A DNA stretch of 48,824 bases from Deltaproteobacteria bacterium (lineage in GTDB: Bacteria; Myxococcota_A; UBA796; UBA9615). Under the pieces are notes generated by a model. That model saw only the letters and a program-made list of their open reading frames with translations. It was not told the origin of the DNA and did no database searches. A program made the position numbers and the translations under genes. Each line of letters opens with the position of its first letter. Positions within the stretch are counted from its first letter, which is position 1. The stretch is taken from contig JAGSHC010000019.1 of assembly GCA_023954745.1 (NCBI GenBank), positions 1 through 48,824 on the forward strand. The letters are read 5' to 3'. Below, one piece after another: positions 1 through 48,824 of the stretch.

Positions 1-71
1 CCGGCGACGACGACGACTCCGCCGGCGATGACGACGACTCCGCCGGTGACGACGACGATTCGGCGAACTAG
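1..71 (+). CDS. 3' end of an Asp-rich repeat protein (partial)
   Basis: Only the last 22 codons are in the window, read in the frame that begins at base 3. They encode three GDDDDSA heptads, then Ala-Asn and a TAG stop. The same acidic heptad follows the lipid-attachment Cys of the lipoprotein at 999-1349, and a variant fills the lipoprotein at 45381-45821, so this is probably another surface lipoprotein with an Asp-rich linker, here at its C-terminus. The functional part lies upstream of the window and cannot be judged. Confidence 0.75.
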   Translation, partial: GDDDDSAGDDDDSAGDDDDSAN

Positions 72-72
72 G

Positions 73-220
73 GCCCTCCATCCCACCCAGAGCGTGCGCT
101 AGAGGGGGGCTTCAGGCTCAAGTACCCCCCCGAGCGCACGTTCGACGCCCTCCATCCCGCCCAGAGCGTGCGCTAGAGGGGGGCTTCAGGCTCAAGTACC
201 CCCCGAACGCACGTTCGACG
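73..220. repeat. Two tandem 74-bp units, each folding into a long hairpin
   Basis: Copy 1 is 73-146 and copy 2 is 147-219/220, almost identical apart from one C and two substitutions. In each copy an arm reading CGTGCGCT pairs with a downstream AGCGCACG-type arm, and an inner G6 run pairs with a C6-C7 run, leaving a loop of about 15 nt. The block follows the stop codon of the first gene. It could be a double terminator or a REP/MITE-like palindromic element; no U-tract is present. Confidence 0.7.
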
Positions 221-231
221 CCCCAAACCGC

Positions 232-270
232 CCGAATGCAGAGCATTCGGACTACGAGCTCCAAGAGCTC
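232..270. terminator. Two adjacent short perfect hairpins
   Basis: CCGAATGC (232-239) pairs perfectly with GCATTCGG (243-250) across a 3-nt loop, and GAGCTC (256-261) pairs with GAGCTC (265-270) across CAA. They lie between the convergent upstream gene and the CAT-like gene ending at 295, a position that suits bidirectional termination. There is no T-tract, so the assignment is only probable. Bases 72-294 contain nothing else recognisable. Confidence 0.4.
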
Positions 271-294
271 GCCGAGCATTCCGCGAACCAGGGC

Positions 295-906
295 CTAGCT
301 CAGGCGCGCCTCGAGCTCCGCGAAGAAGACCGCCAGGTGACGGCCGTCCACGAGGGCGTGGTGGGCCGTGGCGGCCACCGAGAGCCGACCGTCGACGACG
401 CGTCCCCACAGGATGCGGGGGATGCAGTCGTCGGGATCCCCCGGCATGGCGTGGCTGACGCCGGTGACCTCGATCCAGGGCAGGCAGCTCATGTAGAGCA
501 GGTCGTCCCGGTGCTGCTCGGCCAGGTCCAGACCCTCGTGCCCCGCAGCTCCGCGCAGCCTCGCCGGCACGCCCGCCGTGAACCGAGCACGGTCCCCGTC
601 GCGGCCGAAGAAGCAGAACTGAAAGGTGCCGTCATCCCGGGCGGCGGTGCAGGTGCAGTCCACCGCCGGGTGCTCGACGACGACGTCCCGCCCGTCCTCC
701 ACCCGAATGCGCTGGCGGAGCTGTGGAACCGCGTTGGCCGCCTCGAGCACCGCCCACAGCAGGTTGGGAAAGAGGCCGCCCTCGGACTTGAGGCGCCCGG
801 CGTCCACGCGCACGGGGCTCACCAGTGTGAACATCGGCGAGGCGAACGCGCGGAAGTGACGGTAGAGGGCGGCCCGAGGGCCGACGGTGGGGTCGATGCG
901 ACGCAT
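295..906 (-). CDS. Chloramphenicol-acetyltransferase-like acyltransferase (CAT family)
   Basis: The 203-residue protein has the size and C-terminal signature of the trimeric CAT family. HHALVDG near residues 182-188 carries the catalytic His of the HHxxxDG motif, and the SHAMP...IPRILWG stretch before it matches the strand arrangement seen in CATs. These enzymes move acetyl from acetyl-CoA to a hydroxyl of a small acceptor. Whether this one acts on chloramphenicol cannot be told, because several environmental members have unknown acceptors. I use the ATG at 906; a GTG at 921 would add five residues. No adjacent gene suggests a pathway. Confidence 0.8.
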   Translation of the reverse strand: MRRIDPTVGPRAALYRHFRAFASPMFTLVSPVRVDAGRLKSEGGLFPNLLWAVLEAANAVPQLRQRIRVEDGRDVVVEHPAVDCTCTAARDDGTFQFCFFGRDGDRARFTAGVPARLRGAAGHEGLDLAEQHRDDLLYMSCLPWIEVTGVSHAMPGDPDDCIPRILWGRVVDGRLSVAATAHHALVDGRHLAVFFAELEARLS

Positions 907-986
907 GCCGCAGGCTCGCACAGCGGACGAGCTCGGGCATTCCCATCGGACGCCTCGCGATCAGGTCAGAGGCCCGGCGGCTGCTC

Positions 987-992
987 TACGCT
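987..992 (+). promoter_or_regulatory. -10-like TACGCT, 6 nt before start at 999
   Basis: TACGCT is followed by 6 nt and the ATG at 999, with no Shine-Dalgarno between. This is the spacing expected if transcription starts on the A of the start codon. No convincing -35 is visible. Confidence 0.5.
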
Positions 993-998
993 CGCTCC

Positions 999-1349
999 AT
1001 GCGAACCCTGCTTCTGCTCCTCGCCCTCCTCCTCTGCGCCTGCCCGCCGTCCCGAGGGGACGACGATGACTCGGCCTGCGTCACCGCCCTGCAGGTCTGC
1101 GCCACCTACTCCGGGAGCCCCGAAGACGGCTCGGCCACGATCCGCACCGGCCCCGAGGACGAGCTCCCGGTGCAATCCCCCCTGGACGACGCCGGCTGCG
1201 CAACCTTCCAGGTGGATGCGGGAACCTGGGAGTGGCGGGCCGAGGACAGCTCGATGACGTGTATCTCGGTGTACGAGGCGGTCGAGGTCACCGCGTGCGA
1301 GACGGCCGAGGTCTCCGTCGAGCTCGTGAACTGGTGCATGGACGGTTAG
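999..1349 (+). CDS. Small lipoprotein with GDDDDSA linker
   Basis: The 116-residue product starts with a Leu-rich signal peptide and a lipobox ending LLCAC, so the mature protein would begin at Cys15 and be anchored in a membrane. Directly after it comes PPSRGDDDDSAC, the acidic linker seen elsewhere in the window. The remaining ~85 residues hold five Cys and a predicted beta-rich pattern; I recognise no family. Transcription is probably leaderless (see 987-992). The protein is likely exposed on the cell surface or in the periplasm, but its role is unknown. Confidence 0.75.
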   Translation: MRTLLLLLALLLCACPPSRGDDDDSACVTALQVCATYSGSPEDGSATIRTGPEDELPVQSPLDDAGCATFQVDAGTWEWRAEDSSMTCISVYEAVEVTACETAEVSVELVNWCMDG

Positions 1350-1412
1350 AGCGGCTTCCCTTCGGGACGGCCCCCGACCCGGCAACTGCGCCGCGACCTT
1401 CCTCGCCCGATG

Positions 1413-1418
1413 TAGGCT
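1413..1418 (+). promoter_or_regulatory. -10-like TAGGCT for the carotenoid-oxygenase gene
   Basis: TAGGCT lies 23 nt before the ATG at 1442 and is followed by a strong GGAGGAGGAG Shine-Dalgarno at about 1430-1439. This unit would have a short leader, unlike the leaderless units elsewhere in the window. Confidence 0.4.
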
Positions 1419-1441
1419 CCTGACTCCTTGGAGGAGGAGTC

Positions 1442-4030
1442 ATGGCGAAGGACTGGGGCAAAGATGTGAGGGCGACCCGCCGGCGGGTGCGGAGGCGTGC
1501 CGAGCGGTTCCGCAGAGACCGAGTCAAGGGCAGCCCCGCGCGGGAGTTCCTCGCCCGGTTCAAGCTGGTGAAGCCCATCCCCGATGACCCCGAGGTCGAG
1601 GGCGGCGCCGACCCCGCCAGCGGCGCGTACCGCTCCCCCGGCTTGGCAAGCGCCAGCGTCTTCTCCGACGGCAAGGAGTCGGCGGCCCTCGTCACCATCG
1701 CCGGGATGAACAACGAGTCCTTCGCGCCCGCGACCTCGACCCGGGCCCCGGCAGACCCCTCCGTAATGAAGACCATGACCCCCGCCTGCCTCAATCGGGC
1801 GGACCGCGCAGAGCTGGTGGACGAAGCCCTCATCCCCATCGGCGACAGCCGGCTCCCCGACGACATGGGTGGGTACTTCTTCGCCATGTGCGTCACCGGG
1901 AGCACCGCCAACGGGCTGCCCAGAGGCGGGCAGGAGCGGTGGGCCGAGAGCGCGCAGTCCGGCATGAAGGGCAAGCTCCTCAACCTGCTCCCCGAGTGGG
2001 TGACCGCCGGCGCGACGACCACCGTGCTGAACAGTGACGCCTTCATCCTTCGCTTCGACCTCACCGGTGAGGCGCCGGTGCTGACCAGTCGCATTGGGCG
2101 CGGCCCGGACTGGTACGCCGACGACGCGACGCAGCCCGACGACGCGGGCTCGGGGCCCAGCAAGCCTTCCTGGCCAGACAAGTTCGCATTCCGAGACTCA
2201 GGCCTGCTCCGCTTCAACTGGCTGCTCGGCCTACGGAACATGAACAACACCGCCTTCCAGCCCGTTCCCACCAGGAAGGACGGCAATCCACCCCGCATGC
2301 TGGTGACCTGGGACGCGGGCCAGCCCTGGGAGATCGACACGCAGACGCTCGAGTTTGTGACCCCGGTGGGCCGTCGCGACCAGTGGACAGCCGAGGCCCT
2401 CGGGGGCATGCCCTTCCCCATCGTCTTCACGTCGGCCCACCCCATGTGGGACCACGCCACCGACGAGGGCTTCTTCATCAACTACGGCAAGGGCCTGCTC
2501 GGGCTCATGGAGGGCCTGCCGGTGGTGCGGGACACCAAGGTGTTCTGGCGCTACCTCGACAGCCACCGCATCCGTCTCATGTACGACCTGAACCTCGACA
2601 CCCTCGTGGAGATCGAAAAGACCGCGAAGTGGCTTGTGGCGAAGGCGGCCCAAGAGCTGACACCGGATCGATTCGCCGGGGTGCTTCCCCAGAGCTTTCT
2701 GCACCTCAAGGTGTGGGACGGGCAGAGCGAGACCCTGAAGACATACAACCTGCAGGAGGAGGGGCTGGACGTCGAGATCGCGGAGTCCGTGCACCAGATC
2801 GCTGTGACCCGGAACTTCGTGGTCGTCATGGACACGGGCTTCAAGGTGGGGATCAACACGCTCTACGGCGACAAGGTCCCCGGCGCCCGCTTCCTCGCGC
2901 CCCTCATCCGCACCTACACCACGCGCACCGTGCGGCCCTACGCGACCCTGCACGTCATCCCCCGCTCCGAGATGCGCATCCTCGACTCGAAGGTCGACCA
3001 GGCCGCCGAGCTGAACCGCGCCGTGGAAGACATGTTCGACGACGTGGTCAAGAACGAGGACGGCAGCTACGACATCGAGGCGTTCCGGGTGGATCTGCCC
3101 GTGGCGGCCTGCCACTTCGTCGCGAACTTCGAGGACGAGGGGAACCGACTGGTGCTGCACGTCGGGCACTGCGACGCCACGGACGTGAGCGAGTGGCTTC
3201 GCACCGAAGACCGCGGCGTCATCAAGCAGGACCTGGTCCCCCGCGACCTGCTGGGGCTGCCGAGCCTGTCGGGCATGGACATCAACCGCCTGGCCAAATA
3301 CACCATCGACTGCCGCGCGAAGCGCCTCGTCGAGTCCAAGATCCTCGAGCAGGAGCCGCACACCTGGACCATCGCGCTGTATGCGCACCACACGTCCGGG
3401 GCCTGCGTGCAGCCCCCCGACAGGTTCGAGAACCTGTACTGGTGCTCCATGGGGTTCTTCGAGGATCTGGCCTTTGGCCGGCTCTACGGTCTGTACCGCA
3501 ACTACATCCACCGCACCGTGCCCGTCGAAGGGATCACCGCCATGCTCAAGCGCATGGGCTCCCAACCGGCGACGCTGTTCCGCCTCGACACGGACATCAT
3601 GGAGGTCGCGGACAGCTGGGTCTTCGCCGAGGGCTGGGTGTGCAGCTCACCGCAGTTCGTGCGTCGAGAGGGGCCCCGCAACGAGGACGGCTGGCGCGTC
3701 GACGACCAGGGGAACGCGGTCTCGCCCGAGCAGGACGGCTATCTGGTGGTCATCGCCTACGGGCCGGACCCGGTGGCTGAGCACCTCGCCGACCAGGAGC
3801 GGGTGCCCGAGCTGCAGATCTTCGACGCCGCCGACCTGGCCTCTGGGCCCATCTCGCGGTTCTACAGCCCCCAGGCGCGGTTCGGCTACAGCATCCACAG
3901 CGCCCACATCGACGCCATCGGTCCCCGGAACGAGGACTACAAGGTCGAGGTGATGAAGGACCTCCTCGAGGGCCGGAAGGGGGAGGTCGCCGACTTCCTG
4001 CGGGAGACCGTCGGGCCTCACTTCGACTGA
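1442..4030 (+). CDS. Carotenoid oxygenase (RPE65/CCD) family protein, unusually long
   Basis: This 862-residue protein shows the spaced His pattern of carotenoid cleavage oxygenases, which bind Fe(II) with four His on a seven-bladed propeller. Candidate ligands are His333 (in SAHPMWD), His451 (in HQIAVTRNFVVVMD, close to the family's HDFAITENY motif), His558 (in CHFVANFEDE) and His819 or His822 near the C-terminus. Typical members are 450-600 residues, so the long, basic N-terminal part (residues 1 to about 200, very Arg-rich in the first 30) and internal insertions are extra. There is no signal peptide, so it should act in the cytoplasm. The substrate could be a carotenoid, stilbene or lignin-derived alkene. 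No carotenoid biosynthesis gene is nearby. The start is set by a strong SD. It converges with the kinase gene with a 12-bp gap. Confidence 0.75.
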   Translation: MAKDWGKDVRATRRRVRRRAERFRRDRVKGSPAREFLARFKLVKPIPDDPEVEGGADPASGAYRSPGLASASVFSDGKESAALVTIAGMNNESFAPATSTRAPADPSVMKTMTPACLNRADRAELVDEALIPIGDSRLPDDMGGYFFAMCVTGSTANGLPRGGQERWAESAQSGMKGKLLNLLPEWVTAGATTTVLNSDAFILRFDLTGEAPVLTSRIGRGPDWYADDATQPDDAGSGPSKPSWPDKFAFRDSGLLRFNWLLGLRNMNNTAFQPVPTRKDGNPPRMLVTWDAGQPWEIDTQTLEFVTPVGRRDQWTAEALGGMPFPIVFTSAHPMWDHATDEGFFINYGKGLLGLMEGLPVVRDTKVFWRYLDSHRIRLMYDLNLDTLVEIEKTAKWLVAKAAQELTPDRFAGVLPQSFLHLKVWDGQSETLKTYNLQEEGLDVEIAESVHQIAVTRNFVVVMDTGFKVGINTLYGDKVPGARFLAPLIRTYTTRTVRPYATLHVIPRSEMRILDSKVDQAAELNRAVEDMFDDVVKNEDGSYDIEAFRVDLPVAACHFVANFEDEGNRLVLHVGHCDATDVSEWLRTEDRGVIKQDLVPRDLLGLPSLSGMDINRLAKYTIDCRAKRLVESKILEQEPHTWTIALYAHHTSGACVQPPDRFENLYWCSMGFFEDLAFGRLYGLYRNYIHRTVPVEGITAMLKRMGSQPATLFRLDTDIMEVADSWVFAEGWVCSSPQFVRREGPRNEDGWRVDDQGNAVSPEQDGYLVVIAYGPDPVAEHLADQERVPELQIFDAADLASGPISRFYSPQARFGYSIHSAHIDAIGPRNEDYKVEVMKDLLEGRKGEVADFLRETVGPHFD

Positions 4031-4042
4031 GCGGACCGCCGT

Positions 4043-7000
4043 CTAGAGCTCCATCTCCAGCGGACGAATGAGGCTCGTCCCCCCGGTGGCCTCGGCGAGG
4101 AGCATGTCCTCGCAGCGCCCCAGGTAGAGGCGGGCCGCTCCGTCCTCGGGGTCGGCGTCGAGCACCGCCCGGAAGCCCTCGCGGGCGTCCCGGTACTCGC
4201 TCTCGACGAACTGCTGCACTGCCGCCTCGAAGGCGGTCTTCGTGCGGTCGAAGCTCGTCGCCCGCTCCGAACCCTCGTAGACATGATGCAGTTGGACCGT
4301 CGCGGTGCGGCCACGCACCTCAGCCTCCCCGAGGGCGCGAGACCGCCATCGCTGCGGGTCCGTGCAGAGCGCCAAGGCGGTGCCGCTCACCAGGACCCCC
4401 GCCTCGTAGGGCTTGGTGAGCCCCTCCAGGCGCGACGCCGTGTTCACGACATCAGAGATGACGGTGCTGTCCATGCGCTCGGCCTCCCCGATGGTCCCAA
4501 GCATCAGCGAGCCGTGGTGGATGCCGATGCCGATGCGCACCGGCTCCGCGTCCTCCAGCGCCAGCTCGGCGTTCATGTTCGCCACCGCTCCTTGCATGGC
4601 GATGGCCGCGGCCATGGCGTCCTGGGGGCCTCGCGGGAACAAGGCCATCACGGCGTCGCCCACGAACTTGTCGATGAAGCCGCCGTGCTGCCGGATGACC
4701 GGGCCCACATGGCTCAAGTATCGGTTGATGAAGGCAAAGTTCTCGGCGGGTGACATGCCCTCGGACAGAGCTGTGAACGCGCGAATGTCCGAGAAGAGCA
4801 CCGTCATGTCGCGTTGCACCGCCTCGCCGAGCTGCACCTCGGCGATGCTCTCGCGGCCGAGATGCGTCAGGAACTGCTGCGGCACGAAGCGGGAGAAGGA
4901 GTCCGCGAGCTGGCGGTTGCTCTCGGCCTGGGCCTGCTGCTCTCCGTAGAGCTGCGCGTTTTCGAGCGAGGTCGCCATCTGACCGGACAGCAAGCGGAGA
5001 AGCTCCAGCCGACCCGGAGTGAAGACCCCCGCGGTGGCATCGTTCTCGAGGTAGAGAACGCCGACGAGCTCCCCGCGGCGCACCAGGGGCGCGCAGAGGA
5101 TCCCGCGAGTGCCTCGGGCTCGAATCCACGGGTCCGCGAGCCACTGGCCTGGCTCGGCGACGTCGCTCAGCACCACCGGCTCCTGGGTGCGCTCCACGTA
5201 GTGCGCCACGGAGCGGGCCAGGTCCTGGCGGCCATCGATGGGGGTGCCATCGAGGGCAGCGAAGCCAGCCTCGGTCTGCTCGGCCGCGGACACCAGCCGT
5301 CCGTCCTTCCTGAGGAGAAGCAAGGCCCGTCGGGCGCCGGTGTTGGCCATCGCGAGACCGAGCAAGGTGCTGAGCAGGTCGTCGAGGACAAGCTTCGAAC
5401 TGATGGCTTCACTCGCCTTCAGCACGGTCAGCAGGTCCAGCATCTTGTCGCCGGTGGTGGTGCTCGAGACGGTGGCGTCGAGGCCCCGCACGCTGAACTC
5501 GCGCACGGCGATCTCGGGGTGCTTGGCCTCGAGCTGCCGCACCCGCAGGGCGGCGCCCCAGCGAGCCCAGCCATCACGAGCCGCCTGGTAGTAGACCCGC
5601 GCCACACGGGCACGACCCGCCTCTTCGTGCAGGGCGCCAGCGCGCTCGTTCGAGAGCGCCTCGTCCTGAAGGAACCCCTGATGGTTCGCCTCGGCGATGG
5701 CCGCCTCGAAGCCGTTCATGGCCTCGAGTTGCTTGCCGTCCAGCCAGGCGATCTCGGCCTCGGTGTGCAGACGCTTGTGCTTGAAGCCCTGGGGAGCGTT
5801 CTCCTCCCAGGTGGCGAGCATCCCGAGGTCCTCGTCCAACTTCGCCCGGACCGCAGCTGCTTCCGCCCCCGACAGGGTGCGGAGATGGAGCGGCGCCGCC
5901 AGGGCTCGAGTCCACCGGGTGAGGCTCGTCTGGGGGTTGCCGGCCACCGCCGGATCCCAGGCCGCGCCTCGCTCCGCGTGGTCGTAGGCCTCGGTCGCGC
6001 TCCCCACGATGCGGTGCACCATCGCCTTCAAGCTGTGCCACAGGTGTGGCGTGAGCGGATGGGTGAAGCCCTCCACCTCAGCCTGGTAGCCAGCCTCGTC
6101 CCAGGCGGCGTCGCCGAACGCGGCGGGGGCGTGGGTGTCTCCCCGCAACGCCTCGATCGCCTGCAGGGTCATCGAGAAGCCATGAGACGACTCGTGAATG
6201 CGGTTCCGCACGGCGAAGTCACGGTACTTCCGGCTGTGTTCGGCCACGGTGTCCAGGGGCATGCCCATGAGCCACTCGGCGGCCACCTGCTGGGCGCTCG
6301 CGTAGTGCGCGTGCATGGGGTCACCGGACTCGAGCGCCGCATCAAAGCCGGCCTTCAAGGGCTCGAGGACGACCCGGGGGTGGTCCCCCCAGTGGCTGAG
6401 CAACCCGACGGCGGTGCTCATCTTCGCCTTGAGCTCGACGTCGGGGTACGCCTCCTTCACCCGCAATCCGGTGGCGTGATACTTCAGCCCGGTCGCGTAG
6501 TCCCCGAGAATCGGGCCGGTCACCAGTCCGAAGAGGCTCCAGGCGAAGGAAGAGTCGGCGCTGTTGCCGTGCTGGAACGACAGCTGGGTCATCTTGAGGA
6601 TGACGATGGTGCCCTGGGCGACCCCCGTGAACATCGCGGCCGCGACGACGTTGTTGAGGATCTTGAGCGCCATGACGACCTTGGGGTCCGTCGCCGGGGG
6701 GAGGTCTGCGAAGGATGAGGGGTCCTGGCCGGCCAACATGGCCTGGGTCGCGCCGAGCTCTGCGCCCATGTCCTCCATTCCAGGGTCGGGCTTGAGCTCC
6801 ACGCCCGCCAGCGCGACGCCGGCGATGGCGAACTGCACGGCCTCCACGAAGAACGAGCGCCGGGCGTAGATCTCCAACTTGAGGTTGTAGATCTGCATGC
6901 GCTCGAGGTCGGTGCGGCTGTTGGCGAGGATCTCCTCGGTGACTGCGTCCGCGTCCTCGAGGCGATGCGCCATGTAGAGGCAGATGGCCCGGGAGCGGCT

Positions 7001-9418
7001 CATCTGCGCGCCGAGGTCGTAGCCATCCGTCCAGCGGACGTCGCCCAGAAGCTCCAAGCCCGCATCGAGGAAGGACAGCGCCGGCTCGTACGCAGCGTTG
7101 AGGCGCGCCGCCTCCCCGGCCCGCCCAAACAGATCCGCCAGCCGTCGCCTCTCTCGGGTGCCTGAGACGAGGTGCAGCCCATGCTGGAATTGCTCGGCCA
7201 CGGCGAACACGTCGGCCTCGTCGGCCCCGCTGTCGAGCAAGCTCCGTCCGATGCTCAGGTGCACCCCGGCACGGTCCTCCTCGGGAATGGAGGTGTAGGC
7301 AGCCTGCTGGATGCGGTCGTGGAGGAAGCGGTACTGGGGGTTCACCCGTTCCTCGTGGTCCTCCTCCTCGTGGTCTTCTTCCGTGATGGCGGCGAAGTCG
7401 CCGGACGTCGCAGCCATCAGCCGGTAGTCCTGGTCGAGGGGCACGACGAACCCGTCGTCCATGGCGCTCCAGAGGTCGGCGGCCGCGTCCTCCTCGTCAC
7501 GGTCCGCGACCTGGGCGAGGGTCTCCAGATCGAACGTGTTCCCGATGCACGCAGCGAGGCTCAACAGCTCCCGCGCCGAAGGCGGGAGGCGGTCCAGCTT
7601 GCGCGCCATCAGATCGATGACGTTGTCGGTCATCCCGACGGCGCGGATCTCGTCGAGGTCCCAGAACCAGCCGTCCGTGGCCGAGAACTTGAACAAGCCG
7701 TCGCGATGGAGGGCTGCCAGGAACTGGCGCACGAAGAAGGGGTTCCCCCCTGTCTTGTCGTGCACCAGGCGCGCCAGAGCTTCGACCGATGCGGGATCTC
7801 GCCTGACCGTGGCCGCGATCATCTCCATGAGGTCCCCCAGGCCCAGCCCCTGAAGCACCAGACCGAGCTCGCCCACCATTCCCGCCTCGGCGCGCGCCGC
7901 CTTGAGCCGGGATCGCAAGACCTCGAAAGGATGCGCAGCGTCCACTTCGTTGTCCCGGTAGGCGCAGATCACCTGCACGTGCGCCGTGGACGGGTCGCTG
8001 AGCAGACCCTCGATGAGCGCCAGAGAGGGCTGATCCGCCCACTGCAGGTCGTCGAGGAACAGGACCAGGGGGTGCTCATCCGCAGCGAGCGCTTCAATGA
8101 GCTTGAGGAACGTCCCCTGGAAGCGGTGTCGCTCCGCTTCGGCGGAGAGGGGCGGCGGGACGGGCTGGGGCCCCACCATGTGGCAGAGGTCCGGGAGGAC
8201 CGCCGTGGCGACGGGCAGCAGAGGGCCCATGGTGCTCAGGATCCGCTGTCGCCATCGCTCCAGCCGATCCTCGGACTCGGACAGCATCGAGGAGATGATT
8301 CCTTCGAAGGCGAGAACGATCGCGGAGTACGGCAGGTTGCGGCTGAACTGGTCGAACTTGCCCTCGGCGAAGAGACCGCGCCGCAGCACCACGGGCTCGT
8401 GGACCTCCCGGATGAGCGCAGACTTGCCGATCCCCGACCACCCGCCGACGGTCACGAACTCGGAGCCACCCCCGGCGGCGCGCTTGAACGACCGGAGGAG
8501 CTGGGTCCGCGGTTCGTCGCGGCCAAAGAGCTGGTGCGGCACGACGAACCGGTCGGAGCGGTCGTGGCTGCCGAGGGCAAAGGAGACGACGTTGTCTTCG
8601 GCCAGACCGGCCGCGATGCGGCGCAGGTCATGCCCCAGGCCCGTCGCGGTCTGGTAGCGGTTCCGAGGGTCCTTGCGCAGCAGCCGAGCGACCAGATCCG
8701 ACAGCACCGGGGGAACGTCCGGGACGAGCGCGCTGACCCGCCGTGGCTTCTTCACCACGTGTTGGTGCACGAGCTCCACCGGGTCCTCGGACGGGAAAGG
8801 GCGCTCCCCAGCGAGCATCTCAAAGAGCGTGATCCCGAGGCTGTAGAAGTCGCTGCGGCGATCAATGGGCCGGTTCATCCGCCCGGTCTGCTCGGGCGAG
8901 AGATAGGCCAGGGTGCCTTCGAGCCCGGACACGGCGACCCGCTCCTGCTGCTCGGACTCCAGCAGCGACGAGATCCCGAAGTCGATGAGGGTGACGTCCG
9001 CTCCCTCCCGCACGAGGATGTTCGAGGGCTTGATGTCCTTGTGCACGATGCGGTTGCCGTGCACTCCGCCGAGAACTCCGGTGATCGCCAGAGCGATCTC
9101 CACGGCGCGCAGGACCGGGAGTTCGCCCTGGGCGAGGACGTCCTTCAACGTGATGCCACCGTCATCCTCGAAGACCAGGGTCGTGCGGCCCTCGTGGCGG
9201 GTCAGCTCCAGCGGCCGGGGGACGCCGGGCACCCCCGCATCGGCGAGGCGGCCCAACAGCGAGTGCTCCGTTCGGAGCTGCGCGTGGGCCTTGTCCCCCG
9301 ACGCACGACCGCGTAGAGACTTGAGGACGACCCGGCGGCCGTCGCTGGCCCGGCGCGCGCGGAAGACGACCGAGCGCTTCCCCTCATCGAGGCACTTCTC
9401 GATCACATAGCCAGCCAT
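4043..9418 (-). CDS. Multidomain Ser/Thr kinase - AAA ATPase - GAF - class III adenylate cyclase
   Basis: The 1,791-residue protein is a large cytoplasmic signalling hub. Residues 1-275 are a Hanks-type kinase: Lys33 in VVLKSL, HKD with Asp128, and DFG at Asp146. Residues ~295-600 are a PknK/STAND-like ATPase with a P-loop at 325-333 (GGWSGIGKS) and a Walker B FLDDLQWAD. A helical tetratricopeptide-like region follows to ~1300. Residues ~1330-1480 are a GAF domain (GVLYLENDATAGVFTP). Residues ~1535-1700 are a class III cyclase with both metal Asp (FSDIRAF; GDAVMALF), a Lys before the second metal site and Asp in the VVNTASRLE motif, which indicate ATP rather than GTP. TPR helices end the chain. 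This resembles the eukaryotic-like kinase/ATPase predictors found in myxobacteria, with the cyclase added as an output. No membrane segment is seen. An SD (GGGGGAG) precedes the ATG. An acidic EEDHEEEDHEE insert lies in the ATPase/TPR junction. Confidence 0.9.
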   Translation of the reverse strand: MAGYVIEKCLDEGKRSVVFRARRASDGRRVVLKSLRGRASGDKAHAQLRTEHSLLGRLADAGVPGVPRPLELTRHEGRTTLVFEDDGGITLKDVLAQGELPVLRAVEIALAITGVLGGVHGNRIVHKDIKPSNILVREGADVTLIDFGISSLLESEQQERVAVSGLEGTLAYLSPEQTGRMNRPIDRRSDFYSLGITLFEMLAGERPFPSEDPVELVHQHVVKKPRRVSALVPDVPPVLSDLVARLLRKDPRNRYQTATGLGHDLRRIAAGLAEDNVVSFALGSHDRSDRFVVPHQLFGRDEPRTQLLRSFKRAAGGGSEFVTVGGWSGIGKSALIREVHEPVVLRRGLFAEGKFDQFSRNLPYSAIVLAFEGIISSMLSESEDRLERWRQRILSTMGPLLPVATAVLPDLCHMVGPQPVPPPLSAEAERHRFQGTFLKLIEALAADEHPLVLFLDDLQWADQPSLALIEGLLSDPSTAHVQVICAYRDNEVDAAHPFEVLRSRLKAARAEAGMVGELGLVLQGLGLGDLMEMIAATVRRDPASVEALARLVHDKTGGNPFFVRQFLAALHRDGLFKFSATDGWFWDLDEIRAVGMTDNVIDLMARKLDRLPPSARELLSLAACIGNTFDLETLAQVADRDEEDAAADLWSAMDDGFVVPLDQDYRLMAATSGDFAAITEEDHEEEDHEERVNPQYRFLHDRIQQAAYTSIPEEDRAGVHLSIGRSLLDSGADEADVFAVAEQFQHGLHLVSGTRERRRLADLFGRAGEAARLNAAYEPALSFLDAGLELLGDVRWTDGYDLGAQMSRSRAICLYMAHRLEDADAVTEEILANSRTDLERMQIYNLKLEIYARRSFFVEAVQFAIAGVALAGVELKPDPGMEDMGAELGATQAMLAGQDPSSFADLPPATDPKVVMALKILNNVVAAAMFTGVAQGTIVILKMTQLSFQHGNSADSSFAWSLFGLVTGPILGDYATGLKYHATGLRVKEAYPDVELKAKMSTAVGLLSHWGDHPRVVLEPLKAGFDAALESGDPMHAHYASAQQVAAEWLMGMPLDTVAEHSRKYRDFAVRNRIHESSHGFSMTLQAIEALRGDTHAPAAFGDAAWDEAGYQAEVEGFTHPLTPHLWHSLKAMVHRIVGSATEAYDHAERGAAWDPAVAGNPQTSLTRWTRALAAPLHLRTLSGAEAAAVRAKLDEDLGMLATWEENAPQGFKHKRLHTEAEIAWLDGKQLEAMNGFEAAIAEANHQGFLQDEALSNERAGALHEEAGRARVARVYYQAARDGWARWGAALRVRQLEAKHPEIAVREFSVRGLDATVSSTTTGDKMLDLLTVLKASEAISSKLVLDDLLSTLLGLAMANTGARRALLLLRKDGRLVSAAEQTEAGFAALDGTPIDGRQDLARSVAHYVERTQEPVVLSDVAEPGQWLADPWIRARGTRGILCAPLVRRGELVGVLYLENDATAGVFTPGRLELLRLLSGQMATSLENAQLYGEQQAQAESNRQLADSFSRFVPQQFLTHLGRESIAEVQLGEAVQRDMTVLFSDIRAFTALSEGMSPAENFAFINRYLSHVGPVIRQHGGFIDKFVGDAVMALFPRGPQDAMAAAIAMQGAVANMNAELALEDAEPVRIGIGIHHGSLMLGTIGEAERMDSTVISDVVNTASRLEGLTKPYEAGVLVSGTALALCTDPQRWRSRALGEAEVRGRTATVQLHHVYEGSERATSFDRTKTAFEAAVQQFVESEYRDAREGFRAVLDADPEDGAARLYLGRCEDMLLAEATGGTSLIRPLEMEL

Positions 9419-9454
9419 CGACCACTCCCCCTGCCCCGTCGACCGAGTCCCGCC

Positions 9455-10318
9455 TCAGACGCCGCGGCGATACACGAACCGAATGCCCCCAACGTCGAAG
9501 ACGTCCCCTGCCTCGAGCATCCGAATCTTCTGCAGCTTGTCCTCACCCAGCCAGATGGGGTTCCAGAACGTGCTCTCGGGAGAGATGTGCCACCGGCCCG
9601 CCTCCACCGTAAGCACCCCGGCGATCTTGCCGGGAATCAACCACCGCTTGCCTGGGAGACGCACTTTGCACGCGTCGGTGTGGCCGATGTACAGCGGCGA
9701 CTTCACGAGCGGGAGCAGGTCCCCGGCGTCGGGGTCGTCCTCGTTGTCATCGGGCCCCAGCTTCTGGAGGTGGGGCTTCGCCTTGATGTTCATCCGCGCG
9801 AGGAGCACCTCGAGCTCGTTCTTGTCGGCGACGGTCGTGCGCTCGGCCCCGAGCTCTGCGGGAACGCCCTTGCTGCGATTCAGCTGACCGAGATCGCCCA
9901 ACTGCTCGAAGGTGTTGAAGCTCTCCACATCGGTGACGCCGATCTCCATGATGCTGTCGGTGGTGTTGATCTCGGAGGAGGGGGACGGAGCGGCGCCGGT
10001 CGCTGCGCGCAGACTCTGGGCGCCGCGGTGGCCGAAGTCGTAGCGCAGGGTGTCCGTGCCGAGGACGATGCGCTGGCCGGCCCTCAACACATGGCGCTTC
10101 ACCTTGCGCCCATCCACGAACGTGCCGTTTGCTCCGCCGAGGTCTTCGACGACATGCCCGTTGCCCTCGGCCCGCACCAGCGCGTGCTGCCTCGAGACGA
10201 CGGGGTTTCCGTCGAGCTGGATGTGGGCGGCATGGCCGCGTCCGATGATCACGTCCTGCATGTCGAGCAGGTATTCGGCGATCTTCTGGCCATCGCGGAT
10301 GTGGGTCAGCTGACGCAT
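9455..10318 (-). CDS. FHA-domain protein with two FHA-like modules
   Basis: The 287-residue product begins with a canonical forkhead-associated domain: GRG in VIIGRGHAAHIQLDG, SRQH, and NGT in GGANGTFVDGRKV, which together bind phosphothreonine. After a low-complexity linker (~110-190), the C-terminal third (KSPLYIGHTDACKVRLPG...VLTVEAGRWHISP) has the layout of a second, degenerate FHA or zinc-ribbon-less GspE-type FHA. It lies 36 bp from the giant kinase on the same strand, so it is a plausible phospho-dependent partner. I use the ATG at 10318, which TATCAT precedes by 6 nt; a start at 10408 would extend the protein through the divergent promoter. Confidence 0.85.
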   Translation of the reverse strand: MRQLTHIRDGQKIAEYLLDMQDVIIGRGHAAHIQLDGNPVVSRQHALVRAEGNGHVVEDLGGANGTFVDGRKVKRHVLRAGQRIVLGTDTLRYDFGHRGAQSLRAATGAAPSPSSEINTTDSIMEIGVTDVESFNTFEQLGDLGQLNRSKGVPAELGAERTTVADKNELEVLLARMNIKAKPHLQKLGPDDNEDDPDAGDLLPLVKSPLYIGHTDACKVRLPGKRWLIPGKIAGVLTVEAGRWHISPESTFWNPIWLGEDKLQKIRMLEAGDVFDVGGIRFVYRRGV

Positions 10319-10324
10319 GGCGCG

Positions 10325-10330
10325 ATGATA
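10325..10330 (-). promoter_or_regulatory. -10-like TATCAT, 6 nt before start at 10318
   Basis: On the minus strand TATCAT is followed by CGCGCC and the ATG of the FHA gene, with no SD. On the plus strand, the overlapping TACAAG (10329-10334) sits exactly 6 nt before ATG 10341 of the divergent ABC gene, so both genes may be leaderless from one compact region. Confidence 0.5.
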
Positions 10331-10340
10331 CAAGGTGCGC

Positions 10341-11066
10341 ATGCTCGAACTCTGTGGAGTGTCGGTCAGCTTCGGGACGCTCGTCGCGCTCCAGCCAACC
10401 GACCTCACCCTGGAACCCGGTCAAGTGACCGCCCTCATTGGTCCCAGCGGGTGTGGCAAGTCCACCCTGCTTCGCTGCGTGATGGGGCTCGTGACGCCAA
10501 ACACCGGGACCGTCGCCCTCGACGGAGCACCCATTGGGGCCGCCGGATGGGCCGCCGCCCGCTTGCGGATGGGGTACGTCATTCAGGAGGGCGGGCTCTT
10601 TCCCCACCTCACAGCCCGCGGGAACGTCTCCCTGATGGCCGAGCACCTGGGGTGGGAAGCGGATCGCATCGCGGACCGCATCGACTCCCTGCGCGGCCTC
10701 GTGCAGCTCCCCTCCGAGGCCCTGGACCGACACCCCGGCGCCCTGAGCGGCGGCCAGCGCCAGCGCATCGCCCTCATGCGCGCGCTGATGCTCGACCCCG
10801 CGCTCCTGCTGCTGGACGAGCCTCTGGGCGCCCTGGACCCGATGATTCGCGCCGACCTCCAGCGGGAGCTCCGGGCGATCTTCACGGACCTCGGTAAGAC
10901 CGTGCTCGTGGTCACCCACGACCTCACGGAGGCAGCGCGGCTCGGCGACCGCATCGTTCTCCTCCGGGACGGGGACATCGTGCAGACCGGCACGCTGCCC
11001 GACCTCCGGGAGCGGCCGGCGACTCCCTTCGTGACCCGCTTCGTGTCCGCTTGGGATGCCCCGTGA
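10341..11066 (+). CDS. ABC transporter ATPase, osmoprotectant (OpuCA/ProV) type
   Basis: The 241-residue ATPase carries a Walker A (GPSGCGKST), signature LSGGQRQR, Walker B (LLLLDEPLGALDP) and switch His (VVTHDLTEA). It is closest in layout to quaternary-amine importers but lacks the C-terminal CBS pair that lets OpuA/ProV sense ionic strength. The following gene, which overlaps its stop by 4 bp, encodes the permease plus binding protein and so fixes the assignment. The start may be this ATG or the GTG at 10335. It would hydrolyse ATP on the cytoplasmic face to drive uptake of a betaine- or choline-like solute. Confidence 0.85.
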   Translation: MLELCGVSVSFGTLVALQPTDLTLEPGQVTALIGPSGCGKSTLLRCVMGLVTPNTGTVALDGAPIGAAGWAAARLRMGYVIQEGGLFPHLTARGNVSLMAEHLGWEADRIADRIDSLRGLVQLPSEALDRHPGALSGGQRQRIALMRALMLDPALLLLDEPLGALDPMIRADLQRELRAIFTDLGKTVLVVTHDLTEAARLGDRIVLLRDGDIVQTGTLPDLRERPATPFVTRFVSAWDAP

Positions 11067-12535
11067 AGGCGCTCCTCCTCCTGGTGATGGCCGTCCTCGC
11101 CCTCCCGTCCGCGGCCACGGCCGAGCCGGTGCGTGTGGGGAGCAAGAAGTTCACGGAGTCCGTGATTCTGGGGGAGGTAGCGGTGGGCGCCCTGCGGGAT
11201 GGGGGCTTCGAGGCTGAACACACCCGCGAACTCGGCGGGAGTCGCATCTTGTGGAACGCCCTGCGCTCGGGGGAGATCGACCTGTACCCCGAGTACAGCG
11301 GGACCCTCGTCCAGGAGCTCCTGGACGGCGAGCCGGGCGACCTGAGCACGGCCGCAGGACGGCAGCCGATCCTGAAGCGCTTGGGGGTGCGGGAGCTCAG
11401 TTCCCTGGGGTTCCAGAACACCTATGCCGTCGGCATGCTCGAGCCCTTGGCCAAGAAGCTGGCCGTGCGCAGCATCGGCGACCTCGCCCGGCACCCCGAC
11501 CTGCGCCTGGGGTTCAGCAACGAGTTCATGGAGCGCGAGGACGGCTGGCCCAAGGTGCGACGGGTCTACGGCCTCGATGCGCTCGCGGCCCGAGGACTCG
11601 ACCACGACCTCGCCTACCGAGGGCTCCACGCGGGGAACCTCGCGGCGACTGACCTCTACTCGACCGACGCGGAGATCGCGTTCTACGGCATCCGCGTCCT
11701 CACCGACGACGCCGGGGTCTTCCCCGAGTACAGCGCCATGCTGCTCGTCCGCGACGACCTCGACCCGCGCGCCGTCGCCGCGCTGGAGCGACTCGGTGGA
11801 CGGATTGACCGCTCCCGCATGGTCGCCCTGAACGCACGGGCGAAGCTCGACCGCACCCCCGAGGCGCAGGTGGCGGCGGAGTTCCTGGGCGAGGTCGGGG
11901 TCGACGTGGAGACGGGCCAGGCGGAGTCCCGGCTCGGCCTGCTCGTGAGGACCACCCGCGATCACCTCGCCCTGGTCGCCATCTCCTTGCTCGCCGCCAT
12001 CCTCGTGGCTGTTCCCCTGGGCATCGCGGCGGCTCGGCGGCCCCGGCTCGGCGCGGTCGTCCTGGCGGCGGTGGGAGTGGTGCAGACGATTCCTTCGCTG
12101 GCTCTCCTGGTCATGCTGATCCCCGTGCTCGGAATCGGCGCGCCGCCAGCCATCGTGGCGCTGTTCCTCTACTCGCTCCTCCCCATCGTCCGGAACACCC
12201 ACTCGGGGTTGGTGGGGATTCCAACGCCGCTCATCGAGTCGGCCATCGCCCTGGGCCTCCCGGACTCGGCACGGCTCCGGCGTATCGAGCTCCCGCTGGC
12301 GCTCCCCGCCATCCTCGCCGGGGTGAAGACGTCGGCTGTCATCAATGTGGGGACGGCGACGCTCGGAGCGCTCATCGGCGCTGGCGGCTACGGCCAGCCC
12401 ATTCTCACCGGCATCCGCCTCGACGACGTGAGCCTCATCTTGATGGGCGCCGTGCCAGCCGCGGTCCTGGCCTTGCTGGCGGAGGGGGGCTTCGCCGCCC
12501 TGGAGCGCGCGCTGACACCGAAGGGGTTGCGGTAG
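11063..12535 (+). CDS. Fused substrate-binding protein and permease, glycine betaine/choline type
   Basis: The 490-residue product starts at GTG 11063, overlapping the ATPase stop as GTGA, which implies translational coupling. A signal peptide (residues ~1-20, ending AATAEP) is followed by an OpuAC-type binding domain (VGSKKFTESVILGEV, typical of OsmF/OpuBC, to ~290). Then come about five membrane segments with the permease EAA-type loop (LPDSARLRRIELPLALPAILAG) at residues ~300-490. Order is binding domain then permease, the reverse of many OpuCB-CC fusions. It should work with the ATPase as a complete importer. The ligand is inferred from family resemblance only. Confidence 0.88.
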   Translation: MKALLLLVMAVLALPSAATAEPVRVGSKKFTESVILGEVAVGALRDGGFEAEHTRELGGSRILWNALRSGEIDLYPEYSGTLVQELLDGEPGDLSTAAGRQPILKRLGVRELSSLGFQNTYAVGMLEPLAKKLAVRSIGDLARHPDLRLGFSNEFMEREDGWPKVRRVYGLDALAARGLDHDLAYRGLHAGNLAATDLYSTDAEIAFYGIRVLTDDAGVFPEYSAMLLVRDDLDPRAVAALERLGGRIDRSRMVALNARAKLDRTPEAQVAAEFLGEVGVDVETGQAESRLGLLVRTTRDHLALVAISLLAAILVAVPLGIAAARRPRLGAVVLAAVGVVQTIPSLALLVMLIPVLGIGAPPAIVALFLYSLLPIVRNTHSGLVGIPTPLIESAIALGLPDSARLRRIELPLALPAILAGVKTSAVINVGTATLGALIGAGGYGQPILTGIRLDDVSLILMGAVPAAVLALLAEGGFAALERALTPKGLR

Positions 12536-12587
12536 GAGCCTCATCCGCAGCCTGGAGACTCCCCACGAGGGGACGGGAGTTCCCCCA

Positions 12588-12625
12588 AGCAAAGAAGGCC
12601 CGCGCCGAAGCGCGAGCCCTCTTCG
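12588..12625. terminator. Bidirectional hairpin terminator between the transporter operon and hup
   Basis: GGCCCGCGC (12597-12605) pairs, with one mismatch, with GCGCGAGCC (12610-12618) around CGAA/TTCG. On the minus strand the hairpin is followed by TTCTTTG, which fits a rho-independent terminator for the HU gene ending at 12643; on the plus strand CTCTTCGTT follows. Confidence 0.7.
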
Positions 12626-12642
12626 TTCCAGTCTTTGGAAAG

Positions 12643-12936
12643 CTACTCGGCAACGCGCTCGCGGAGCGTCTTGCCCGGCTTGAACTGCACGTAGCTCTTG
12701 GCGGCGATCTGAATCGTCGCGCCAGTCGAAGGGTTGCGGCCCGTGCGGGCGGCGCGGCTCTTCGTGGAGAACGTGCCGAAGCCGGGAATGGTCACCTTGC
12801 GGCCGGCGTCGAGCTCGACGGCGATGATGCCGTGGCCGGGCTCGGCAGAGAAGATGTGGTTCACGATCTCGAGGGCCTTGGCCTGGGAGATGTCAGACTT
12901 CTTGGCAAGCTTCTGGGCGAACTCCGTCTTGTTCAT
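12643..12936 (-). CDS. hup: HU-family DNA-binding protein
   Basis: This 97-residue basic protein matches the HU/IHF fold throughout: MNKTEFAQKLAKKSDIS at the N-terminus, the GFGTF turn and the RTGRNPSTGATIQI DNA-binding arm with the intercalating Pro. The C-terminal KPGKTLRERV helix is also typical. It compacts and bends DNA in the nucleoid as a dimer. HU is favoured over IHF because no IHF-specific subunit features stand out, but this is not settled. The start has an SD (GAAAGAGAG), and a sigma-70-like promoter lies about 75-100 bp upstream. A clear terminator follows, so it is a single-gene unit. Confidence 0.95.
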   Translation of the reverse strand: MNKTEFAQKLAKKSDISQAKALEIVNHIFSAEPGHGIIAVELDAGRKVTIPGFGTFSTKSRAARTGRNPSTGATIQIAAKSYVQFKPGKTLRERVAE

Positions 12937-13008
12937 GTGCGTATCTCTCTTTCAGAGTGAGTTCGGCCTGCCAGCAGTTGACTGACAGGGCCGGGTTGAG
13001 TGGCGGTC

Positions 13009-13037
13009 ATCCTGACAAGACCGAATCGGCCCAGCAA
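13009..13037 (-). promoter_or_regulatory. Sigma-70-like promoter of hup
   Basis: On the minus strand TTGCTG (13032-13037) and CAGGAT (13009-13014) are separated by 17 bp and point at the HU gene, leaving a leader of about 65 nt. The rest of 12937-13211 holds a GGGCACC-CA-GGTGCCC hairpin followed by GGTTTTCC (near 13097-13119) and no gene. Confidence 0.45.
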
Positions 13038-13199
13038 GGGGATCACCCAATGATTTGTTGATTTCTTGGGGGATAGTAGGGTCTCGGACCCAAATCGGGC
13101 ACCCAGGTGCCCGGTTTTCCCTAGGATCCGCCTCCCGACTGGGCTCACGGCGTTTGGATCCACAGAGCCAACCTGGCGCGCCTCCCCAATGGCCGCGGA

Positions 13200-13205
13200 T
13201 AGACT
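13200..13205 (+). promoter_or_regulatory. -10-like TAGACT, 6 nt before start at 13212
   Basis: TAGACT, then CGACCT, then the GTG at 13212; no Shine-Dalgarno. The geometry fits a leaderless transcript. Confidence 0.5.
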
Positions 13206-13211
13206 CGACCT

Positions 13212-14801
13212 GTGCTGAAGCCACTTCACCTCGCGCTTCCCCTCGCGTGCGCACGCGCGCTCGCGTGTGTGTCTGAGCCGCAGCCCACCGATCCCACCCC
13301 AGAGCCCGCCGACGCCCCGCCCTCGGACCTCCCGTTCGAGGACGTGCGGAGTTCGGCGGGGCTCGACGGCGTGCCGACCCTGTCGGGCGGGGTCGTCGCC
13401 GATGACTTCGATGGCGATGGGATCCTCGACGTCCTCATCACCGACTGGCGCGACCCGGTCGTGTACCTCGGCCATGGCGACCTCACCTTCAGCGCCTCCC
13501 CCCAGTGGTCCGAGGGGCTGCCGGGGGCCGTCGATGTCTGGGCCGCGAGCTCGGCCGACTTCGACAACGACGGCGACCCGGATCTCTTCCTCGGCACCGG
13601 CGAGACGGACCGGGTCCTTCGAAACGACGGCGACGGCTTCGTCGACATCACCGAGGCCTCCGGTCTGCCAGACACTCGCGGCATCACCATGAGCGGGGCC
13701 TTCGCGGACTACGACGGCGACGGCTTCCTCGACCTCTACATCACGGGGCACGCCGCCATCATCCCGGGAGAGCCACCCCAGTTCGGGGTCGACACGCTCC
13801 TACGAGGCCGAGGGGATGGGACCTTCGAAGACGTGTCGTCCCTCATCCCGCTGGATCTTCGCACCGGGCGCGGCTTCGGAGCCCGCTGGTCCGATCTCGA
13901 CCACGACGGAGACGCGGACCTCTACGTGGTCAACGAGCAAGGCATGCCCGGGGCTCCACCGAACCGGGCATTCCGCAACGACGGACCCGACGGCACCGGC
14001 GGCCACCTCTTCACAGACTGGGCCGAGGAGTGCTCCTGCGGCGTCGGCCTGGCCGGGATGGGCCTGGCCATCGGCGACGTCGACCGGGACGGCTGGCAGG
14101 ACCTGTACATGTCCAACAGCTTCCTCCCCGACACCACCGGGGAAGGCTCCCGGCTCGGGCAGGGAGAGGTCCTGCTGCGGGCGACGGGGGGCGGGGCGTA
14201 CGTCGACGCGTCCCTCGCCCTCGGCGCCCAACCGAGCCTCGACGACCCCGAAGAGCGAACGATCAGCTGGGGCCTGGAGTTCCTGGACGTGCAGAACGAC
14301 GGCTGGCTGGACTGCTTCCTCGTCTACGGACCGCTCAAGACGGCGCCCATGGTCCCGCAGCCCAACGGCCTCGTCCTCGGCGGTCCTGCAGGGTTCTCGT
14401 TGAGCCCAAACAGCGGCGCGGACGACTACGCCGACGGACGGGGCGTCGTCATCGCGGACTTCGACGGCGATGGGTGCGAAGACCTCATCGTCGCCAACCG
14501 CTTCGAGACCCCAGGAGTCTTTCGGAACCGCTGTCGGGACGGCGGTTCCTGGATCGAGTTCGAGCTCGAAGGCACGCAGTCCAACCGCGACGCCATCGGC
14601 GCCGTCATCACCATCACGAGCGGCGGCGACGGCTGGCGGGCCGAGGTGCCCGGCGCCAACGTCCTCGGAAGCAACCCGCGCCGCGTGCACGTCGGCCTCG
14701 GCGATGTGCAGAATGTCGATGTGACCGTCCAGTGGCCTTCGGGCGCCACGAGCACGATCACGGAGGTGCCCGTGAACCAGCGACTGGCGGTGGTGGAGTG
14801 A
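13212..14801 (+). CDS. FG-GAP/VCBS-repeat lipoprotein with C-terminal ASPIC/UnbV domain
   Basis: The 529-residue protein has a signal peptide with lipobox ALAC (Cys19) and a Pro-rich linker. It then carries seven calcium-loop repeats of the type D-x-D-x-D-G-x-x-D (DFDGDGILDVLITD, DFDNDGDPDLFLG, DYDGDGFLDLYITG, DLDHDGDADLYVVN, DVDRDGWQDLYMS, DVQNDGWLDCFLV, DFDGDGCEDLIVAN), enough for a seven-bladed propeller. The last ~85 residues match the ASPIC/UnbV domain of CRTAC1-like proteins (NRDAIGAVITI...VQWPSGATSTI). It is likely a surface-exposed calcium-binding or adhesive protein. It overlaps the next gene by 4 bp. The GTG start is supported by TAGACT 6 nt upstream. Confidence 0.88.
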   Translation: MLKPLHLALPLACARALACVSEPQPTDPTPEPADAPPSDLPFEDVRSSAGLDGVPTLSGGVVADDFDGDGILDVLITDWRDPVVYLGHGDLTFSASPQWSEGLPGAVDVWAASSADFDNDGDPDLFLGTGETDRVLRNDGDGFVDITEASGLPDTRGITMSGAFADYDGDGFLDLYITGHAAIIPGEPPQFGVDTLLRGRGDGTFEDVSSLIPLDLRTGRGFGARWSDLDHDGDADLYVVNEQGMPGAPPNRAFRNDGPDGTGGHLFTDWAEECSCGVGLAGMGLAIGDVDRDGWQDLYMSNSFLPDTTGEGSRLGQGEVLLRATGGGAYVDASLALGAQPSLDDPEERTISWGLEFLDVQNDGWLDCFLVYGPLKTAPMVPQPNGLVLGGPAGFSLSPNSGADDYADGRGVVIADFDGDGCEDLIVANRFETPGVFRNRCRDGGSWIEFELEGTQSNRDAIGAVITITSGGDGWRAEVPGANVLGSNPRRVHVGLGDVQNVDVTVQWPSGATSTITEVPVNQRLAVVE

Positions 14802-15193
14802 GACTGTTTGGAAAGGTCGCCGGCGTCACCGTGGCGCTGCTTTGTGGACTCTCTGCCGCCGTGCAGCTCAACGACCCCGACTGGCTGCCGTGGTTCGCCT
14901 ACTACTGCCTTGCCACCGTCGCGGCCCTGGCCGCCCCGTGGACCCGACGCGGATGGATGGCGGCCGCGGCGTTGACGGCGGTCGCGCTGGTGTGGGCCGC
15001 TGTGATCGGGAGCGCGGGCCTGGACCCCATCACGTGGGAGGAGCTCACCGGCGACCTCAAGATGAAGACCCTCAATGTCGAACGGCACCGGGAGATCGGC
15101 GGCCTCCTCCTGGTGGCGCTCATGCTGGGAGGGCTCGGGGGCGCATCCTGGTGGTCCCAACGCACTCCAGGCGCATCTCCAGCCCAGGGCTGA
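14798..15193 (+). CDS. TMEM220-family membrane protein
   Basis: The 131-residue product starts at a GTG overlapping the previous stop (GTGA), so the pair is translationally coupled. It has about four membrane segments. The stretch AAVQLNDPDWLPWFAYYCLATVAAL is diagnostic of the TMEM220 family, whose members share QxNDPD-xxW-xxY. The function of that family is unknown. Coupling to an FG-GAP/UnbV lipoprotein suggests they work together at the envelope, which is an inference. The gene ends 3 bp from the convergent DUF1456 gene. Confidence 0.8.
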   Translation: MRLFGKVAGVTVALLCGLSAAVQLNDPDWLPWFAYYCLATVAALAAPWTRRGWMAAAALTAVALVWAAVIGSAGLDPITWEELTGDLKMKTLNVERHREIGGLLLVALMLGGLGGASWWSQRTPGASPAQG

Positions 15194-15196
15194 GCC

Positions 15197-15658
15197 TCAG
15201 CCGCGCTCGCGCTTCGTGAGTCCTGCGAGGAACGCACGCAGCAGCTGGTCGCCGCAGGGGCGGTAGTGCCGGTGGTCCGGGGGGCGCATCAACCCACCGA
15301 GCTCGGCCTTGCTGAGCGTGCGGCCCCCGAGGGCGACGACGTCGAGGATGTCCGTGTTCCGCATGGAAAGCGCGATGCGCAGCTTCTTGAGGATGACGTT
15401 GTTGTTGAACTGCACCTTCGGCGGCGGCGTGGCGCCCTCGGGCGGCGGTCCACGCCGAGCGACGATGAAGCCGTCGAGCAGAGCCTCGAACGAGGCGTTG
15501 TCCAGGGGAATCGCCTCGGGGTCGTCGTCGCGCAGCATCTGGGCGCGGACCTCGTCGACGTTGCTCTTGACCCCTTGGCTCTCCATGAACTTCACGAGGC
15601 TGAGGTCATCGAGATCCAGGGCGTAACGGAGGCGGCGCAGAATGTCGTTGTTGGTCAC
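15197..15658 (-). CDS. DUF1456 (YehS-like) protein
   Basis: The 153-residue protein contains two copies of the YehS/DUF1456 module: NNDILRRLRYALDLDDLSLVKFMESQG near the N-terminus, and NNVILKKLRIALSMRNTDILDVVALGGRTLSKAELGGLMR in the second half. Each is followed by a short segment that includes the family's RPPDHRHYRPCGDQLLRAFLAGL tail. The module is small, helical and of unknown function. The start is the GTG at 15658; the much longer frame reaching 16939 is antisense to the hydrolase and was not used. A palindrome that may hold overlapping divergent promoters lies just upstream. Confidence 0.85.
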   Translation of the reverse strand: MTNNDILRRLRYALDLDDLSLVKFMESQGVKSNVDEVRAQMLRDDDPEAIPLDNASFEALLDGFIVARRGPPPEGATPPPKVQFNNNVILKKLRIALSMRNTDILDVVALGGRTLSKAELGGLMRPPDHRHYRPCGDQLLRAFLAGLTKRERG

Positions 15659-15661
15659 GTC

Positions 15662-15674
15662 GGGCAGACTGCCC
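15662..15674. promoter_or_regulatory. Palindrome GGGCAGACTGCCC with opposed -10-like hexamers
   Basis: The 13-bp palindrome contains CAGACT (plus strand, 15665-15670), which ends 6 nt before ATG 15677, and CAGTCT (minus strand, 15666-15671), which ends 7 nt before GTG 15658. Both divergent genes would therefore be leaderless and their promoters would overlap, making transcription mutually exclusive. Confidence 0.4.
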
Positions 15675-15676
15675 CA

Positions 15677-16633
15677 ATGCGCCCCTTCACGCCTCGCTTT
15701 GTCCTCCTGCTCCTTTGGGTCTCCCTCCTCGGCTGCCCGTCCGGGGACCCGGACCCCGACCCCGACCCCATCCCGACGGTCGACCCCTGGGCGGATGGCT
15801 GCAGCGCCGAGGAGCCCGAGTTCCGGATGATCGACGTGGGGGAGGTCTCTCTGCACGTCGCGTGTCAGGGCACTGGACCCACCATCGTCATGCTGCACGG
15901 CTTTCCGGAGTTCTGGATGGGTTGGAACCAGGTGATGGACCTGCTCTCCGACCGCTACCGGGTCATCGCGCCCGATCAGCGCGGCTACAACACCAGCGAC
16001 AAGCCATTCCTGCTCGAGGAGTACGAACTCGACCGTCTCGTGGGCGACCTGGGCGGACTCATCGATGTCGTCGGAGGGCCTGTCACGGTCGTGGGCCACG
16101 ACTGGGGTGGCGCTGTGGCCTGGGCCGCGGGGGCTGACCTTCCGTCGGTGGACCGGCTCGTCATCATGAACGCGCCCCACATGAACGTCTTTGCCGACCT
16201 CCTCGCCAACGACGAAGAGCAGCAGGATGCGTTCAGCTACCTCAACCTCTTCGTAGCGGAAGGGACCGAGGACCTCATGGTGGCCAACGACTTCGCCTTG
16301 CTCGTGCAGAGCTTCGATGGCGTCCTCACCGAAGACGAGCTCGTGCACTACAAGACGGCCTGGGGACAGAAGCGCGCCGTCGAGGGCGGCCTCAACTGGT
16401 ACCGGGCCAACTTCACGGACGGTCTGCCCAACGTGGACCGGGACCTCAACGTCGACATCCCCACCCTGGTGATGTGGGGGATGGACGACACCGCGCTGCT
16501 CCCGAAGAACATGGATGGGCTCGACGCCTACGTGTCGGACCTCACCCTCGAGGAGGTGGAGGGAGCCACGCACTGGATCGCGCACGAGGTGCCCGGCCGG
16601 GTCGCGGACTCCATCGCCGCCTTCATCCCCTGA
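15677..16633 (+). CDS. Epoxide-hydrolase/dehalogenase-like alpha/beta-hydrolase lipoprotein
   Basis: The 318-residue protein begins with a signal peptide and lipobox LLGC (Cys20), then a DPDPDPDP linker. The fold is an alpha/beta-hydrolase of the epoxide hydrolase/fluoroacetate dehalogenase type: oxyanion HGFPEFW, nucleophile Asp in GHDWGG, charge-relay acid in WGMDDTALLP and catalytic His in THWIAHEVP. The cap-domain Tyr residues (YRANF) favour an epoxide hydrolase over a haloalkane dehalogenase. An Asp nucleophile means an ester intermediate with the substrate. Lipidation would place it at the envelope, which is unusual for this family. It ends one base from the convergent aminotransferase gene. 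Confidence 0.88.
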   Translation: MRPFTPRFVLLLLWVSLLGCPSGDPDPDPDPIPTVDPWADGCSAEEPEFRMIDVGEVSLHVACQGTGPTIVMLHGFPEFWMGWNQVMDLLSDRYRVIAPDQRGYNTSDKPFLLEEYELDRLVGDLGGLIDVVGGPVTVVGHDWGGAVAWAAGADLPSVDRLVIMNAPHMNVFADLLANDEEQQDAFSYLNLFVAEGTEDLMVANDFALLVQSFDGVLTEDELVHYKTAWGQKRAVEGGLNWYRANFTDGLPNVDRDLNVDIPTLVMWGMDDTALLPKNMDGLDAYVSDLTLEEVEGATHWIAHEVPGRVADSIAAFIP

Positions 16634-16634
16634 G

Positions 16635-17771
16635 TCAGGCCCCGAGCAGGGTCGCCAACACGTCCACCCCCCTCGCCACCACGTGCGGGGGAGCGCTGGT
16701 GAAGCACACGCGAACATGAGTCCCGTACGCCGTGCCGCACGACGTGCCGGGCGCGAGCACGAGGTTGTGATCCATGCAGCGATGCATGAAGCCCTCGAGC
16801 CCGCTGGCGTCGAGGTGATCGGCCACATCGAGGAAGAGGAAGGTGCCGCCTTCGGGGCGCGGGACTCCGAGTCGGTCCGCCGCCGCGTCGCCGGCGGCCT
16901 GGTAGTGCGTTCTCGACGCCGCGAGCCAGTCCTCCCCATGCTCCAGCGCGGCCAGGGCTGCCACCTGGGAGGCAGTGGGCGCCGAGTAGAACGTGTGGGT
17001 GGAGGTGCGACGCACCCTCTTCATGTGGTCGCCCTCGGACGGACCGAGCATGTAGCCGCAGCGGTTCCCGGCCATGGCCCAGGCCTTGCTGAAGCTGTGC
17101 ACCTCGAACGTGCGCTCCGGGGCGAGGTCATGGACCGCGATGTGCTCACCTCGGTAGGCGTGGTGGGCGTAGACAGCGTCGGACCAGATCCACAGATCGT
17201 GTCGCCGCGCGACGGCGACCAGGGCATCGAGGGATTCCCGGGACAGCACGCGCCCGGTGGGGTTGTGCGGCGTGTTGACGTACACGGCCACGGTGCGGTC
17301 GGTGACCGCTGCCTCCAGAGCCGCGCCGAGAGCCTCCCCCGCGAGTTCCACCATCACATCCACCTCGACGGGCACGCCCCGGGAGGCGGTGACGATGCCG
17401 CGAATGAGGGGCCAGAAGGGCGCGCAGACGAGCACCTCGTCCCCGGGGTCGAGGAAGGTGTTGGCGATGGCGTCCAGGGCACCTGTGGCTCCGGTCGTGA
17501 TGAGCAGCTGTTCGCGCCCGACTCCATGGGCTGAGGCGAGAGCCTCGAGCAGCGCCGGGTCTCCGTGCGGCCTCGCGTACCTGTTCAGCCCCGGGTGCGC
17601 GTCGGTGACGAGGTCCTGCATGTGCGCCCCCGGTGGAGGCGTCAGCCAGGAGTCCCCGACGTGCAGCGGGTAGATCTCCCCCGTCAGCGACGCGACCCGC
17701 GAGGCGAGCTTGGTGAAGAGGCTGCCTTGCATGGCGTCGAGGGCGGAGGACGAGCGGGGATGTCGCGGCAC
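16635..17771 (-). CDS. Class I/II PLP-dependent aminotransferase
   Basis: The 378-residue protein is a fold-type I aminotransferase. It shows the phosphate-site and ring-stacking region (TTGATGALDAIAN), NTPHNPTGRVLS with the conserved Asn, the Asp-x-x-Tyr pair (WSDAVYAHHAY), the SFSKAWAMAGNRCGY lysine loop and the C-terminal Arg (HVRVCFT) that binds the substrate carboxylate. It probably transfers amino groups between an amino acid and 2-oxoglutarate; substrate specificity cannot be read. The GTG start is preceded by CAGAAT 6 nt upstream and has no SD. Confidence 0.9.
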   Translation of the reverse strand: MPRHPRSSSALDAMQGSLFTKLASRVASLTGEIYPLHVGDSWLTPPPGAHMQDLVTDAHPGLNRYARPHGDPALLEALASAHGVGREQLLITTGATGALDAIANTFLDPGDEVLVCAPFWPLIRGIVTASRGVPVEVDVMVELAGEALGAALEAAVTDRTVAVYVNTPHNPTGRVLSRESLDALVAVARRHDLWIWSDAVYAHHAYRGEHIAVHDLAPERTFEVHSFSKAWAMAGNRCGYMLGPSEGDHMKRVRRTSTHTFYSAPTASQVAALAALEHGEDWLAASRTHYQAAGDAAADRLGVPRPEGGTFLFLDVADHLDASGLEGFMHRCMDHNLVLAPGTSCGTAYGTHVRVCFTSAPPHVVARGVDVLATLLGA

Positions 17772-17777
17772 GGGCGG

Positions 17778-17783
17778 ATTCTG
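17778..17783 (-). promoter_or_regulatory. -10-like CAGAAT, 6 nt before start at 17771
   Basis: On the minus strand CAGAAT, then CCGCCC, then GTG; there is no SD. It matches the leaderless pattern seen at ten other starts. Confidence 0.45.
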
Positions 17784-17822
17784 GCACGGGAACGAGGGAC
17801 GACGGGGGGCCCAGAAGCCGTT

Positions 17823-17828
17823 TACGAT
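17823..17828 (+). promoter_or_regulatory. -10-like TACGAT, 6 nt before start at 17835
   Basis: TACGAT, TCAGAC, then GTG at 17835. The surrounding CGTTTACGATTCA is nearly identical to CGTTTAGGATTCA ahead of the exported protein gene at 25807. Confidence 0.5.
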
Positions 17829-17834
17829 TCAGAC

Positions 17835-19505
17835 GTGCGCACCTCCCTCTGCCTGCTGCTCGCCCTCCTCCTCCCCTCTGCGGCCACCGCCGCGACCACC
17901 GTGGTCGACACCTACAAGGAGCTCGCCTGGCTCGAGCGGCAGAAGACCGTGGACGGCACCATCGTGGTCAAGGTCCCAGGGCTGACCTCCCTCGCCCTGC
18001 CGAAGCTTCAGTCGGTCAGCGAGCGCATCGAGATCGCCATCCCGGACCTCATCTTCGTCGACCTGCCCGCCCTGCGGGAGGTGGGCACCGACCTGAACAT
18101 CGGCTGCGCCCTGACCCCGAAGAACGAGTGGGAGGACAAGGGCCCCCTCCAGCCCCTGGGCCCCATGCAGAGCACCGGTCCCTCCTTCGCCGACGGTCCT
18201 CCCACGAACACGAAGTCGAAGAGCCGGGAGGCGGCCGCGAAGGGGCCGGGCCGCCTGGTCCTGCCCCAGCTGCGCACCGTTGGGGGAGGCCTCGCCATCT
18301 GCTCGCCCGGGGTGCTCGGCGTCGAGGCCCCGAAGCTGGCGTCCATCGGCACCGACCTGCAGTTCTTCGCGGGGAGGTCCTGGGCCGCCATCGATCTGCC
18401 CTCGCTGAAGACCGTGAACTCCACGGTCTTCGTGTGGCTGGACGGGGCGCAGCTCTCGGTGACGGCGGAGCGGCTGAGCTCCGTGGGAGCGTCGATGCAG
18501 TCTGGGGGGCGCGGAAGGCTCTCGCTGAGCCTGCCTGCACTGAGGACCGCAGCGGGCTTCGCGATCACCGGAACGCGCCAGATGATGTCTGGAGTTCAGG
18601 CAGCGCGGCCCTCGTTGGAGTTGACGGGCCTGGAGATCAGCAGCCTCGAGCGCGCGTCGTCGAGACTCGAGTTCAGCAGCGTCGGCGGACTCGCCGAGCT
18701 GGTCCTCGGCGAGCTGACCCGCTGCGACTCGGTGCGCATCGTCGACCTGCCCGAGTTGACCTCGCTGGGCCTTCCCGTCCTTCCCGAGGTCGCCCGCTCG
18801 GCCGTGCTCGGGGACCTGCCCGCTCTCAGCAGTCTCGACCTCTCCTCCCTGCGACGGGTGGGGGAGCGACTGCAGCTCGGGGGGCTGGGACTGTCCACGC
18901 TCGAACTGCACCTGGAGGAGGCTGGGTCCCTCGTCCTCGCAGGCCAGCCCTCGCGTGTCATCCGCGCGGACAAGCTCGTTCGGTTGGAGGCGATGATGCT
19001 GGAGGGGCTCGGCCTGGCCGAGCTGGTGTCGTTCGCCTCGCTGGAGTCCGTCGCCGGGCCCATGCAGCTCAAGGACAGCGTCGGCCTGGTCGTGGGCGGT
19101 GACCTGCCGGTCGTCGGAGCCGACGACGCGACCCTGAGGGTGTTCACCGCGCCGAAGCTCACCAGGGTCGGTGACAGCCCCGAGCACGGACTCTTCATGC
19201 GCCGCCTACCCTTCACGGTGGTGAAGCTCTCGGCTCTCCGCGAGGTGCGAGGTGCACTCTCCCTCACCGAGATGCCGGGGCTGACCCACCTGGAGCTGCC
19301 CCGCCTTCAGCGCGTGGACGGCCCCTTCACCGTGGGGGGGAGCTCGCGGTTGGTGGCGCTGCAGTTTCCGGCCCTCGAGCAGGCTGCGGTCCTCGAGCTC
19401 ATCTCGCTGACGGCGCTCAAACGCGTCGTGGCGCGAGGCCTCGATGCGCAAGTGCGCCAATCCACCGGCACCATCGTGGCGTCCCTCGAAGTCGGCAACC
19501 GATGA
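17835..19505 (+). CDS. Exported protein of receptor L-domain-like leucine-rich repeats
   Basis: The 556-residue protein has a signal peptide (residues ~1-19) and then about ten irregular repeats built on LxLPxLxxVxxxLxI, for example LALPKLQSVSERIEI, VDLPALREVGTDLNI, LVLPQLRTVGGGLAI, IDLPSLKTVNSTVFV and LELPRLQRVDGPFTV. This is the pattern of receptor L domains or bacterial LRR solenoids, which bind ligands along a parallel beta-face. A charged insert (KSKSREAAAKG) interrupts the early repeats. It overlaps the PI-PLC-like gene by 4 bp (ATGA), so both are probably coexpressed. Its ligand is unknown. Confidence 0.75.
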   Translation: MRTSLCLLLALLLPSAATAATTVVDTYKELAWLERQKTVDGTIVVKVPGLTSLALPKLQSVSERIEIAIPDLIFVDLPALREVGTDLNIGCALTPKNEWEDKGPLQPLGPMQSTGPSFADGPPTNTKSKSREAAAKGPGRLVLPQLRTVGGGLAICSPGVLGVEAPKLASIGTDLQFFAGRSWAAIDLPSLKTVNSTVFVWLDGAQLSVTAERLSSVGASMQSGGRGRLSLSLPALRTAAGFAITGTRQMMSGVQAARPSLELTGLEISSLERASSRLEFSSVGGLAELVLGELTRCDSVRIVDLPELTSLGLPVLPEVARSAVLGDLPALSSLDLSSLRRVGERLQLGGLGLSTLELHLEEAGSLVLAGQPSRVIRADKLVRLEAMMLEGLGLAELVSFASLESVAGPMQLKDSVGLVVGGDLPVVGADDATLRVFTAPKLTRVGDSPEHGLFMRRLPFTVVKLSALREVRGALSLTEMPGLTHLELPRLQRVDGPFTVGGSSRLVALQFPALEQAAVLELISLTALKRVVARGLDAQVRQSTGTIVASLEVGNR

Positions 19506-20392
19506 GTCGGCTGGTCTGTGCGCTGCTCGTGACCCTGACTCTCTCGGGATGTCCCAGCGAGCTCACTCCGCCCGAACCCGATCCCGACCCCACGCCGGCC
19601 CCCCGAGCCTGCAATGGCGACGCCGCGCTCTGCGGTCTCCCGGTCGACGAGGTGGCGTTCCTCCGCACCCACAACTCCCACGCTAGCGAGGAGCGGGGGT
19701 ACAGCCAGCTGAGCTGGAATCACTACAACGCCATGCCGACCCAACTCACGGACGGAGTGCGCGCCGTGAACATGGACGTCTACCTCTACGAGGGACAGAT
19801 GGTGGTGTGTCATGGCTACTGCACCCTGGGATTGCAGCGACTCGACCTCATCCTCGCCGAGCTCACGGACTTCCTCGCGGCGAACCCCGACGAGGTGGTG
19901 CTGCTCTCGCTACAGAACGAGGCGCCGTGGGCCGACACGCTGGCGTCCCTTGAGGCCGCGGGCGTCGGGGCCCTGGGGTACTCCCACACGCCAGGTGCCC
20001 CCTGGCCGACGCTGGAGGAGATGCTCGACGGCGGAACTCCGCTGCTGATCTCCGCGGGCGGCACCCCCGCCGGAGCTCCAGACTGGCTGCATCGAGACGG
20101 CGACCTCTCCTGGGGCGATCACTGGGGCGCCGAGACCCCCGACGACCTCGACTGCGAGGCCGAGAACGCTCCCTTCGACGGCGGGCTCTACTTCTTCAAC
20201 AACGTGCTCACCGCACCCATCGCCAGTCCCGACCTCGCCAATCAGGTCAACCACGACCCCGACCTGTCCGAGCGACTGCAGGCGTGCGGTGCGGAGAACG
20301 GCCAGATCCCAAACATCATCAGCGTCGACTTCTACAGCCTTGGGGACACGCTGGAGGCGGTGCGGCGGCTGAACCTGGGCGGGATCGAGTAG
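19502..20392 (+). CDS. PI-PLC X-domain-like lipoprotein
   Basis: The 296-residue protein has lipobox TLSGC (Cys17), a PDPDPTPAP linker and a phosphatidylinositol phospholipase C X-domain-like TIM barrel. His57 and/or His60 in RTHNSHAS and His104 in VVCHGYC are the two catalytic histidines of the family, and the N-x-D-V-Y strand lies between them. Bacterial members cleave phosphoinositides or GPI-like lipids by a 1,2-cyclic phosphate route. A secreted enzyme of this type might act on prey or host membranes, but no activity is proven. The ATG lies in an ATGA overlap with the L-domain-like gene. Confidence 0.82.
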   Translation: MSRLVCALLVTLTLSGCPSELTPPEPDPDPTPAPRACNGDAALCGLPVDEVAFLRTHNSHASEERGYSQLSWNHYNAMPTQLTDGVRAVNMDVYLYEGQMVVCHGYCTLGLQRLDLILAELTDFLAANPDEVVLLSLQNEAPWADTLASLEAAGVGALGYSHTPGAPWPTLEEMLDGGTPLLISAGGTPAGAPDWLHRDGDLSWGDHWGAETPDDLDCEAENAPFDGGLYFFNNVLTAPIASPDLANQVNHDPDLSERLQACGAENGQIPNIISVDFYSLGDTLEAVRRLNLGGIE

Positions 20393-20412
20393 GCGAGGCC
20401 CCACCGAGGCGT

Positions 20413-20418
20413 TAGGTT
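20413..20418 (+). promoter_or_regulatory. -10-like TAGGTT, 6 nt before start at 20425
   Basis: TAGGTT, CGGGCC, then the ATG of heme A synthase, without an SD. Confidence 0.5.
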
Positions 20419-20424
20419 CGGGCC

Positions 20425-21360
20425 ATGACCGACTCCTCCCCCGTCCACGTGCCCACGGCAGCCGCGCCCGGCGAGACCCCGTTCTCTCGCATGGCCTGGG
20501 GCTTCCTGGGCTACCTGCTGTTCGTGATCCTGTTCGGCGCGTGGGTGCGAATCACCGGGTCCGGCGCCGGGTGTGGGGACCACTGGCCCCTGTGCGACGG
20601 ACAGGTGATTCCGCGCGAGCCCTCGCTGGAACGCATGATCGAGTACACGCACCGCGTGACCTCGGGCCTCTGCGGCATCTTCGCCATCGGCTTCATGGCC
20701 GTCGCGGCGCGGAGCTACGGCTTTGGGCATCGCGTCTCTCGCGCAGCCCTCGCCACCTTGCTCTTCGTCATCGTCGAGGGCGCCATCGGGGCGATGCTGG
20801 TCAAGCTCGAGCTCGTGGCCGGCGACACGTCGTCCGCACGAGGCCTCGTGGTCGGCCTGCACCTCGGGAACACGCTGCTCCTGACGGGCTCAGCGGCGCT
20901 CATGGCCTGGCTGGCCGGCAAGGGACGGGGGTTCGTGCGGGGCCACGCACCCCTCGCGGAGGGCTGGTTCGTCGCGGTGCTCGGCGGACTGGCCATCACG
21001 GCCATGACGGGCGCGGTCACCGCGCTGGGCGACACCTTGTTCCCCGTCGGGTCGGAGGAGGCGCGCAGCGCCGCCGGCAACATCCTCGTGCAGCTCCGCA
21101 TCGTGCACCCGCTCGTCGCGATGGGGGTCGCTGGTCTCCTCGTGTGGTTCGGCTCCCGCCTGGTGAAGGCGGGAGTGCAGGGCGAAGCGAGGAAGTGGAC
21201 GGGACGCATCGGCCTTCTGGTGGTCGTTCAAGTGATCTTCGGGTTCATCAACATCGGCCTCGCGGCCCCAGGTTGGGCGCAGCTCGTGCACCTGCTCATC
21301 GCCCAAGGTCTGTGGGTGTGCGCAGTCATCGCGACCCTCGCGGCGCGCGACGCCACCTGA
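20425..21360 (+). CDS. ctaA: Heme A synthase (CtaA/Cox15 family)
   Basis: The 311-residue integral membrane protein has eight predicted membrane segments. The conserved stretch WVRITGSGAGCGDHWPLCDGQVIP carries the paired Cys loop, and IEYTHR and later VGLHLG and RIVHP supply heme-ligating His residues in the duplicated four-helix bundle. It converts heme O to heme A for the aa3-type terminal oxidase. No ctaB or cytochrome oxidase gene is adjacent. It is probably leaderless (20413-20418). Confidence 0.92.
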   Translation: MTDSSPVHVPTAAAPGETPFSRMAWGFLGYLLFVILFGAWVRITGSGAGCGDHWPLCDGQVIPREPSLERMIEYTHRVTSGLCGIFAIGFMAVAARSYGFGHRVSRAALATLLFVIVEGAIGAMLVKLELVAGDTSSARGLVVGLHLGNTLLLTGSAALMAWLAGKGRGFVRGHAPLAEGWFVAVLGGLAITAMTGAVTALGDTLFPVGSEEARSAAGNILVQLRIVHPLVAMGVAGLLVWFGSRLVKAGVQGEARKWTGRIGLLVVVQVIFGFINIGLAAPGWAQLVHLLIAQGLWVCAVIATLAARDAT

Positions 21361-21418
21361 AGATGCCAGGGCCCGACAGCGGCTGAGGCGACGTTCCCAC
21401 CCCGGCGCACGCCACCGT

Positions 21419-21424
21419 TATCCT
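21419..21424 (+). promoter_or_regulatory. -10-like TATCCT upstream of dctP
   Basis: TATCCT lies 34 nt before the ATG and is followed by a GGAGGAGCG Shine-Dalgarno just ahead of the start, so this unit has a leader of about 28 nt. Confidence 0.45.
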
Positions 21425-21458
21425 CCGTTGTCCGCACGGCGCGGCGACTGGAGGAGCG

Positions 21459-22577
21459 ATGAAGCGACGGGACTTTCTCGGCAAGGTGATCGTGGGCGCG
21501 ACGACCGCGACGCTGGCGGGCGTGGCAACGGCGTGTGGCGACGGGGCGTCCCAAGGCGACGCTGTGAGCGCGCCGGTGGTGGCGAAGAAGAAGGTCACGT
21601 GGCGGCTCGCGTCGTCCTTCCCGCGCAGCCTCGACACCATCTTTGGTGGCGCGGAGGTCCTCGCGGAGCGCGTCACTGCCATGAGCGGCGGCGCCTTCAC
21701 CATCAAGACCCACCCCGCAGGCGAGCTGGTCCCCGGCCTCGAGGTGATGGACGCCGTCCAGGGCGGCGCGGTCCAGGTGGGGCACACCGCGAGCTACTAC
21801 TACACCGGCAAGAGCAAGGCCCTCGCCTTCGACTGCACCGTGCCCTTCGGCCTCACCGCGCGGCAGCAGAGCGCGTGGCTGCTCGAAGGCGGCGGTCTCG
21901 AGCTCATGCGCGAAGTGTTCGCGCCCTTCGGGATCCTCAACTTCCCGGCGGGCAACACCGGCGTGCAGATGGGGGGCTGGTTCAAGAAGAAGATCGAGTC
22001 CCTGGCGGACCTCGAGGGTCTCAAGATGCGCATCCCCGGGTTCGGCGGGAAGGTCATGGACCGGCTCGGAGCCACGGTGCAGGTGCTCGCCGGGGGAGAC
22101 ATCTTCCCGGCGCTGGAGCGCGGCGCCATCGACGCCACCGAGTGGGTCGGCCCCTACGACGACTTGTCGCTGGGCTTCTACAAGGTCGCCAAGGTCTACC
22201 ACTACCCTGGGTGGTGGGAGCCGGGGCCGTCCCTGAGCTACTACGTGAACAAGTCTGCGTGGGACAAGCTGCCCAAGGAGTTCCAGGAGATCTTCACCGC
22301 GGCTGCGGCCGAGTCAGCCGTGGCGATGCAGACCCGCTACGACGCGCGCAACCCCACGGCCCTCGAGGAGATCAAGAAGCACGGGGTCGAGCTGGCTCCC
22401 TTCTCCGCCGACGTCATGGCCGCCGCCCGCCGCGAGTCTGAAGCTCTGCTCGAGGAGTTCGCCGCCGAAGACGCCACCTTCAAGAAGGTATACGACGCCT
22501 GGAAACCCTTCCGGGACCGCCAGTTCGACTGGTTCTCGGTGGCGGAGTTGGCCTACGCCCAGGCGGTGTCCGGGTAG
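21459..22577 (+). CDS. dctP: TRAP transporter substrate-binding protein (DctP/TakP type), Tat signal
   Basis: The 372-residue protein opens with a twin-arginine signal (KRRDFLGK) and a possible lipobox ending ATAC. The mature part matches the TakP branch of TRAP receptors: KMRIPGFGGKVMDRLG, the ATEWVGPYDDLSLGFYKVAK stretch and YPGWWEPGP. TakP receptors bind 2-oxoacids through the family's Arg. It would deliver the ligand to the DctQ/DctM permease encoded nearby on the other strand. Strong SD at the start. Family assignment is firm; the ligand is inferred. Confidence 0.9.
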   Translation: MKRRDFLGKVIVGATTATLAGVATACGDGASQGDAVSAPVVAKKKVTWRLASSFPRSLDTIFGGAEVLAERVTAMSGGAFTIKTHPAGELVPGLEVMDAVQGGAVQVGHTASYYYTGKSKALAFDCTVPFGLTARQQSAWLLEGGGLELMREVFAPFGILNFPAGNTGVQMGGWFKKKIESLADLEGLKMRIPGFGGKVMDRLGATVQVLAGGDIFPALERGAIDATEWVGPYDDLSLGFYKVAKVYHYPGWWEPGPSLSYYVNKSAWDKLPKEFQEIFTAAAAESAVAMQTRYDARNPTALEEIKKHGVELAPFSADVMAAARRESEALLEEFAAEDATFKKVYDAWKPFRDRQFDWFSVAELAYAQAVSG

Positions 22578-22623
22578 GGGGAGCGGGTCTCCTGACCGGC
22601 CCAGTCCGCTCGAGGAGAAGCCG

Positions 22624-23718
22624 CTACCGCTCGTTCGGGGTGAGCATCAGGAAGAGGCGGGACGAGTAGAACGTGTCGCGTCGCGGCCAGCCGAACTCGC
22701 GGAGCGCGTGCAGTCCGGCTTCCCAAGGTTCGCCATCGAGGAGCACCTCTTCGCCATACACCTTGGCGCCCTTGCGTCCCGTGAACATGCGCACGGTGTG
22801 CACATCACGCTCCGCAGGCTCCTCGACGAAGGCCAGGCGCAGCGCGTTGACGAGGGGCCCGATGTCGACGGGGTCCCCGCCCGTGAAGAAGTGGGCCCCC
22901 AGGCACGCCTTGTACGAGCCGGTGTGGTGCGGCCACAGCTCCCACGCCACCTGGTCTCGGCCGAGCTCGGGGGTGATCAGCGTGGCCATGATCACGTGCA
23001 GGCTGCTCTGCACGAAGTTGCGCAGGCTGTGGTGGATCGCGTCCTTCCAGGTCTCTCCCACCGCCGCGTTGGACTCGATGGCCACATCGGCCACCAGGCG
23101 GGGGTGGCTGAAGCGGTAGTCCACCTGCCCGCACAAGGGCGGCTGCTCGAACTTGGGGAAGACCCTGACGTCGCCCTCCAGGTCCCCACAGGTGAAGCCC
23201 TGTCCCGGGACCTCGGCCACCGCGAGGTCGTGCGCGGCAAAGAAGCGGGCGAGGAACGCCCGGGGCTCGGGCACGCCTCCGTCCCCCTCGCCCAGAGGCG
23301 GAAGCGCCGTGGCGAGAGACAGTTGCGGCACCGGCACGTCGGTAAAGCCGGCGGCGCGCCCGGCCTTCTCCTCGGCGGTGAGGTAGTTGGAGATGACGGT
23401 GAGCTCGGCGCTGCGGGCGGCGATGACCTTGGCCTCGTCGCGGGTCATGGTCTTCGCCCGCTCCACCGCGGCCGCGTAGATGGGGTCCTCCGAGGCGAGC
23501 AGGGTCGCGGCCGGCGCGTCGTCGACGGTGTACGCGTCAGCGAAGGTCACGTCGTCGAGCGCCGCGCGACCAAACGCGACGGGGAGCCACAGGAGCAGGC
23601 GCGACGCGAGCCAGGGCTCGACGCCGAGACGCGCCAGCTTGTCGCGCAGCGCCTCCTCCGGCTCCTTGGGGCTGGAGAGGAAGGTCGCGATTCCTACTTC
23701 GATGGCGTCGGTCCACAT
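22624..23718 (-). CDS. Uncharacterised protein encoded beside the TRAP transporter
   Basis: I do not recognise a family for this 364-residue protein. It has no signal peptide or membrane segment. The middle and C-terminal parts look folded and Trp/His-rich (ETWKDAIHHSLRNFVQSSLHVIMATL; WELWPHHTGSYKACLGAHFF), followed by a basic segment (RMFTGRKGAKVYGEEVLLDGEPWEAG). It follows dctM on the same strand by 36 bp, but a perfect hairpin and a TAGACT box (23727-23732) lie in that gap, so it may have its own promoter. Convergent with dctP. Nothing in it shows a role in transport. Confidence 0.75.
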   Translation of the reverse strand: MWTDAIEVGIATFLSSPKEPEEALRDKLARLGVEPWLASRLLLWLPVAFGRAALDDVTFADAYTVDDAPAATLLASEDPIYAAAVERAKTMTRDEAKVIAARSAELTVISNYLTAEEKAGRAAGFTDVPVPQLSLATALPPLGEGDGGVPEPRAFLARFFAAHDLAVAEVPGQGFTCGDLEGDVRVFPKFEQPPLCGQVDYRFSHPRLVADVAIESNAAVGETWKDAIHHSLRNFVQSSLHVIMATLITPELGRDQVAWELWPHHTGSYKACLGAHFFTGGDPVDIGPLVNALRLAFVEEPAERDVHTVRMFTGRKGAKVYGEEVLLDGEPWEAGLHALREFGWPRRDTFYSSRLFLMLTPNER

Positions 23719-23726
23719 GGCGGCGG

Positions 23727-23732
23727 AGTCTA
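23727..23732 (-). promoter_or_regulatory. -10-like TAGACT, 8 nt before start at 23718
   Basis: On the minus strand TAGACT, then CCGCCGCC, then ATG. It overlaps the end of the hairpin that follows dctM. Spacing is 8 nt rather than the common 6. Confidence 0.35.
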
Positions 23733-23755
23733 ACGACTTCTCGACAGAAGTCGTT
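23732..23755 (-). terminator. Perfect 10-bp hairpin after dctM
   Basis: AACGACTTCT (23732-23741) and AGAAGTCGTT (23746-23755) form a perfect stem with a 4-nt loop, starting inside the dctM stop codon. No U-tract follows. It may protect the dctQM mRNA 3' end or attenuate readthrough into the next gene. Confidence 0.55.
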
Positions 23756-25086
23756 CAGTCCTTCACGAGGAGGGCGGTGACGATCTCCGGGAACGCGACG
23801 ATGAGGCCCAGGCCCACCAGCTGGATGACGATGAATGGAATCACGCCGCGGTAGATGGCGGAGGTGGGGACCTCGGCTGGGGTGACCCCGCGCAGGTAGA
23901 ACAGCGCGAACCCGAAGGGCGGCGTGAGGAAGCTCGTCTGCAGGTTCACGCCGAGCATCACTCCGAACCACACGAGGTCGATGCCGAGGATGCGGGCCGC
24001 AGGCACCAGGAGCGGCAGGATGATGAAGGCGATCTCGAAGAAGTCGATGAAGAAGCCGAGGACGAACACGACGAGGTTCGCCACCAGGAGGAAGCCCACC
24101 TGCTCGCCCGGCAACGAGGTCAGCAGTCCTTCGATCCAGCCGTCCCCCTCCAGACCGCGGAACACCAGGGTGAACGCCGTGCTGCCGATGAGCAGGAACA
24201 CCACCATGGAGGTGAGCTTCGTGGTGTGCAGAGCCGTCTCCTGGATGGCCTTCACCGTGAGGCGTCCGTTGGCTGCGGCCAGGGTCATTGCGCCCACCGC
24301 CCCCAAGGCGCCGGCTTCGGTGGGCGTGGCGACGCCGGCGAAGATGGAGCCCAGGACGACGAGGATGAGCAGCAGCGGTGGGACCAACACGAAGGCGACG
24401 CGTCGCAGCAAGGCCCCACCGCTGATGTCCCGTTCGGTGGCGGGCAGGGCGGGGGCCTGCTCAGGCTTCACGATGGCCACGCCCACGACGTAGAGCGCGT
24501 ACATCCCAGCGAGCATCAAGCCCGGCAGCAGAGAGCCTACGAACAGGTCCCCCACGGAGATGCCCATCTGGTCGGCGAGCACCACGAGCACGACGCTGGG
24601 CGGAATGATCTGGCCCAGGGTGCCCGACGCGGCGATGACGCCGGTGGCGAGGGTCTGGGAGTAGCCGTACTTGAGCATCACCGGCAGGGAGATCATCCCC
24701 ATGGCGACCACGCTCGCGCCGACGACACCGGTGGCTGCCGCGAGCAGCGCGCCCACGAAGACCACGGCGAGGGCGAGCCCCCCCCGAAGCGGCCCGAAGA
24801 GCATCCCAATGGTGTGCAACAGGTCCTCAGCGAGGCGACTGCGCTCCAACATCGTGCCCATGAAGATGAAGAACGGCACCGCGAGCAGCACGTAGTTGCT
24901 CATCACCCCAAAGGTCCGCAGGGGGAAGAGGGCCAGGAGTCCCCAGTCGAGGAGCCCCATCTGCACGCCGATGGCGGCGAAGGCCAGGGCGGTGCCGCCG
25001 AGGGCGAAGGCCACGGGATAGCCGGTGAAGATGAGGGCGAAGGCCACGAGGAACATGGCGGGCGCGAGCCAGTTGGTGTCACCCAT
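23755..25086 (-). CDS. dctM: TRAP transporter large permease (DctM)
   Basis: The 443-residue protein is very hydrophobic, with about 12-13 membrane segments. It has the DctM signatures: VPFFIFMGTMLERSRLAEDLL, AATGVVGASVVAMGMISLPVMLKYGY, SGTLGQIIPPSVVLVVLAD and the C-terminal NLQTSFLTPPFGFALFYLRGV. It uses an ion gradient to move the ligand handed over by DctP. The chosen ATG (25086) overlaps the dctQ stop by 8 bp; a longer frame to 25122 would lie further inside dctQ. Confidence 0.93.
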   Translation of the reverse strand: MGDTNWLAPAMFLVAFALIFTGYPVAFALGGTALAFAAIGVQMGLLDWGLLALFPLRTFGVMSNYVLLAVPFFIFMGTMLERSRLAEDLLHTIGMLFGPLRGGLALAVVFVGALLAAATGVVGASVVAMGMISLPVMLKYGYSQTLATGVIAASGTLGQIIPPSVVLVVLADQMGISVGDLFVGSLLPGLMLAGMYALYVVGVAIVKPEQAPALPATERDISGGALLRRVAFVLVPPLLLILVVLGSIFAGVATPTEAGALGAVGAMTLAAANGRLTVKAIQETALHTTKLTSMVVFLLIGSTAFTLVFRGLEGDGWIEGLLTSLPGEQVGFLLVANLVVFVLGFFIDFFEIAFIILPLLVPAARILGIDLVWFGVMLGVNLQTSFLTPPFGFALFYLRGVTPAEVPTSAIYRGVIPFIVIQLVGLGLIVAFPEIVTALLVKD

Positions 25087-25630
25087 CGTGCGCCTCGGGT
25101 GCCCCGGGCCCAGGGGCGCCAAAGAGGAGGGTCGCCTTGCGGATCACCATGGACACGCCCTGGAGGCCGAGCAGCAAGAAGGCAACGGGGACCACGGTCT
25201 TGAGGGGGTAGCGGGGCAAGCCACCGGGGTCCGGCGAGCCTTCGAGCCCCGCCCAGGAGTTCGCGACCCAGTCCCAGCTCTCCACGACGCCAAACACACA
25301 GAAGGGCAAGAGGAACACCAGGGTCCCCACGAGGTCGATCCATGCCTTGCCGCGGGGGCCCAGGCGGCCGTACAGCACGTCGACCCGGACGTGAGAGTCG
25401 TCCCGGAGGGTGGCGCCGGCTCCGAGCAGGAAGAGCAGCGAGAACAGGTACCACTGCGCTTCGATGAAGGAGTTGCTCGACAGGTCCACGCCGACGAAGC
25501 GCCCCAGGTAGCGGGCGACAGCGTTCCATGCGCCGATGAGCACCATGAGGACACAGAGCCACGAGACGGCCCGGCCCACGGCGCTGTTGAGCGCGTCGAT
25601 GGCGTCGGCCAGTTTGGTCAGTCCACGCAT
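25079..25630 (-). CDS. dctQ: TRAP transporter small permease (DctQ)
   Basis: The 183-residue protein has four membrane segments and the DctQ motif region (FIEAQWYLFSLLFLLGAGATLRDDSHVRVDVLYGRL). It pairs with DctM, whose start it overlaps. The start is the ATG at 25630; the longer frame to 25804 would translate the tandem repeats upstream and is unlikely. The 176 bp upstream contain these repeats and the divergent promoter of the gene at 25807. Confidence 0.9.
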   Translation of the reverse strand: MRGLTKLADAIDALNSAVGRAVSWLCVLMVLIGAWNAVARYLGRFVGVDLSSNSFIEAQWYLFSLLFLLGAGATLRDDSHVRVDVLYGRLGPRGKAWIDLVGTLVFLLPFCVFGVVESWDWVANSWAGLEGSPDPGGLPRYPLKTVVPVAFLLLGLQGVSMVIRKATLLFGAPGPGAPEAHDG

Positions 25631-25645
25631 GGACCGCGTGGATAG

Positions 25646-25712
25646 CAAAGCGCGGTGTCCCCCACAAAGCGCGGTGTCCCCCCACAAAGCGCGGTGTCCC
25701 CCGCAAAGCGCA
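25646..25712. repeat. Three and a half tandem copies of a 19-20 bp unit upstream of dctQ
   Basis: Copies of CAAAGCGCGGTGTCCCCC begin at 25646, 25665, 25685 and 25704 (the last cut after AAAGCGC). The 19-20 bp period is about two helical turns, so the same DNA face is repeated. The array lies between the divergent dctQ and 25807 genes and may be a multimeric operator. Confidence 0.7.
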
Positions 25713-25794
25713 GACCGCCCCCTGGCCAAACGGCCTCCGCTGAAATGGGGCAGCCCGTCGTTCAGCGCCTGCCTCAATTGCTGGAGAACCCGTT

Positions 25795-25800
25795 TAGGAT
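25795..25800 (+). promoter_or_regulatory. -10-like TAGGAT, 6 nt before start at 25807
   Basis: TAGGAT, TCACGG, then ATG; no SD. Context CGTTTAGGATTCA resembles that at 17820-17830. Confidence 0.5.
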
Positions 25801-25806
25801 TCACGG

Positions 25807-27636
25807 ATGCGCTCCTTCCTGCTCTCCCTCGTCCTCCCGCTGCTCCTCGTGGCGACCCCTGCCCAAGCGCGCCAGAACACCAACGTGTCGGGTGGGCCCT
25901 TCGAGGCGGTGGGGGCAGCCCTCGTCAAGTCCTGGGACTGCAAGGAGACTCTCCTCGATGCGCGAGGCCGCAACGACCTCGGATTCGCGGCCTGCCTGCG
26001 GGGACTGGCCATGGACACGGTGAGTGGTCGCTCGACAGTGGTGCTCGAGTTCGTGTTGGACAGCAAGGACCCGCTGGGAGACCTGAGCGAACTCATGCTG
26101 AAGCTGCGCCTCGACTCCGGCCGGACCGAGCGCACACTGGAGGCCTTCACGGTCGCGGCGACCCACCTGGGCGACGCGCCCTCGTCGCCTCCCGAGCTGT
26201 TCCTTCCCGCGTGGCTGGAGCCGACGGCGGCGCTGGTGGCGAGCGAGCCCGAGGACGAGCGGCAGCACGTGACCATTGCCTGGAACTTCCAGACCTGGGA
26301 CCCATCCATCGACCTGCAGTTCTTTCAGCTCAAGGTGGTGGGCGGCGGCATCGGAGGGAAGGCGCGCTGGGCGATTCCGGACGGGTTGGGGCACGACGGA
26401 GGGTGGGACGCGCGCGCCGAGTTCGTGTGGGACGACGACTGGGCCGACGTGGCCTGCGACGTGTGGCGCGTGCGCAAGTCGGACGCGGGCAAGGCGTCGG
26501 ACGCGCTGACGGATGGGGCCCACGACCTGCCTCTGCAGATGCGTTTCGACGTGTTCTCGGACGACGAGGACGGCGAGCTCGAGGTGCACTTTCCCGATCA
26601 CAAGTTCACGGTGACCATCGCCGGGGGGAAGCTGAAGGTGCGGGGCCTCGAGGACTTCACCCACCCGCTCGGGGACCAGTGGCGTACCGGGGACGTGCCC
26701 AACCTCGTGGAGCTGGTCTACGACGGCACCTTCGTGACGGTGCGGATCAACGACGACACCTTCGGGCCCATGGCGGGCAAGCAGCGGGAGGGGAAGAGGT
26801 TCCGGTGGGAGCTCGGCTTCGAGGACGGCAAGAACGAGATTCGCAATCTGCAGGTGGCGCCCTGCACCTTGGAGGCTCCCGAGGACTGGGTGGCTCCCGA
26901 GCCGAAGAAGAAGGAGGAGCGCAGCGCCGTGGCGGCCGCTCCGTCGGGCTCGGTCCCCACCGGTGGGGGTGCGCGCACTCCGAGGGGCAAGCAGGGCAAG
27001 GTCGTGTGGGCGGTGCTCACCCGGAACGACGTGCCCGTGAACGACGTGCGCAAGAAGCGCAAGAAGTCTGCGCTGGAGGTCATGACGACGGCGGCGTCCA
27101 TCGGGCAAGGACTGATGGCCACGGGGCAGGGGCTCAGCCAGTTCGGCCAGGACGTGGACACCAACCTCAAGGCGGCGAAGTCGGGGGACTACGAGTCGAT
27201 GAAGAGCAGCGACACCCGCGTGGACGTGGGCCCGTGCGGCTCGTCGGTGACCCGGTCCGAGGCGTCGGTGTCCAACCTCGAGTCGGGAAGCCCGACGGTG
27301 AACATGCAGGGCGAGCGCACCAACTACAGCAACCCGGGCTGTGCGAACGGCGTGCCCCTCGCCAACAGCCTGCCGGCCCAGCCCATGAGCTCCGCGAAGG
27401 TCTGCACGCTCACGGTCCTGGCCGAAGACAGCGGGACGGTGGCCATCGGTGGCGAGGTGCTCGGGACGATGGCTGCTGGAGACCGGTGGGTGGCGCAGAT
27501 CGCGCCGGGAACGCATGCAGTGGAAGTCGACGGGCGCGGTGTGGGCATGCTGACGGCCGACAAGGGCGCGGCGGTGACGCTCTCTCTGGGGGACGGGGCG
27601 AGCGCGGACCCAGCGGGGGCCCTTCAGCAGCGCTGA
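25807..27636 (+). CDS. Unrecognised exported protein with PEGA-like C-terminal domain
   Basis: The 609-residue protein has a signal peptide (~1-21, TPAQARQ). Residues ~25-350 are beta-rich; the part around DGTFVTVRINDDTFGPMAGK...NEIRNLQV resembles a concanavalin-like lectin sandwich. A charged, low-complexity linker follows (PEPKKKEERSAVAAAP, TPRGKQGK). Then comes a region with KSALEVMTTAASIGQGLMATGQGL, and the last ~75 residues (DSGTVAIGGEVLGTMAAGDRWVAQIAPGTHAVEVDG) look like a PEGA-type surface domain. I can name no function. It is monocistronic, divergent from dctQ. Confidence 0.75.
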   Translation: MRSFLLSLVLPLLLVATPAQARQNTNVSGGPFEAVGAALVKSWDCKETLLDARGRNDLGFAACLRGLAMDTVSGRSTVVLEFVLDSKDPLGDLSELMLKLRLDSGRTERTLEAFTVAATHLGDAPSSPPELFLPAWLEPTAALVASEPEDERQHVTIAWNFQTWDPSIDLQFFQLKVVGGGIGGKARWAIPDGLGHDGGWDARAEFVWDDDWADVACDVWRVRKSDAGKASDALTDGAHDLPLQMRFDVFSDDEDGELEVHFPDHKFTVTIAGGKLKVRGLEDFTHPLGDQWRTGDVPNLVELVYDGTFVTVRINDDTFGPMAGKQREGKRFRWELGFEDGKNEIRNLQVAPCTLEAPEDWVAPEPKKKEERSAVAAAPSGSVPTGGGARTPRGKQGKVVWAVLTRNDVPVNDVRKKRKKSALEVMTTAASIGQGLMATGQGLSQFGQDVDTNLKAAKSGDYESMKSSDTRVDVGPCGSSVTRSEASVSNLESGSPTVNMQGERTNYSNPGCANGVPLANSLPAQPMSSAKVCTLTVLAEDSGTVAIGGEVLGTMAAGDRWVAQIAPGTHAVEVDGRGVGMLTADKGAAVTLSLGDGASADPAGALQQR

Positions 27637-27773
27637 GTCGGCGCCCGCGCTCCAGACGAGCACCGCGAGAAGCAGGAGGGAGGTGACGAGCCGGGGGAGC
27701 ACGGTCCCTTCCGGTCGCCGTGCGCGCGCAGGGACTCGAGCTGTCTCGCCAACGATCTCGCCAGCCTCATTTA

Positions 27774-27790
27774 TTCAAACACCATTTGAA
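27774..27790. promoter_or_regulatory. TetR-type palindromic operator TTCAAA-N5-TTTGAA
   Basis: A perfect 6-5-6 inverted repeat sits in an AT-rich island about 83 bp before the DUF4336 gene and is the only strong palindrome in 27637-27872. TTGAAA inside it could be a -35. It is the natural binding site for the TetR regulator encoded by the second gene of this operon. The rest of 27637-27872 shows no gene. Confidence 0.6.
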
Positions 27791-27872
27791 AAAACGAGGT
27801 AGGTTCCAATTCGTACTCGACGATGGACCTTGACGGCCGTACAGCGCCAATCAACAGACCGGGACCCTCCCC

Positions 27873-28559
27873 ATGCTCACCGCCCTCACTGACGACCTCC
27901 ACACCGCCTGGCACGAGAGCACCTTCCTGGGGCTCAAGTTCGGGATGCGCGTCACCATCCTGCGCTTGCCTGATGGAGGCCTCTGGGTGCACTCCCCCAT
28001 CCCCCTCTCGGCCGAGCTGCGTGCCGCCGTGGACGCCCTCGGGCCCGTCCGTCACCTCGTGGCGCCGAACCTCCTGCACCACGTGTCGATGCCCGAGTGG
28101 GCGGCGGCCTACCCCAACGCGGTCGTGCATGCGCCGGCGGGACTCACGAAGAAGCAGAAGACCCTGACGATTCACCGACCGTTCGACGGGACCGCCGACC
28201 CCGCCTGGGGCGATGTGCTGCGGCCCATCCCGCTGCCTGGGATGCCGAGCTTCGATGAGACCTGCTTCGTGCACTCGGCCAGCCGGACCCTCATCTCAGC
28301 CGACATCGTCCTGGCGATTCCCCCGGAGTTGAAGCACTGGTGGACGCAGACCTACCTGCGTTTGGCTGGCATTCACGGGCAGACCGTGGGGTGCAGCCTG
28401 GTGCACAAGTTCGACGCGAAGGACAAGCCCGCGCTGCGCCGAGGCATCGACGCGGTACTCGACGAAGACTTCGACCGGCTCATCGTCTCCCACAGCGGGG
28501 TCGTCCAGGCACCCGATGTGCGCGACCAGCTTCGTGATGCCTGGTCGTGGCTCCCGTGA
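27873..28559 (+). CDS. DUF4336 protein (metallo-beta-lactamase-like fold)
   Basis: The 228-residue protein matches DUF4336: the opening MRVTILRLPDGGLWVHSPIPLS, VRHLVAPNLLHHVSMPEWAAAYPNAVVHAP and FVHSASRTLISADIVLAI. These correspond to metallo-hydrolase-fold strands, but the HxHxDH metal motif is not intact, so catalysis is doubtful. Some relatives are annotated as lactamase-like proteins of unknown substrate. It is coupled to a TetR regulator by a GTGA overlap and preceded by a palindromic operator, so it is probably the regulated output of a small ligand-responsive unit. Confidence 0.8.
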   Translation: MLTALTDDLHTAWHESTFLGLKFGMRVTILRLPDGGLWVHSPIPLSAELRAAVDALGPVRHLVAPNLLHHVSMPEWAAAYPNAVVHAPAGLTKKQKTLTIHRPFDGTADPAWGDVLRPIPLPGMPSFDETCFVHSASRTLISADIVLAIPPELKHWWTQTYLRLAGIHGQTVGCSLVHKFDAKDKPALRRGIDAVLDEDFDRLIVSHSGVVQAPDVRDQLRDAWSWLP

Positions 28560-29206
28560 GCACGGACGAAGAGCGCACTGCGGCGCGATTGGCTCGCAAG
28601 GAGCGGCGACACGATCGGCGCCGGCATCAGATCCTGCTCGCCGCGCGCGAGCTGCTGGTGCAGGGAGGGCCTGAGGCGCTGACCATGTCTGCGCTGGGGG
28701 ACGCGGCCGACATCTCGGCGTCAACGCTCTACTACTACCTTCCGGGCCGACAAGCGGTGCTGGATGCAGTGGCGGGGGACCTGGTCGACGAGGAAACCGT
28801 CGGGCTGGTGGCGGCGCTGGAGCGGGCCGAGGGAGGCGTCGACAGCCTCTGCGAAGTGATGCAGGCACGGGTCTCGATGTTCATCGACGACCCCGACCGC
28901 TTCGGCGTGCTGTACATGCAGTTGGTGGGGGTGAAACTGTCGCCCGAGGTGCTGAGCGAGCGCATCTACCCTGCGTCGGCGCGGGTGATGGGAGAGCTCG
29001 AGCGTCGGCTGGCTGCGGACCAGGCAGCGGGGTTGATTCACTCCGACCTGAAGCCCAGGGAGTTCGCCAACGTCGGCTTCTTCGCGGTACAGGGCATTCT
29101 CAGCACCGCGCTGGGCATGCTCGCTTCGGGGGGGAGCCTGTTGTTCGGCGTCCAGACCCTCGCCGACGAGGCCATCGCCACGGTGCGGCGGGCTGCCAGA
29201 GTCTGA
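28556..29206 (+). CDS. TetR-family transcriptional regulator
   Basis: The 216-residue protein begins with a basic stretch and a TetR helix-turn-helix: RRHQILLAARELLVQGGPEALTMSALGDAADISASTLYYYLPGRQAVL (residues ~22-70). A helical ligand-binding and dimerisation domain follows. It starts at GTG 28556 overlapping the DUF4336 stop (an in-frame GTG at 28547 would add three residues). It probably represses its own operon at 27774-27790 until an effector binds. The effector is unknown. Confidence 0.88.
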   Translation: MSTDEERTAARLARKERRHDRRRHQILLAARELLVQGGPEALTMSALGDAADISASTLYYYLPGRQAVLDAVAGDLVDEETVGLVAALERAEGGVDSLCEVMQARVSMFIDDPDRFGVLYMQLVGVKLSPEVLSERIYPASARVMGELERRLAADQAAGLIHSDLKPREFANVGFFAVQGILSTALGMLASGGSLLFGVQTLADEAIATVRRAARV

Positions 29207-29236
29207 ACGCGCCCTGTCCGAGGAGGCGCTCGCCGC

Positions 29237-30328
29237 TCACGCGGAGCTCGGCCCACGCACGATGTCCTCCGCGTCGAGAATCTCGCGGAACTTGGCGGGA
29301 TAGACGGCATGCTTCAGCGCTTCGGCGGCGTCCACCTGCCCAGTGCGCACGAGTCGGAGCAAGTGGGTGTCCAGGCTCTGCATCCCGCTCGCGGGGTCCA
29401 CGCTCTGGAGCATCGCGTCGATTTGATACGCCTTGTTCTCGCGAATCATGTTGGCGACACCGGTGGTCACGAACAGCAGCTCGATGGCCGCGGTGCGCCC
29501 ATCCTCGGTGGCGTTCCGCACCAGACGCTGCGACACGACGGCCCGCACGATCACGCTCAGCACTGCGCGCACCTGGTCGCCCTGCCCCTCCGGGAAGGCA
29601 TCGACGATGCGGTCGACGGCCTTCGCCGCCGAGCCGGTGTGCAGCGTGCCGAACACGAGCACGCCCGTCTCCGCCGCCGACAGAGCGAGCTTCATGGTCT
29701 CCAGGTCGCGCATCTCTCCCACGAGGACCACGTCGGGAGACTCCCGCAGCGCCGACTTGAGGGCAGTCCCGAAGCTCGCGACGTGCTCGCCGATCTGCCG
29801 CTGCGTCATGAGCGCCGTGCGATGGGGATGAAGGAACTCGATGGGGTCTTCGATGGTGATGATGTGCAGCGGCCGCGTCTTGTTCAGCTCGTTGATGAGC
29901 GCCGCCTGCGTGGTGCTCTTGCCACACCCAGTAGGCCCACAGAACAGCACGAGGCCGTTGGGCAGATCGAGGATCTGGTTCACCGCGGACGGCAGGTCCA
30001 GGTCATCGAGCTCCGGCACCTCTTCGGGGATGACCCGGAACACCGAGCCGATGCCCCGACTCTGGTGGAAGACGTTCGCGCGAAAGCGCCCCACCCCCCG
30101 CAGGTCGTAGGCGAAGTCGACCTCCTGCTCCCGCTCGAGGATGTCCCGCTGCTCCTCCGTGAGGATCTCCATGAGGAAGCGACGCGCCTCAGTGTCGGTC
30201 AGCTGCCGGAACGGGATGGGGACCAGCTCCCCGTCATGCCGAATCAATGGCTTGTTGCCCGCCATGAAGTGCAGGTCGGAGGCCTTCTGCTCCACCACCA
30301 AGCGCAGGAATGAGTCGAGGCGTGCCAT
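29237..30328 (-). CDS. pilT: Type IV pilus retraction ATPase PilT
   Basis: The 363-residue protein has the PilT architecture: an N-terminal PAS-like domain (VEQKASDLHFMAGNKPLIRHDGEL), Walker A (GPTGCGKST), Asp box (ITIEDPIEFLHP), Walker B (VVLVGEMRDLET) and His box (VFGTLHTGSAAKAVDRIVDAFP). The C-terminal VANMIRENKAYQIDAML takes the place of the AIRNLIRE-type motif. It powers pilus retraction for twitching motility as a hexamer. The start is directly adjacent to the stop of the upstream HEAT-PilT gene, with no gap, so the two are coupled. Confidence 0.93.
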   Translation of the reverse strand: MARLDSFLRLVVEQKASDLHFMAGNKPLIRHDGELVPIPFRQLTDTEARRFLMEILTEEQRDILEREQEVDFAYDLRGVGRFRANVFHQSRGIGSVFRVIPEEVPELDDLDLPSAVNQILDLPNGLVLFCGPTGCGKSTTQAALINELNKTRPLHIITIEDPIEFLHPHRTALMTQRQIGEHVASFGTALKSALRESPDVVLVGEMRDLETMKLALSAAETGVLVFGTLHTGSAAKAVDRIVDAFPEGQGDQVRAVLSVIVRAVVSQRLVRNATEDGRTAAIELLFVTTGVANMIRENKAYQIDAMLQSVDPASGMQSLDTHLLRLVRTGQVDAAEALKHAVYPAKFREILDAEDIVRGPSSA

Positions 30329-33148
30329 CTAGAGACCCGGCTCCGGCGCCTTCGCCCAAGGCGGCGCGGTCTCGGTCTTCGGCGCGGGCACGTCGATGAC
30401 CCCGGACACCTCGGCGGCGAGCACATGCTCGAAGAGCGACTTGTCCAGCGCTTTGGCGTAGGCCTCGGGCGCGCTCACGATGCCGTCCTGGACCAGGTTC
30501 AGGAGCTGGTCATCCATCATCTGCATGCCCAGCTCGCGGCTCGTCTGCATGACCGAGGGCAGCTGGAAGCACTGGCCCCTGCGGATGTGGTTCGCGGTGG
30601 CGTCCGTGTTCAGCATGATCTCCACGGCGGGCACGCGCCCCGTGCCGTCCTTGCGTCGAAGCAGGTGTTGGCAGACCACCGCGCGCAGGGTGTGCGCGAG
30701 CATCGCTCTCACCTGCATCTGGTGCCCCGGCGGGAAGGCATCGATCAGCCGGTCGACCGAGGTGTCGGCGCTCACCGTGTGCACGGTGGCGAGGACCAGG
30801 TGTCCGGTCTCCGCCGCGGACAGGGCGAACTGGATGGTCTCGAGATCGCGCATCTCCCCCACGAGGATCACGTCTGGATCCTCCCGCAGCGTCGCTCGAA
30901 GCGCCCGCCCAAAGGAGCGGGTGTGTGTCCCCACCTCGCGCTGGGTGATCACCGACTTGAGGTGCTCGTGCACCACCTCGATGGGGTCCTCGATGGTGAT
31001 GATGTGGCGCCCATGGCGCCGATTGATGTGGTGAATCATCGCCGCGAGCGTCGTGCTCTTCCCGCTGCCCGTGGGCCCCCCGATGAGCACGAGCCCATCA
31101 GGCAGATCGCACAGCTCGGACACCAGCTTCGGGACGCCGAGCTCATCCAGCGGTCTCACGTCCTGCACGATCTTTCGAAAGACGGCGGACACCCCGCTCG
31201 ATTGCCGGAGCACGTTGACCCGGAACCGCAGCCCGAGGGACTTCACGCCGATGGAGAAGTCCGCATCCTCGAGACGGTCGAACTGCTCCTCCTGGACCTC
31301 GCTCATCATCCCGCGCACCGTCGACTCCACCTGCGCGGCGGTGAAGACCTGGTTGCTCAGCTGCTTCATCTGCCCGAGGGTCTTGATGTAGGGCGGCTGG
31401 TCCGCGATGAGGAAGAGGTCGTCGCCCCCCTCCTTGACGGCCCACCAGAGCAGTCGCTCGAACCCCTTCAACCGCGCCTCGAGGCCGTCCACCTCGGACT
31501 CCTCGACCCGCGCCTGCCAGCCGAGCATCAGGTCCCGGGCCTCCGCCCGCACCCGCTTGTCCTTGTCGGTGAGCAGCGGCCGCACCCGAGGAGAGAGGCT
31601 CGCGTCGTCGATGGCGCCGAGAACCCGCAGCGCCTCCAGGCGCAGGTCTGCATCCTCGTGACTGAGCAGACGCCCGAGGATGGGCAGGCTCTTCTCGCTC
31701 TTCAGAGCACCCAGAGCCGTCACAATGGCGGGATACAGAGTCTCATCGGACTCGCCGAGCTTGGCGAGGTGCGGCACGATCTGCGGGTCCCCGATGGCCC
31801 CCAGACACTCGACGGCCCGCTCGCGCACCCACCAATCGGTGTCGGTCTTCGCCACCTGGAGGAGAGCGCCGAGGCTGCGGGGATCCTCGAGCCGAATGAG
31901 GACCTCCACCGCGTAGCGGCGCACGACATCGGAGTCGTCCTGCAGGTAGGCGACGATGTGGCGGGTGAGCTGATCCCCGGCCAGCGCCACCAGCGCCTCC
32001 ACCACCCGCTCGCGTACCCACCAGTCCTCGTCCCGCAGGAGATGCAGCAGCTTCGGCCAGATCTCCCCGAGGGGGTCACCCACCTGCTGGGCCACGTCGA
32101 TGGCCTGACGTCGTACGTTCACATCGCTGCTGCGCAGCAGCCAGAGCACCATGCGCGTGGGGTCGATCTTGCCGCTGCGCGCCAGCTTGGTGACGACGTC
32201 GAGGGAGGCGTTGCGGATGGGGAGCGACTCGTCGCTCAGAGCGTCCACGAGCAGCGGCAACACGGAGTCGTCGCCGATCTCCTCGAGGGTCCGCAGGATC
32301 ACCTGCCGCGTCCCGCGCGGCGCCTTCGCGTAGAGGCGCTGGAGGATGGCGATGGTCGTTGGTGACTTCGCGCTCGCCATGCACTGCACCGCGGAGCGCT
32401 GCAGACGGGGGTCCTCGTGATTGAGGAACGGCGCGATGCGCTCGAAGAACATGTCCGGCGGAGCCGACCGAGCCAAGGCGCGCATCGCTTCGAGAGCGAC
32501 CTGGCCGTGTCGGGAGTAGAGCGCCGGCTCGATGGCCTCGGCCGCCGCGCGGCGGCTCGACTTCACGTACTGCGGGTCCCCCAGGAGACGGAGCGCGCCG
32601 AGGACATCGTCCCGGGTCCCCCCGTTGATGACCCGCCCGAGGATGGGGATGGCGTGATGCCCCCCGAGGGTGCAGGCCAGCTCCATCGCTTCCTGTCGAC
32701 TCGACCAGCCCGAGCCGTTGAGGGCGTAGGCCAGCTCCTCGAGGGCGGCGCGGCCTCCCCCACCCTGCAGCAGCTCGGACGCGAAGCTCCGCAGCGCCGC
32801 GTCTGGGCTCTTGAGCAGTCGCACGACCTCGACATGAGCCGACGGGTCGTTGCACCTCATCAGCAGCGGGAGCAGCACTCGGCGCACGCCGGGATCGCCC
32901 TTGATGGCGATCTTGAGCATCGGCTGGTACCAGGCCCCATCCGGGGCGGCGCCCATCAGCATCACCCACACCGACAGGCGCGCGCGGCGCTGCTCGAGGG
33001 TGACCCCCGGCTCCGGCAACAACAGAGGCAAGAGCTTGCTCAGCTCAGATCGCGAGAGGGCTCGGGCCTCACCCACGAACTCCTTCTGGGCGTTCAGGTC
33101 GGGCCAAGCAGCGGCGATGAACTCCTTCTTCGCGGCGCGGTAGTTCAT
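30329..33148 (-). CDS. HEAT-repeat protein fused to a PilT-like ATPase
   Basis: The 939-residue protein has two parts. Residues ~30-560 are a long series of HEAT/PBS-lyase-like repeats (ASLDVVTKLARSG..., RAVECLGAIGDPQIVPHLAKLGESD, EALRVLGAIDDASLSPRVRPLLTDKDKRVRAEARDLML). From ~570 it is a complete PilT ATPase with Walker A (GPTGSGKST, near residue 690), ITIEDPIEVVH, ILVGEMRDLET and TVHTVSADTSVDRLIDAFP. The HEAT solenoid probably binds a regulator or pilus-base partner. It precedes pilT with zero spacing, so two retraction-type motors are made together. The fusion is unusual; the ATPase half alone is about normal PilT size. Confidence 0.9.
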   Translation of the reverse strand: MNYRAAKKEFIAAAWPDLNAQKEFVGEARALSRSELSKLLPLLLPEPGVTLEQRRARLSVWVMLMGAAPDGAWYQPMLKIAIKGDPGVRRVLLPLLMRCNDPSAHVEVVRLLKSPDAALRSFASELLQGGGGRAALEELAYALNGSGWSSRQEAMELACTLGGHHAIPILGRVINGGTRDDVLGALRLLGDPQYVKSSRRAAAEAIEPALYSRHGQVALEAMRALARSAPPDMFFERIAPFLNHEDPRLQRSAVQCMASAKSPTTIAILQRLYAKAPRGTRQVILRTLEEIGDDSVLPLLVDALSDESLPIRNASLDVVTKLARSGKIDPTRMVLWLLRSSDVNVRRQAIDVAQQVGDPLGEIWPKLLHLLRDEDWWVRERVVEALVALAGDQLTRHIVAYLQDDSDVVRRYAVEVLIRLEDPRSLGALLQVAKTDTDWWVRERAVECLGAIGDPQIVPHLAKLGESDETLYPAIVTALGALKSEKSLPILGRLLSHEDADLRLEALRVLGAIDDASLSPRVRPLLTDKDKRVRAEARDLMLGWQARVEESEVDGLEARLKGFERLLWWAVKEGGDDLFLIADQPPYIKTLGQMKQLSNQVFTAAQVESTVRGMMSEVQEEQFDRLEDADFSIGVKSLGLRFRVNVLRQSSGVSAVFRKIVQDVRPLDELGVPKLVSELCDLPDGLVLIGGPTGSGKSTTLAAMIHHINRRHGRHIITIEDPIEVVHEHLKSVITQREVGTHTRSFGRALRATLREDPDVILVGEMRDLETIQFALSAAETGHLVLATVHTVSADTSVDRLIDAFPPGHQMQVRAMLAHTLRAVVCQHLLRRKDGTGRVPAVEIMLNTDATANHIRRGQCFQLPSVMQTSRELGMQMMDDQLLNLVQDGIVSAPEAYAKALDKSLFEHVLAAEVSGVIDVPAPKTETAPPWAKAPEPGL

Positions 33149-33190
33149 CGGCCCAGTTCGCTCCCCGTTCCCCGTCGCTGGACTGGAAGT

Positions 33191-35623
33191 CTACTCGACC
33201 TGGAACCTCCACCCGTCCTGGTCGAAGAAGTCGGCGGCGTCTGCGTAGGAGAAACCGCAGTGCGCGGCGAACTGCGCGTCAGTCTCCATGTCCCCCACAT
33301 AGACACAGCGCCCTGGGTCCAGCTCATGGTCGACGGTCAGCTGGACTCCGAGCCCCGGCATGGGCTTGCGGGTCCAGTTGTCGATGCGGCCCGACGGGTG
33401 GGCGTCCCAGCGCACGTCGATGTCGTGGCCCAGGAGCTCGTTGGTCCGGTCGAAGCAGGCCTTCGCCCCCTCCTGGGTGAGCTGCCCACGCGCGATGCCC
33501 GACTGGTTGGAGACGCCGAGCAGGAGCCAGCCAGCCTCGACGAAAGCGGTCAGGGCCTCGGCTCGGCCTGGGAGGATCTCGACTTCGTCGGGCGTGAGGG
33601 GGAACGGGGCAGGACCCGTGCTGCGTCTCAAGGTGCCGTCGTAGTCGAGGATCAGCGCGCGCTTGCTGTGGCTCTCGGGCCATCTCCGCGCGAACGGCAC
33701 CACCTCGACCGAGGAGAAGGCTTCGTCGCTGCCGGGCTCGTCGCGGCGGGCGAAGTAGCCGTCCACAGCACCGGGGGGAAACATGTTGGGGTCGTCCTTG
33801 GACGCAGCGCGGATCTCCTTGGCGTCCAGCAGGCGCCCCCGGCGCCCGATCATGCGTAGACACGCATTGACGTAGGCGTCGGAGCGGGGTGTGTCGACGA
33901 GGACGAGGCGAACCGGCACCCCGAAGCGTGCCCCCAGGGCCAGGGCCTCGGCCCGCGAGGTGCGCGAGGGATAGGTGTTGTCGAGGACGAAGTGACGACG
34001 TCCCGCTTCGAGGCCCTTGCGGAGGAGCGCATCGACGTCCGAGAGACGGCCGCCCACCGTGTCCCGATTCAGGCGCTCGAAGCCCAGGTCCAGCCACGGC
34101 TGCACCCTCGACGTCTTGCCGGCGGCCGGAGGGCCAGCGATGAGCACGATCTGTTCGGGGGGAGGAGGGACCGCGGCGGCAATGGCGGTGCGCGCGGTGG
34201 CGGCCCAACCCCGCCGGACCTCGAGCCGCTCCTGATCGGCGGCGGTGACGGGAAGCACGCCCGCGGCGAAGGAGCTGGTGGCGGACAACGCACGGGTCGC
34301 CCCCGGGATCGCCGCAATCCCCGGCCCCATGGCGAGAACCCAGGCGATGGCTACCTGCTCGACGCTGGCACCCTTGCCGGCGGCCACAGCGGCGAGGGCG
34401 GGGTCCTTGCGCGTCTTGGCGACTCCGCGGTGACCTCCCACGGGGGCGTAGGCGATGACGGGGATCTGCTCGGCGTGGCATCGCGCCACCAGGCCGTTCT
34501 TGAAGGCGGCAGCCTTGGAGCGGCTGAGCTCGAGCTGCACGCAGTCGATGGAGGTGATCTGCAAGGCGGCGTCGAGCTGCTCCTCCTTGATGTTGCACAG
34601 CCCGATGTGCGCGACCTTCCCCTCCTCCTTCAGGGCCGCGAGCGTCTCCACCTGGGACTGCAAGGAGACTCCCTTGCCGTGGGGGGCGTGCAGTTGGAGC
34701 AACGGGAGGGTCTCGACGCCCAGGGCCGCGAGGCTTCCGTCCACCGCGGCCCGGAGCTGCTCGGGGCGACCGGCGGGGACCCAGCGTCCGTTGGGGCGAG
34801 CGAGGCCTGCCTTCGTGGCGATGAGGACCTCCTCGGCTGGGCCCTCCCAGGTGGCGAGGGCCTCGGCGATGAGGGCTTCGTTGTGGTGCAGGTCCCCGTC
34901 GTCGAGGGCGTAGGTGTCCGCGGTGTCGAGCAGACGCACTCCTGCGTCGAGGGCGGCGTGCAGGACCGCGATGGCGTCCGAGCGCTCTGGGCGACCGGCG
35001 GTGGAGAGCCGCATGCAACCGAGGCCGACGCGGGGAACGGTCACTCCGGCGATCGAGAGGGTCTGAGGAGCGGAGGTCGACGCAAAGGACGGCAGCGGAG
35101 GACCAGGGGCCGCGTCGGCTCTCGGTGGAGTGGGCTTCCCGGACTCGGGGACGCCCTCGTCGAAGAGGTCCCACAGGTCGTCCTCGTCCCAGTCGTCCGA
35201 GGGGCGGTCCGGCACACCGCGGCCCCCGAGGTTCTGGACCTCCCACCACTTGGGCAGCATCGCCACGTCGGACGCGTCGCACACGAGGACTTCGCGTCGC
35301 GCGCCGGGCGCCGCGGGTGGACGCACTCCCAGGAGCAAGGTGCCGTCGAGCAGGGCGTCGATGAGGGCGCGGGTGGCGGAGTCGGGGCGAGCGCGGCGGT
35401 TGCGAGGGGCGACGCTGACGTAGCGACCGATGGACGAGCCTCCGGCCTGGCCCTCCTTGGGCGCGTCGAGGCCGAGACCCAGGGAGAGTTCAGCGTTGCT
35501 GAGGGCCGGCGTCACCGATTGCTGAATGCGCTGGATCCGGGCGCGGTACTCGCTCTTCTGGGCGGCGATGGCGCGCTCACCGAGTTCGTCGGCGATGCGC
35601 TGGGCGGCGCGGGTCAATGCCAT
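33191..35623 (-). CDS. Aldo/keto reductase - polynucleotide kinase - HAD phosphatase fusion
   Basis: The 810-residue protein fuses three enzyme domains behind an acidic N-terminal region (~1-185, with DDWDEDDLWDLFDEG). Residues ~186-475 are an aldo/keto reductase with all four tetrad positions: Asp and Tyr in LLDTADTYAL, Lys in VLIATKAGL, His in LLQLHAPHG. Residues ~485-650 match the PNKP kinase: P-loop GPPAAGKTS, RLNRDTVGG and FVLDNTYPSRTSRAEALALGARFGVP. Residues ~655-810 are an HAD phosphatase with DYDGTLRRS, the SNQSGIARG loop and VGDMETDAQFA. Kinase-then-phosphatase order is as in T4 Pnkp and opposite to animal PNKP. The start is the ATG at 35623 (TAACCT 7 nt upstream, no SD); the longer frame to 35764 was rejected. 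Function as an end-processing enzyme is inferred. Confidence 0.9.
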   Translation of the reverse strand: MALTRAAQRIADELGERAIAAQKSEYRARIQRIQQSVTPALSNAELSLGLGLDAPKEGQAGGSSIGRYVSVAPRNRRARPDSATRALIDALLDGTLLLGVRPPAAPGARREVLVCDASDVAMLPKWWEVQNLGGRGVPDRPSDDWDEDDLWDLFDEGVPESGKPTPPRADAAPGPPLPSFASTSAPQTLSIAGVTVPRVGLGCMRLSTAGRPERSDAIAVLHAALDAGVRLLDTADTYALDDGDLHHNEALIAEALATWEGPAEEVLIATKAGLARPNGRWVPAGRPEQLRAAVDGSLAALGVETLPLLQLHAPHGKGVSLQSQVETLAALKEEGKVAHIGLCNIKEEQLDAALQITSIDCVQLELSRSKAAAFKNGLVARCHAEQIPVIAYAPVGGHRGVAKTRKDPALAAVAAGKGASVEQVAIAWVLAMGPGIAAIPGATRALSATSSFAAGVLPVTAADQERLEVRRGWAATARTAIAAAVPPPPEQIVLIAGPPAAGKTSRVQPWLDLGFERLNRDTVGGRLSDVDALLRKGLEAGRRHFVLDNTYPSRTSRAEALALGARFGVPVRLVLVDTPRSDAYVNACLRMIGRRGRLLDAKEIRAASKDDPNMFPPGAVDGYFARRDEPGSDEAFSSVEVVPFARRWPESHSKRALILDYDGTLRRSTGPAPFPLTPDEVEILPGRAEALTAFVEAGWLLLGVSNQSGIARGQLTQEGAKACFDRTNELLGHDIDVRWDAHPSGRIDNWTRKPMPGLGVQLTVDHELDPGRCVYVGDMETDAQFAAHCGFSYADAADFFDQDGWRFQVE

Positions 35624-35630
35624 GAGGGCG

Positions 35631-35636
35631 AGGTTA
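35631..35636 (-). promoter_or_regulatory. -10-like TAACCT, 7 nt before start at 35623
   Basis: On the minus strand TAACCT, CGCCCTC, then ATG. Near-leaderless spacing (7 nt) and no SD. Confidence 0.4.
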
Positions 35637-35723
35637 GCCCGGCCACCGGTGGGGGTTCGCGACCTGGGGGACGGGACCTTGGAATAGTCCGGCGCGACGC
35701 CCGTACCATTGGGTGGAGGATCC

Positions 35724-36080
35724 ATGACCCAGACCATCTCCCAGTCCGACCGCAGCTTCGCCATCGTCGCCCATCTGTCGGGACTCGCCGGTTACATCAT
35801 CCCGTTCGGCGGCGCCATCGTGCCCATCTGCATGATGCTGCTGCTCACGGATCGCCCCCAGATCGTGACCATCGCGCGGCAAGCGCTGTTCCTGAACCTT
35901 GCGATGTTCGTGGCGGCCATCGGAGCGATCCTCTGCATCCTGACCCTGGTGCTGATCCCCGTGGGCTGGCTGATCCTCGTCCTCCTCGGGCCCATCGCGG
36001 TCATCCTCCCCATCATCGGCGCCATCAAGGCCGCCAACGGCGAGCTCTACCGCTACCCCATCGTGGGTGGAATGGCCTGA
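35724..36080 (+). CDS. DUF4870 membrane protein
   Basis: The 118-residue protein matches DUF4870: the start RSFAIVAHLSGLAGYIIPFGGAIVP, then about three membrane segments and the ending GAIKAANGELYRYPI typical of the family. The function of these small membrane proteins is unknown. The ATG has a GGAGGA Shine-Dalgarno, and the longer TTG frame at 35709 is not needed. Confidence 0.85.
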   Translation: MTQTISQSDRSFAIVAHLSGLAGYIIPFGGAIVPICMMLLLTDRPQIVTIARQALFLNLAMFVAAIGAILCILTLVLIPVGWLILVLLGPIAVILPIIGAIKAANGELYRYPIVGGMA

Positions 36081-36084
36081 TTGT

Positions 36085-36249
36085 GGGCGCAGGGGCCCCG
36101 GGTGACGCCCGATCTCTTCGTCGCCGGCGTCGTCGGTCGGTGCGACGCACGAGAGTGCGTCTCCCTCCGCTCCTCCTTGTCTCCTCGACCTCGAACGCCC
36201 CTCAGGTCCCCTGCAATCGGCGGGCGCAGGGGCCCTGGGTAACGCCCGA
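36085..36249. repeat. Pair of ~28-bp direct repeats between the DUF4870 and sterol-desaturase genes
   Basis: GGGCGCAGGGGCCC-YGGGTRACGCCCGA occurs at 36085-36112 and 36222-36249, each flanked by GGGCG and CGCCC half-sites that can pair. Between them lies the hairpin GACGCAC-GAGA-GTGCGTC (36144-36161). Probably terminator or regulatory structure; no gene was found in 36081-36277. Confidence 0.55.
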
Positions 36250-36262
36250 GAGCCGCCCGTCC

Positions 36263-36268
36263 TAGGAT
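36263..36268 (+). promoter_or_regulatory. -10-like TAGGAT before the sterol-desaturase gene
   Basis: TAGGAT ends 9 nt before ATG 36278; no strong SD lies between. Consistent with a near-leaderless start. Confidence 0.35.
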
Positions 36269-36277
36269 GGGCGGGTC

Positions 36278-37117
36278 ATGGACCTTGCCGCCGTCCAAGC
36301 GCTCGCTGCCTCCATCTCACCTTGGCTGTATGGCTTCGGGGCGGCGGCCATCATCTTGGAGACGGTCTTCCTGGTGGTGACGAAGACCGAGCGCGACGTG
36401 GCGTCGCGTCGGCTCGGCATCTCCTGCGGCCTGCTCGGGTTCGGCACCGAAGCGCTCGTGAAGGTGGGGGTGGGTCTCGCGGCGTTGCTGTGGGTGTACG
36501 AGCACCGGGTCATGGACCTCGGGTTCGGCTGGCATGCGTGGCTCGTGGCCTTCCTCGCCAACGACCTCATGTTCTACGTGTCCCACCGGGCGTCGCACGA
36601 GGTGAGGCTGCTCTGGGCGGTGCACGTGGTGCATCACTCAGCGAAGCACTACGACCTGACGACGGGGGTGCGGGGCAGCGCCCTGGGGGTGCTCACGACC
36701 CTGCCGTTCTACGCCTGGATTCCGCTCGTCGGCGTGCATCCGGTGGTGATGCTGCTGGTGCACCAGATCTTCAACTTCTATGGGCTGGCCTATCACACGG
36801 AGTACGTGCGCAGAATGGGCCCCCTCGAGGCGGTCATCGTCACGCCCTCGAGCCACCGCGTGCACCACGCCACGAACCCGCAGTACATCGACCGGAACTA
36901 CGGGGGCTTCTTCATCCTCTTCGACCGCCTGTTCGGCACCTTCGTGCCCGAGGAGGAGCCGTGCGTGTACGGCCTGAAGAAGGACTGGCACAGCTACAGC
37001 CTGTGGGACGCCCAGGTGCACGAGTTCCGCGACATCTGGCGCGACGTGCGGGGGGCGACGTCCGTGCGGGAAGCGGTGGGGTACGTGCTCGGGCCGCCGG
37101 GGTGGAGGCCGGGGTAG
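36278..37117 (+). CDS. Sterol desaturase / fatty acid hydroxylase superfamily protein
   Basis: The 279-residue membrane protein carries the family's eight-His pattern for a di-iron site: HRASHE, HVVHHSAKH and HRVHHATNP, plus YHTEY. About four membrane segments surround these motifs. Members use O2 to hydroxylate or desaturate sterols, fatty acids or sphingoid bases. In this lineage it could act on hopanoids, sterols or carotenoids; none of the pathways is encoded nearby. It is followed by a nested inverted repeat that may terminate transcription. Confidence 0.9.
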   Translation: MDLAAVQALAASISPWLYGFGAAAIILETVFLVVTKTERDVASRRLGISCGLLGFGTEALVKVGVGLAALLWVYEHRVMDLGFGWHAWLVAFLANDLMFYVSHRASHEVRLLWAVHVVHHSAKHYDLTTGVRGSALGVLTTLPFYAWIPLVGVHPVVMLLVHQIFNFYGLAYHTEYVRRMGPLEAVIVTPSSHRVHHATNPQYIDRNYGGFFILFDRLFGTFVPEEEPCVYGLKKDWHSYSLWDAQVHEFRDIWRDVRGATSVREAVGYVLGPPGWRPG

Positions 37118-37130
37118 GGCGTAGGGCGTA

Positions 37131-37179
37131 GGCGTCACAACCAGGGTCGGATAGACAATCCGGGGGCACTTGTGACGCC
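37131..37179. terminator. Nested inverted repeat between convergent genes
   Basis: GGCGTCACAA (37131-37140) pairs perfectly with TTGTGACGCC (37170-37179); inside the loop CGGAT (37148-37152) pairs with ATCCG (37158-37162). Three GGGCGTA-type direct repeats precede it. No U-tract. Its place between convergent genes suits bidirectional termination. Confidence 0.5.
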
Positions 37180-37247
37180 CCCGTACCCGCCCTCCCCTTG
37201 CTCGCGCGCTCTCTGCGCACCCAGCCCATCCTGGGCCGCCTCCTCCC

Positions 37248-37973
37248 CTACTGAATCAGCACCGGCGCTGTCACCTTGAAGGTGAACTCCGCGTGGGAGC
37301 AGTCGCTCCCGTCGTTGTCACCCGTCGTCACCAGCGCGAACTCGTAGGCCTCGCGCTCCAGCGCGCGCAGCGCCAGCTGGTCCACCAGGCTGCCCTGGAA
37401 GCTCAGGGCGATGGGCCCCGGGGTCTCCGGCGGGGGAATCGTGCAGTCCGACAGACCCTCTTCCTCCCCGAGGCAGTACTCGGGAATGGAGTTGTCGAAC
37501 GCGAAGTCGTATCCGGCGAGGGCGTCCCAGTCGTAGATGCGCAGGCCGTTGTCGTCCTCGAACACCTCCACCATCGGGCCGTAGTTCGCCGCCAGCACCA
37601 CGCCGTTGAAGTTCAGCATGAAGTGGTCGTCGTACTCCATGATCTGCTCGAAGCTCGGGTCGAGCCCCGTGAAGTCGAAGTCCAGCCCGCACACCACGCC
37701 CCCCTCGGGAATGGGGAGCGAGCGCCGCGACTCCTGACGCGCCGTCACGAGCCCCTGCGCCGCCGGGAGGTTGTCCTTCTCGCCGAAGGGGCAGCCGCTG
37801 TTGGCCGCTTCGAACACCACCTCGAGCTCGATGTCCTCGGGCTCGCCTTCGTCGCAGGCGGCGCGCAGGTCGTCCACATCCTCGATGTTCCCCTCCCCGA
37901 GGAGACCAGAGCCCTCACAGCCAGCAAGAGCCGGCAGGAGGCAAGAGATCAGGAGCGCGATGCGGTGGGTCAT
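37248..37973 (-). CDS. Uncharacterised lipoprotein
   Basis: The 241-residue protein has a signal peptide with lipobox ALAGC (Cys19). The mature part is acidic (NIEDVDDLRAACDEGEPEDIELE) with a folded beta-rich region (EEYDDHFMLNFNGVVLAANYG...GLRIYDWDALAGYDFAF) and several Cys. I recognise no family. The ATG has a GGAGG SD. It stands alone: 44 bp upstream lies the end of the amidohydrolase gene on the same strand. Confidence 0.75.
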   Translation of the reverse strand: MTHRIALLISCLLPALAGCEGSGLLGEGNIEDVDDLRAACDEGEPEDIELEVVFEAANSGCPFGEKDNLPAAQGLVTARQESRRSLPIPEGGVVCGLDFDFTGLDPSFEQIMEYDDHFMLNFNGVVLAANYGPMVEVFEDDNGLRIYDWDALAGYDFAFDNSIPEYCLGEEEGLSDCTIPPPETPGPIALSFQGSLVDQLALRALEREAYEFALVTTGDNDGSDCSHAEFTFKVTAPVLIQ

Positions 37974-38017
37974 TGGGTCCTCCGGTGAAGTTGAGCCCCG
38001 AGGGAACCTTCGGGCCC

Positions 38018-38851
38018 TCAGCTTGATTCTGCGAGGCGAAACACCCGCTGAGCATTGTCGTGCAGGAACAAACGCGACGTCTCGTCATCCAGTTCCAGAC
38101 TCGGCAGATCCTGAAGGCACAACGCCGGCGCCAGCATCGGGAAGTTGGAGCCGAAGAGCACCTTGCGCCTCCCCCTCCCCTTCAGGAACTTCACCAGGCC
38201 CTCGGGATAGCGAGAGGGACGGTACGCCGACGTGTCGATGTAGACGTTCTCGAACTTGCGGGCAAGGAACACCATCTCCTCGGTCCAGGGCGCTCCGATG
38301 TGTCCCCCGACGATGACCAGCTCGGGGAAGTCCAATGCCACCCGCTCGAGGTGGGGGATGGGCCTCCCGAACTCGCTGGGCATGAGCGGTCCGGTGTGCC
38401 CCACCTGCAAACAGAAGGGCACCCCCAGATCCACGCAGGCTGCGTAGAGCGGGTAGTAGCGTCGGTCGTCCGGCGGAAGCTCCCACAGCCAGGGGAGGAG
38501 CCGAAGCCCCACGAATCCGTGCTCGGTGACGTAGCGACGCAGCGTGCGCACCGCCTCCATGGGGCGCCGGAGATCGACAGAGCACACGCCCGCGAACCGG
38601 TCTGGGTGCGCGGCGACGAGTTCAGCCACGGACTCGTTGCTCAGCAAAGGCCCGGCGGGCCCGTGCCACGCGCTGACGAGGGCCCGCCCCACCCCAGCCC
38701 CATCCAGGGCAGCCAGTGTGAACTCCGCAGGAATCTCCTCGGGGACCGCAGTGATGCCCATCCAGCGGAGCAAGCTCGCGAACATGGGCTGGGCGAGGAA
38801 GCCCGGCGTGGGGTGTTGGATCCAGGCGTCGATGATTTGAGGGTGTGTCAC
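38018..38851 (-). CDS. Amidohydrolase-2 family protein (ACMSD-like TIM barrel)
   Basis: The 277-residue protein follows the amidohydrolase-2 plan: an N-terminal beta-strand motif (IDAWIQH), a LRLLPWLWELPP strand, VGGHIGAPW, YIDTSAYRPSRYP and GSNFPMLAP. Metal-binding positions are partly altered (DAWIQH instead of DxHxH; GSN instead of GSD), so it may bind one metal or be catalytically divergent. Enzymes of this group hydrolyse or decarboxylate small cyclic acids. The GTG start is preceded by TATCCT 6 nt upstream and no SD. Confidence 0.8.
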   Translation of the reverse strand: MTHPQIIDAWIQHPTPGFLAQPMFASLLRWMGITAVPEEIPAEFTLAALDGAGVGRALVSAWHGPAGPLLSNESVAELVAAHPDRFAGVCSVDLRRPMEAVRTLRRYVTEHGFVGLRLLPWLWELPPDDRRYYPLYAACVDLGVPFCLQVGHTGPLMPSEFGRPIPHLERVALDFPELVIVGGHIGAPWTEEMVFLARKFENVYIDTSAYRPSRYPEGLVKFLKGRGRRKVLFGSNFPMLAPALCLQDLPSLELDDETSRLFLHDNAQRVFRLAESS

Positions 38852-38857
38852 GGGCGC

Positions 38858-38863
38858 AGGATA
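38858..38863 (-). promoter_or_regulatory. -10-like TATCCT, 6 nt before start at 38851
   Basis: On the minus strand TATCCT, GCGCCC, then GTG; no SD. Confidence 0.5.
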
Positions 38864-38924
38864 CGGGGGGCTCGCGCCTGCCGGGTCTCATCTGGGCCGC
38901 CGCCGTCGTCGAGACCAGCTCGTC

Positions 38925-39758
38925 TCACGGGGCAAAGAACTCCGCCAAGAGCTGACCCACCTCGTCCGGGGCGTCTTCCTGGAGGAAGTGCCCGGCGTCG
39001 AGCACGGTCACCACCTCGTCGGAGAGCTTCATGTCCTGAACGACCGAGGCCATCGTGCGCGCTACGTCGGGGAGAATCCTGTCGTGCTTGCCGTAGATGA
39101 TCCGCACCGGGAGGTCGAGGCCGGGGAGGCCCTGCCCAATCGTCTGCATGCCCTTTGGGTGCAAGCCATGGGCGCTCTTGAGGAGAGCTCGCCGTGACGG
39201 ACGGTCAGGAAACGGCTCCTGAACTCCCGTCACCAGCTCGGGAGTGACCACGCCCTCTCGGCATGTGCCGATGTCCATGGCCTTCTTCAAGCCCCAGCGC
39301 CCGGTAAGCAGCGAGGAGACCCCAGGCAGATAGCTCCCCACGATGAACGCCACGAGGGCGAGGGTCGGGCGGGGGTACACCAGCGTGTTCAAGAGCCCCA
39401 GCCTGGAGACCCGCTCAGGGTTCCCCACCAGCCAGTGCAGCCCGACGGGACCGCCCAGGTCGTGCACCACCAGCCCCACGGTCGGGACCTCGATGGCGTC
39501 CAGGAACCCGGACAAGATCCGGTCGAAGAAGCGGAAGCTGTAGGAGGCGTCCAGGGGCTTGTCCGACTTGCCGAAGCCGGGCAGGTCGAGGGCCAGGACG
39601 CGATTGCCCCGGGCGATGTGGGGCGCCACGTTCCGGTAGAGGAATGAGCTGGTAGGCCAGCCGTGCAGCAGCAGGACCGGCTCGCCGGCGCCACCGTCGA
39701 GGTAGTGCAGGCGGAGGCCTTCCACCTCGACGAAGCGGGACGTGAGGGGGTCGGTCAT
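38925..39758 (-). CDS. Haloalkane-dehalogenase-like alpha/beta-hydrolase
   Basis: The 277-residue protein has HGWPTSSFLY (oxyanion region), an Asp nucleophile in VVHDLGGPVG, the acid in IIYGKHDRILPD and the base His in DAGHFLQEDAP. The Asp nucleophile and HGWPT motif place it with haloalkane dehalogenases and epoxide hydrolases. There is no signal peptide, so it is cytoplasmic. It is preceded by CATCCT 6 nt upstream and no SD. Its upstream box differs by one base from that of the amidohydrolase, hinting at joint control. Confidence 0.87.
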   Translation of the reverse strand: MTDPLTSRFVEVEGLRLHYLDGGAGEPVLLLHGWPTSSFLYRNVAPHIARGNRVLALDLPGFGKSDKPLDASYSFRFFDRILSGFLDAIEVPTVGLVVHDLGGPVGLHWLVGNPERVSRLGLLNTLVYPRPTLALVAFIVGSYLPGVSSLLTGRWGLKKAMDIGTCREGVVTPELVTGVQEPFPDRPSRRALLKSAHGLHPKGMQTIGQGLPGLDLPVRIIYGKHDRILPDVARTMASVVQDMKLSDEVVTVLDAGHFLQEDAPDEVGQLLAEFFAP

Positions 39759-39764
39759 GAGCGC

Positions 39765-39770
39765 AGGATG
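39765..39770 (-). promoter_or_regulatory. -10-like CATCCT, 6 nt before start at 39758
   Basis: On the minus strand CATCCT, GCGCTC, then ATG. CATCCTGCGC and TATCCTGCGC (38858 region) are near copies. Confidence 0.45.
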
Positions 39771-39813
39771 CCCGAGACGCCCCCCCGGACGCGGCCGGAG
39801 TCTCTGCGGCCGC

Positions 39814-40056
39814 TCAGGCGTCGAGTTCCTTGGCGAGGAGCCACGCGTCGATGGCGAATCCGGTGTTCATGACGAGCACCGAGATGAACATCGGCAGGTA
39901 GTAGTCCGGGGCCGCGGTCTTCACGTTGAGCTCGACGTAGGTGAGCCCGATGACTCCCACGAGGAAGAGCAAGGACCGAACAATCCGCTGGCCCAGGATG
40001 AGGTAGCCGGCGCCGGGGAAGAAGAAGTTGGCGAGGGTGGCGAGGATGGGCTTCAT
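39814..40056 (-). CDS. Small membrane protein
   Basis: The 80-residue product has three hydrophobic segments (ATLANFFFPGAGYLILG; IVRSLLFLVGVIGLTYVEL; YYLPMFISVLVMNTGFAIDAWLLA). The opening FFFPGAGYLILGQ resembles the GxGxxYxG turn of TM2-type small membrane proteins, but I would not name a family. A GGAG SD lies ahead of the ATG at 40056; a longer frame to 40620 runs through the divergent promoter. It is divergent from the AraC-type regulator across 151 bp, where CTATTGATAG forms a small palindrome. Confidence 0.7.
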   Translation of the reverse strand: MKPILATLANFFFPGAGYLILGQRIVRSLLFLVGVIGLTYVELNVKTAAPDYYLPMFISVLVMNTGFAIDAWLLAKELDA

Positions 40057-40207
40057 GGGGGGCTCCAGTGGTTGGTGACCGGGTTTGTCCCGACCGCTGA
40101 CTATTGATAGTTCAGCGGGCTGGACGAATGAATACCACTTCGTCCTTCTGACTTGACCAAGAGTCCAAACCGCGAGACAACTGTGGTCGAGAAGCCGTAG
40201 AAGGAAG

Positions 40208-41140
40208 ATGTCGATGGACGGTCTCAGCCAATTTCTGAGCGCGGTACGCGTGGAAGGCAGCCTCTTCTCCCGCGCGGAGATGGCGGCGCCCTGGGGCGTG
40301 CGGACGAAGGGCGCCGGCGCCGGAATCTTCCATGTCGTCGTGCGGGGCTCCGGCCATGCACAGGTGGACGGGGTCGAGGCCCCCATCGCCTTCCGCGCGG
40401 GCGACCTCCTCGTCATGCCCCACGGCCACGGCCACGTCCTCCGCGACACCCCGGCGAGCGACGCCCGCCACATCTCGGAGTGGCCCACCGAGGAAGGCGA
40501 CGACGGCCTGCCTTGCATCCTCGCCGGCGCCGATGGCCCCACCACCTCGCTGCTCTGCGGGACCTTTCGCCTCGACCCCGAGGCCCGTGGCTTCTTGCTC
40601 CCGCTCCTGCCGCCGGTCATTCACGTGCCTGCGGGTGGGTCGCCCGCCGCGAGCTGGCTCGACGCAACGCTTCGCCTGATGGCCGACGAACTGGACGCCA
40701 CGCGCCCAGGCGGCGCGGCCCTCGTCGCCCGCCTCGCCGACTTGCTGTTCGTGCACGTCCTTCGGTCCTGGATCGACCAGGCCCCGCCGGGATCCGGTGG
40801 ATGGCTCACCGCCCTCGGAGACGCGCGCCTCGCCCGAGCATTGGGGTGCATTCACGGGGAGCCCCATCGCTCATGGAGCGTGGACCAGCTCGCTGCCAAG
40901 GCGGGGATGTCGCGCTCAGCGTTCTTCACGGCGTTCTCCCACCGGGTGGGCGAGACGCCCGCGGCGTACCTGCTGCGCTGGCGCATGACCCTCGCCCAGG
41001 GGCGGCTGCGCAGGGGAGGTGAGGGCATCGCGGGCGTGGCGGAGGCCGTGGGCTACGGCTCGGAGGCGGCGTTCAGTCGTGCCTTCAAGCGCCACGTGGG
41101 CGTCAGCCCCTCGGTCTGGCGGCGCGCGCAGGCGGCCTGA
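40208..41140 (+). CDS. AraC-family transcriptional regulator with N-terminal cupin
   Basis: The 310-residue protein has a cupin sensor domain (~1-180; MPHGHGHVLRDT and GGSPAASWLDATLRLMADELDA, typical of cupin_6-type AraC regulators) and a C-terminal double helix-turn-helix: WSVDQLAAKAGMSRSAFFTAFSHRVGETPAAYLLRWRM and IAGVAEAVGYGSEAAFSRAFKRHVGVSPSVWR. It would respond to a small ligand or redox signal and control a promoter nearby. Candidates are the divergent membrane-protein gene and the lipoprotein at 41350, before which there are palindromic sites (41176-41232). Confidence 0.92.
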   Translation: MSMDGLSQFLSAVRVEGSLFSRAEMAAPWGVRTKGAGAGIFHVVVRGSGHAQVDGVEAPIAFRAGDLLVMPHGHGHVLRDTPASDARHISEWPTEEGDDGLPCILAGADGPTTSLLCGTFRLDPEARGFLLPLLPPVIHVPAGGSPAASWLDATLRLMADELDATRPGGAALVARLADLLFVHVLRSWIDQAPPGSGGWLTALGDARLARALGCIHGEPHRSWSVDQLAAKAGMSRSAFFTAFSHRVGETPAAYLLRWRMTLAQGRLRRGGEGIAGVAEAVGYGSEAAFSRAFKRHVGVSPSVWRRAQAA

Positions 41141-41175
41141 GCGCGGCTGCGCCGATCGGCCCCCACCGCGGCTGG

Positions 41176-41232
41176 GGTGTTTCACCCGGAAGCTCCCGGT
41201 GTTCCACCCTCCCGCGCCCGGTGTGAAACACC
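41176..41232. promoter_or_regulatory. Three GGTG-Nx-CACC palindromes upstream of the lipoprotein gene
   Basis: GGTG-TTT-CACC (41176-41186), GGTG-TTC-CACC (41199-41209) and GGTG-TGAAA-CACC (41220-41232) occur within 57 bp. The first and third are also 10-bp perfect inverted copies of each other, so the block could fold as one long hairpin or serve as a multi-site operator just upstream of a sigma-54 promoter, where activator sites are expected. Confidence 0.6.
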
Positions 41233-41277
41233 ACGAGAACCCAGCAAAAAGTTGACTCACCGACGCTCCACAAGAGT

Positions 41278-41293
41278 TGGCACGGGGGCTGCA
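41278..41293 (+). promoter_or_regulatory. Sigma-54 (RpoN) promoter
   Basis: TGGCACGGGGGCTGCA has GG and GC separated by exactly 10 nt and differs from TGGCACG-N4-TTGCA by one base. It ends 56 nt before the ATG at 41350 (predicted start near 41305). An enhancer-binding protein would be required for activation. Confidence 0.7.
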
Positions 41294-41349
41294 ATCTCTC
41301 TCGGCAATTGCAACCGGTCGCACCGCCGACCACACCCCAGGAGCCGACG

Positions 41350-41943
41350 ATGAACACCCTTCGAGTCACCTTGCTTGTCTCCCTCTCCCTCTCTCTCCTC
41401 GCCGGCTGCCCCCAGGGGCAGAACGGCGGACCCTTCGGCGGCAACAACAGCGGCCCGTTCGATGCCGGACACGGCGGCAACGGCGAGGTGGGAGGCGCCG
41501 GCACCGAGCAGCCCGGCTTGACCATCCCGGACCTCGAGGGACCCGATGGCTGCACCGTCGTGGACCTCGACCCCTCCGCATGGAACCCGCTGTACGCGGC
41601 CTACGAGGGCGGCGCGGATCCCTTCTTCCACCTGCACTCCACCGAGGACACGCTGTTCTTCGGGGCCGAGATGTACACGGACTACGGCGCAGGCTGGACG
41701 GGTGAGACCGGGACCTTCGCCCCGGACTGCGGCGCCAACGGAATCTGCGTCTACCTCGTGCCCGACGGCCTCACCGTCACCCGCGCCGTGGCCGGTTCGG
41801 TGGACGTCGTCTCCCTCACCGAGGTCGACGGCACGCTGCAGCGCCCCGCCGAGCTGGTCTTCCGCGACATGACGTTCGAAGCCACCGACGCGGGCAGCGA
41901 CACCTGCTTTCACGTGGAGGAGATGACCCTGCGTGCCCAGTAA
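41350..41943 (+). CDS. Lipoprotein under probable sigma-54 control
   Basis: The 197-residue protein has a signal peptide with lipobox LLAGC (Cys20), a Gly/Asn-rich stretch (GGPFGGNNSGPF, GHGGNGEVGGAG) and a folded region of about 130 residues with four Cys and aromatic beta-strand patterns (DLDPSAWNPLYAAYEGG, FFHLHSTEDTLFFGAEMYTDYG). I recognise no family. AGGAG SD ahead of the ATG. The upstream sigma-54 box and palindromes imply tight, signal-dependent expression. Confidence 0.78.
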   Translation: MNTLRVTLLVSLSLSLLAGCPQGQNGGPFGGNNSGPFDAGHGGNGEVGGAGTEQPGLTIPDLEGPDGCTVVDLDPSAWNPLYAAYEGGADPFFHLHSTEDTLFFGAEMYTDYGAGWTGETGTFAPDCGANGICVYLVPDGLTVTRAVAGSVDVVSLTEVDGTLQRPAELVFRDMTFEATDAGSDTCFHVEEMTLRAQ

Positions 41944-41972
41944 CGGGCGGTCTCAGGCCGTGGGGCCGCGAC

Positions 41973-42845
41973 TCATGGGGCGGGAGGGGGGGCGCCCTCG
42001 GGGGTGATGTGGACTGCGCTGACGAGACCGTTGCCGAACCACCGCTCGAACCACCCCCCGAGGTCGCCGAGGAGCTGGGCAGGCTGGACGTCCGCCAGCT
42101 CCAGAACCTCCGCCAGGGCGTCAGCGAGGGAGTTCCCCCGCGCCAGGGCGGAGAGGAGCACGAACTGCGGACGATCCAGCGCGAAGCGCCACCGGGCGGT
42201 GTCGTCCCGATAGACGCACATCCAGGAGGGGGCGGCGGCGGGGAGGACGACCTCTCCTTGGTCCCGGGCTGCGTTCATGACCTCGGTGACGGGATACGAC
42301 AACGCGAGCAAGCGCACAGCCGGGATCAGCTGCACACGGGCGCCCGCCCACTCCTCCATGGGCACCGCCGCCAGGCGGGCGTAGGGGACGGGGTCTTCGA
42401 AGGGCTCGTTCCACACGGCGTCCATGGCCTGCTGGACCGCGGCGACGTCCGCCGCGACCCGCCAGAGCGTGCCGTCCTCCTCGCCTTGCTCCGCCAGCCA
42501 CTGCGGCGCAGCCGCCCCGACGCGGTCCAAGGTCCACGTCGAGGAAGGATGCTCGGCGAGGTACCGCTTCATGGCCTCCGCGAAGACGCGCTCCCCCAGG
42601 AGGTGCTGGACCGCAGGCATCTCCCCCGCGAGCACCTCGACGATCCGGTCGAAGTAGGCGAACCCATAGATGTGCAGTTGCTCCAACGCCGACAGCCGGT
42701 CGTTGCCCGGAATCACATCCTCGAGACGCCGCGCCCCGTGGGGCAGCAGTCCTTCCGCCGTCGCCGCCCGGACCCCCTCGTCCACCCCGGTCGGATGGGT
42801 GACCACCCGGAGGAAGAAGCGCTCGAGCCGGTCCAGGGGGCTCAC
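41973..42845 (-). CDS. bufC: Bufferin partner protein BufC (DUF2063)
   Basis: The ~290-residue protein matches the DUF2063 putative DNA-binding-like fold of BufC/HvfC (LERFFLRVVTHP, LEQLHIYGFAYFDRIVEVLAGEMPAVQHLLGERVFAEAMKRYLAEHPSSTW). BufC works with the DUF692 (MNIO) enzyme BufB to modify cysteines of the bufferin precursor. GTG 42845 overlaps the bufB stop as GTGA and is preferred; GTG at 42860 would give 295 residues. It lies in the operon bufA-bufB-bufC on the minus strand. Confidence 0.88.
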   Translation of the reverse strand: MSPLDRLERFFLRVVTHPTGVDEGVRAATAEGLLPHGARRLEDVIPGNDRLSALEQLHIYGFAYFDRIVEVLAGEMPAVQHLLGERVFAEAMKRYLAEHPSSTWTLDRVGAAAPQWLAEQGEEDGTLWRVAADVAAVQQAMDAVWNEPFEDPVPYARLAAVPMEEWAGARVQLIPAVRLLALSYPVTEVMNAARDQGEVVLPAAAPSWMCVYRDDTARWRFALDRPQFVLLSALARGNSLADALAEVLELADVQPAQLLGDLGGWFERWFGNGLVSAVHITPEGAPPPAP

Positions 42846-43657
42846 CGCCACTCCCGACACCGCGCCACCTCGTCCTCGAGCACGTCGAAGTCAGGGATGT
42901 TGCCGTCCCACTCCAGCAGGGTCGCGATGCCGCCCGTGTGCTTCTGGACCCAACCGTAGAGCTCCCACACGGCGTCGCAGACGTGGTCGTCGTGGGTGTC
43001 GATGCAGTGAGTGCCGTGGTCGGTGTGCCCGGCGAGGTGGTTCTGCACGACCCGGTCCCAGGGGACATCACGCAGGTACTGCATGGGGTCCAGGCCGTGG
43101 TTGCGGCAGGTCACGTAGACATTGTTCACGTCGAGCAGCAGCGCGCAGTCCGACTCGTCCGCCATGCGGGCGATCCACTCCACCTCGGACATGCAGTCGC
43201 TGGCGAAGCCGAGGTAGGTCGATGGGTTCTCGAGCACGAGGGGGCGGCCGAGCACTCCCTGCACCACCTTGATGCGCTCGACGACGTGCGCCAGGGACTC
43301 CTCGGTGTAGGGAACGGGGTAGAGATCATGGCCGTTGCGCCCTGCGACGCCCGTCCAACACACATGGTCTCCCATCCAGGCGACGTCGATGCGGTCGGCG
43401 AGGCGCCGCAGCGCCGCGAGGTAGTCCATGTCGAGGGGATCGGTGGACCCGATGGACATGGAGACGCCGTGCAGGACGACGGGATAGTCCCGGCGCACCT
43501 GCTCGAGCACCCGCATCGGGCGCCCCTCGGTGGCCATGAAGTTCTCCGAGATGACCTCGAACCAGTCGACGCGCGTCGGCCCCTCCAACACCCGGGAGAA
43601 GTGCGGGACGCGGAGTCCAACACCCAGCCCGAGGTCGGGGAGGCCGAAGCGATTCAT
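42842..43657 (-). CDS. bufB: Bufferin-modifying MNIO enzyme BufB (DUF692)
   Basis: The 271-residue protein is a DUF692 multinuclear non-heme iron oxygenase. The TIM-barrel motifs are intact: LGVGLRVPHF, WFEVISENF, HGVSMSIGSTDPL, GDHVCW, LENPSTYLG, LLLDVNNVYV, NHLAGH and LLEWDGNIPDF, which supply the His/Asp/Glu metal ligands. With BufC it converts Cys of the bufferin to thiooxazole-type groups that bind copper. It begins 19 bp after bufA and overlaps bufC by 4 bp. The frame extending to 44008 runs antisense-free through bufA in another frame and was rejected. Confidence 0.92.
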   Translation of the reverse strand: MNRFGLPDLGLGVGLRVPHFSRVLEGPTRVDWFEVISENFMATEGRPMRVLEQVRRDYPVVLHGVSMSIGSTDPLDMDYLAALRRLADRIDVAWMGDHVCWTGVAGRNGHDLYPVPYTEESLAHVVERIKVVQGVLGRPLVLENPSTYLGFASDCMSEVEWIARMADESDCALLLDVNNVYVTCRNHGLDPMQYLRDVPWDRVVQNHLAGHTDHGTHCIDTHDDHVCDAVWELYGWVQKHTGGIATLLEWDGNIPDFDVLEDEVARCREWR

Positions 43658-43676
43658 CGATGGAGGTGGAGGGGCG

Positions 43677-44018
43677 CTAGCCCTTGTCGGGCTTGGCCGC
43701 CTCGTCCTTCTTCTCGTCCTTCTTCTCGTCCTTCTTCTCGTCCATCTTCTCTTCGGGGGCGTGGGCGTAGTCGCCGGTGGCGCAGCCACCCTTGCCCTTG
43801 CAGCTGTTCTTGCCCGCGCAGCCGTTGTCGCCGGACTTGCAGCCCCCCTTGCCGCCGCAGGCGTTCTTGCCGGCGCAGGCATTCCCCTTCTTCTCGGCGG
43901 CCTTGCCCTTGTCGGCCTTGGTCTCCTCGTGGTGGTCCGCCAGAGCAGTGGAGGCGGTCCCGGCCAGGGCGCCAGTGACGGCGACGGCGATGAGCTTGTT
44001 GAAATCACGACGGTTCAT
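43677..44018 (-). CDS. bufA: Bufferin precursor BufA (BufA2-like), Tat-type signal
   Basis: The 113-residue precursor has a signal peptide with a twin-arginine motif (RRDFNK) and cleavage near TALA-DHH. Six Cys (48, 54, 60, 67, 73, 79) are arranged as two copies of C-AGKN(A/S)-C-xGKGG-C, i.e. C-x5-C-x5-C twice with a 6-residue linker. The C-terminus is a DEKK repeat. Bufferins are modified by BufB/BufC, exported and sequester copper. Two complete Cys modules instead of a single one suggest extra metal capacity. The SD GAGAGGAA precedes the ATG. No copper-responsive box was recognised in 44019-44172. Confidence 0.88.
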   Translation of the reverse strand: MNRRDFNKLIAVAVTGALAGTASTALADHHEETKADKGKAAEKKGNACAGKNACGGKGGCKSGDNGCAGKNSCKGKGGCATGDYAHAPEEKMDEKKDEKKDEKKDEAAKPDKG

Positions 44019-44172
44019 GGATGGATGTTCCTCTCGTCTCAGCAGGCATCAGCGCCCACTCCCGCCGTTTGAGTCTACAGAGGGCATCGGATGTGACAGT
44101 CGGCCGCAAAGAGGGGTGGTTCGGAGGCCGACCGGCGCGGTGTGCCCGCGGTCCGCGCCTGCCGAGGGGCTG

Positions 44173-45375
44173 TCAGGGCAAGGGTTCCAGGACCACCTCG
44201 AACCGACCGAAGTCGTAGCGCGTCCCGATGGCGCCCAGGACCTGGACGAGGCGCTCCCGGCGTCCTTCGGCGGCCAGGGTCTTTGCCCGGTGGTAGCAGT
44301 AGGGGTTGTTGCCTCGTCGGCCCATGGTGCAGTGGGTGGTGAAGGAGCAGCCAGCCCCGCAGGTCTCACCGTAGGCGCAGGTGCCGCAGAACCCCCAGAG
44401 TTCGGAACGGTCCCGGTTCTGCACGAAGTTGAGGGCCGGCTCCGTGCTCCACACCTCCTCCAGGGTGACATCGCGCACGTTGCCGCCCACGTAGGGCGCG
44501 GTGGGAAGGCTGGGGCACGCCTTGATGGTTCCGTCGGACTCGATCGACATCGTGTAGACGCCTGCCTGGCAGCCAGTCCAATGGCGCGCGGTCCCTCCCG
44601 GGTCGGAGCGGAGGATCAGCTCGTGGGGGCTGTAGTACCCCAGGTTGTTCCCCGCCACGATGTTGAACATGTCGTCGGGGCCCAGACCCTGGGCGGATGC
44701 CTCCTCGGCGAAGGCCATCTGCAGGCCCCCGAGGGTGTCGAGGACGTCCAGGATCTGCCAGGGCTGGAGCAGGACGTCGGGCGTGTCCGCGGCCCGGCCC
44801 ATGGGCACCGTGAGCTGTCCACGCCACACCCGCACCCCGGCGTCGAACAACAGCCTCGCGGTCTGGGGGAGGACCGCGGCCGTCAGCCGGTTGATCTGGG
44901 TGTTGGCGGCGATGTTGAGCCCCGCGCTGCGCGCCGCCGAGATGGCTCGCAGCACCGCCGCGTGGCTCCCGACCTTGGCCCGCAGCGCGTCGTGCACGGC
45001 TTCGGTGCCGTCGACGCTGAACCCCATTCCTCGGAGTCCCGCCGAGGCCAGCTCCCGGGCCAGCTCCGGGGTCACCCCCCAGCCCCCCGTCTGGATGCTG
45101 GTGCGTATGCCGAGCCGCGTCAGGTAGGCGACGAGCTCGGTGAGGCCCTCCCACAGGTAGGCCTCGCCACCGATGAGGGTGACCTCCTTGGTCCCGAGGG
45201 CCACCAGCTGGTCGGCGATGGCCAACGTCTCCGCGAGAGCGAGCTCGTTGTCTCGTGCCGTGCGCGCCCGCGAGCCGCAGTGCCCACACGCGTGGTCGCA
45301 CAGCGTCGTGAGCTCCCACACGACGTACCGGGGAGTATTCCGCTCAGCGGCGGTGACGGTCCGAGAGCGGGCCAT
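44173..45375 (-). CDS. Radical SAM/SPASM peptide-modifying enzyme
   Basis: The 400-residue protein has the radical SAM cluster CDHACGHC (Cys26, 30, 33), GGEAYLWEG (SAM-binding GGE) and GFSVDGTEAVHD. The C-terminal half holds a SPASM-type set of Cys (ESDGTIKACP; CGTCAYGETCGAGC; further Cys to NPYCYH) for auxiliary 4Fe-4S clusters. Such enzymes form C-C, C-S or epimerised bonds in small peptides. It begins 5 bp after a lipoprotein gene whose protein has two LYGVP motifs, its probable substrate. It ends 154 bp before bufA on the same strand. Confidence 0.9.
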   Translation of the reverse strand: MARSRTVTAAERNTPRYVVWELTTLCDHACGHCGSRARTARDNELALAETLAIADQLVALGTKEVTLIGGEAYLWEGLTELVAYLTRLGIRTSIQTGGWGVTPELARELASAGLRGMGFSVDGTEAVHDALRAKVGSHAAVLRAISAARSAGLNIAANTQINRLTAAVLPQTARLLFDAGVRVWRGQLTVPMGRAADTPDVLLQPWQILDVLDTLGGLQMAFAEEASAQGLGPDDMFNIVAGNNLGYYSPHELILRSDPGGTARHWTGCQAGVYTMSIESDGTIKACPSLPTAPYVGGNVRDVTLEEVWSTEPALNFVQNRDRSELWGFCGTCAYGETCGAGCSFTTHCTMGRRGNNPYCYHRAKTLAAEGRRERLVQVLGAIGTRYDFGRFEVVLEPLP

Positions 45376-45380
45376 GGCGC

Positions 45381-45821
45381 TCAGCCGTCGTTCGGCACGC
45401 CGTAGAGCGTCTGCACTCCTGAGTCGTCGTCATCGGCGGCGTCGTCGTCGTCGGAGGCCGAGTCGTCGTCGTCGGCCGCGTCGTCGTCGTCGGCCGCGTC
45501 GTCGTCGTCGCTCCCCGAGTCGTCGTCGTCACCGCCGGAGTCGTCGTCGTTGGCTGCGTCGTCGTCGTCCGTCGTGGCGTCGTCGTCGTCGCTGGTGGCG
45601 TCGTCGTCGTCCGCCGCATCGTCGTCGTCCTGGGTGACGTCGTCGTCGTCCTCCGGGACCCCGTAGAGCGGTTGAGGCCCGGGCCCGGTCGGCGTGCATC
45701 CCACCAATGCCCCCAGGGCCAGTCCCAGGAGCGCCGCGCCCTTGCTCATCTCGCCCACCGGCGGCTTCGCGGGGGTGCAGTTGCCAGTGCAGACGTGGTC
45801 GTTGTCCTCAGACTCGGGCAT
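45381..45821 (-). CDS. Asp-rich YGVP-motif lipoprotein, candidate radical SAM substrate
   Basis: The 146-residue product has an odd N-terminus (CTGNC at Cys11/15) before a hydrophobic segment and lipobox LVGC (Cys42). Directly after it comes PLYGVPEDDDD (LYGVP at 52-56), then about twelve DDDD-heptads, and the protein ends with LYGVPNDG (139-143). The motif thus brackets the acidic stalk. The ATG at 45821 has a GAGGAG SD; an internal ATG at 45749 (MSKGAALLG...) would give a standard lipoprotein signal. YGxP motifs behind a lipobox are also seen in radical-SAM-associated lipoproteins of Bacteroidetes as I recall them. No function is known. Confidence 0.82.
   Translation of the reverse strand: MPESEDNDHVCTGNCTPAKPPVGEMSKGAALLGLALGALVGCTPTGPGPQPLYGVPEDDDDVTQDDDDAADDDDATSDDDDATTDDDDAANDDDSGGDDDDSGSDDDDAADDDDAADDDDSASDDDDAADDDDSGVQTLYGVPNDG
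45419..45655. repeat. GTC/GAC microsatellite coding the Asp stalk
   Basis: Runs of GTCGTCGTC recur every 21 nt (seven codons) across 45419-45655, encoding DDDD plus three variable residues. Length polymorphism by slippage is likely and would change stalk length in frame. Confidence 0.75.
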
Positions 45822-45875
45822 GGGGTCTCCTCGCAGGTGCAGGGGCAGCGTGACAAGGGGGACTGCGAGGGGCAA

Positions 45876-45917
45876 GGGCACTGACCTACGTCCCCGCGCA
45901 GGGCACTGACCGACGTC
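45876..45917. promoter_or_regulatory. Two direct repeats GGGCACTGACC-N-ACGTC in the divergent region
   Basis: The 17-bp element occurs at 45876-45892 and 45901-45917, 25 bp apart with one mismatch, between the lipoprotein/radical SAM operon and the stress-protein gene. Their spacing and divergent location suit an operator for one or both. No other gene was found in 45822-45986. Confidence 0.6.
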
Positions 45918-45986
45918 ACAGCAAGAGCGGGAGCAATGGCACACCGTGGTAAGTAAGGCTTGCCCTTCCCCACCCCTGGAGCCCTC

Positions 45987-46910
45987 GTGAGCGACTTTCC
46001 CCGCATTCTCCTCGGCATCGCCCTCGACCCCACCGACCGCGCCACCCTGCGGACGTGCGCTGCGCTGGGCGCCCGACTGGGAGCGACCCACGTCAGCCTG
46101 CTTCACGCCGTGCGCCCGCCAGCGGACCTCGACGAAGAGGCGGTGCGCCTGCTGATGACCGAGCGCCAGACCCTGTCCCAGCGCGCGGTGGCCGAGGCGC
46201 AGGTGACCCTAGGAGACGCAGTGACGGTGCAGGCCCGGGTGGTGGAGGGCAAGCCGGCCACGGTCGTGCTGCGCACCGCCCACGAAGAGCACTACGACCT
46301 CGTCGCCCTCGGGCGCTCGACCTACGGGCCCGGATCCCGACTCGGGTCCGACGCCGGCGCCATCGTGCGCAAGGCTCCATGCTCCGTCCTCGCAGTGCCC
46401 CATGGAGCAGACCCCTCCCTCGGGAAGGTCCTCGTGCCGGTGGACTTCTCCGCGCGGTCGGCAGAAGCCATCGAGACCGCGTTGCGCATTCTGTGGGCGA
46501 GCGAGTCCCCGCACCTCGTCATCACCCATCTCTACGAAGTCCACAGCGCCTACGGGCGAACCGGACGCACTGAGGAGGAAGCCGACGCCGCCCAGCGGGC
46601 GGTGGCCATGGAGCGCTGGACCTCCTTCGCCAAGCAGTTCGACTTCGGCGAGGTCCACCTGGAGCTCCGGTTCGAGGGGGCACATACGAGCCACATCCTC
46701 AACAGCCACCACGCCCGCCAGATGCTCGCCCTCATCGACGCCGCTGAGCCCGACCTCATCGTCATCTCCTCCCAGGGGCGGAGCAACGCCGCCGGGGTCC
46801 TGCTGGGATCCATGGCGGCGCGCCTGGTGGCCGAGGCCGACCGCTCCCTCCTGATCCTGCGCCGCCCCGGCGACAACGTCGGCCTCATCGAAGCCCTCAT
46901 GCGCCTCTGA
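45987..46910 (+). CDS. Tandem universal stress protein
   Basis: The 307-residue protein holds two UspA domains (~1-150 and ~155-300). ATP-binding G-x2-G-x9-GS is present in domain 1 (GRSTYGPGSRLGSDAGAIVRKAPCSVLAV) and in altered form in domain 2 (SSQGRSNAAGVLLGSMAARLVAEADRSLLIL). Usp proteins act as nucleotide-binding stress factors. The GTG at 45987 is preferred (VSDFPRILLGIAL) with CTGGAG as a weak SD. Its stop abuts that of the convergent hydrolase gene without a gap (TGATCA). Confidence 0.88.
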   Translation: MSDFPRILLGIALDPTDRATLRTCAALGARLGATHVSLLHAVRPPADLDEEAVRLLMTERQTLSQRAVAEAQVTLGDAVTVQARVVEGKPATVVLRTAHEEHYDLVALGRSTYGPGSRLGSDAGAIVRKAPCSVLAVPHGADPSLGKVLVPVDFSARSAEAIETALRILWASESPHLVITHLYEVHSAYGRTGRTEEEADAAQRAVAMERWTSFAKQFDFGEVHLELRFEGAHTSHILNSHHARQMLALIDAAEPDLIVISSQGRSNAAGVLLGSMAARLVAEADRSLLILRRPGDNVGLIEALMRL

Positions 46911-48173
46911 TCAGACCCGGGGGGTCCGGTCGGTGATGGTCTTCAGGAGCATGTAGAGCGCCGGAATGTGGTCGGCGACCAGCGGCTTGCCCGTGGTGAG
47001 CAGCGACACGCTGGTCTGGCGCCAACGGTCGGCCCAGCAGTGGATGTTCATCAAGCCCAGGTGCCCAAAGGCTGCCTGGGTGTTCGGCCCGAACGGGCTG
47101 ACGAACTTGCCGCCCAGCATGAAGCCGAGGCCATAGCGCAAGGGCAGGAGCAGGGAGAGATCGAGCTCGCGGAACGACGTCTGCTGCGTCGCGCGGCGCA
47201 CGGTGCGGGCCTCGAAGACGCGCTCCCCCTCCCACATCCCTTCGTCGAGGAGCATCTGCAGGAACCTCCCCATCTCCTCGGCGGTCCCGACGATGTTCCC
47301 CGAGGGGACGATGGAGGTGAGGAATTGGGGCTCGTTGCTGAGGAGCGCCGCCTCCTCGAAGCTCATGCCGAGCACGAACTGCGCGATGCCCGAGAACGGT
47401 GGAAACACCGGCACGCCGGTGAAGGAGTTCTCCGCCACGAGCGGGACGTCGGCGGCAGGGACTCCGTAGTTGAGGCGCGCGATCCCGAGGGGCTCGAGGA
47501 TGCGTTCGCGCAGGACCTGGCGCAGGTCCTTTCCGGTCACGCGACGCACCACCTCGCCCAGCACCCATCCGCCCGTCAGGGCGTGGTAGCTGAGGCGGTG
47601 ACCGGGGCGGGACACAGGCTCCGCCTCGCAGAGGAGCTGCACGATGGCGTCCCAGTCCGTGAGCAGCTCGAGGTCGCCGCGGCCTCCGGTGGTGGGGATA
47701 CCCGCCCGGTGGGTGAGGACGTGGCGGAGGGTGATCCAGTCCTTGCCGTGCTGCCCGAACTCCGGGATGTAGTCGGCCACGCGGTCGTCCACGTGCAAGA
47801 CCCCGTCCTCGTCCAACAGGTGCACCACCATCGCGGTGATCGCCTTGCTCGCCGAGAAGATGCAGATGGGGGTCTCCGGCGTCGCGACCGTGCGCGGCGA
47901 GGCCGCCGTCATGTCCGGGCTCCCTCCGTGGGAGTACCCGATGCTCCGGTTCAGGACGACCCGTCCATTGCGGCGCAGACACAGCTGCACTGTGGGATGC
48001 AGCCCGCGGCGGAACAGTCGCTCAGCCGCGGTCCAGATCGCGTCGATGTCGCGCTGGGTCATGCCGCCGGCGGACGGGTCGTCCTCCTCGGCCACGCGCG
48101 TCACCGTGGACAGGTCGTCCGGAACGTCGATCCGTGAGTGACGCAAGCGCTGCAGGTACCTGGGTCGGGGCAT
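46911..48173 (-). CDS. Beta-lactamase-fold serine hydrolase (class C-like)
   Basis: The 420-residue protein has the penicillin-binding fold of class C beta-lactamases and esterases: SASK (FSASKAITAMV), YHALTGGW in place of Y-x-N, and HLG in FGHLGLMN. It has no clear signal peptide, so it is likely a cytoplasmic esterase or peptidase rather than a resistance enzyme. Alternative start at 48209 would add 12 residues. CAGTCT stands 6 nt ahead of ATG 48173 with no SD. Confidence 0.88.
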   Translation of the reverse strand: MPRPRYLQRLRHSRIDVPDDLSTVTRVAEEDDPSAGGMTQRDIDAIWTAAERLFRRGLHPTVQLCLRRNGRVVLNRSIGYSHGGSPDMTAASPRTVATPETPICIFSASKAITAMVVHLLDEDGVLHVDDRVADYIPEFGQHGKDWITLRHVLTHRAGIPTTGGRGDLELLTDWDAIVQLLCEAEPVSRPGHRLSYHALTGGWVLGEVVRRVTGKDLRQVLRERILEPLGIARLNYGVPAADVPLVAENSFTGVPVFPPFSGIAQFVLGMSFEEAALLSNEPQFLTSIVPSGNIVGTAEEMGRFLQMLLDEGMWEGERVFEARTVRRATQQTSFRELDLSLLLPLRYGLGFMLGGKFVSPFGPNTQAAFGHLGLMNIHCWADRWRQTSVSLLTTGKPLVADHIPALYMLLKTITDRTPRV

Positions 48174-48179
48174 GGGTGG

Positions 48180-48185
48180 AGACTG
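48180..48185 (-). promoter_or_regulatory. -10-like CAGTCT, 6 nt before start at 48173
   Basis: On the minus strand CAGTCT, CCACCC, then ATG; no SD. Confidence 0.45.
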
Positions 48186-48222
48186 CCACAGCGCAGCCAG
48201 GGCAGGCATGCGAGGTGGGGAG

Positions 48223-48228
48223 TAGACT
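48223..48228 (+). promoter_or_regulatory. -10-like TAGACT ahead of the terminal kinase
   Basis: TAGACT, the same hexamer as at 13200 and 23727, lies 31 nt before GTG 48260. CGGAG at 48241-48245 could be an SD but is 15 nt from the start. Confidence 0.35.
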
Positions 48229-48259
48229 CCGCCTCCCCACCGGAGTTTCTGTCACCGCC

Positions 48260-48824
48260 GTGAGCCCCCCGTCCCCCGAGACGCTGCGCGAAGACGACCT
48301 GCCCGTTGCCTTCGGCCGCTTCACCCTCACCGGTCTGCTCGGCAAGGGAGGGATGGGGCGCGTGTTTCGAGCGGTCCTGGTGGGCCCGTCGGGGTTCCGT
48401 AAGGACGTCGCCCTGAAGGTGATCTCGGGCGGCGATCGGGAGGCCATCGCCGAGGTGCGCGCCGGACTGGGCAAGGAAGCCCGCATCGGCGCGTTGCTCA
48501 GCCACCCGAACATCGTGGATGTCTACGACTTCGGAGACGAAGAGGGGCTCCCGTGGATCTCCATGGAGCTGGTCCACGGACTCGATCTCCAGGCGATGAT
48601 GGCCGTCACCCGCCTCGCGCCACGGCACGTCGTCCAGCTCGGGGTAGCCATCGCAGCGGGGCTCGAGCACGCCCACAGCCTGCAGATCGACGACGAACCA
48701 GCGGGGCTCGTCCATCGCGACCTGAAGCCCAGCAACGTGCTGATCAGCCGCGACGGCATCGTCAAGGTGATGGACTTCGGCATCGCGAAGCTCACCTCCG
48801 AGGGGCAGCACACCGCGACGGGCG
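48260..48824 (+). CDS. Ser/Thr protein kinase, N-terminal part (runs off the window)
   Basis: The visible 188 codons start at GTG 48260 and cover most of a Hanks-type kinase: glycine loop LLGKGGMGRVFRA, VALKV Lys, HRD (VHRDLKPSNVL) and DFG (VMDFGIAKL). It continues past the end of the window, where a transmembrane segment and sensor domain would be expected in this lineage. An earlier in-frame start was not seen. It diverges from the hydrolase gene. Confidence 0.92.
   Translation, partial: MSPPSPETLREDDLPVAFGRFTLTGLLGKGGMGRVFRAVLVGPSGFRKDVALKVISGGDREAIAEVRAGLGKEARIGALLSHPNIVDVYDFGDEEGLPWISMELVHGLDLQAMMAVTRLAPRHVVQLGVAIAAGLEHAHSLQIDDEPAGLVHRDLKPSNVLISRDGIVKVMDFGIAKLTSEGQHTATG

What the first reader, a model, noticed from the sequence alone, without database searches (positions are those of the whole stretch)
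33191..35623. Aldo/keto reductase fused to a polynucleotide kinase/phosphatase
One reading frame carries an AKR with all four catalytic tetrad positions, a PNKP-like kinase (P-loop, RDT and DNTYPSRTSR segments) and a DxDGT HAD phosphatase with the NQSGIARG loop. Kinase and phosphatase together normally heal 5'-OH/3'-phosphate nucleic-acid ends. An AKR in the same chain suggests it also reduces aldehyde-type termini or repair by-products, which would make a three-step end-cleaning enzyme. Order kinase-phosphatase is as in T4 Pnkp. I do not know of this three-way fusion being described.
Basis: partly seen in the sequence, partly recalled or inferred. Interest (0 to 1): 0.82.

Follow-up and report, generated by a model that had tools for sequence, protein, structure and literature searches.

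The report
Reductase-kinase-phosphatase fusion for broken nucleic acids
A bacterial gene joins an aldehyde-reducing enzyme to a kinase and phosphatase of the type that mends broken DNA or RNA ends; the same fusion recurs in four bacterial phyla, so it may be a three-step repair enzyme for chemically burnt ends, a kind of repair that a review calls unexplained.

Summary
Window 33191-35623 (- strand, 810 aa from Met48 of a longer frame) encodes, in order, an orphan ~140-aa N-terminal domain, an aldo/keto reductase (AKR), a PNKP-type kinase and an HAD phosphatase. It is not an assembly accident: 57 distinct full fusions were collected from Myxococcota, Planctomycetota, Acidobacteriota and Pseudomonadota, two of them in complete isolate chromosomes. 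AKR domains of all fusions fall on one side of a branch, apart from 20 free AKRs. Nearly all bacterial copies of this kinase-phosphatase carry the AKR; related copies in huge phages (23 of 23) do not. All fusions keep the AKR tetrad and kinase active site (one copy cut by a contig end), while 26 of 57 have lost phosphatase catalytic residues. Reductase and kinase therefore look like the coupled core. Preferred mechanism (inferred, untested): NADPH reduces a 5'-aldehyde end, left by C5' sugar oxidation, to 5'-OH; the kinase makes 5'-phosphate; the phosphatase clears the matching 3'-phosphate. A review states that resolution of 5'-aldehyde ends is essentially unknown. No paper in the held library describes the fusion. 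A small-molecule role is not excluded. Verdict: real, a new variant of a known kind, testable.

The parts
33191..35623 (-). Complete fusion gene, 810 aa, most likely start Met48 of the longer frame 33191-35764
   Evidence: homologues begin at the equivalent Met
35198..35623 (-). N-terminal orphan domain (residues about 48-189): helices, then a small beta hairpin; found only in part of the fusion family
   Evidence: AlphaFold2 pLDDT 91.8; no Pfam, PDB-sequence or PDB-fold match of weight; in 8 of 71 genomes of the class, always in the fusion
34210..35065 (-). Aldo/keto reductase domain, residues 234-518, tetrad D280 Y285 K318 H359
   Evidence: PF00248 5e-45; nearest solved structures AKR13B2 and pyridoxal reductase PdxI; tetrad invariant
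33680..34156 (-). PNKP-type 5'-kinase domain, residues about 537-695: GPPAAGKT, LNRD, LDNTYPSRTSR
   Evidence: AAA_33 7e-10; profile match to mouse PNKP kinase 8e-20; active site intact in 57 of 57 fusions
33245..33679 (-). HAD phosphatase domain, residues about 696-840: LDYDGT, SNQSG, RKP, GDxxxD; zinc-type CxH..CxC ligands replaced except His
   Evidence: TIGR01662 over cut-off; profile match to mouse PNKP phosphatase 5e-16 and to GmhB 2e-22; residues

Best explanation
The gene encodes a nucleic-acid end-healing enzyme with a reductive step added. Shown by sequence: an AKR with a full catalytic tetrad, a PNKP-type 5'-OH kinase and an HAD 3'-phosphatase in one chain, inherited as a unit. Inferred: the AKR uses NADPH to reduce an aldehyde carried on a broken strand, most likely the nucleoside 5'-aldehyde left when a radical takes a hydrogen from C5' of the sugar. 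Reduction gives a 5'-OH, which is the kinase's substrate and becomes 5'-phosphate. The same break carries a 3'-phosphate on the other side, which the phosphatase turns into 3'-OH. A ligase then seals. The N-terminal domain may help binding (guess). DNA or RNA cannot be decided.
For: 1) Kinase and phosphatase profiles match mouse PNKP at 8e-20 and 5e-16, with NRD and DNT motifs shared. 2) Free-standing kinase-phosphatase relatives (~312-340 aa) occur in 23 phage and viral loci, contigs 43-595 kb, some matching the PHROG polynucleotide kinase family. 3) The AKR is joined to the kinase in 34 of 36 uncut loci of a scan seeded on phosphatase motifs only and in 32 of 35 uncut, checked loci of a phylum sample. 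4) AKR tetrad intact in 56 of 57 (the other is cut by a contig end) and kinase site in 57 of 57, but phosphatase site in 31 of 57; so reductase and kinase are held together even where the 3' activity decays, which points to the 5' end. 5) Domains share history: AKR-kinase distance correlation 0.80, permutation p 0.001; fused AKRs on one side of a branch, SH-aLRT 94. 6) Chemistry: most neocarzinostatin single-strand breaks bear 3'-phosphate and 5'-aldehyde, and bench protocols reduce the 5'-aldehyde to 5'-OH with borohydride (PMC3950721); how cells resolve 5'-aldehyde ends is 'essentially unknown' (PMC3825254).
Against: No activity is known for any member. The AKR's nearest solved relatives act on small molecules (AKR13B2, pyridoxal reductase). 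The phosphatase resembles GmhB and HisB small-molecule phosphatases at least as well as PNKP. No ligase or other repair gene is a conserved neighbour. Ku shows no association (8 of 35 carriers against 61 of 344 others, p 0.49). Close relatives in the genus and family lack the gene, so it is not a core function. 5'-aldehyde ends may also break down on their own.
Confidence: 0.42

Rival explanations
1. End healing is real, but the AKR does not act on the 5' end. It removes other aldehydes of sugar oxidation (abasic sites, 3'-phosphoglycolaldehyde, base propenals) or protects the enzyme's neighbourhood from them.
For: Reductase is nearly always joined to the PNKP-type module in bacteria; oxidised sugars give several aldehydes, including 3'-phosphoglycoaldehyde (PMC3825254).
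Against: Reducing a 3'-terminal aldehyde does not give a ligatable end; the reductase stays when the 3'-phosphatase is lost.
Confidence: 0.2
2. RNA repair enzyme: it heals RNA broken by toxins or oxidation before a T4-type RNA ligase.
For: Genomes with the kinase more often have an RNA_ligase-family match (18 of 35 against 52 of 344, odds ratio 5.9, p 3e-6; stricter hits 11 of 35 against 42 of 344, p 0.004). T4 Pnkp works on RNA (general knowledge).
Against: It also leaves the reductase unexplained unless RNA ends are oxidised.
Confidence: 0.15
3. Metabolic enzyme: the AKR makes an alcohol from a small aldehyde, the kinase phosphorylates it and the HAD domain edits or recycles it (for example a sugar, nucleoside or B6-like compound).
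For: Nearest AKR structures reduce small molecules; HAD resembles GmhB and HisB; HAD catalytic residues lost in 26 of 57.
Against: Kinase shares the PNKP motifs and is nearest to PNKP among solved structures; free relatives occur in huge phages; no conserved pathway neighbours.
Confidence: 0.18

Closest known systems
Mammalian PNKP (polynucleotide kinase 3'-phosphatase; PDB 1yj5, 3zvl)
   Same: Kinase and phosphatase sequence families, NRD and DNT kinase motifs, DxDGT phosphatase
   Different: Domain order reversed; FHA domain absent; AKR and orphan N-terminal domain added; most relatives carry a CxH..CxC motif in the phosphatase
Phage T4 Pnkp (PDB 1ltq)
   Same: Kinase-then-phosphatase order, P-loop kinase plus HAD phosphatase
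   Different: Only a weak sequence match (whole-chain 2e-6); no AKR
Huge-phage kinase-phosphatase proteins (found here, L165-L187)
   Same: Same module, same order, nearly all key motifs
   Different: No AKR in any of 23 loci
AKR13 aldo/keto reductases and E. coli pyridoxal reductase PdxI (PDB 8hnq, 8te8)
   Same: Fold, tetrad, overall sequence (~30%)
   Different: Stand-alone small-molecule reductases; position 439, which by comparison with AKR1 stacks on nicotinamide (from memory), is His in 47 of 57 fusions but Tyr or Trp in nearly all free relatives; the window copy has Tyr
GmhB and HisB HAD-IIIA phosphatases
   Same: HAD core and, in most relatives, the CxH..CxCRKP motif
   Different: Always behind a PNKP-type kinase here; window copy lacks the cysteines

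Membership tests
PNKP-type polynucleotide kinase-phosphatase | P-loop GxxxxGK[ST] and catalytic Asp of the NRD motif | tested here: met
   K550, T551, R567, D568; intact in 57 of 57 fusions
PNKP-type polynucleotide kinase-phosphatase | Significant profile similarity of both domains to PNKP | tested here: met
   Mouse PNKP kinase 8e-20 and phosphatase 5e-16 with profile A3. Window alone: PNK3P below the Pfam cut-off; Nannocystis relative above it
PNKP-type polynucleotide kinase-phosphatase | HAD DxDGT nucleophile and acid | tested here: met
   Window D707, D709, T711, D825; not met in 26 of 57 fusions
PNKP-type polynucleotide kinase-phosphatase | 5'-OH kinase and 3'-phosphatase activity on nucleic acid | not testable with these tools
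   needs purified protein
Mammalian PNKP proper | FHA-phosphatase-kinase order | tested here: not met
   Kinase precedes phosphatase; no FHA in Pfam scan
Aldo/keto reductase superfamily | TIM-barrel fold and Asp-Tyr-Lys-His tetrad | tested here: met
   PF00248 5e-45; fold match TM 0.89 to 8hnq by target length; tetrad 56 of 57, the other truncated
Aldo/keto reductase superfamily | NADPH-dependent carbonyl reduction | not testable with these tools
   needs assay
GmhB family (heptose bisphosphatase) | CxH..CxC zinc site and score over the family cut-off | tested here: not met
   Window has D787 H789 N796 T798; GmhB models far below cut-off
Anti-phage defence systems (PADLOC) | Match to a PADLOC model | tested here: not met
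   No match

The most novel reading that the evidence does not exclude
The first dedicated enzyme for oxidised strand ends: a reductase on the same chain as PNKP that turns 5'-aldehyde termini into 5'-OH in place and hands them to the kinase, defining a reductive branch of nucleic-acid end healing in several bacterial phyla.
Probability: 0.33. Interest if true: 0.9.

Novelty: new variant of a known kind. Interest (0 to 1): 0.75.

Why it matters
End-healing enzymes known to me use kinases, phosphatases, nucleases and phosphodiesterases; none uses a redox step. 5'-aldehyde ends arise from C5' sugar oxidation by ionising radiation and by enediynes such as neocarzinostatin, and a review calls their resolution essentially unknown (PMC3825254). 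A family of single-chain reductase-kinase-phosphatases gives a concrete candidate that can be tested with one purified protein and one synthetic substrate. If the AKR instead acts on a metabolite, a P-loop kinase of the PNKP type would have an unexpected small-molecule job.

Tried and rejected
Chance or assembly artefact: rejected by 57 distinct fusions, including complete chromosomes. Synteny with ligases or repair genes: none; the only widely recurrent neighbour cluster, 9 loci, includes the window's 1791-aa Ser/Thr kinase. Link to Ku-dependent end joining: no association. Identity of the N-terminal domain: Pfam, PDB sequences and Foldseek against PDB gave nothing of weight; by eye it has a helix-turn-helix flavour, but nothing supports that. 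Defence system: no PADLOC match. Apparent 680-aa partner domain in L146: its Arg-rich sequence reads as a spurious upstream frame, so this is a free kinase-phosphatase. Literature: no paper in the held library describes the fusion; subscription papers and domain-architecture databases could not be searched.

Full report
Observation. The window frame 33191-35764 on the minus strand is open for 857 codons. Pfam and NCBIfam place an aldo/keto reductase at 245-514, a P-loop kinase at 536-700 and an HAD-IIIA phosphatase at 702-839. The PNK3P model alone is below its cut-off for the window copy, but a profile of the family's kinase-phosphatase part finds mouse PNKP as its best solved match, kinase 8e-20 and phosphatase 5e-16, in the opposite order.

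Is it more than one odd gene? Yes. A search of 142 related genomes found several full-length homologues, and the same genome holds a second copy. A scan of genome contigs seeded on two phosphatase motifs, hence blind to the reductase, returned loci in Myxococcota (Nannocystis, Minicystis, Enhygromyxa), Planctomycetota (Pirellula), Acidobacteriota and Pseudomonadota. Of those with kinase and phosphatase not cut by a contig end, 34 carry the AKR in the same frame and 2 do not (L059, L063). In a sample of 379 genomes of the phylum, 35 carry the kinase. At the places read in full, 32 are fused and 3 are free (G124, G229, G342); four are cut by contig ends, two of them with the tail of an AKR, and one (G372) was not read.

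History. AKR domains of 57 fusions lie on one side of a branch (SH-aLRT 94) and 20 free AKRs on the other, so one origin of the fusion is not rejected. The kinase tree shows similar main groups, with phage copies apart (support 97). AKR and kinase distances correlate at 0.80. The simplest reading is one old fusion that spread by descent and transfer, with rare loss of the AKR.

Phages. The same kinase-phosphatase without an AKR occurs in two huge-phage records (595 and 462 kb) and 21 viral contigs, some near-identical. Phage copies keep the phosphatase motif in every row examined. This argues that the kinase-phosphatase half is a nucleic-acid tool and that the AKR is a bacterial addition.

What selection keeps. 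Among 57 fusions the kinase active site is intact in all and the AKR tetrad in 56, the exception being cut by a contig end. The phosphatase site is intact in 31 only. In proteins with a lost phosphatase site, phosphatase identity falls to 37% while AKR (45%) and kinase (51%) stay near the values of the others. All degenerate phosphatases still keep the CxH..CxC residues, while the three fusions without those cysteines (window, L037, L081) keep DxDGT; no fusion has lost both. So the reductase and the kinase form the conserved pair. Because the kinase acts on 5' ends, the reductase most simply acts there too.

Mechanism. Radical abstraction at C5' gives a strand break with a nucleoside 5'-aldehyde on one side and 3'-phosphate on the other; such ends are the main neocarzinostatin product (PMC3950721). 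Reducing the aldehyde gives exactly the kinase's substrate. In the laboratory borohydride does that step (same paper). How cells resolve these ends is described as essentially unknown in a 2012 review (PMC3825254). The fused enzyme has each activity needed to make such a break ligatable. Shown: domains, motifs, co-inheritance. Inferred: substrate, order of steps, NADPH use, channelling. The fold model is good within domains (mean pLDDT 87.5) but their mutual arrangement is uncertain (pTM 0.54).

Cautions. AKRs are promiscuous and their solved neighbours reduce small molecules. The HAD domain is as close to GmhB as to PNKP. There is no conserved operon. Carriers have RNA_ligase-family proteins more often than others (18 of 35 against 52 of 344), but this family also catches DNA ligases, as in the window's own genome, and the test ignores genome size and kinship. 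Ku shows no link. The gene is patchy: other genomes of the window's genus and family lack it.

Novelty. I found no description of the fusion in the held literature; domain-architecture databases could not be searched. As a protein it is a new variant of the PNKP kind. If the reductase acts on strand ends it would be a new type of end-healing chemistry.

Noticed in passing
L165-L187 (phage and viral contigs): Huge phages carry a free-standing kinase-phosphatase of the same family, a T4-Pnkp-like gene with little PHROG coverage.
   Followed up: partly
window 35198-35623: Orphan N-terminal domain confined to part of the fusion family; confident model without any PDB relative.
   Followed up: partly
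fusion family: Phosphatase catalytic residues are lost in 26 of 57 fusions while the CxH..CxC residues stay; three fusions (window, L037, L081) show the reverse; none lost both.
   Followed up: partly
G000:C469 (L044): Second AKR-kinase fusion in the same genome, without the N-terminal domain and with a degenerate phosphatase.
   Followed up: partly
window 29237-33148 (-): Two adjacent PilT-family ATPase genes, the upstream one fused to a long HEAT-repeat region (939 aa), directly downstream of the finding.
   Followed up: no
window 4043-9418 (-): 1791-aa Ser/Thr kinase with AAA, GAF and guanylate cyclase domains; related genes lie near several other copies of the fusion.
   Followed up: no
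window 11051-12535 (+): Glycine-betaine binding domain fused ahead of its permease in one frame.
   Followed up: no
379 genomes of the phylum: Carriers of the kinase have RNA_ligase-family matches more often (odds ratio 5.9), uncorrected for genome size and kinship.
   Followed up: partly

What the first reader, a model, noticed from the sequence alone, without database searches (positions are those of the whole stretch)
44173..45821. Radical SAM/SPASM enzyme paired with a lipoprotein carrying two LYGVP motifs
The lipoprotein has LYGVP just after the lipid Cys and again at its very C-terminus, separated by a ~80-residue Asp-tetrad stalk. Its gene lies 5 bp ahead of a SPASM enzyme. Motif repetition in a small protein next to a radical SAM enzyme is the usual mark of a modified-peptide system. 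I recall similar YGxP motifs behind the lipobox in the radical-SAM-associated lipoproteins of Bacteroidetes (TIGRFAM rSAM_w_lipo/lipo_with_rSAM). If correct, this would be a lineage-crossing surface-modified lipoprotein family whose chemistry is unknown.
Basis: partly seen in the sequence, partly recalled or inferred. Interest (0 to 1): 0.76.

Follow-up and report, generated by a model that had tools for sequence, protein, structure and literature searches.

The report
Lipoprotein with predicted tyrosine-splicing sites
A myxobacterial surface lipoprotein carries two copies of a short site that a neighbouring enzyme, related to protein-splicing "spliceases", probably cuts and rejoins to leave a reactive chemical group, and a similar pairing recurs in about a quarter of the related genomes searched.

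Summary
P0002 (45381-45821, -) is a lipoprotein with LYGVP ten residues after the lipid Cys and again three residues from the end, with an 82-residue Asp-rich stalk between. Its stop lies 5 bp before a 400-aa radical SAM/SPASM enzyme. The Bacteroidetes rSAM_w_lipo comparison fails. The enzyme belongs to the superclade of PlpX-type "spliceases" (TIGR04103) and GDL-peptide maturases (TIGR03913). [quoted passage not shown] I therefore predict that both LYG sites are spliced before export, giving a lipid-anchored stalk with a ketoamide at base and tip.

Around this pair lies a large Myxococcota family: lipoproteins with an N-terminal zinc ribbon ahead of the signal peptide and one to several YGxP sites. 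Their model matches 102 of 132 enzyme-positive genomes but only 6 of 245 others. In 40 of 41 found away from the enzyme with a model lacking the motif, YG is present. One genome gave 27 hits. In one class the X of X-Tyr-Gly is the lipid Cys.

The pairing is well supported. The chemistry is inferred from kinship: no PlpY partner was found, and nothing was tested. Scott et al. (Chem 2022) could not be read and may cover part of this.

The parts
44173..45375 (-). Radical SAM/SPASM enzyme (P0001, 400 aa), splicease-like; CX3CX2C at C26/C30/C33 and seven SPASM Cys (269, 287, 330, 333, 339, 343, 360)
   Evidence: Pfam PF04055 and PF13186; NCBIfam TIGR04103 382 bits, TIGR03913 349 bits, both under their cut-offs; ten Cys conserved in 97% or more of 111 aligned enzymes
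45381..45821 (-). Lipoprotein precursor (P0002, 146 aa), predicted substrate
   Evidence: lipobox LVGC; GAGGAG before the ATG
45750..45821 (-). 24-residue N-terminal extension ahead of the signal peptide (degenerate leader with CTGNC; many relatives have a full zinc ribbon here)
   Evidence: Sequence compared with relatives; role as leader inferred
45699..45749 (-). Lipoprotein signal peptide, residues 25-41
   Evidence: Sequence; inferred by eye, no signal-peptide program was available
45696..45698 (-). Lipid-attachment Cys42
   Evidence: Lipobox LVGC; inferred
45654..45668 (-). Predicted splice site 1, Leu52-Tyr53-Gly54-Val55-Pro56
45408..45653 (-). Asp-rich stalk, 82 residues, 11 DDDD tetrads
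45393..45407 (-). Predicted splice site 2, Leu139-Tyr140-Gly141-Val142-Pro143, three residues from the C-terminus

Best explanation
The pair is a splicease-type radical SAM enzyme and its lipoprotein substrate. Shown by sequence: the operon-like pair, the two LYGVP sites, the enzyme's place among PlpX/GDL-type enzymes, and the recurring pairing with X-Tyr-Gly lipoproteins. Inferred: in the cytoplasm the enzyme binds the precursor, helped by the N-terminal extension (a zinc ribbon in many relatives, reduced here). [quoted passage not shown] The precursor is then exported and lipidated at Cys42, and signal peptidase II removes the leader together with the signal peptide. The result is an acidic stalk in the membrane with an electrophilic ketoamide near its anchor and another at its tip. 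Its likely use is covalent capture or inhibition of an outside protease or another nucleophile; this last step is the least certain.
For: (1) TIGR04103 and TIGR03913 are by far the best of 68 NCBIfam matches; the enzyme is 44.7% identical to the Nostoc C057 'nif11-class peptide radical SAM maturase 3', which itself passes the TIGR04103 cut-off at 853 bits. PlpX is the prototype splicease; PlpXY acts at X-Tyr-Gly, naturally MYG and LYG (PMC10533398, passages; PMC11002830, passages). (2) The Nostoc enzyme lies beside a Nif11 precursor ending IALYGLPPELF, close to QPLYGVP and QTLYGVP here. (3) In the tree the PlpX-type, Thiothrix and GDL-type enzymes lie inside the diversity of Myxococcota enzymes whose neighbours are YGxP lipoproteins; Thiothrix peptides repeat VQPVYG[AVG]I three or four times. 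(4) 71 of 104 enzyme loci with at least 40% identity have a ribbon + hydrophobic segment + YG ORF within 1.8 kb (65 of 89 where both flanks together reach 3 kb), 0 of 9 loci of distant enzymes do, and 9 of 1451 ORFs farther than 2.5 kb pass (the last is per ORF, not per locus). (5) Co-occurrence: 102 genomes with both, 30 enzyme only, 6 lipoprotein only, 239 neither, of 377; odds ratio 135. (6) A ribbon-to-lipid-Cys model with no YG columns (A2) found lipoproteins away from the enzyme: 40 of 41 have YG and 33 of 41 YGxP, against shuffle means of 10.5 and 1.6. X varies freely (C, A, L, D, E, K, R, P, V, M).
Against: No experiment. The enzyme scores well under the TIGR04103 cut-off (382 of 725), so it is not an equivalog. 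PlpX is described as working with PlpY (PMC11002830, PMC10373908, passages), and no PlpY relative was found in any fetched locus other than Nostoc by one-sequence phmmer. The LYG tags GPIRPLYGLPI and GGPIRPLYGLPI, whose core resembles the window's sites, were not accepted by PlpXY at two places in FtsZ. A few partners lack Gly after Tyr: SDYSGAV and SDYSASV in L060, CYAPG in L083, ALYAAP in L055. In two relatives (G028 and G024) the adjacent lipoprotein has QDYKS or QNYKG instead. 33 of 104 enzyme loci have no such neighbour by my filter. The window's own leader has lost most of the zinc ribbon. One lipoprotein-positive genome without a detected enzyme, G043 (83% complete), does carry a real CYGGP lipoprotein (L242). 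The enzyme is patchy near home: 0 of 6 same-genus, same-family and same-order genomes reached E 1e-60.
Confidence: 0.62

Rival explanations
1. The enzyme modifies the YGxP sites with another radical chemistry, such as a Tyr-based cross-link, cyclophane, thioether or epimerisation, and is not a splicease.
For: The enzyme is outside the TIGR04103 equivalog score. The window clade of 25 rows splits off with 100% SH-aLRT support from the rows that include the PlpX-type enzyme. PlpY is missing. PDB neighbours of the model span several SPASM chemistries (PqqE, SkfB, anSME, SuiB).
Against: Tyr and Gly are what is nearly always kept; no second side chain that could be a cross-link partner is constant (X and the +1 residue vary). 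The strongest kin and the shared LYGxP core point to splicing.
Confidence: 0.25
2. The two genes only happen to be neighbours and the lipoprotein is not the substrate; LYGVP is a structural or sorting feature of Asp-rich lipoproteins.
For: Asp-rich stalks are low in complexity. 33 of 104 homologous enzymes have no such neighbour by my filter, including the 61%-identical L054.
Against: Genome-wide co-occurrence, local enrichment, conserved dual motif in the orthologue with a different stalk, and motif classes that need only 3 changes on the enzyme tree over 44 hand-labelled rows (no shuffled comparison was printed).
Confidence: 0.07
3. The pair belongs to the bufferin-like copper operon immediately downstream (BufA2-like, BufB MNIO, HvfC-like partner at 41973-44018) and serves metal handling, with the acidic stalk as a metal binder.
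For: Same strand, 154 bp from the enzyme stop to bufA; BufB 345.7 bits over its cut-off of 310; one of the two partner lipoproteins scanned ends in PF11617, 'Putative metal-binding motif'.
Against: No BufA, BufB or BufC match at 1e-5 in the other enzyme loci of the set searched, so the neighbourhood looks private to this genome.
Confidence: 0.06

Closest known systems
PlpX/PlpY splicease and spliceotides (Morinaka 2018 Science, Scott 2022 Chem; neither read, described in PMC10533398, PMC11002830, PMC10373908)
   Same: Same enzyme superclade (44.7% identity to a TIGR04103 equivalog); X-Tyr-Gly site with a Leu-Tyr-Gly-hydrophobic-Pro context; several sites per precursor
   Different: Substrate is an exported lipoprotein, not a Nif11 or nitrile-hydratase-leader peptide; no PlpY found; enzyme under the equivalog cut-off; leader is a zinc ribbon or its remnant, placed before a signal peptide
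GDL-motif peptide maturases (TIGR03913) with DUF1843 peptides
   Same: Same superclade; peptides carry [LMP]Y[GAM]xx[IMV] near their start. The enzymes carry a zinc ribbon that the model of Myxococcota leader ribbons matches: 25.7 and 26.6 bits in two Azospirillum, 14.7 in Aureibacter, and 31.6 in the relative Tropicibacter, against 19.9 (best domain) for the best of 3 controls
   Different: Ribbon is on the enzyme rather than on the substrate; small peptides without a lipobox
TIGR04133 rSAM_w_lipo / TIGR04134 lipo_with_rSAM (Bacteroidetes)
   Same: Architecture of a SPASM enzyme beside a lipoprotein
DAG-RiPPs (RiPP-lipoprotein hybrids made by MNIO enzymes; PMC12636315, abstract, passages and section 12 read)
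   Same: Cytoplasmic modification of a lipobox-bearing precursor, then lipidation by the ordinary lipoprotein pathway
   Different: Those are MNIO products, and the authors expect leader-independent systems; here a radical SAM enzyme, in relatives often with an extra zinc-ribbon domain ahead of the signal peptide

Membership tests
Splicease (PlpX, TIGR04103) | NCBIfam equivalog score of at least 725 bits | tested here: not met
   382 bits, still the best of 68 families; the Nostoc enzyme scores 853
Splicease (PlpX, TIGR04103) | Radical SAM CX3CX2C plus SPASM cluster Cys | tested here: met
   C26, C30, C33 and seven SPASM Cys, shared with the Nostoc and Azospirillum enzymes
Splicease (PlpX, TIGR04103) | Cognate substrate with X-Tyr-Gly site(s) | tested here: met
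   Two LYG in P0002; 87 of 91 ribbon neighbours of relatives have YG. That P0002 is the substrate is itself inferred
Splicease (PlpX, TIGR04103) | Partner protein PlpY | tested here: not met
   phmmer with the Nostoc protein in the PlpY position finds only itself; a divergent or distant partner could be missed
Splicease (PlpX, TIGR04103) | Loss of tyramine from the substrate | not testable with these tools
   Needs expression and mass spectrometry
GDL-peptide maturase (TIGR03913) | Equivalog score, DUF1843 partner, zinc-ribbon tail | tested here: not met
   349 of 592 bits; no significant ribbon match in P0001; neighbour is a lipoprotein
rSAM_w_lipo (TIGR04133/04134) | Scores over the curated cut-offs | tested here: not met
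   Enzyme 127 of 425 bits, P0002 no match
DAG-RiPP (RiPP-lipoprotein hybrid) | Lipobox precursor beside a RiPP-type modifying enzyme | tested here: met
DAG-RiPP (RiPP-lipoprotein hybrid) | Modified core and lipidated N-terminal Cys shown chemically | not testable with these tools
   Needs mass spectrometry

The most novel reading that the evidence does not exclude
Many Myxococcota run a proteome-scale splicing system. One or a few spliceases recognise a zinc-ribbon leader ahead of the signal peptide and splice X-Tyr-Gly sites in a whole set of surface lipoproteins (27 model hits in one genome). Signal peptidase II doubles as the leader protease. In the CYG class the lipid-bearing Cys itself becomes the alpha-keto-beta-amino acid, which would be a new kind of lipoprotein N-terminus. 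The surface would then display many electrophilic ketoamides.
Probability: 0.4. Interest if true: 0.87.

Novelty: new variant of a known kind. Interest (0 to 1): 0.74.

Why it matters
If true, tyramine splicing is not only a way to make small peptides but a general modification of surface lipoproteins across a phylum, with a leader type (a zinc ribbon) for which I found no description. It would place backbone ketoamides, which react with nucleophiles and are reported as protease inhibitors, on the outside of Myxococcota, and would give a meaning to a large set of YGxP lipoproteins for which the NCBIfam scans gave no family. It is directly testable by co-expression and mass spectrometry, and could provide new enzymes for protein labelling at LYG tags.

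Tried and rejected
TIGR04133/04134 membership: rejected on score; the TIGR04134 genome search rang in no control, so it proves nothing. Chance motif: rejected. PlpY partner: none found. More LYG[VIM]P lipoproteins in the window's genome with a codon-restricted pattern: the four other hits lie inside large ORFs with no sign of such a lipoprotein. The ribbon model A2 gave four weak hits in the window's genome; of the two looked at, one is a generic ribbon without YG and the other gave no passing ORF. Solved-structure and fold searches show only a general SPASM fold. Promoter/terminator scan: nothing. A ribbon link between leaders and GDL enzymes is suggestive only: three enzyme ribbons beat the 3 controls, but Aureibacter does not, and one leader matches the TIGR03913 tail (positions 426-456) at E 0.00068 while other leaders match unrelated zinc ribbons about as well. 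Literature: no paper holds 'Myxococcota', 'radical SAM', 'lipoprotein' and 'RiPP' together; one hit for a broader set, the DAG-RiPP preprint; the rSAM/lipoprotein/SPASM/YGxP search gave one unrelated paper. These searches cover open-licence papers only. Scott 2022 (Chem), the most relevant paper, is not held.

Rows dropped: the tree used 76 of 122 enzymes, thinned by hand; two loci of contigs already counted were removed before the count, but close relatives were not; 1 of 91 neighbours was left out of the Tyr count because it is a 691-aa unrelated ORF; 5 of 40 stretches fetched for the genome-wide test gave no passing new ORF, and the 40 stretches were my choice from the matches listed, out of six of its 16 genomes; motif classes were assigned by hand to 44 of 76 rows. 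Of the loci returned, only six were examined.

Full report
What is there. On the minus strand, a 146-aa lipoprotein gene (45381-45821) is followed after 5 bp by a 400-aa radical SAM/SPASM gene (44173-45375). The lipoprotein has a 24-residue extension, a signal peptide, a lipobox LVGC (Cys42), LYGVP at 52-56, an 82-residue stalk with 11 DDDD tetrads, LYGVP at 139-143 and three last residues. The only two Tyr of the mature part are those in the motifs, and none of 100,000 shuffles gives two LYGVP.

The enzyme. Pfam gives Radical_SAM and SPASM. Ten Cys are kept in at least 97% of 111 family enzymes, including the Nostoc and Azospirillum ones. The AlphaFold2 model (mean pLDDT 87.8) matches PqqE, SkfB, anSME and SuiB at the fold level, which says SPASM-type enzyme and no more. 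A review describes PlpX as a SPASM enzyme of IPR026482; that this entry equals TIGR04103 is my recall.

Known kin. tblastn over plasmids found seven records. Nostoc sp. C057 carries, in order, a Nif11 precursor ending IALYGLPPELF, the PlpX-type enzyme (853 bits to TIGR04103) and a 71-aa protein in the PlpY position. Azospirillum and Aureibacter have DUF1843 peptides with [LMP]Y[GAM]xx[IMV] beside the enzyme (DUF1843 confirmed for the two scanned). Thiothrix enzymes lie beside peptides with three or four VQPVYG[AVG]I repeats. PlpXY excises tyramine from X-Tyr-Gly, naturally MYG and LYG; the paper's tag list includes GPIRPLYGLPI, which was not accepted at the place in FtsZ where it was put, as most tags in that protein were not (PMC10533398, passages). 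The core context here, PLYGVP/TLYGVP, resembles these splicease-linked sites.

The larger family. The window's enzyme has relatives at E 1e-40 in 27 of 58 near genomes and at E 1e-60 in 132 of 377 genomes of its phylum, the window's own genome included in both. The phylum is Myxococcota by inference: three unnamed contigs match in length the named Sandaracinus and 'Deltaproteobacteria' contigs, and this was not checked further. Around many of these enzymes lie lipoproteins with a CxxC...CxxC zinc ribbon, then a hydrophobic segment, usually with a Cys after it, then YGxP sites, then often an acidic tail (PF11617 over its gathering score in one of two scanned). My filter did not ask for YG, yet 87 of 91 have it; 131 of 215 Tyr in these tails are followed by Gly, at a Gly frequency of 13%, and the +2 residue is Pro in 71 of 130 sites; X is Cys in 26 of 130. 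The four without YG are two SDYS proteins (L060), one CYAPG (L083) and one unrelated ORF (L150). NCBIfam scans of 22 leaders and of three full relatives gave no lipoprotein family over its cut-off.

Controls. 71 of 104 enzyme loci (at least 40% identity) have such an ORF within 1.8 kb, 0 of 9 loci of distant enzymes do, and 9 of 1451 ORFs farther than 2.5 kb pass the same filter; 33 of 104 do not, the window among them because its ribbon is reduced to CTGNC. By genome, 102 have both, 30 enzyme only, 6 lipoprotein only and 239 neither (genomes are related, so the odds ratio of 135 is not a clean probability). The first lipoprotein model A1 was built from enzyme neighbours and includes YG. A second model, A2, stops at the lipid Cys; in 16 enzyme-positive genomes it matched all 16, with 27 hits in G325. 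Among matches away from the listed enzyme genes in six of these genomes I found 41 ribbon lipoproteins, of which 40 have YG and 33 YGxP, where shuffles give 10.5 and 1.6. A2 on the six lipoprotein-only and seven of the enzyme-only genomes gave mostly weak hits. Of six of those loci examined, two are true CYGGP lipoproteins (L242 in G043, where no enzyme was found; L243 in G317, which has the enzyme and so was missed by A1), two are generic ribbons without YG and two gave no passing ORF.

Closest orthologue. L055:3868-4326, beside a 60%-identical enzyme, has CPDCNTTLSALNRCAC, a lipobox, IALYGMPP, an acidic/Pro stalk and VQAIYGMPMTDDEPPVER at the end. The same two places are kept although the stalk sequence is quite different. 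This is the best single argument that the two motifs, not the stalk, are what is selected.

Evolution. In the tree of 76 enzymes the window sits in a clade of 25 with 100% SH-aLRT; the PlpX-type, Thiothrix and GDL enzymes fall among other Myxococcota enzymes with YGxP lipoproteins (fork of 23 rows, support 91; many inner forks are open and the root rests on one long outgroup). Motif class (Cys directly before Tyr, or spaced) needs three changes on that tree, so substrate and enzyme types seem to travel together.

How it probably works. Shown: pairing, sites, enzyme kinship. Inferred: cytoplasmic splicing of both LYG sites, export, lipidation at Cys42, removal of leader plus signal peptide by signal peptidase II, and a stalk with a ketoamide at base and tip. 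A lipoprotein route for modified peptides is already shown for MNIO products, called DAG-RiPPs (PMC12636315; abstract, passages and section 12). Ketoamide products of spliceases are described as protease inhibitors (PMC11117315, passages; PMC10373908, passages), so inhibition or covalent capture at the surface is the leading guess for function, at low confidence.

What speaks against it. A different radical reaction at the same sites stays possible.

Novelty. The enzyme type and reaction are known. The substrate class (zinc-ribbon-led lipoproteins, many per genome, with a CYG class in which the lipid Cys is the X residue) I did not find in print, judged from listings and the passages read, and the most relevant paper could not be read.

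Noticed in passing
41973-44018 (-): A bufferin-type RiPP operon directly downstream: BufA2-like Cys-rich precursor (43677-44018, 35.6 bits, under the cut-off of 60), BufB MNIO (start 43657, 345.7 bits, over the cut-off of 310), HvfC/DUF2063-like partner (41973-42860, HvfC 41 bits under the cut-off of 142). Not found beside the other relatives of the rSAM enzyme that were searched.
   Followed up: partly
L094, L096, L095 (enzyme ends): GDL-type enzymes of Azospirillum and Aureibacter carry a C-terminal zinc ribbon, and the Tropicibacter enzyme an N-terminal one, resembling the ribbon that leads the Myxococcota lipoproteins; a possible domain swap between enzyme and substrate.
   Followed up: partly
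L045:3509-3937, L046:3538-3939: Thiothrix peptides with three to four VQPVYG[AVG]I repeats beside a PlpX-type enzyme (about 67% identical to the Nostoc one) with no PlpY relative found.
   Followed up: no
L021/L066 and L035/L067: Enzymes of the window's clade with adjacent lipoproteins that have Cys-Ser-Gln-Asp/Asn-Tyr-Lys in place of YG; the Tyr is kept but the Gly directly after it is lost.
   Followed up: no
L097:3692-3898: Agathobacter rectalis plasmid: a distant relative of the enzyme (32% identity) is preceded by a short ORF ending VMYGTGVRM, a possible X-Tyr-Gly peptide of a gut bacterium.
   Followed up: no
L092 (G001:C409): The window's same-genus relative holds two adjacent distant rSAM relatives, one with an in-frame TGA, and no close homologue of P0001.
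   Followed up: no
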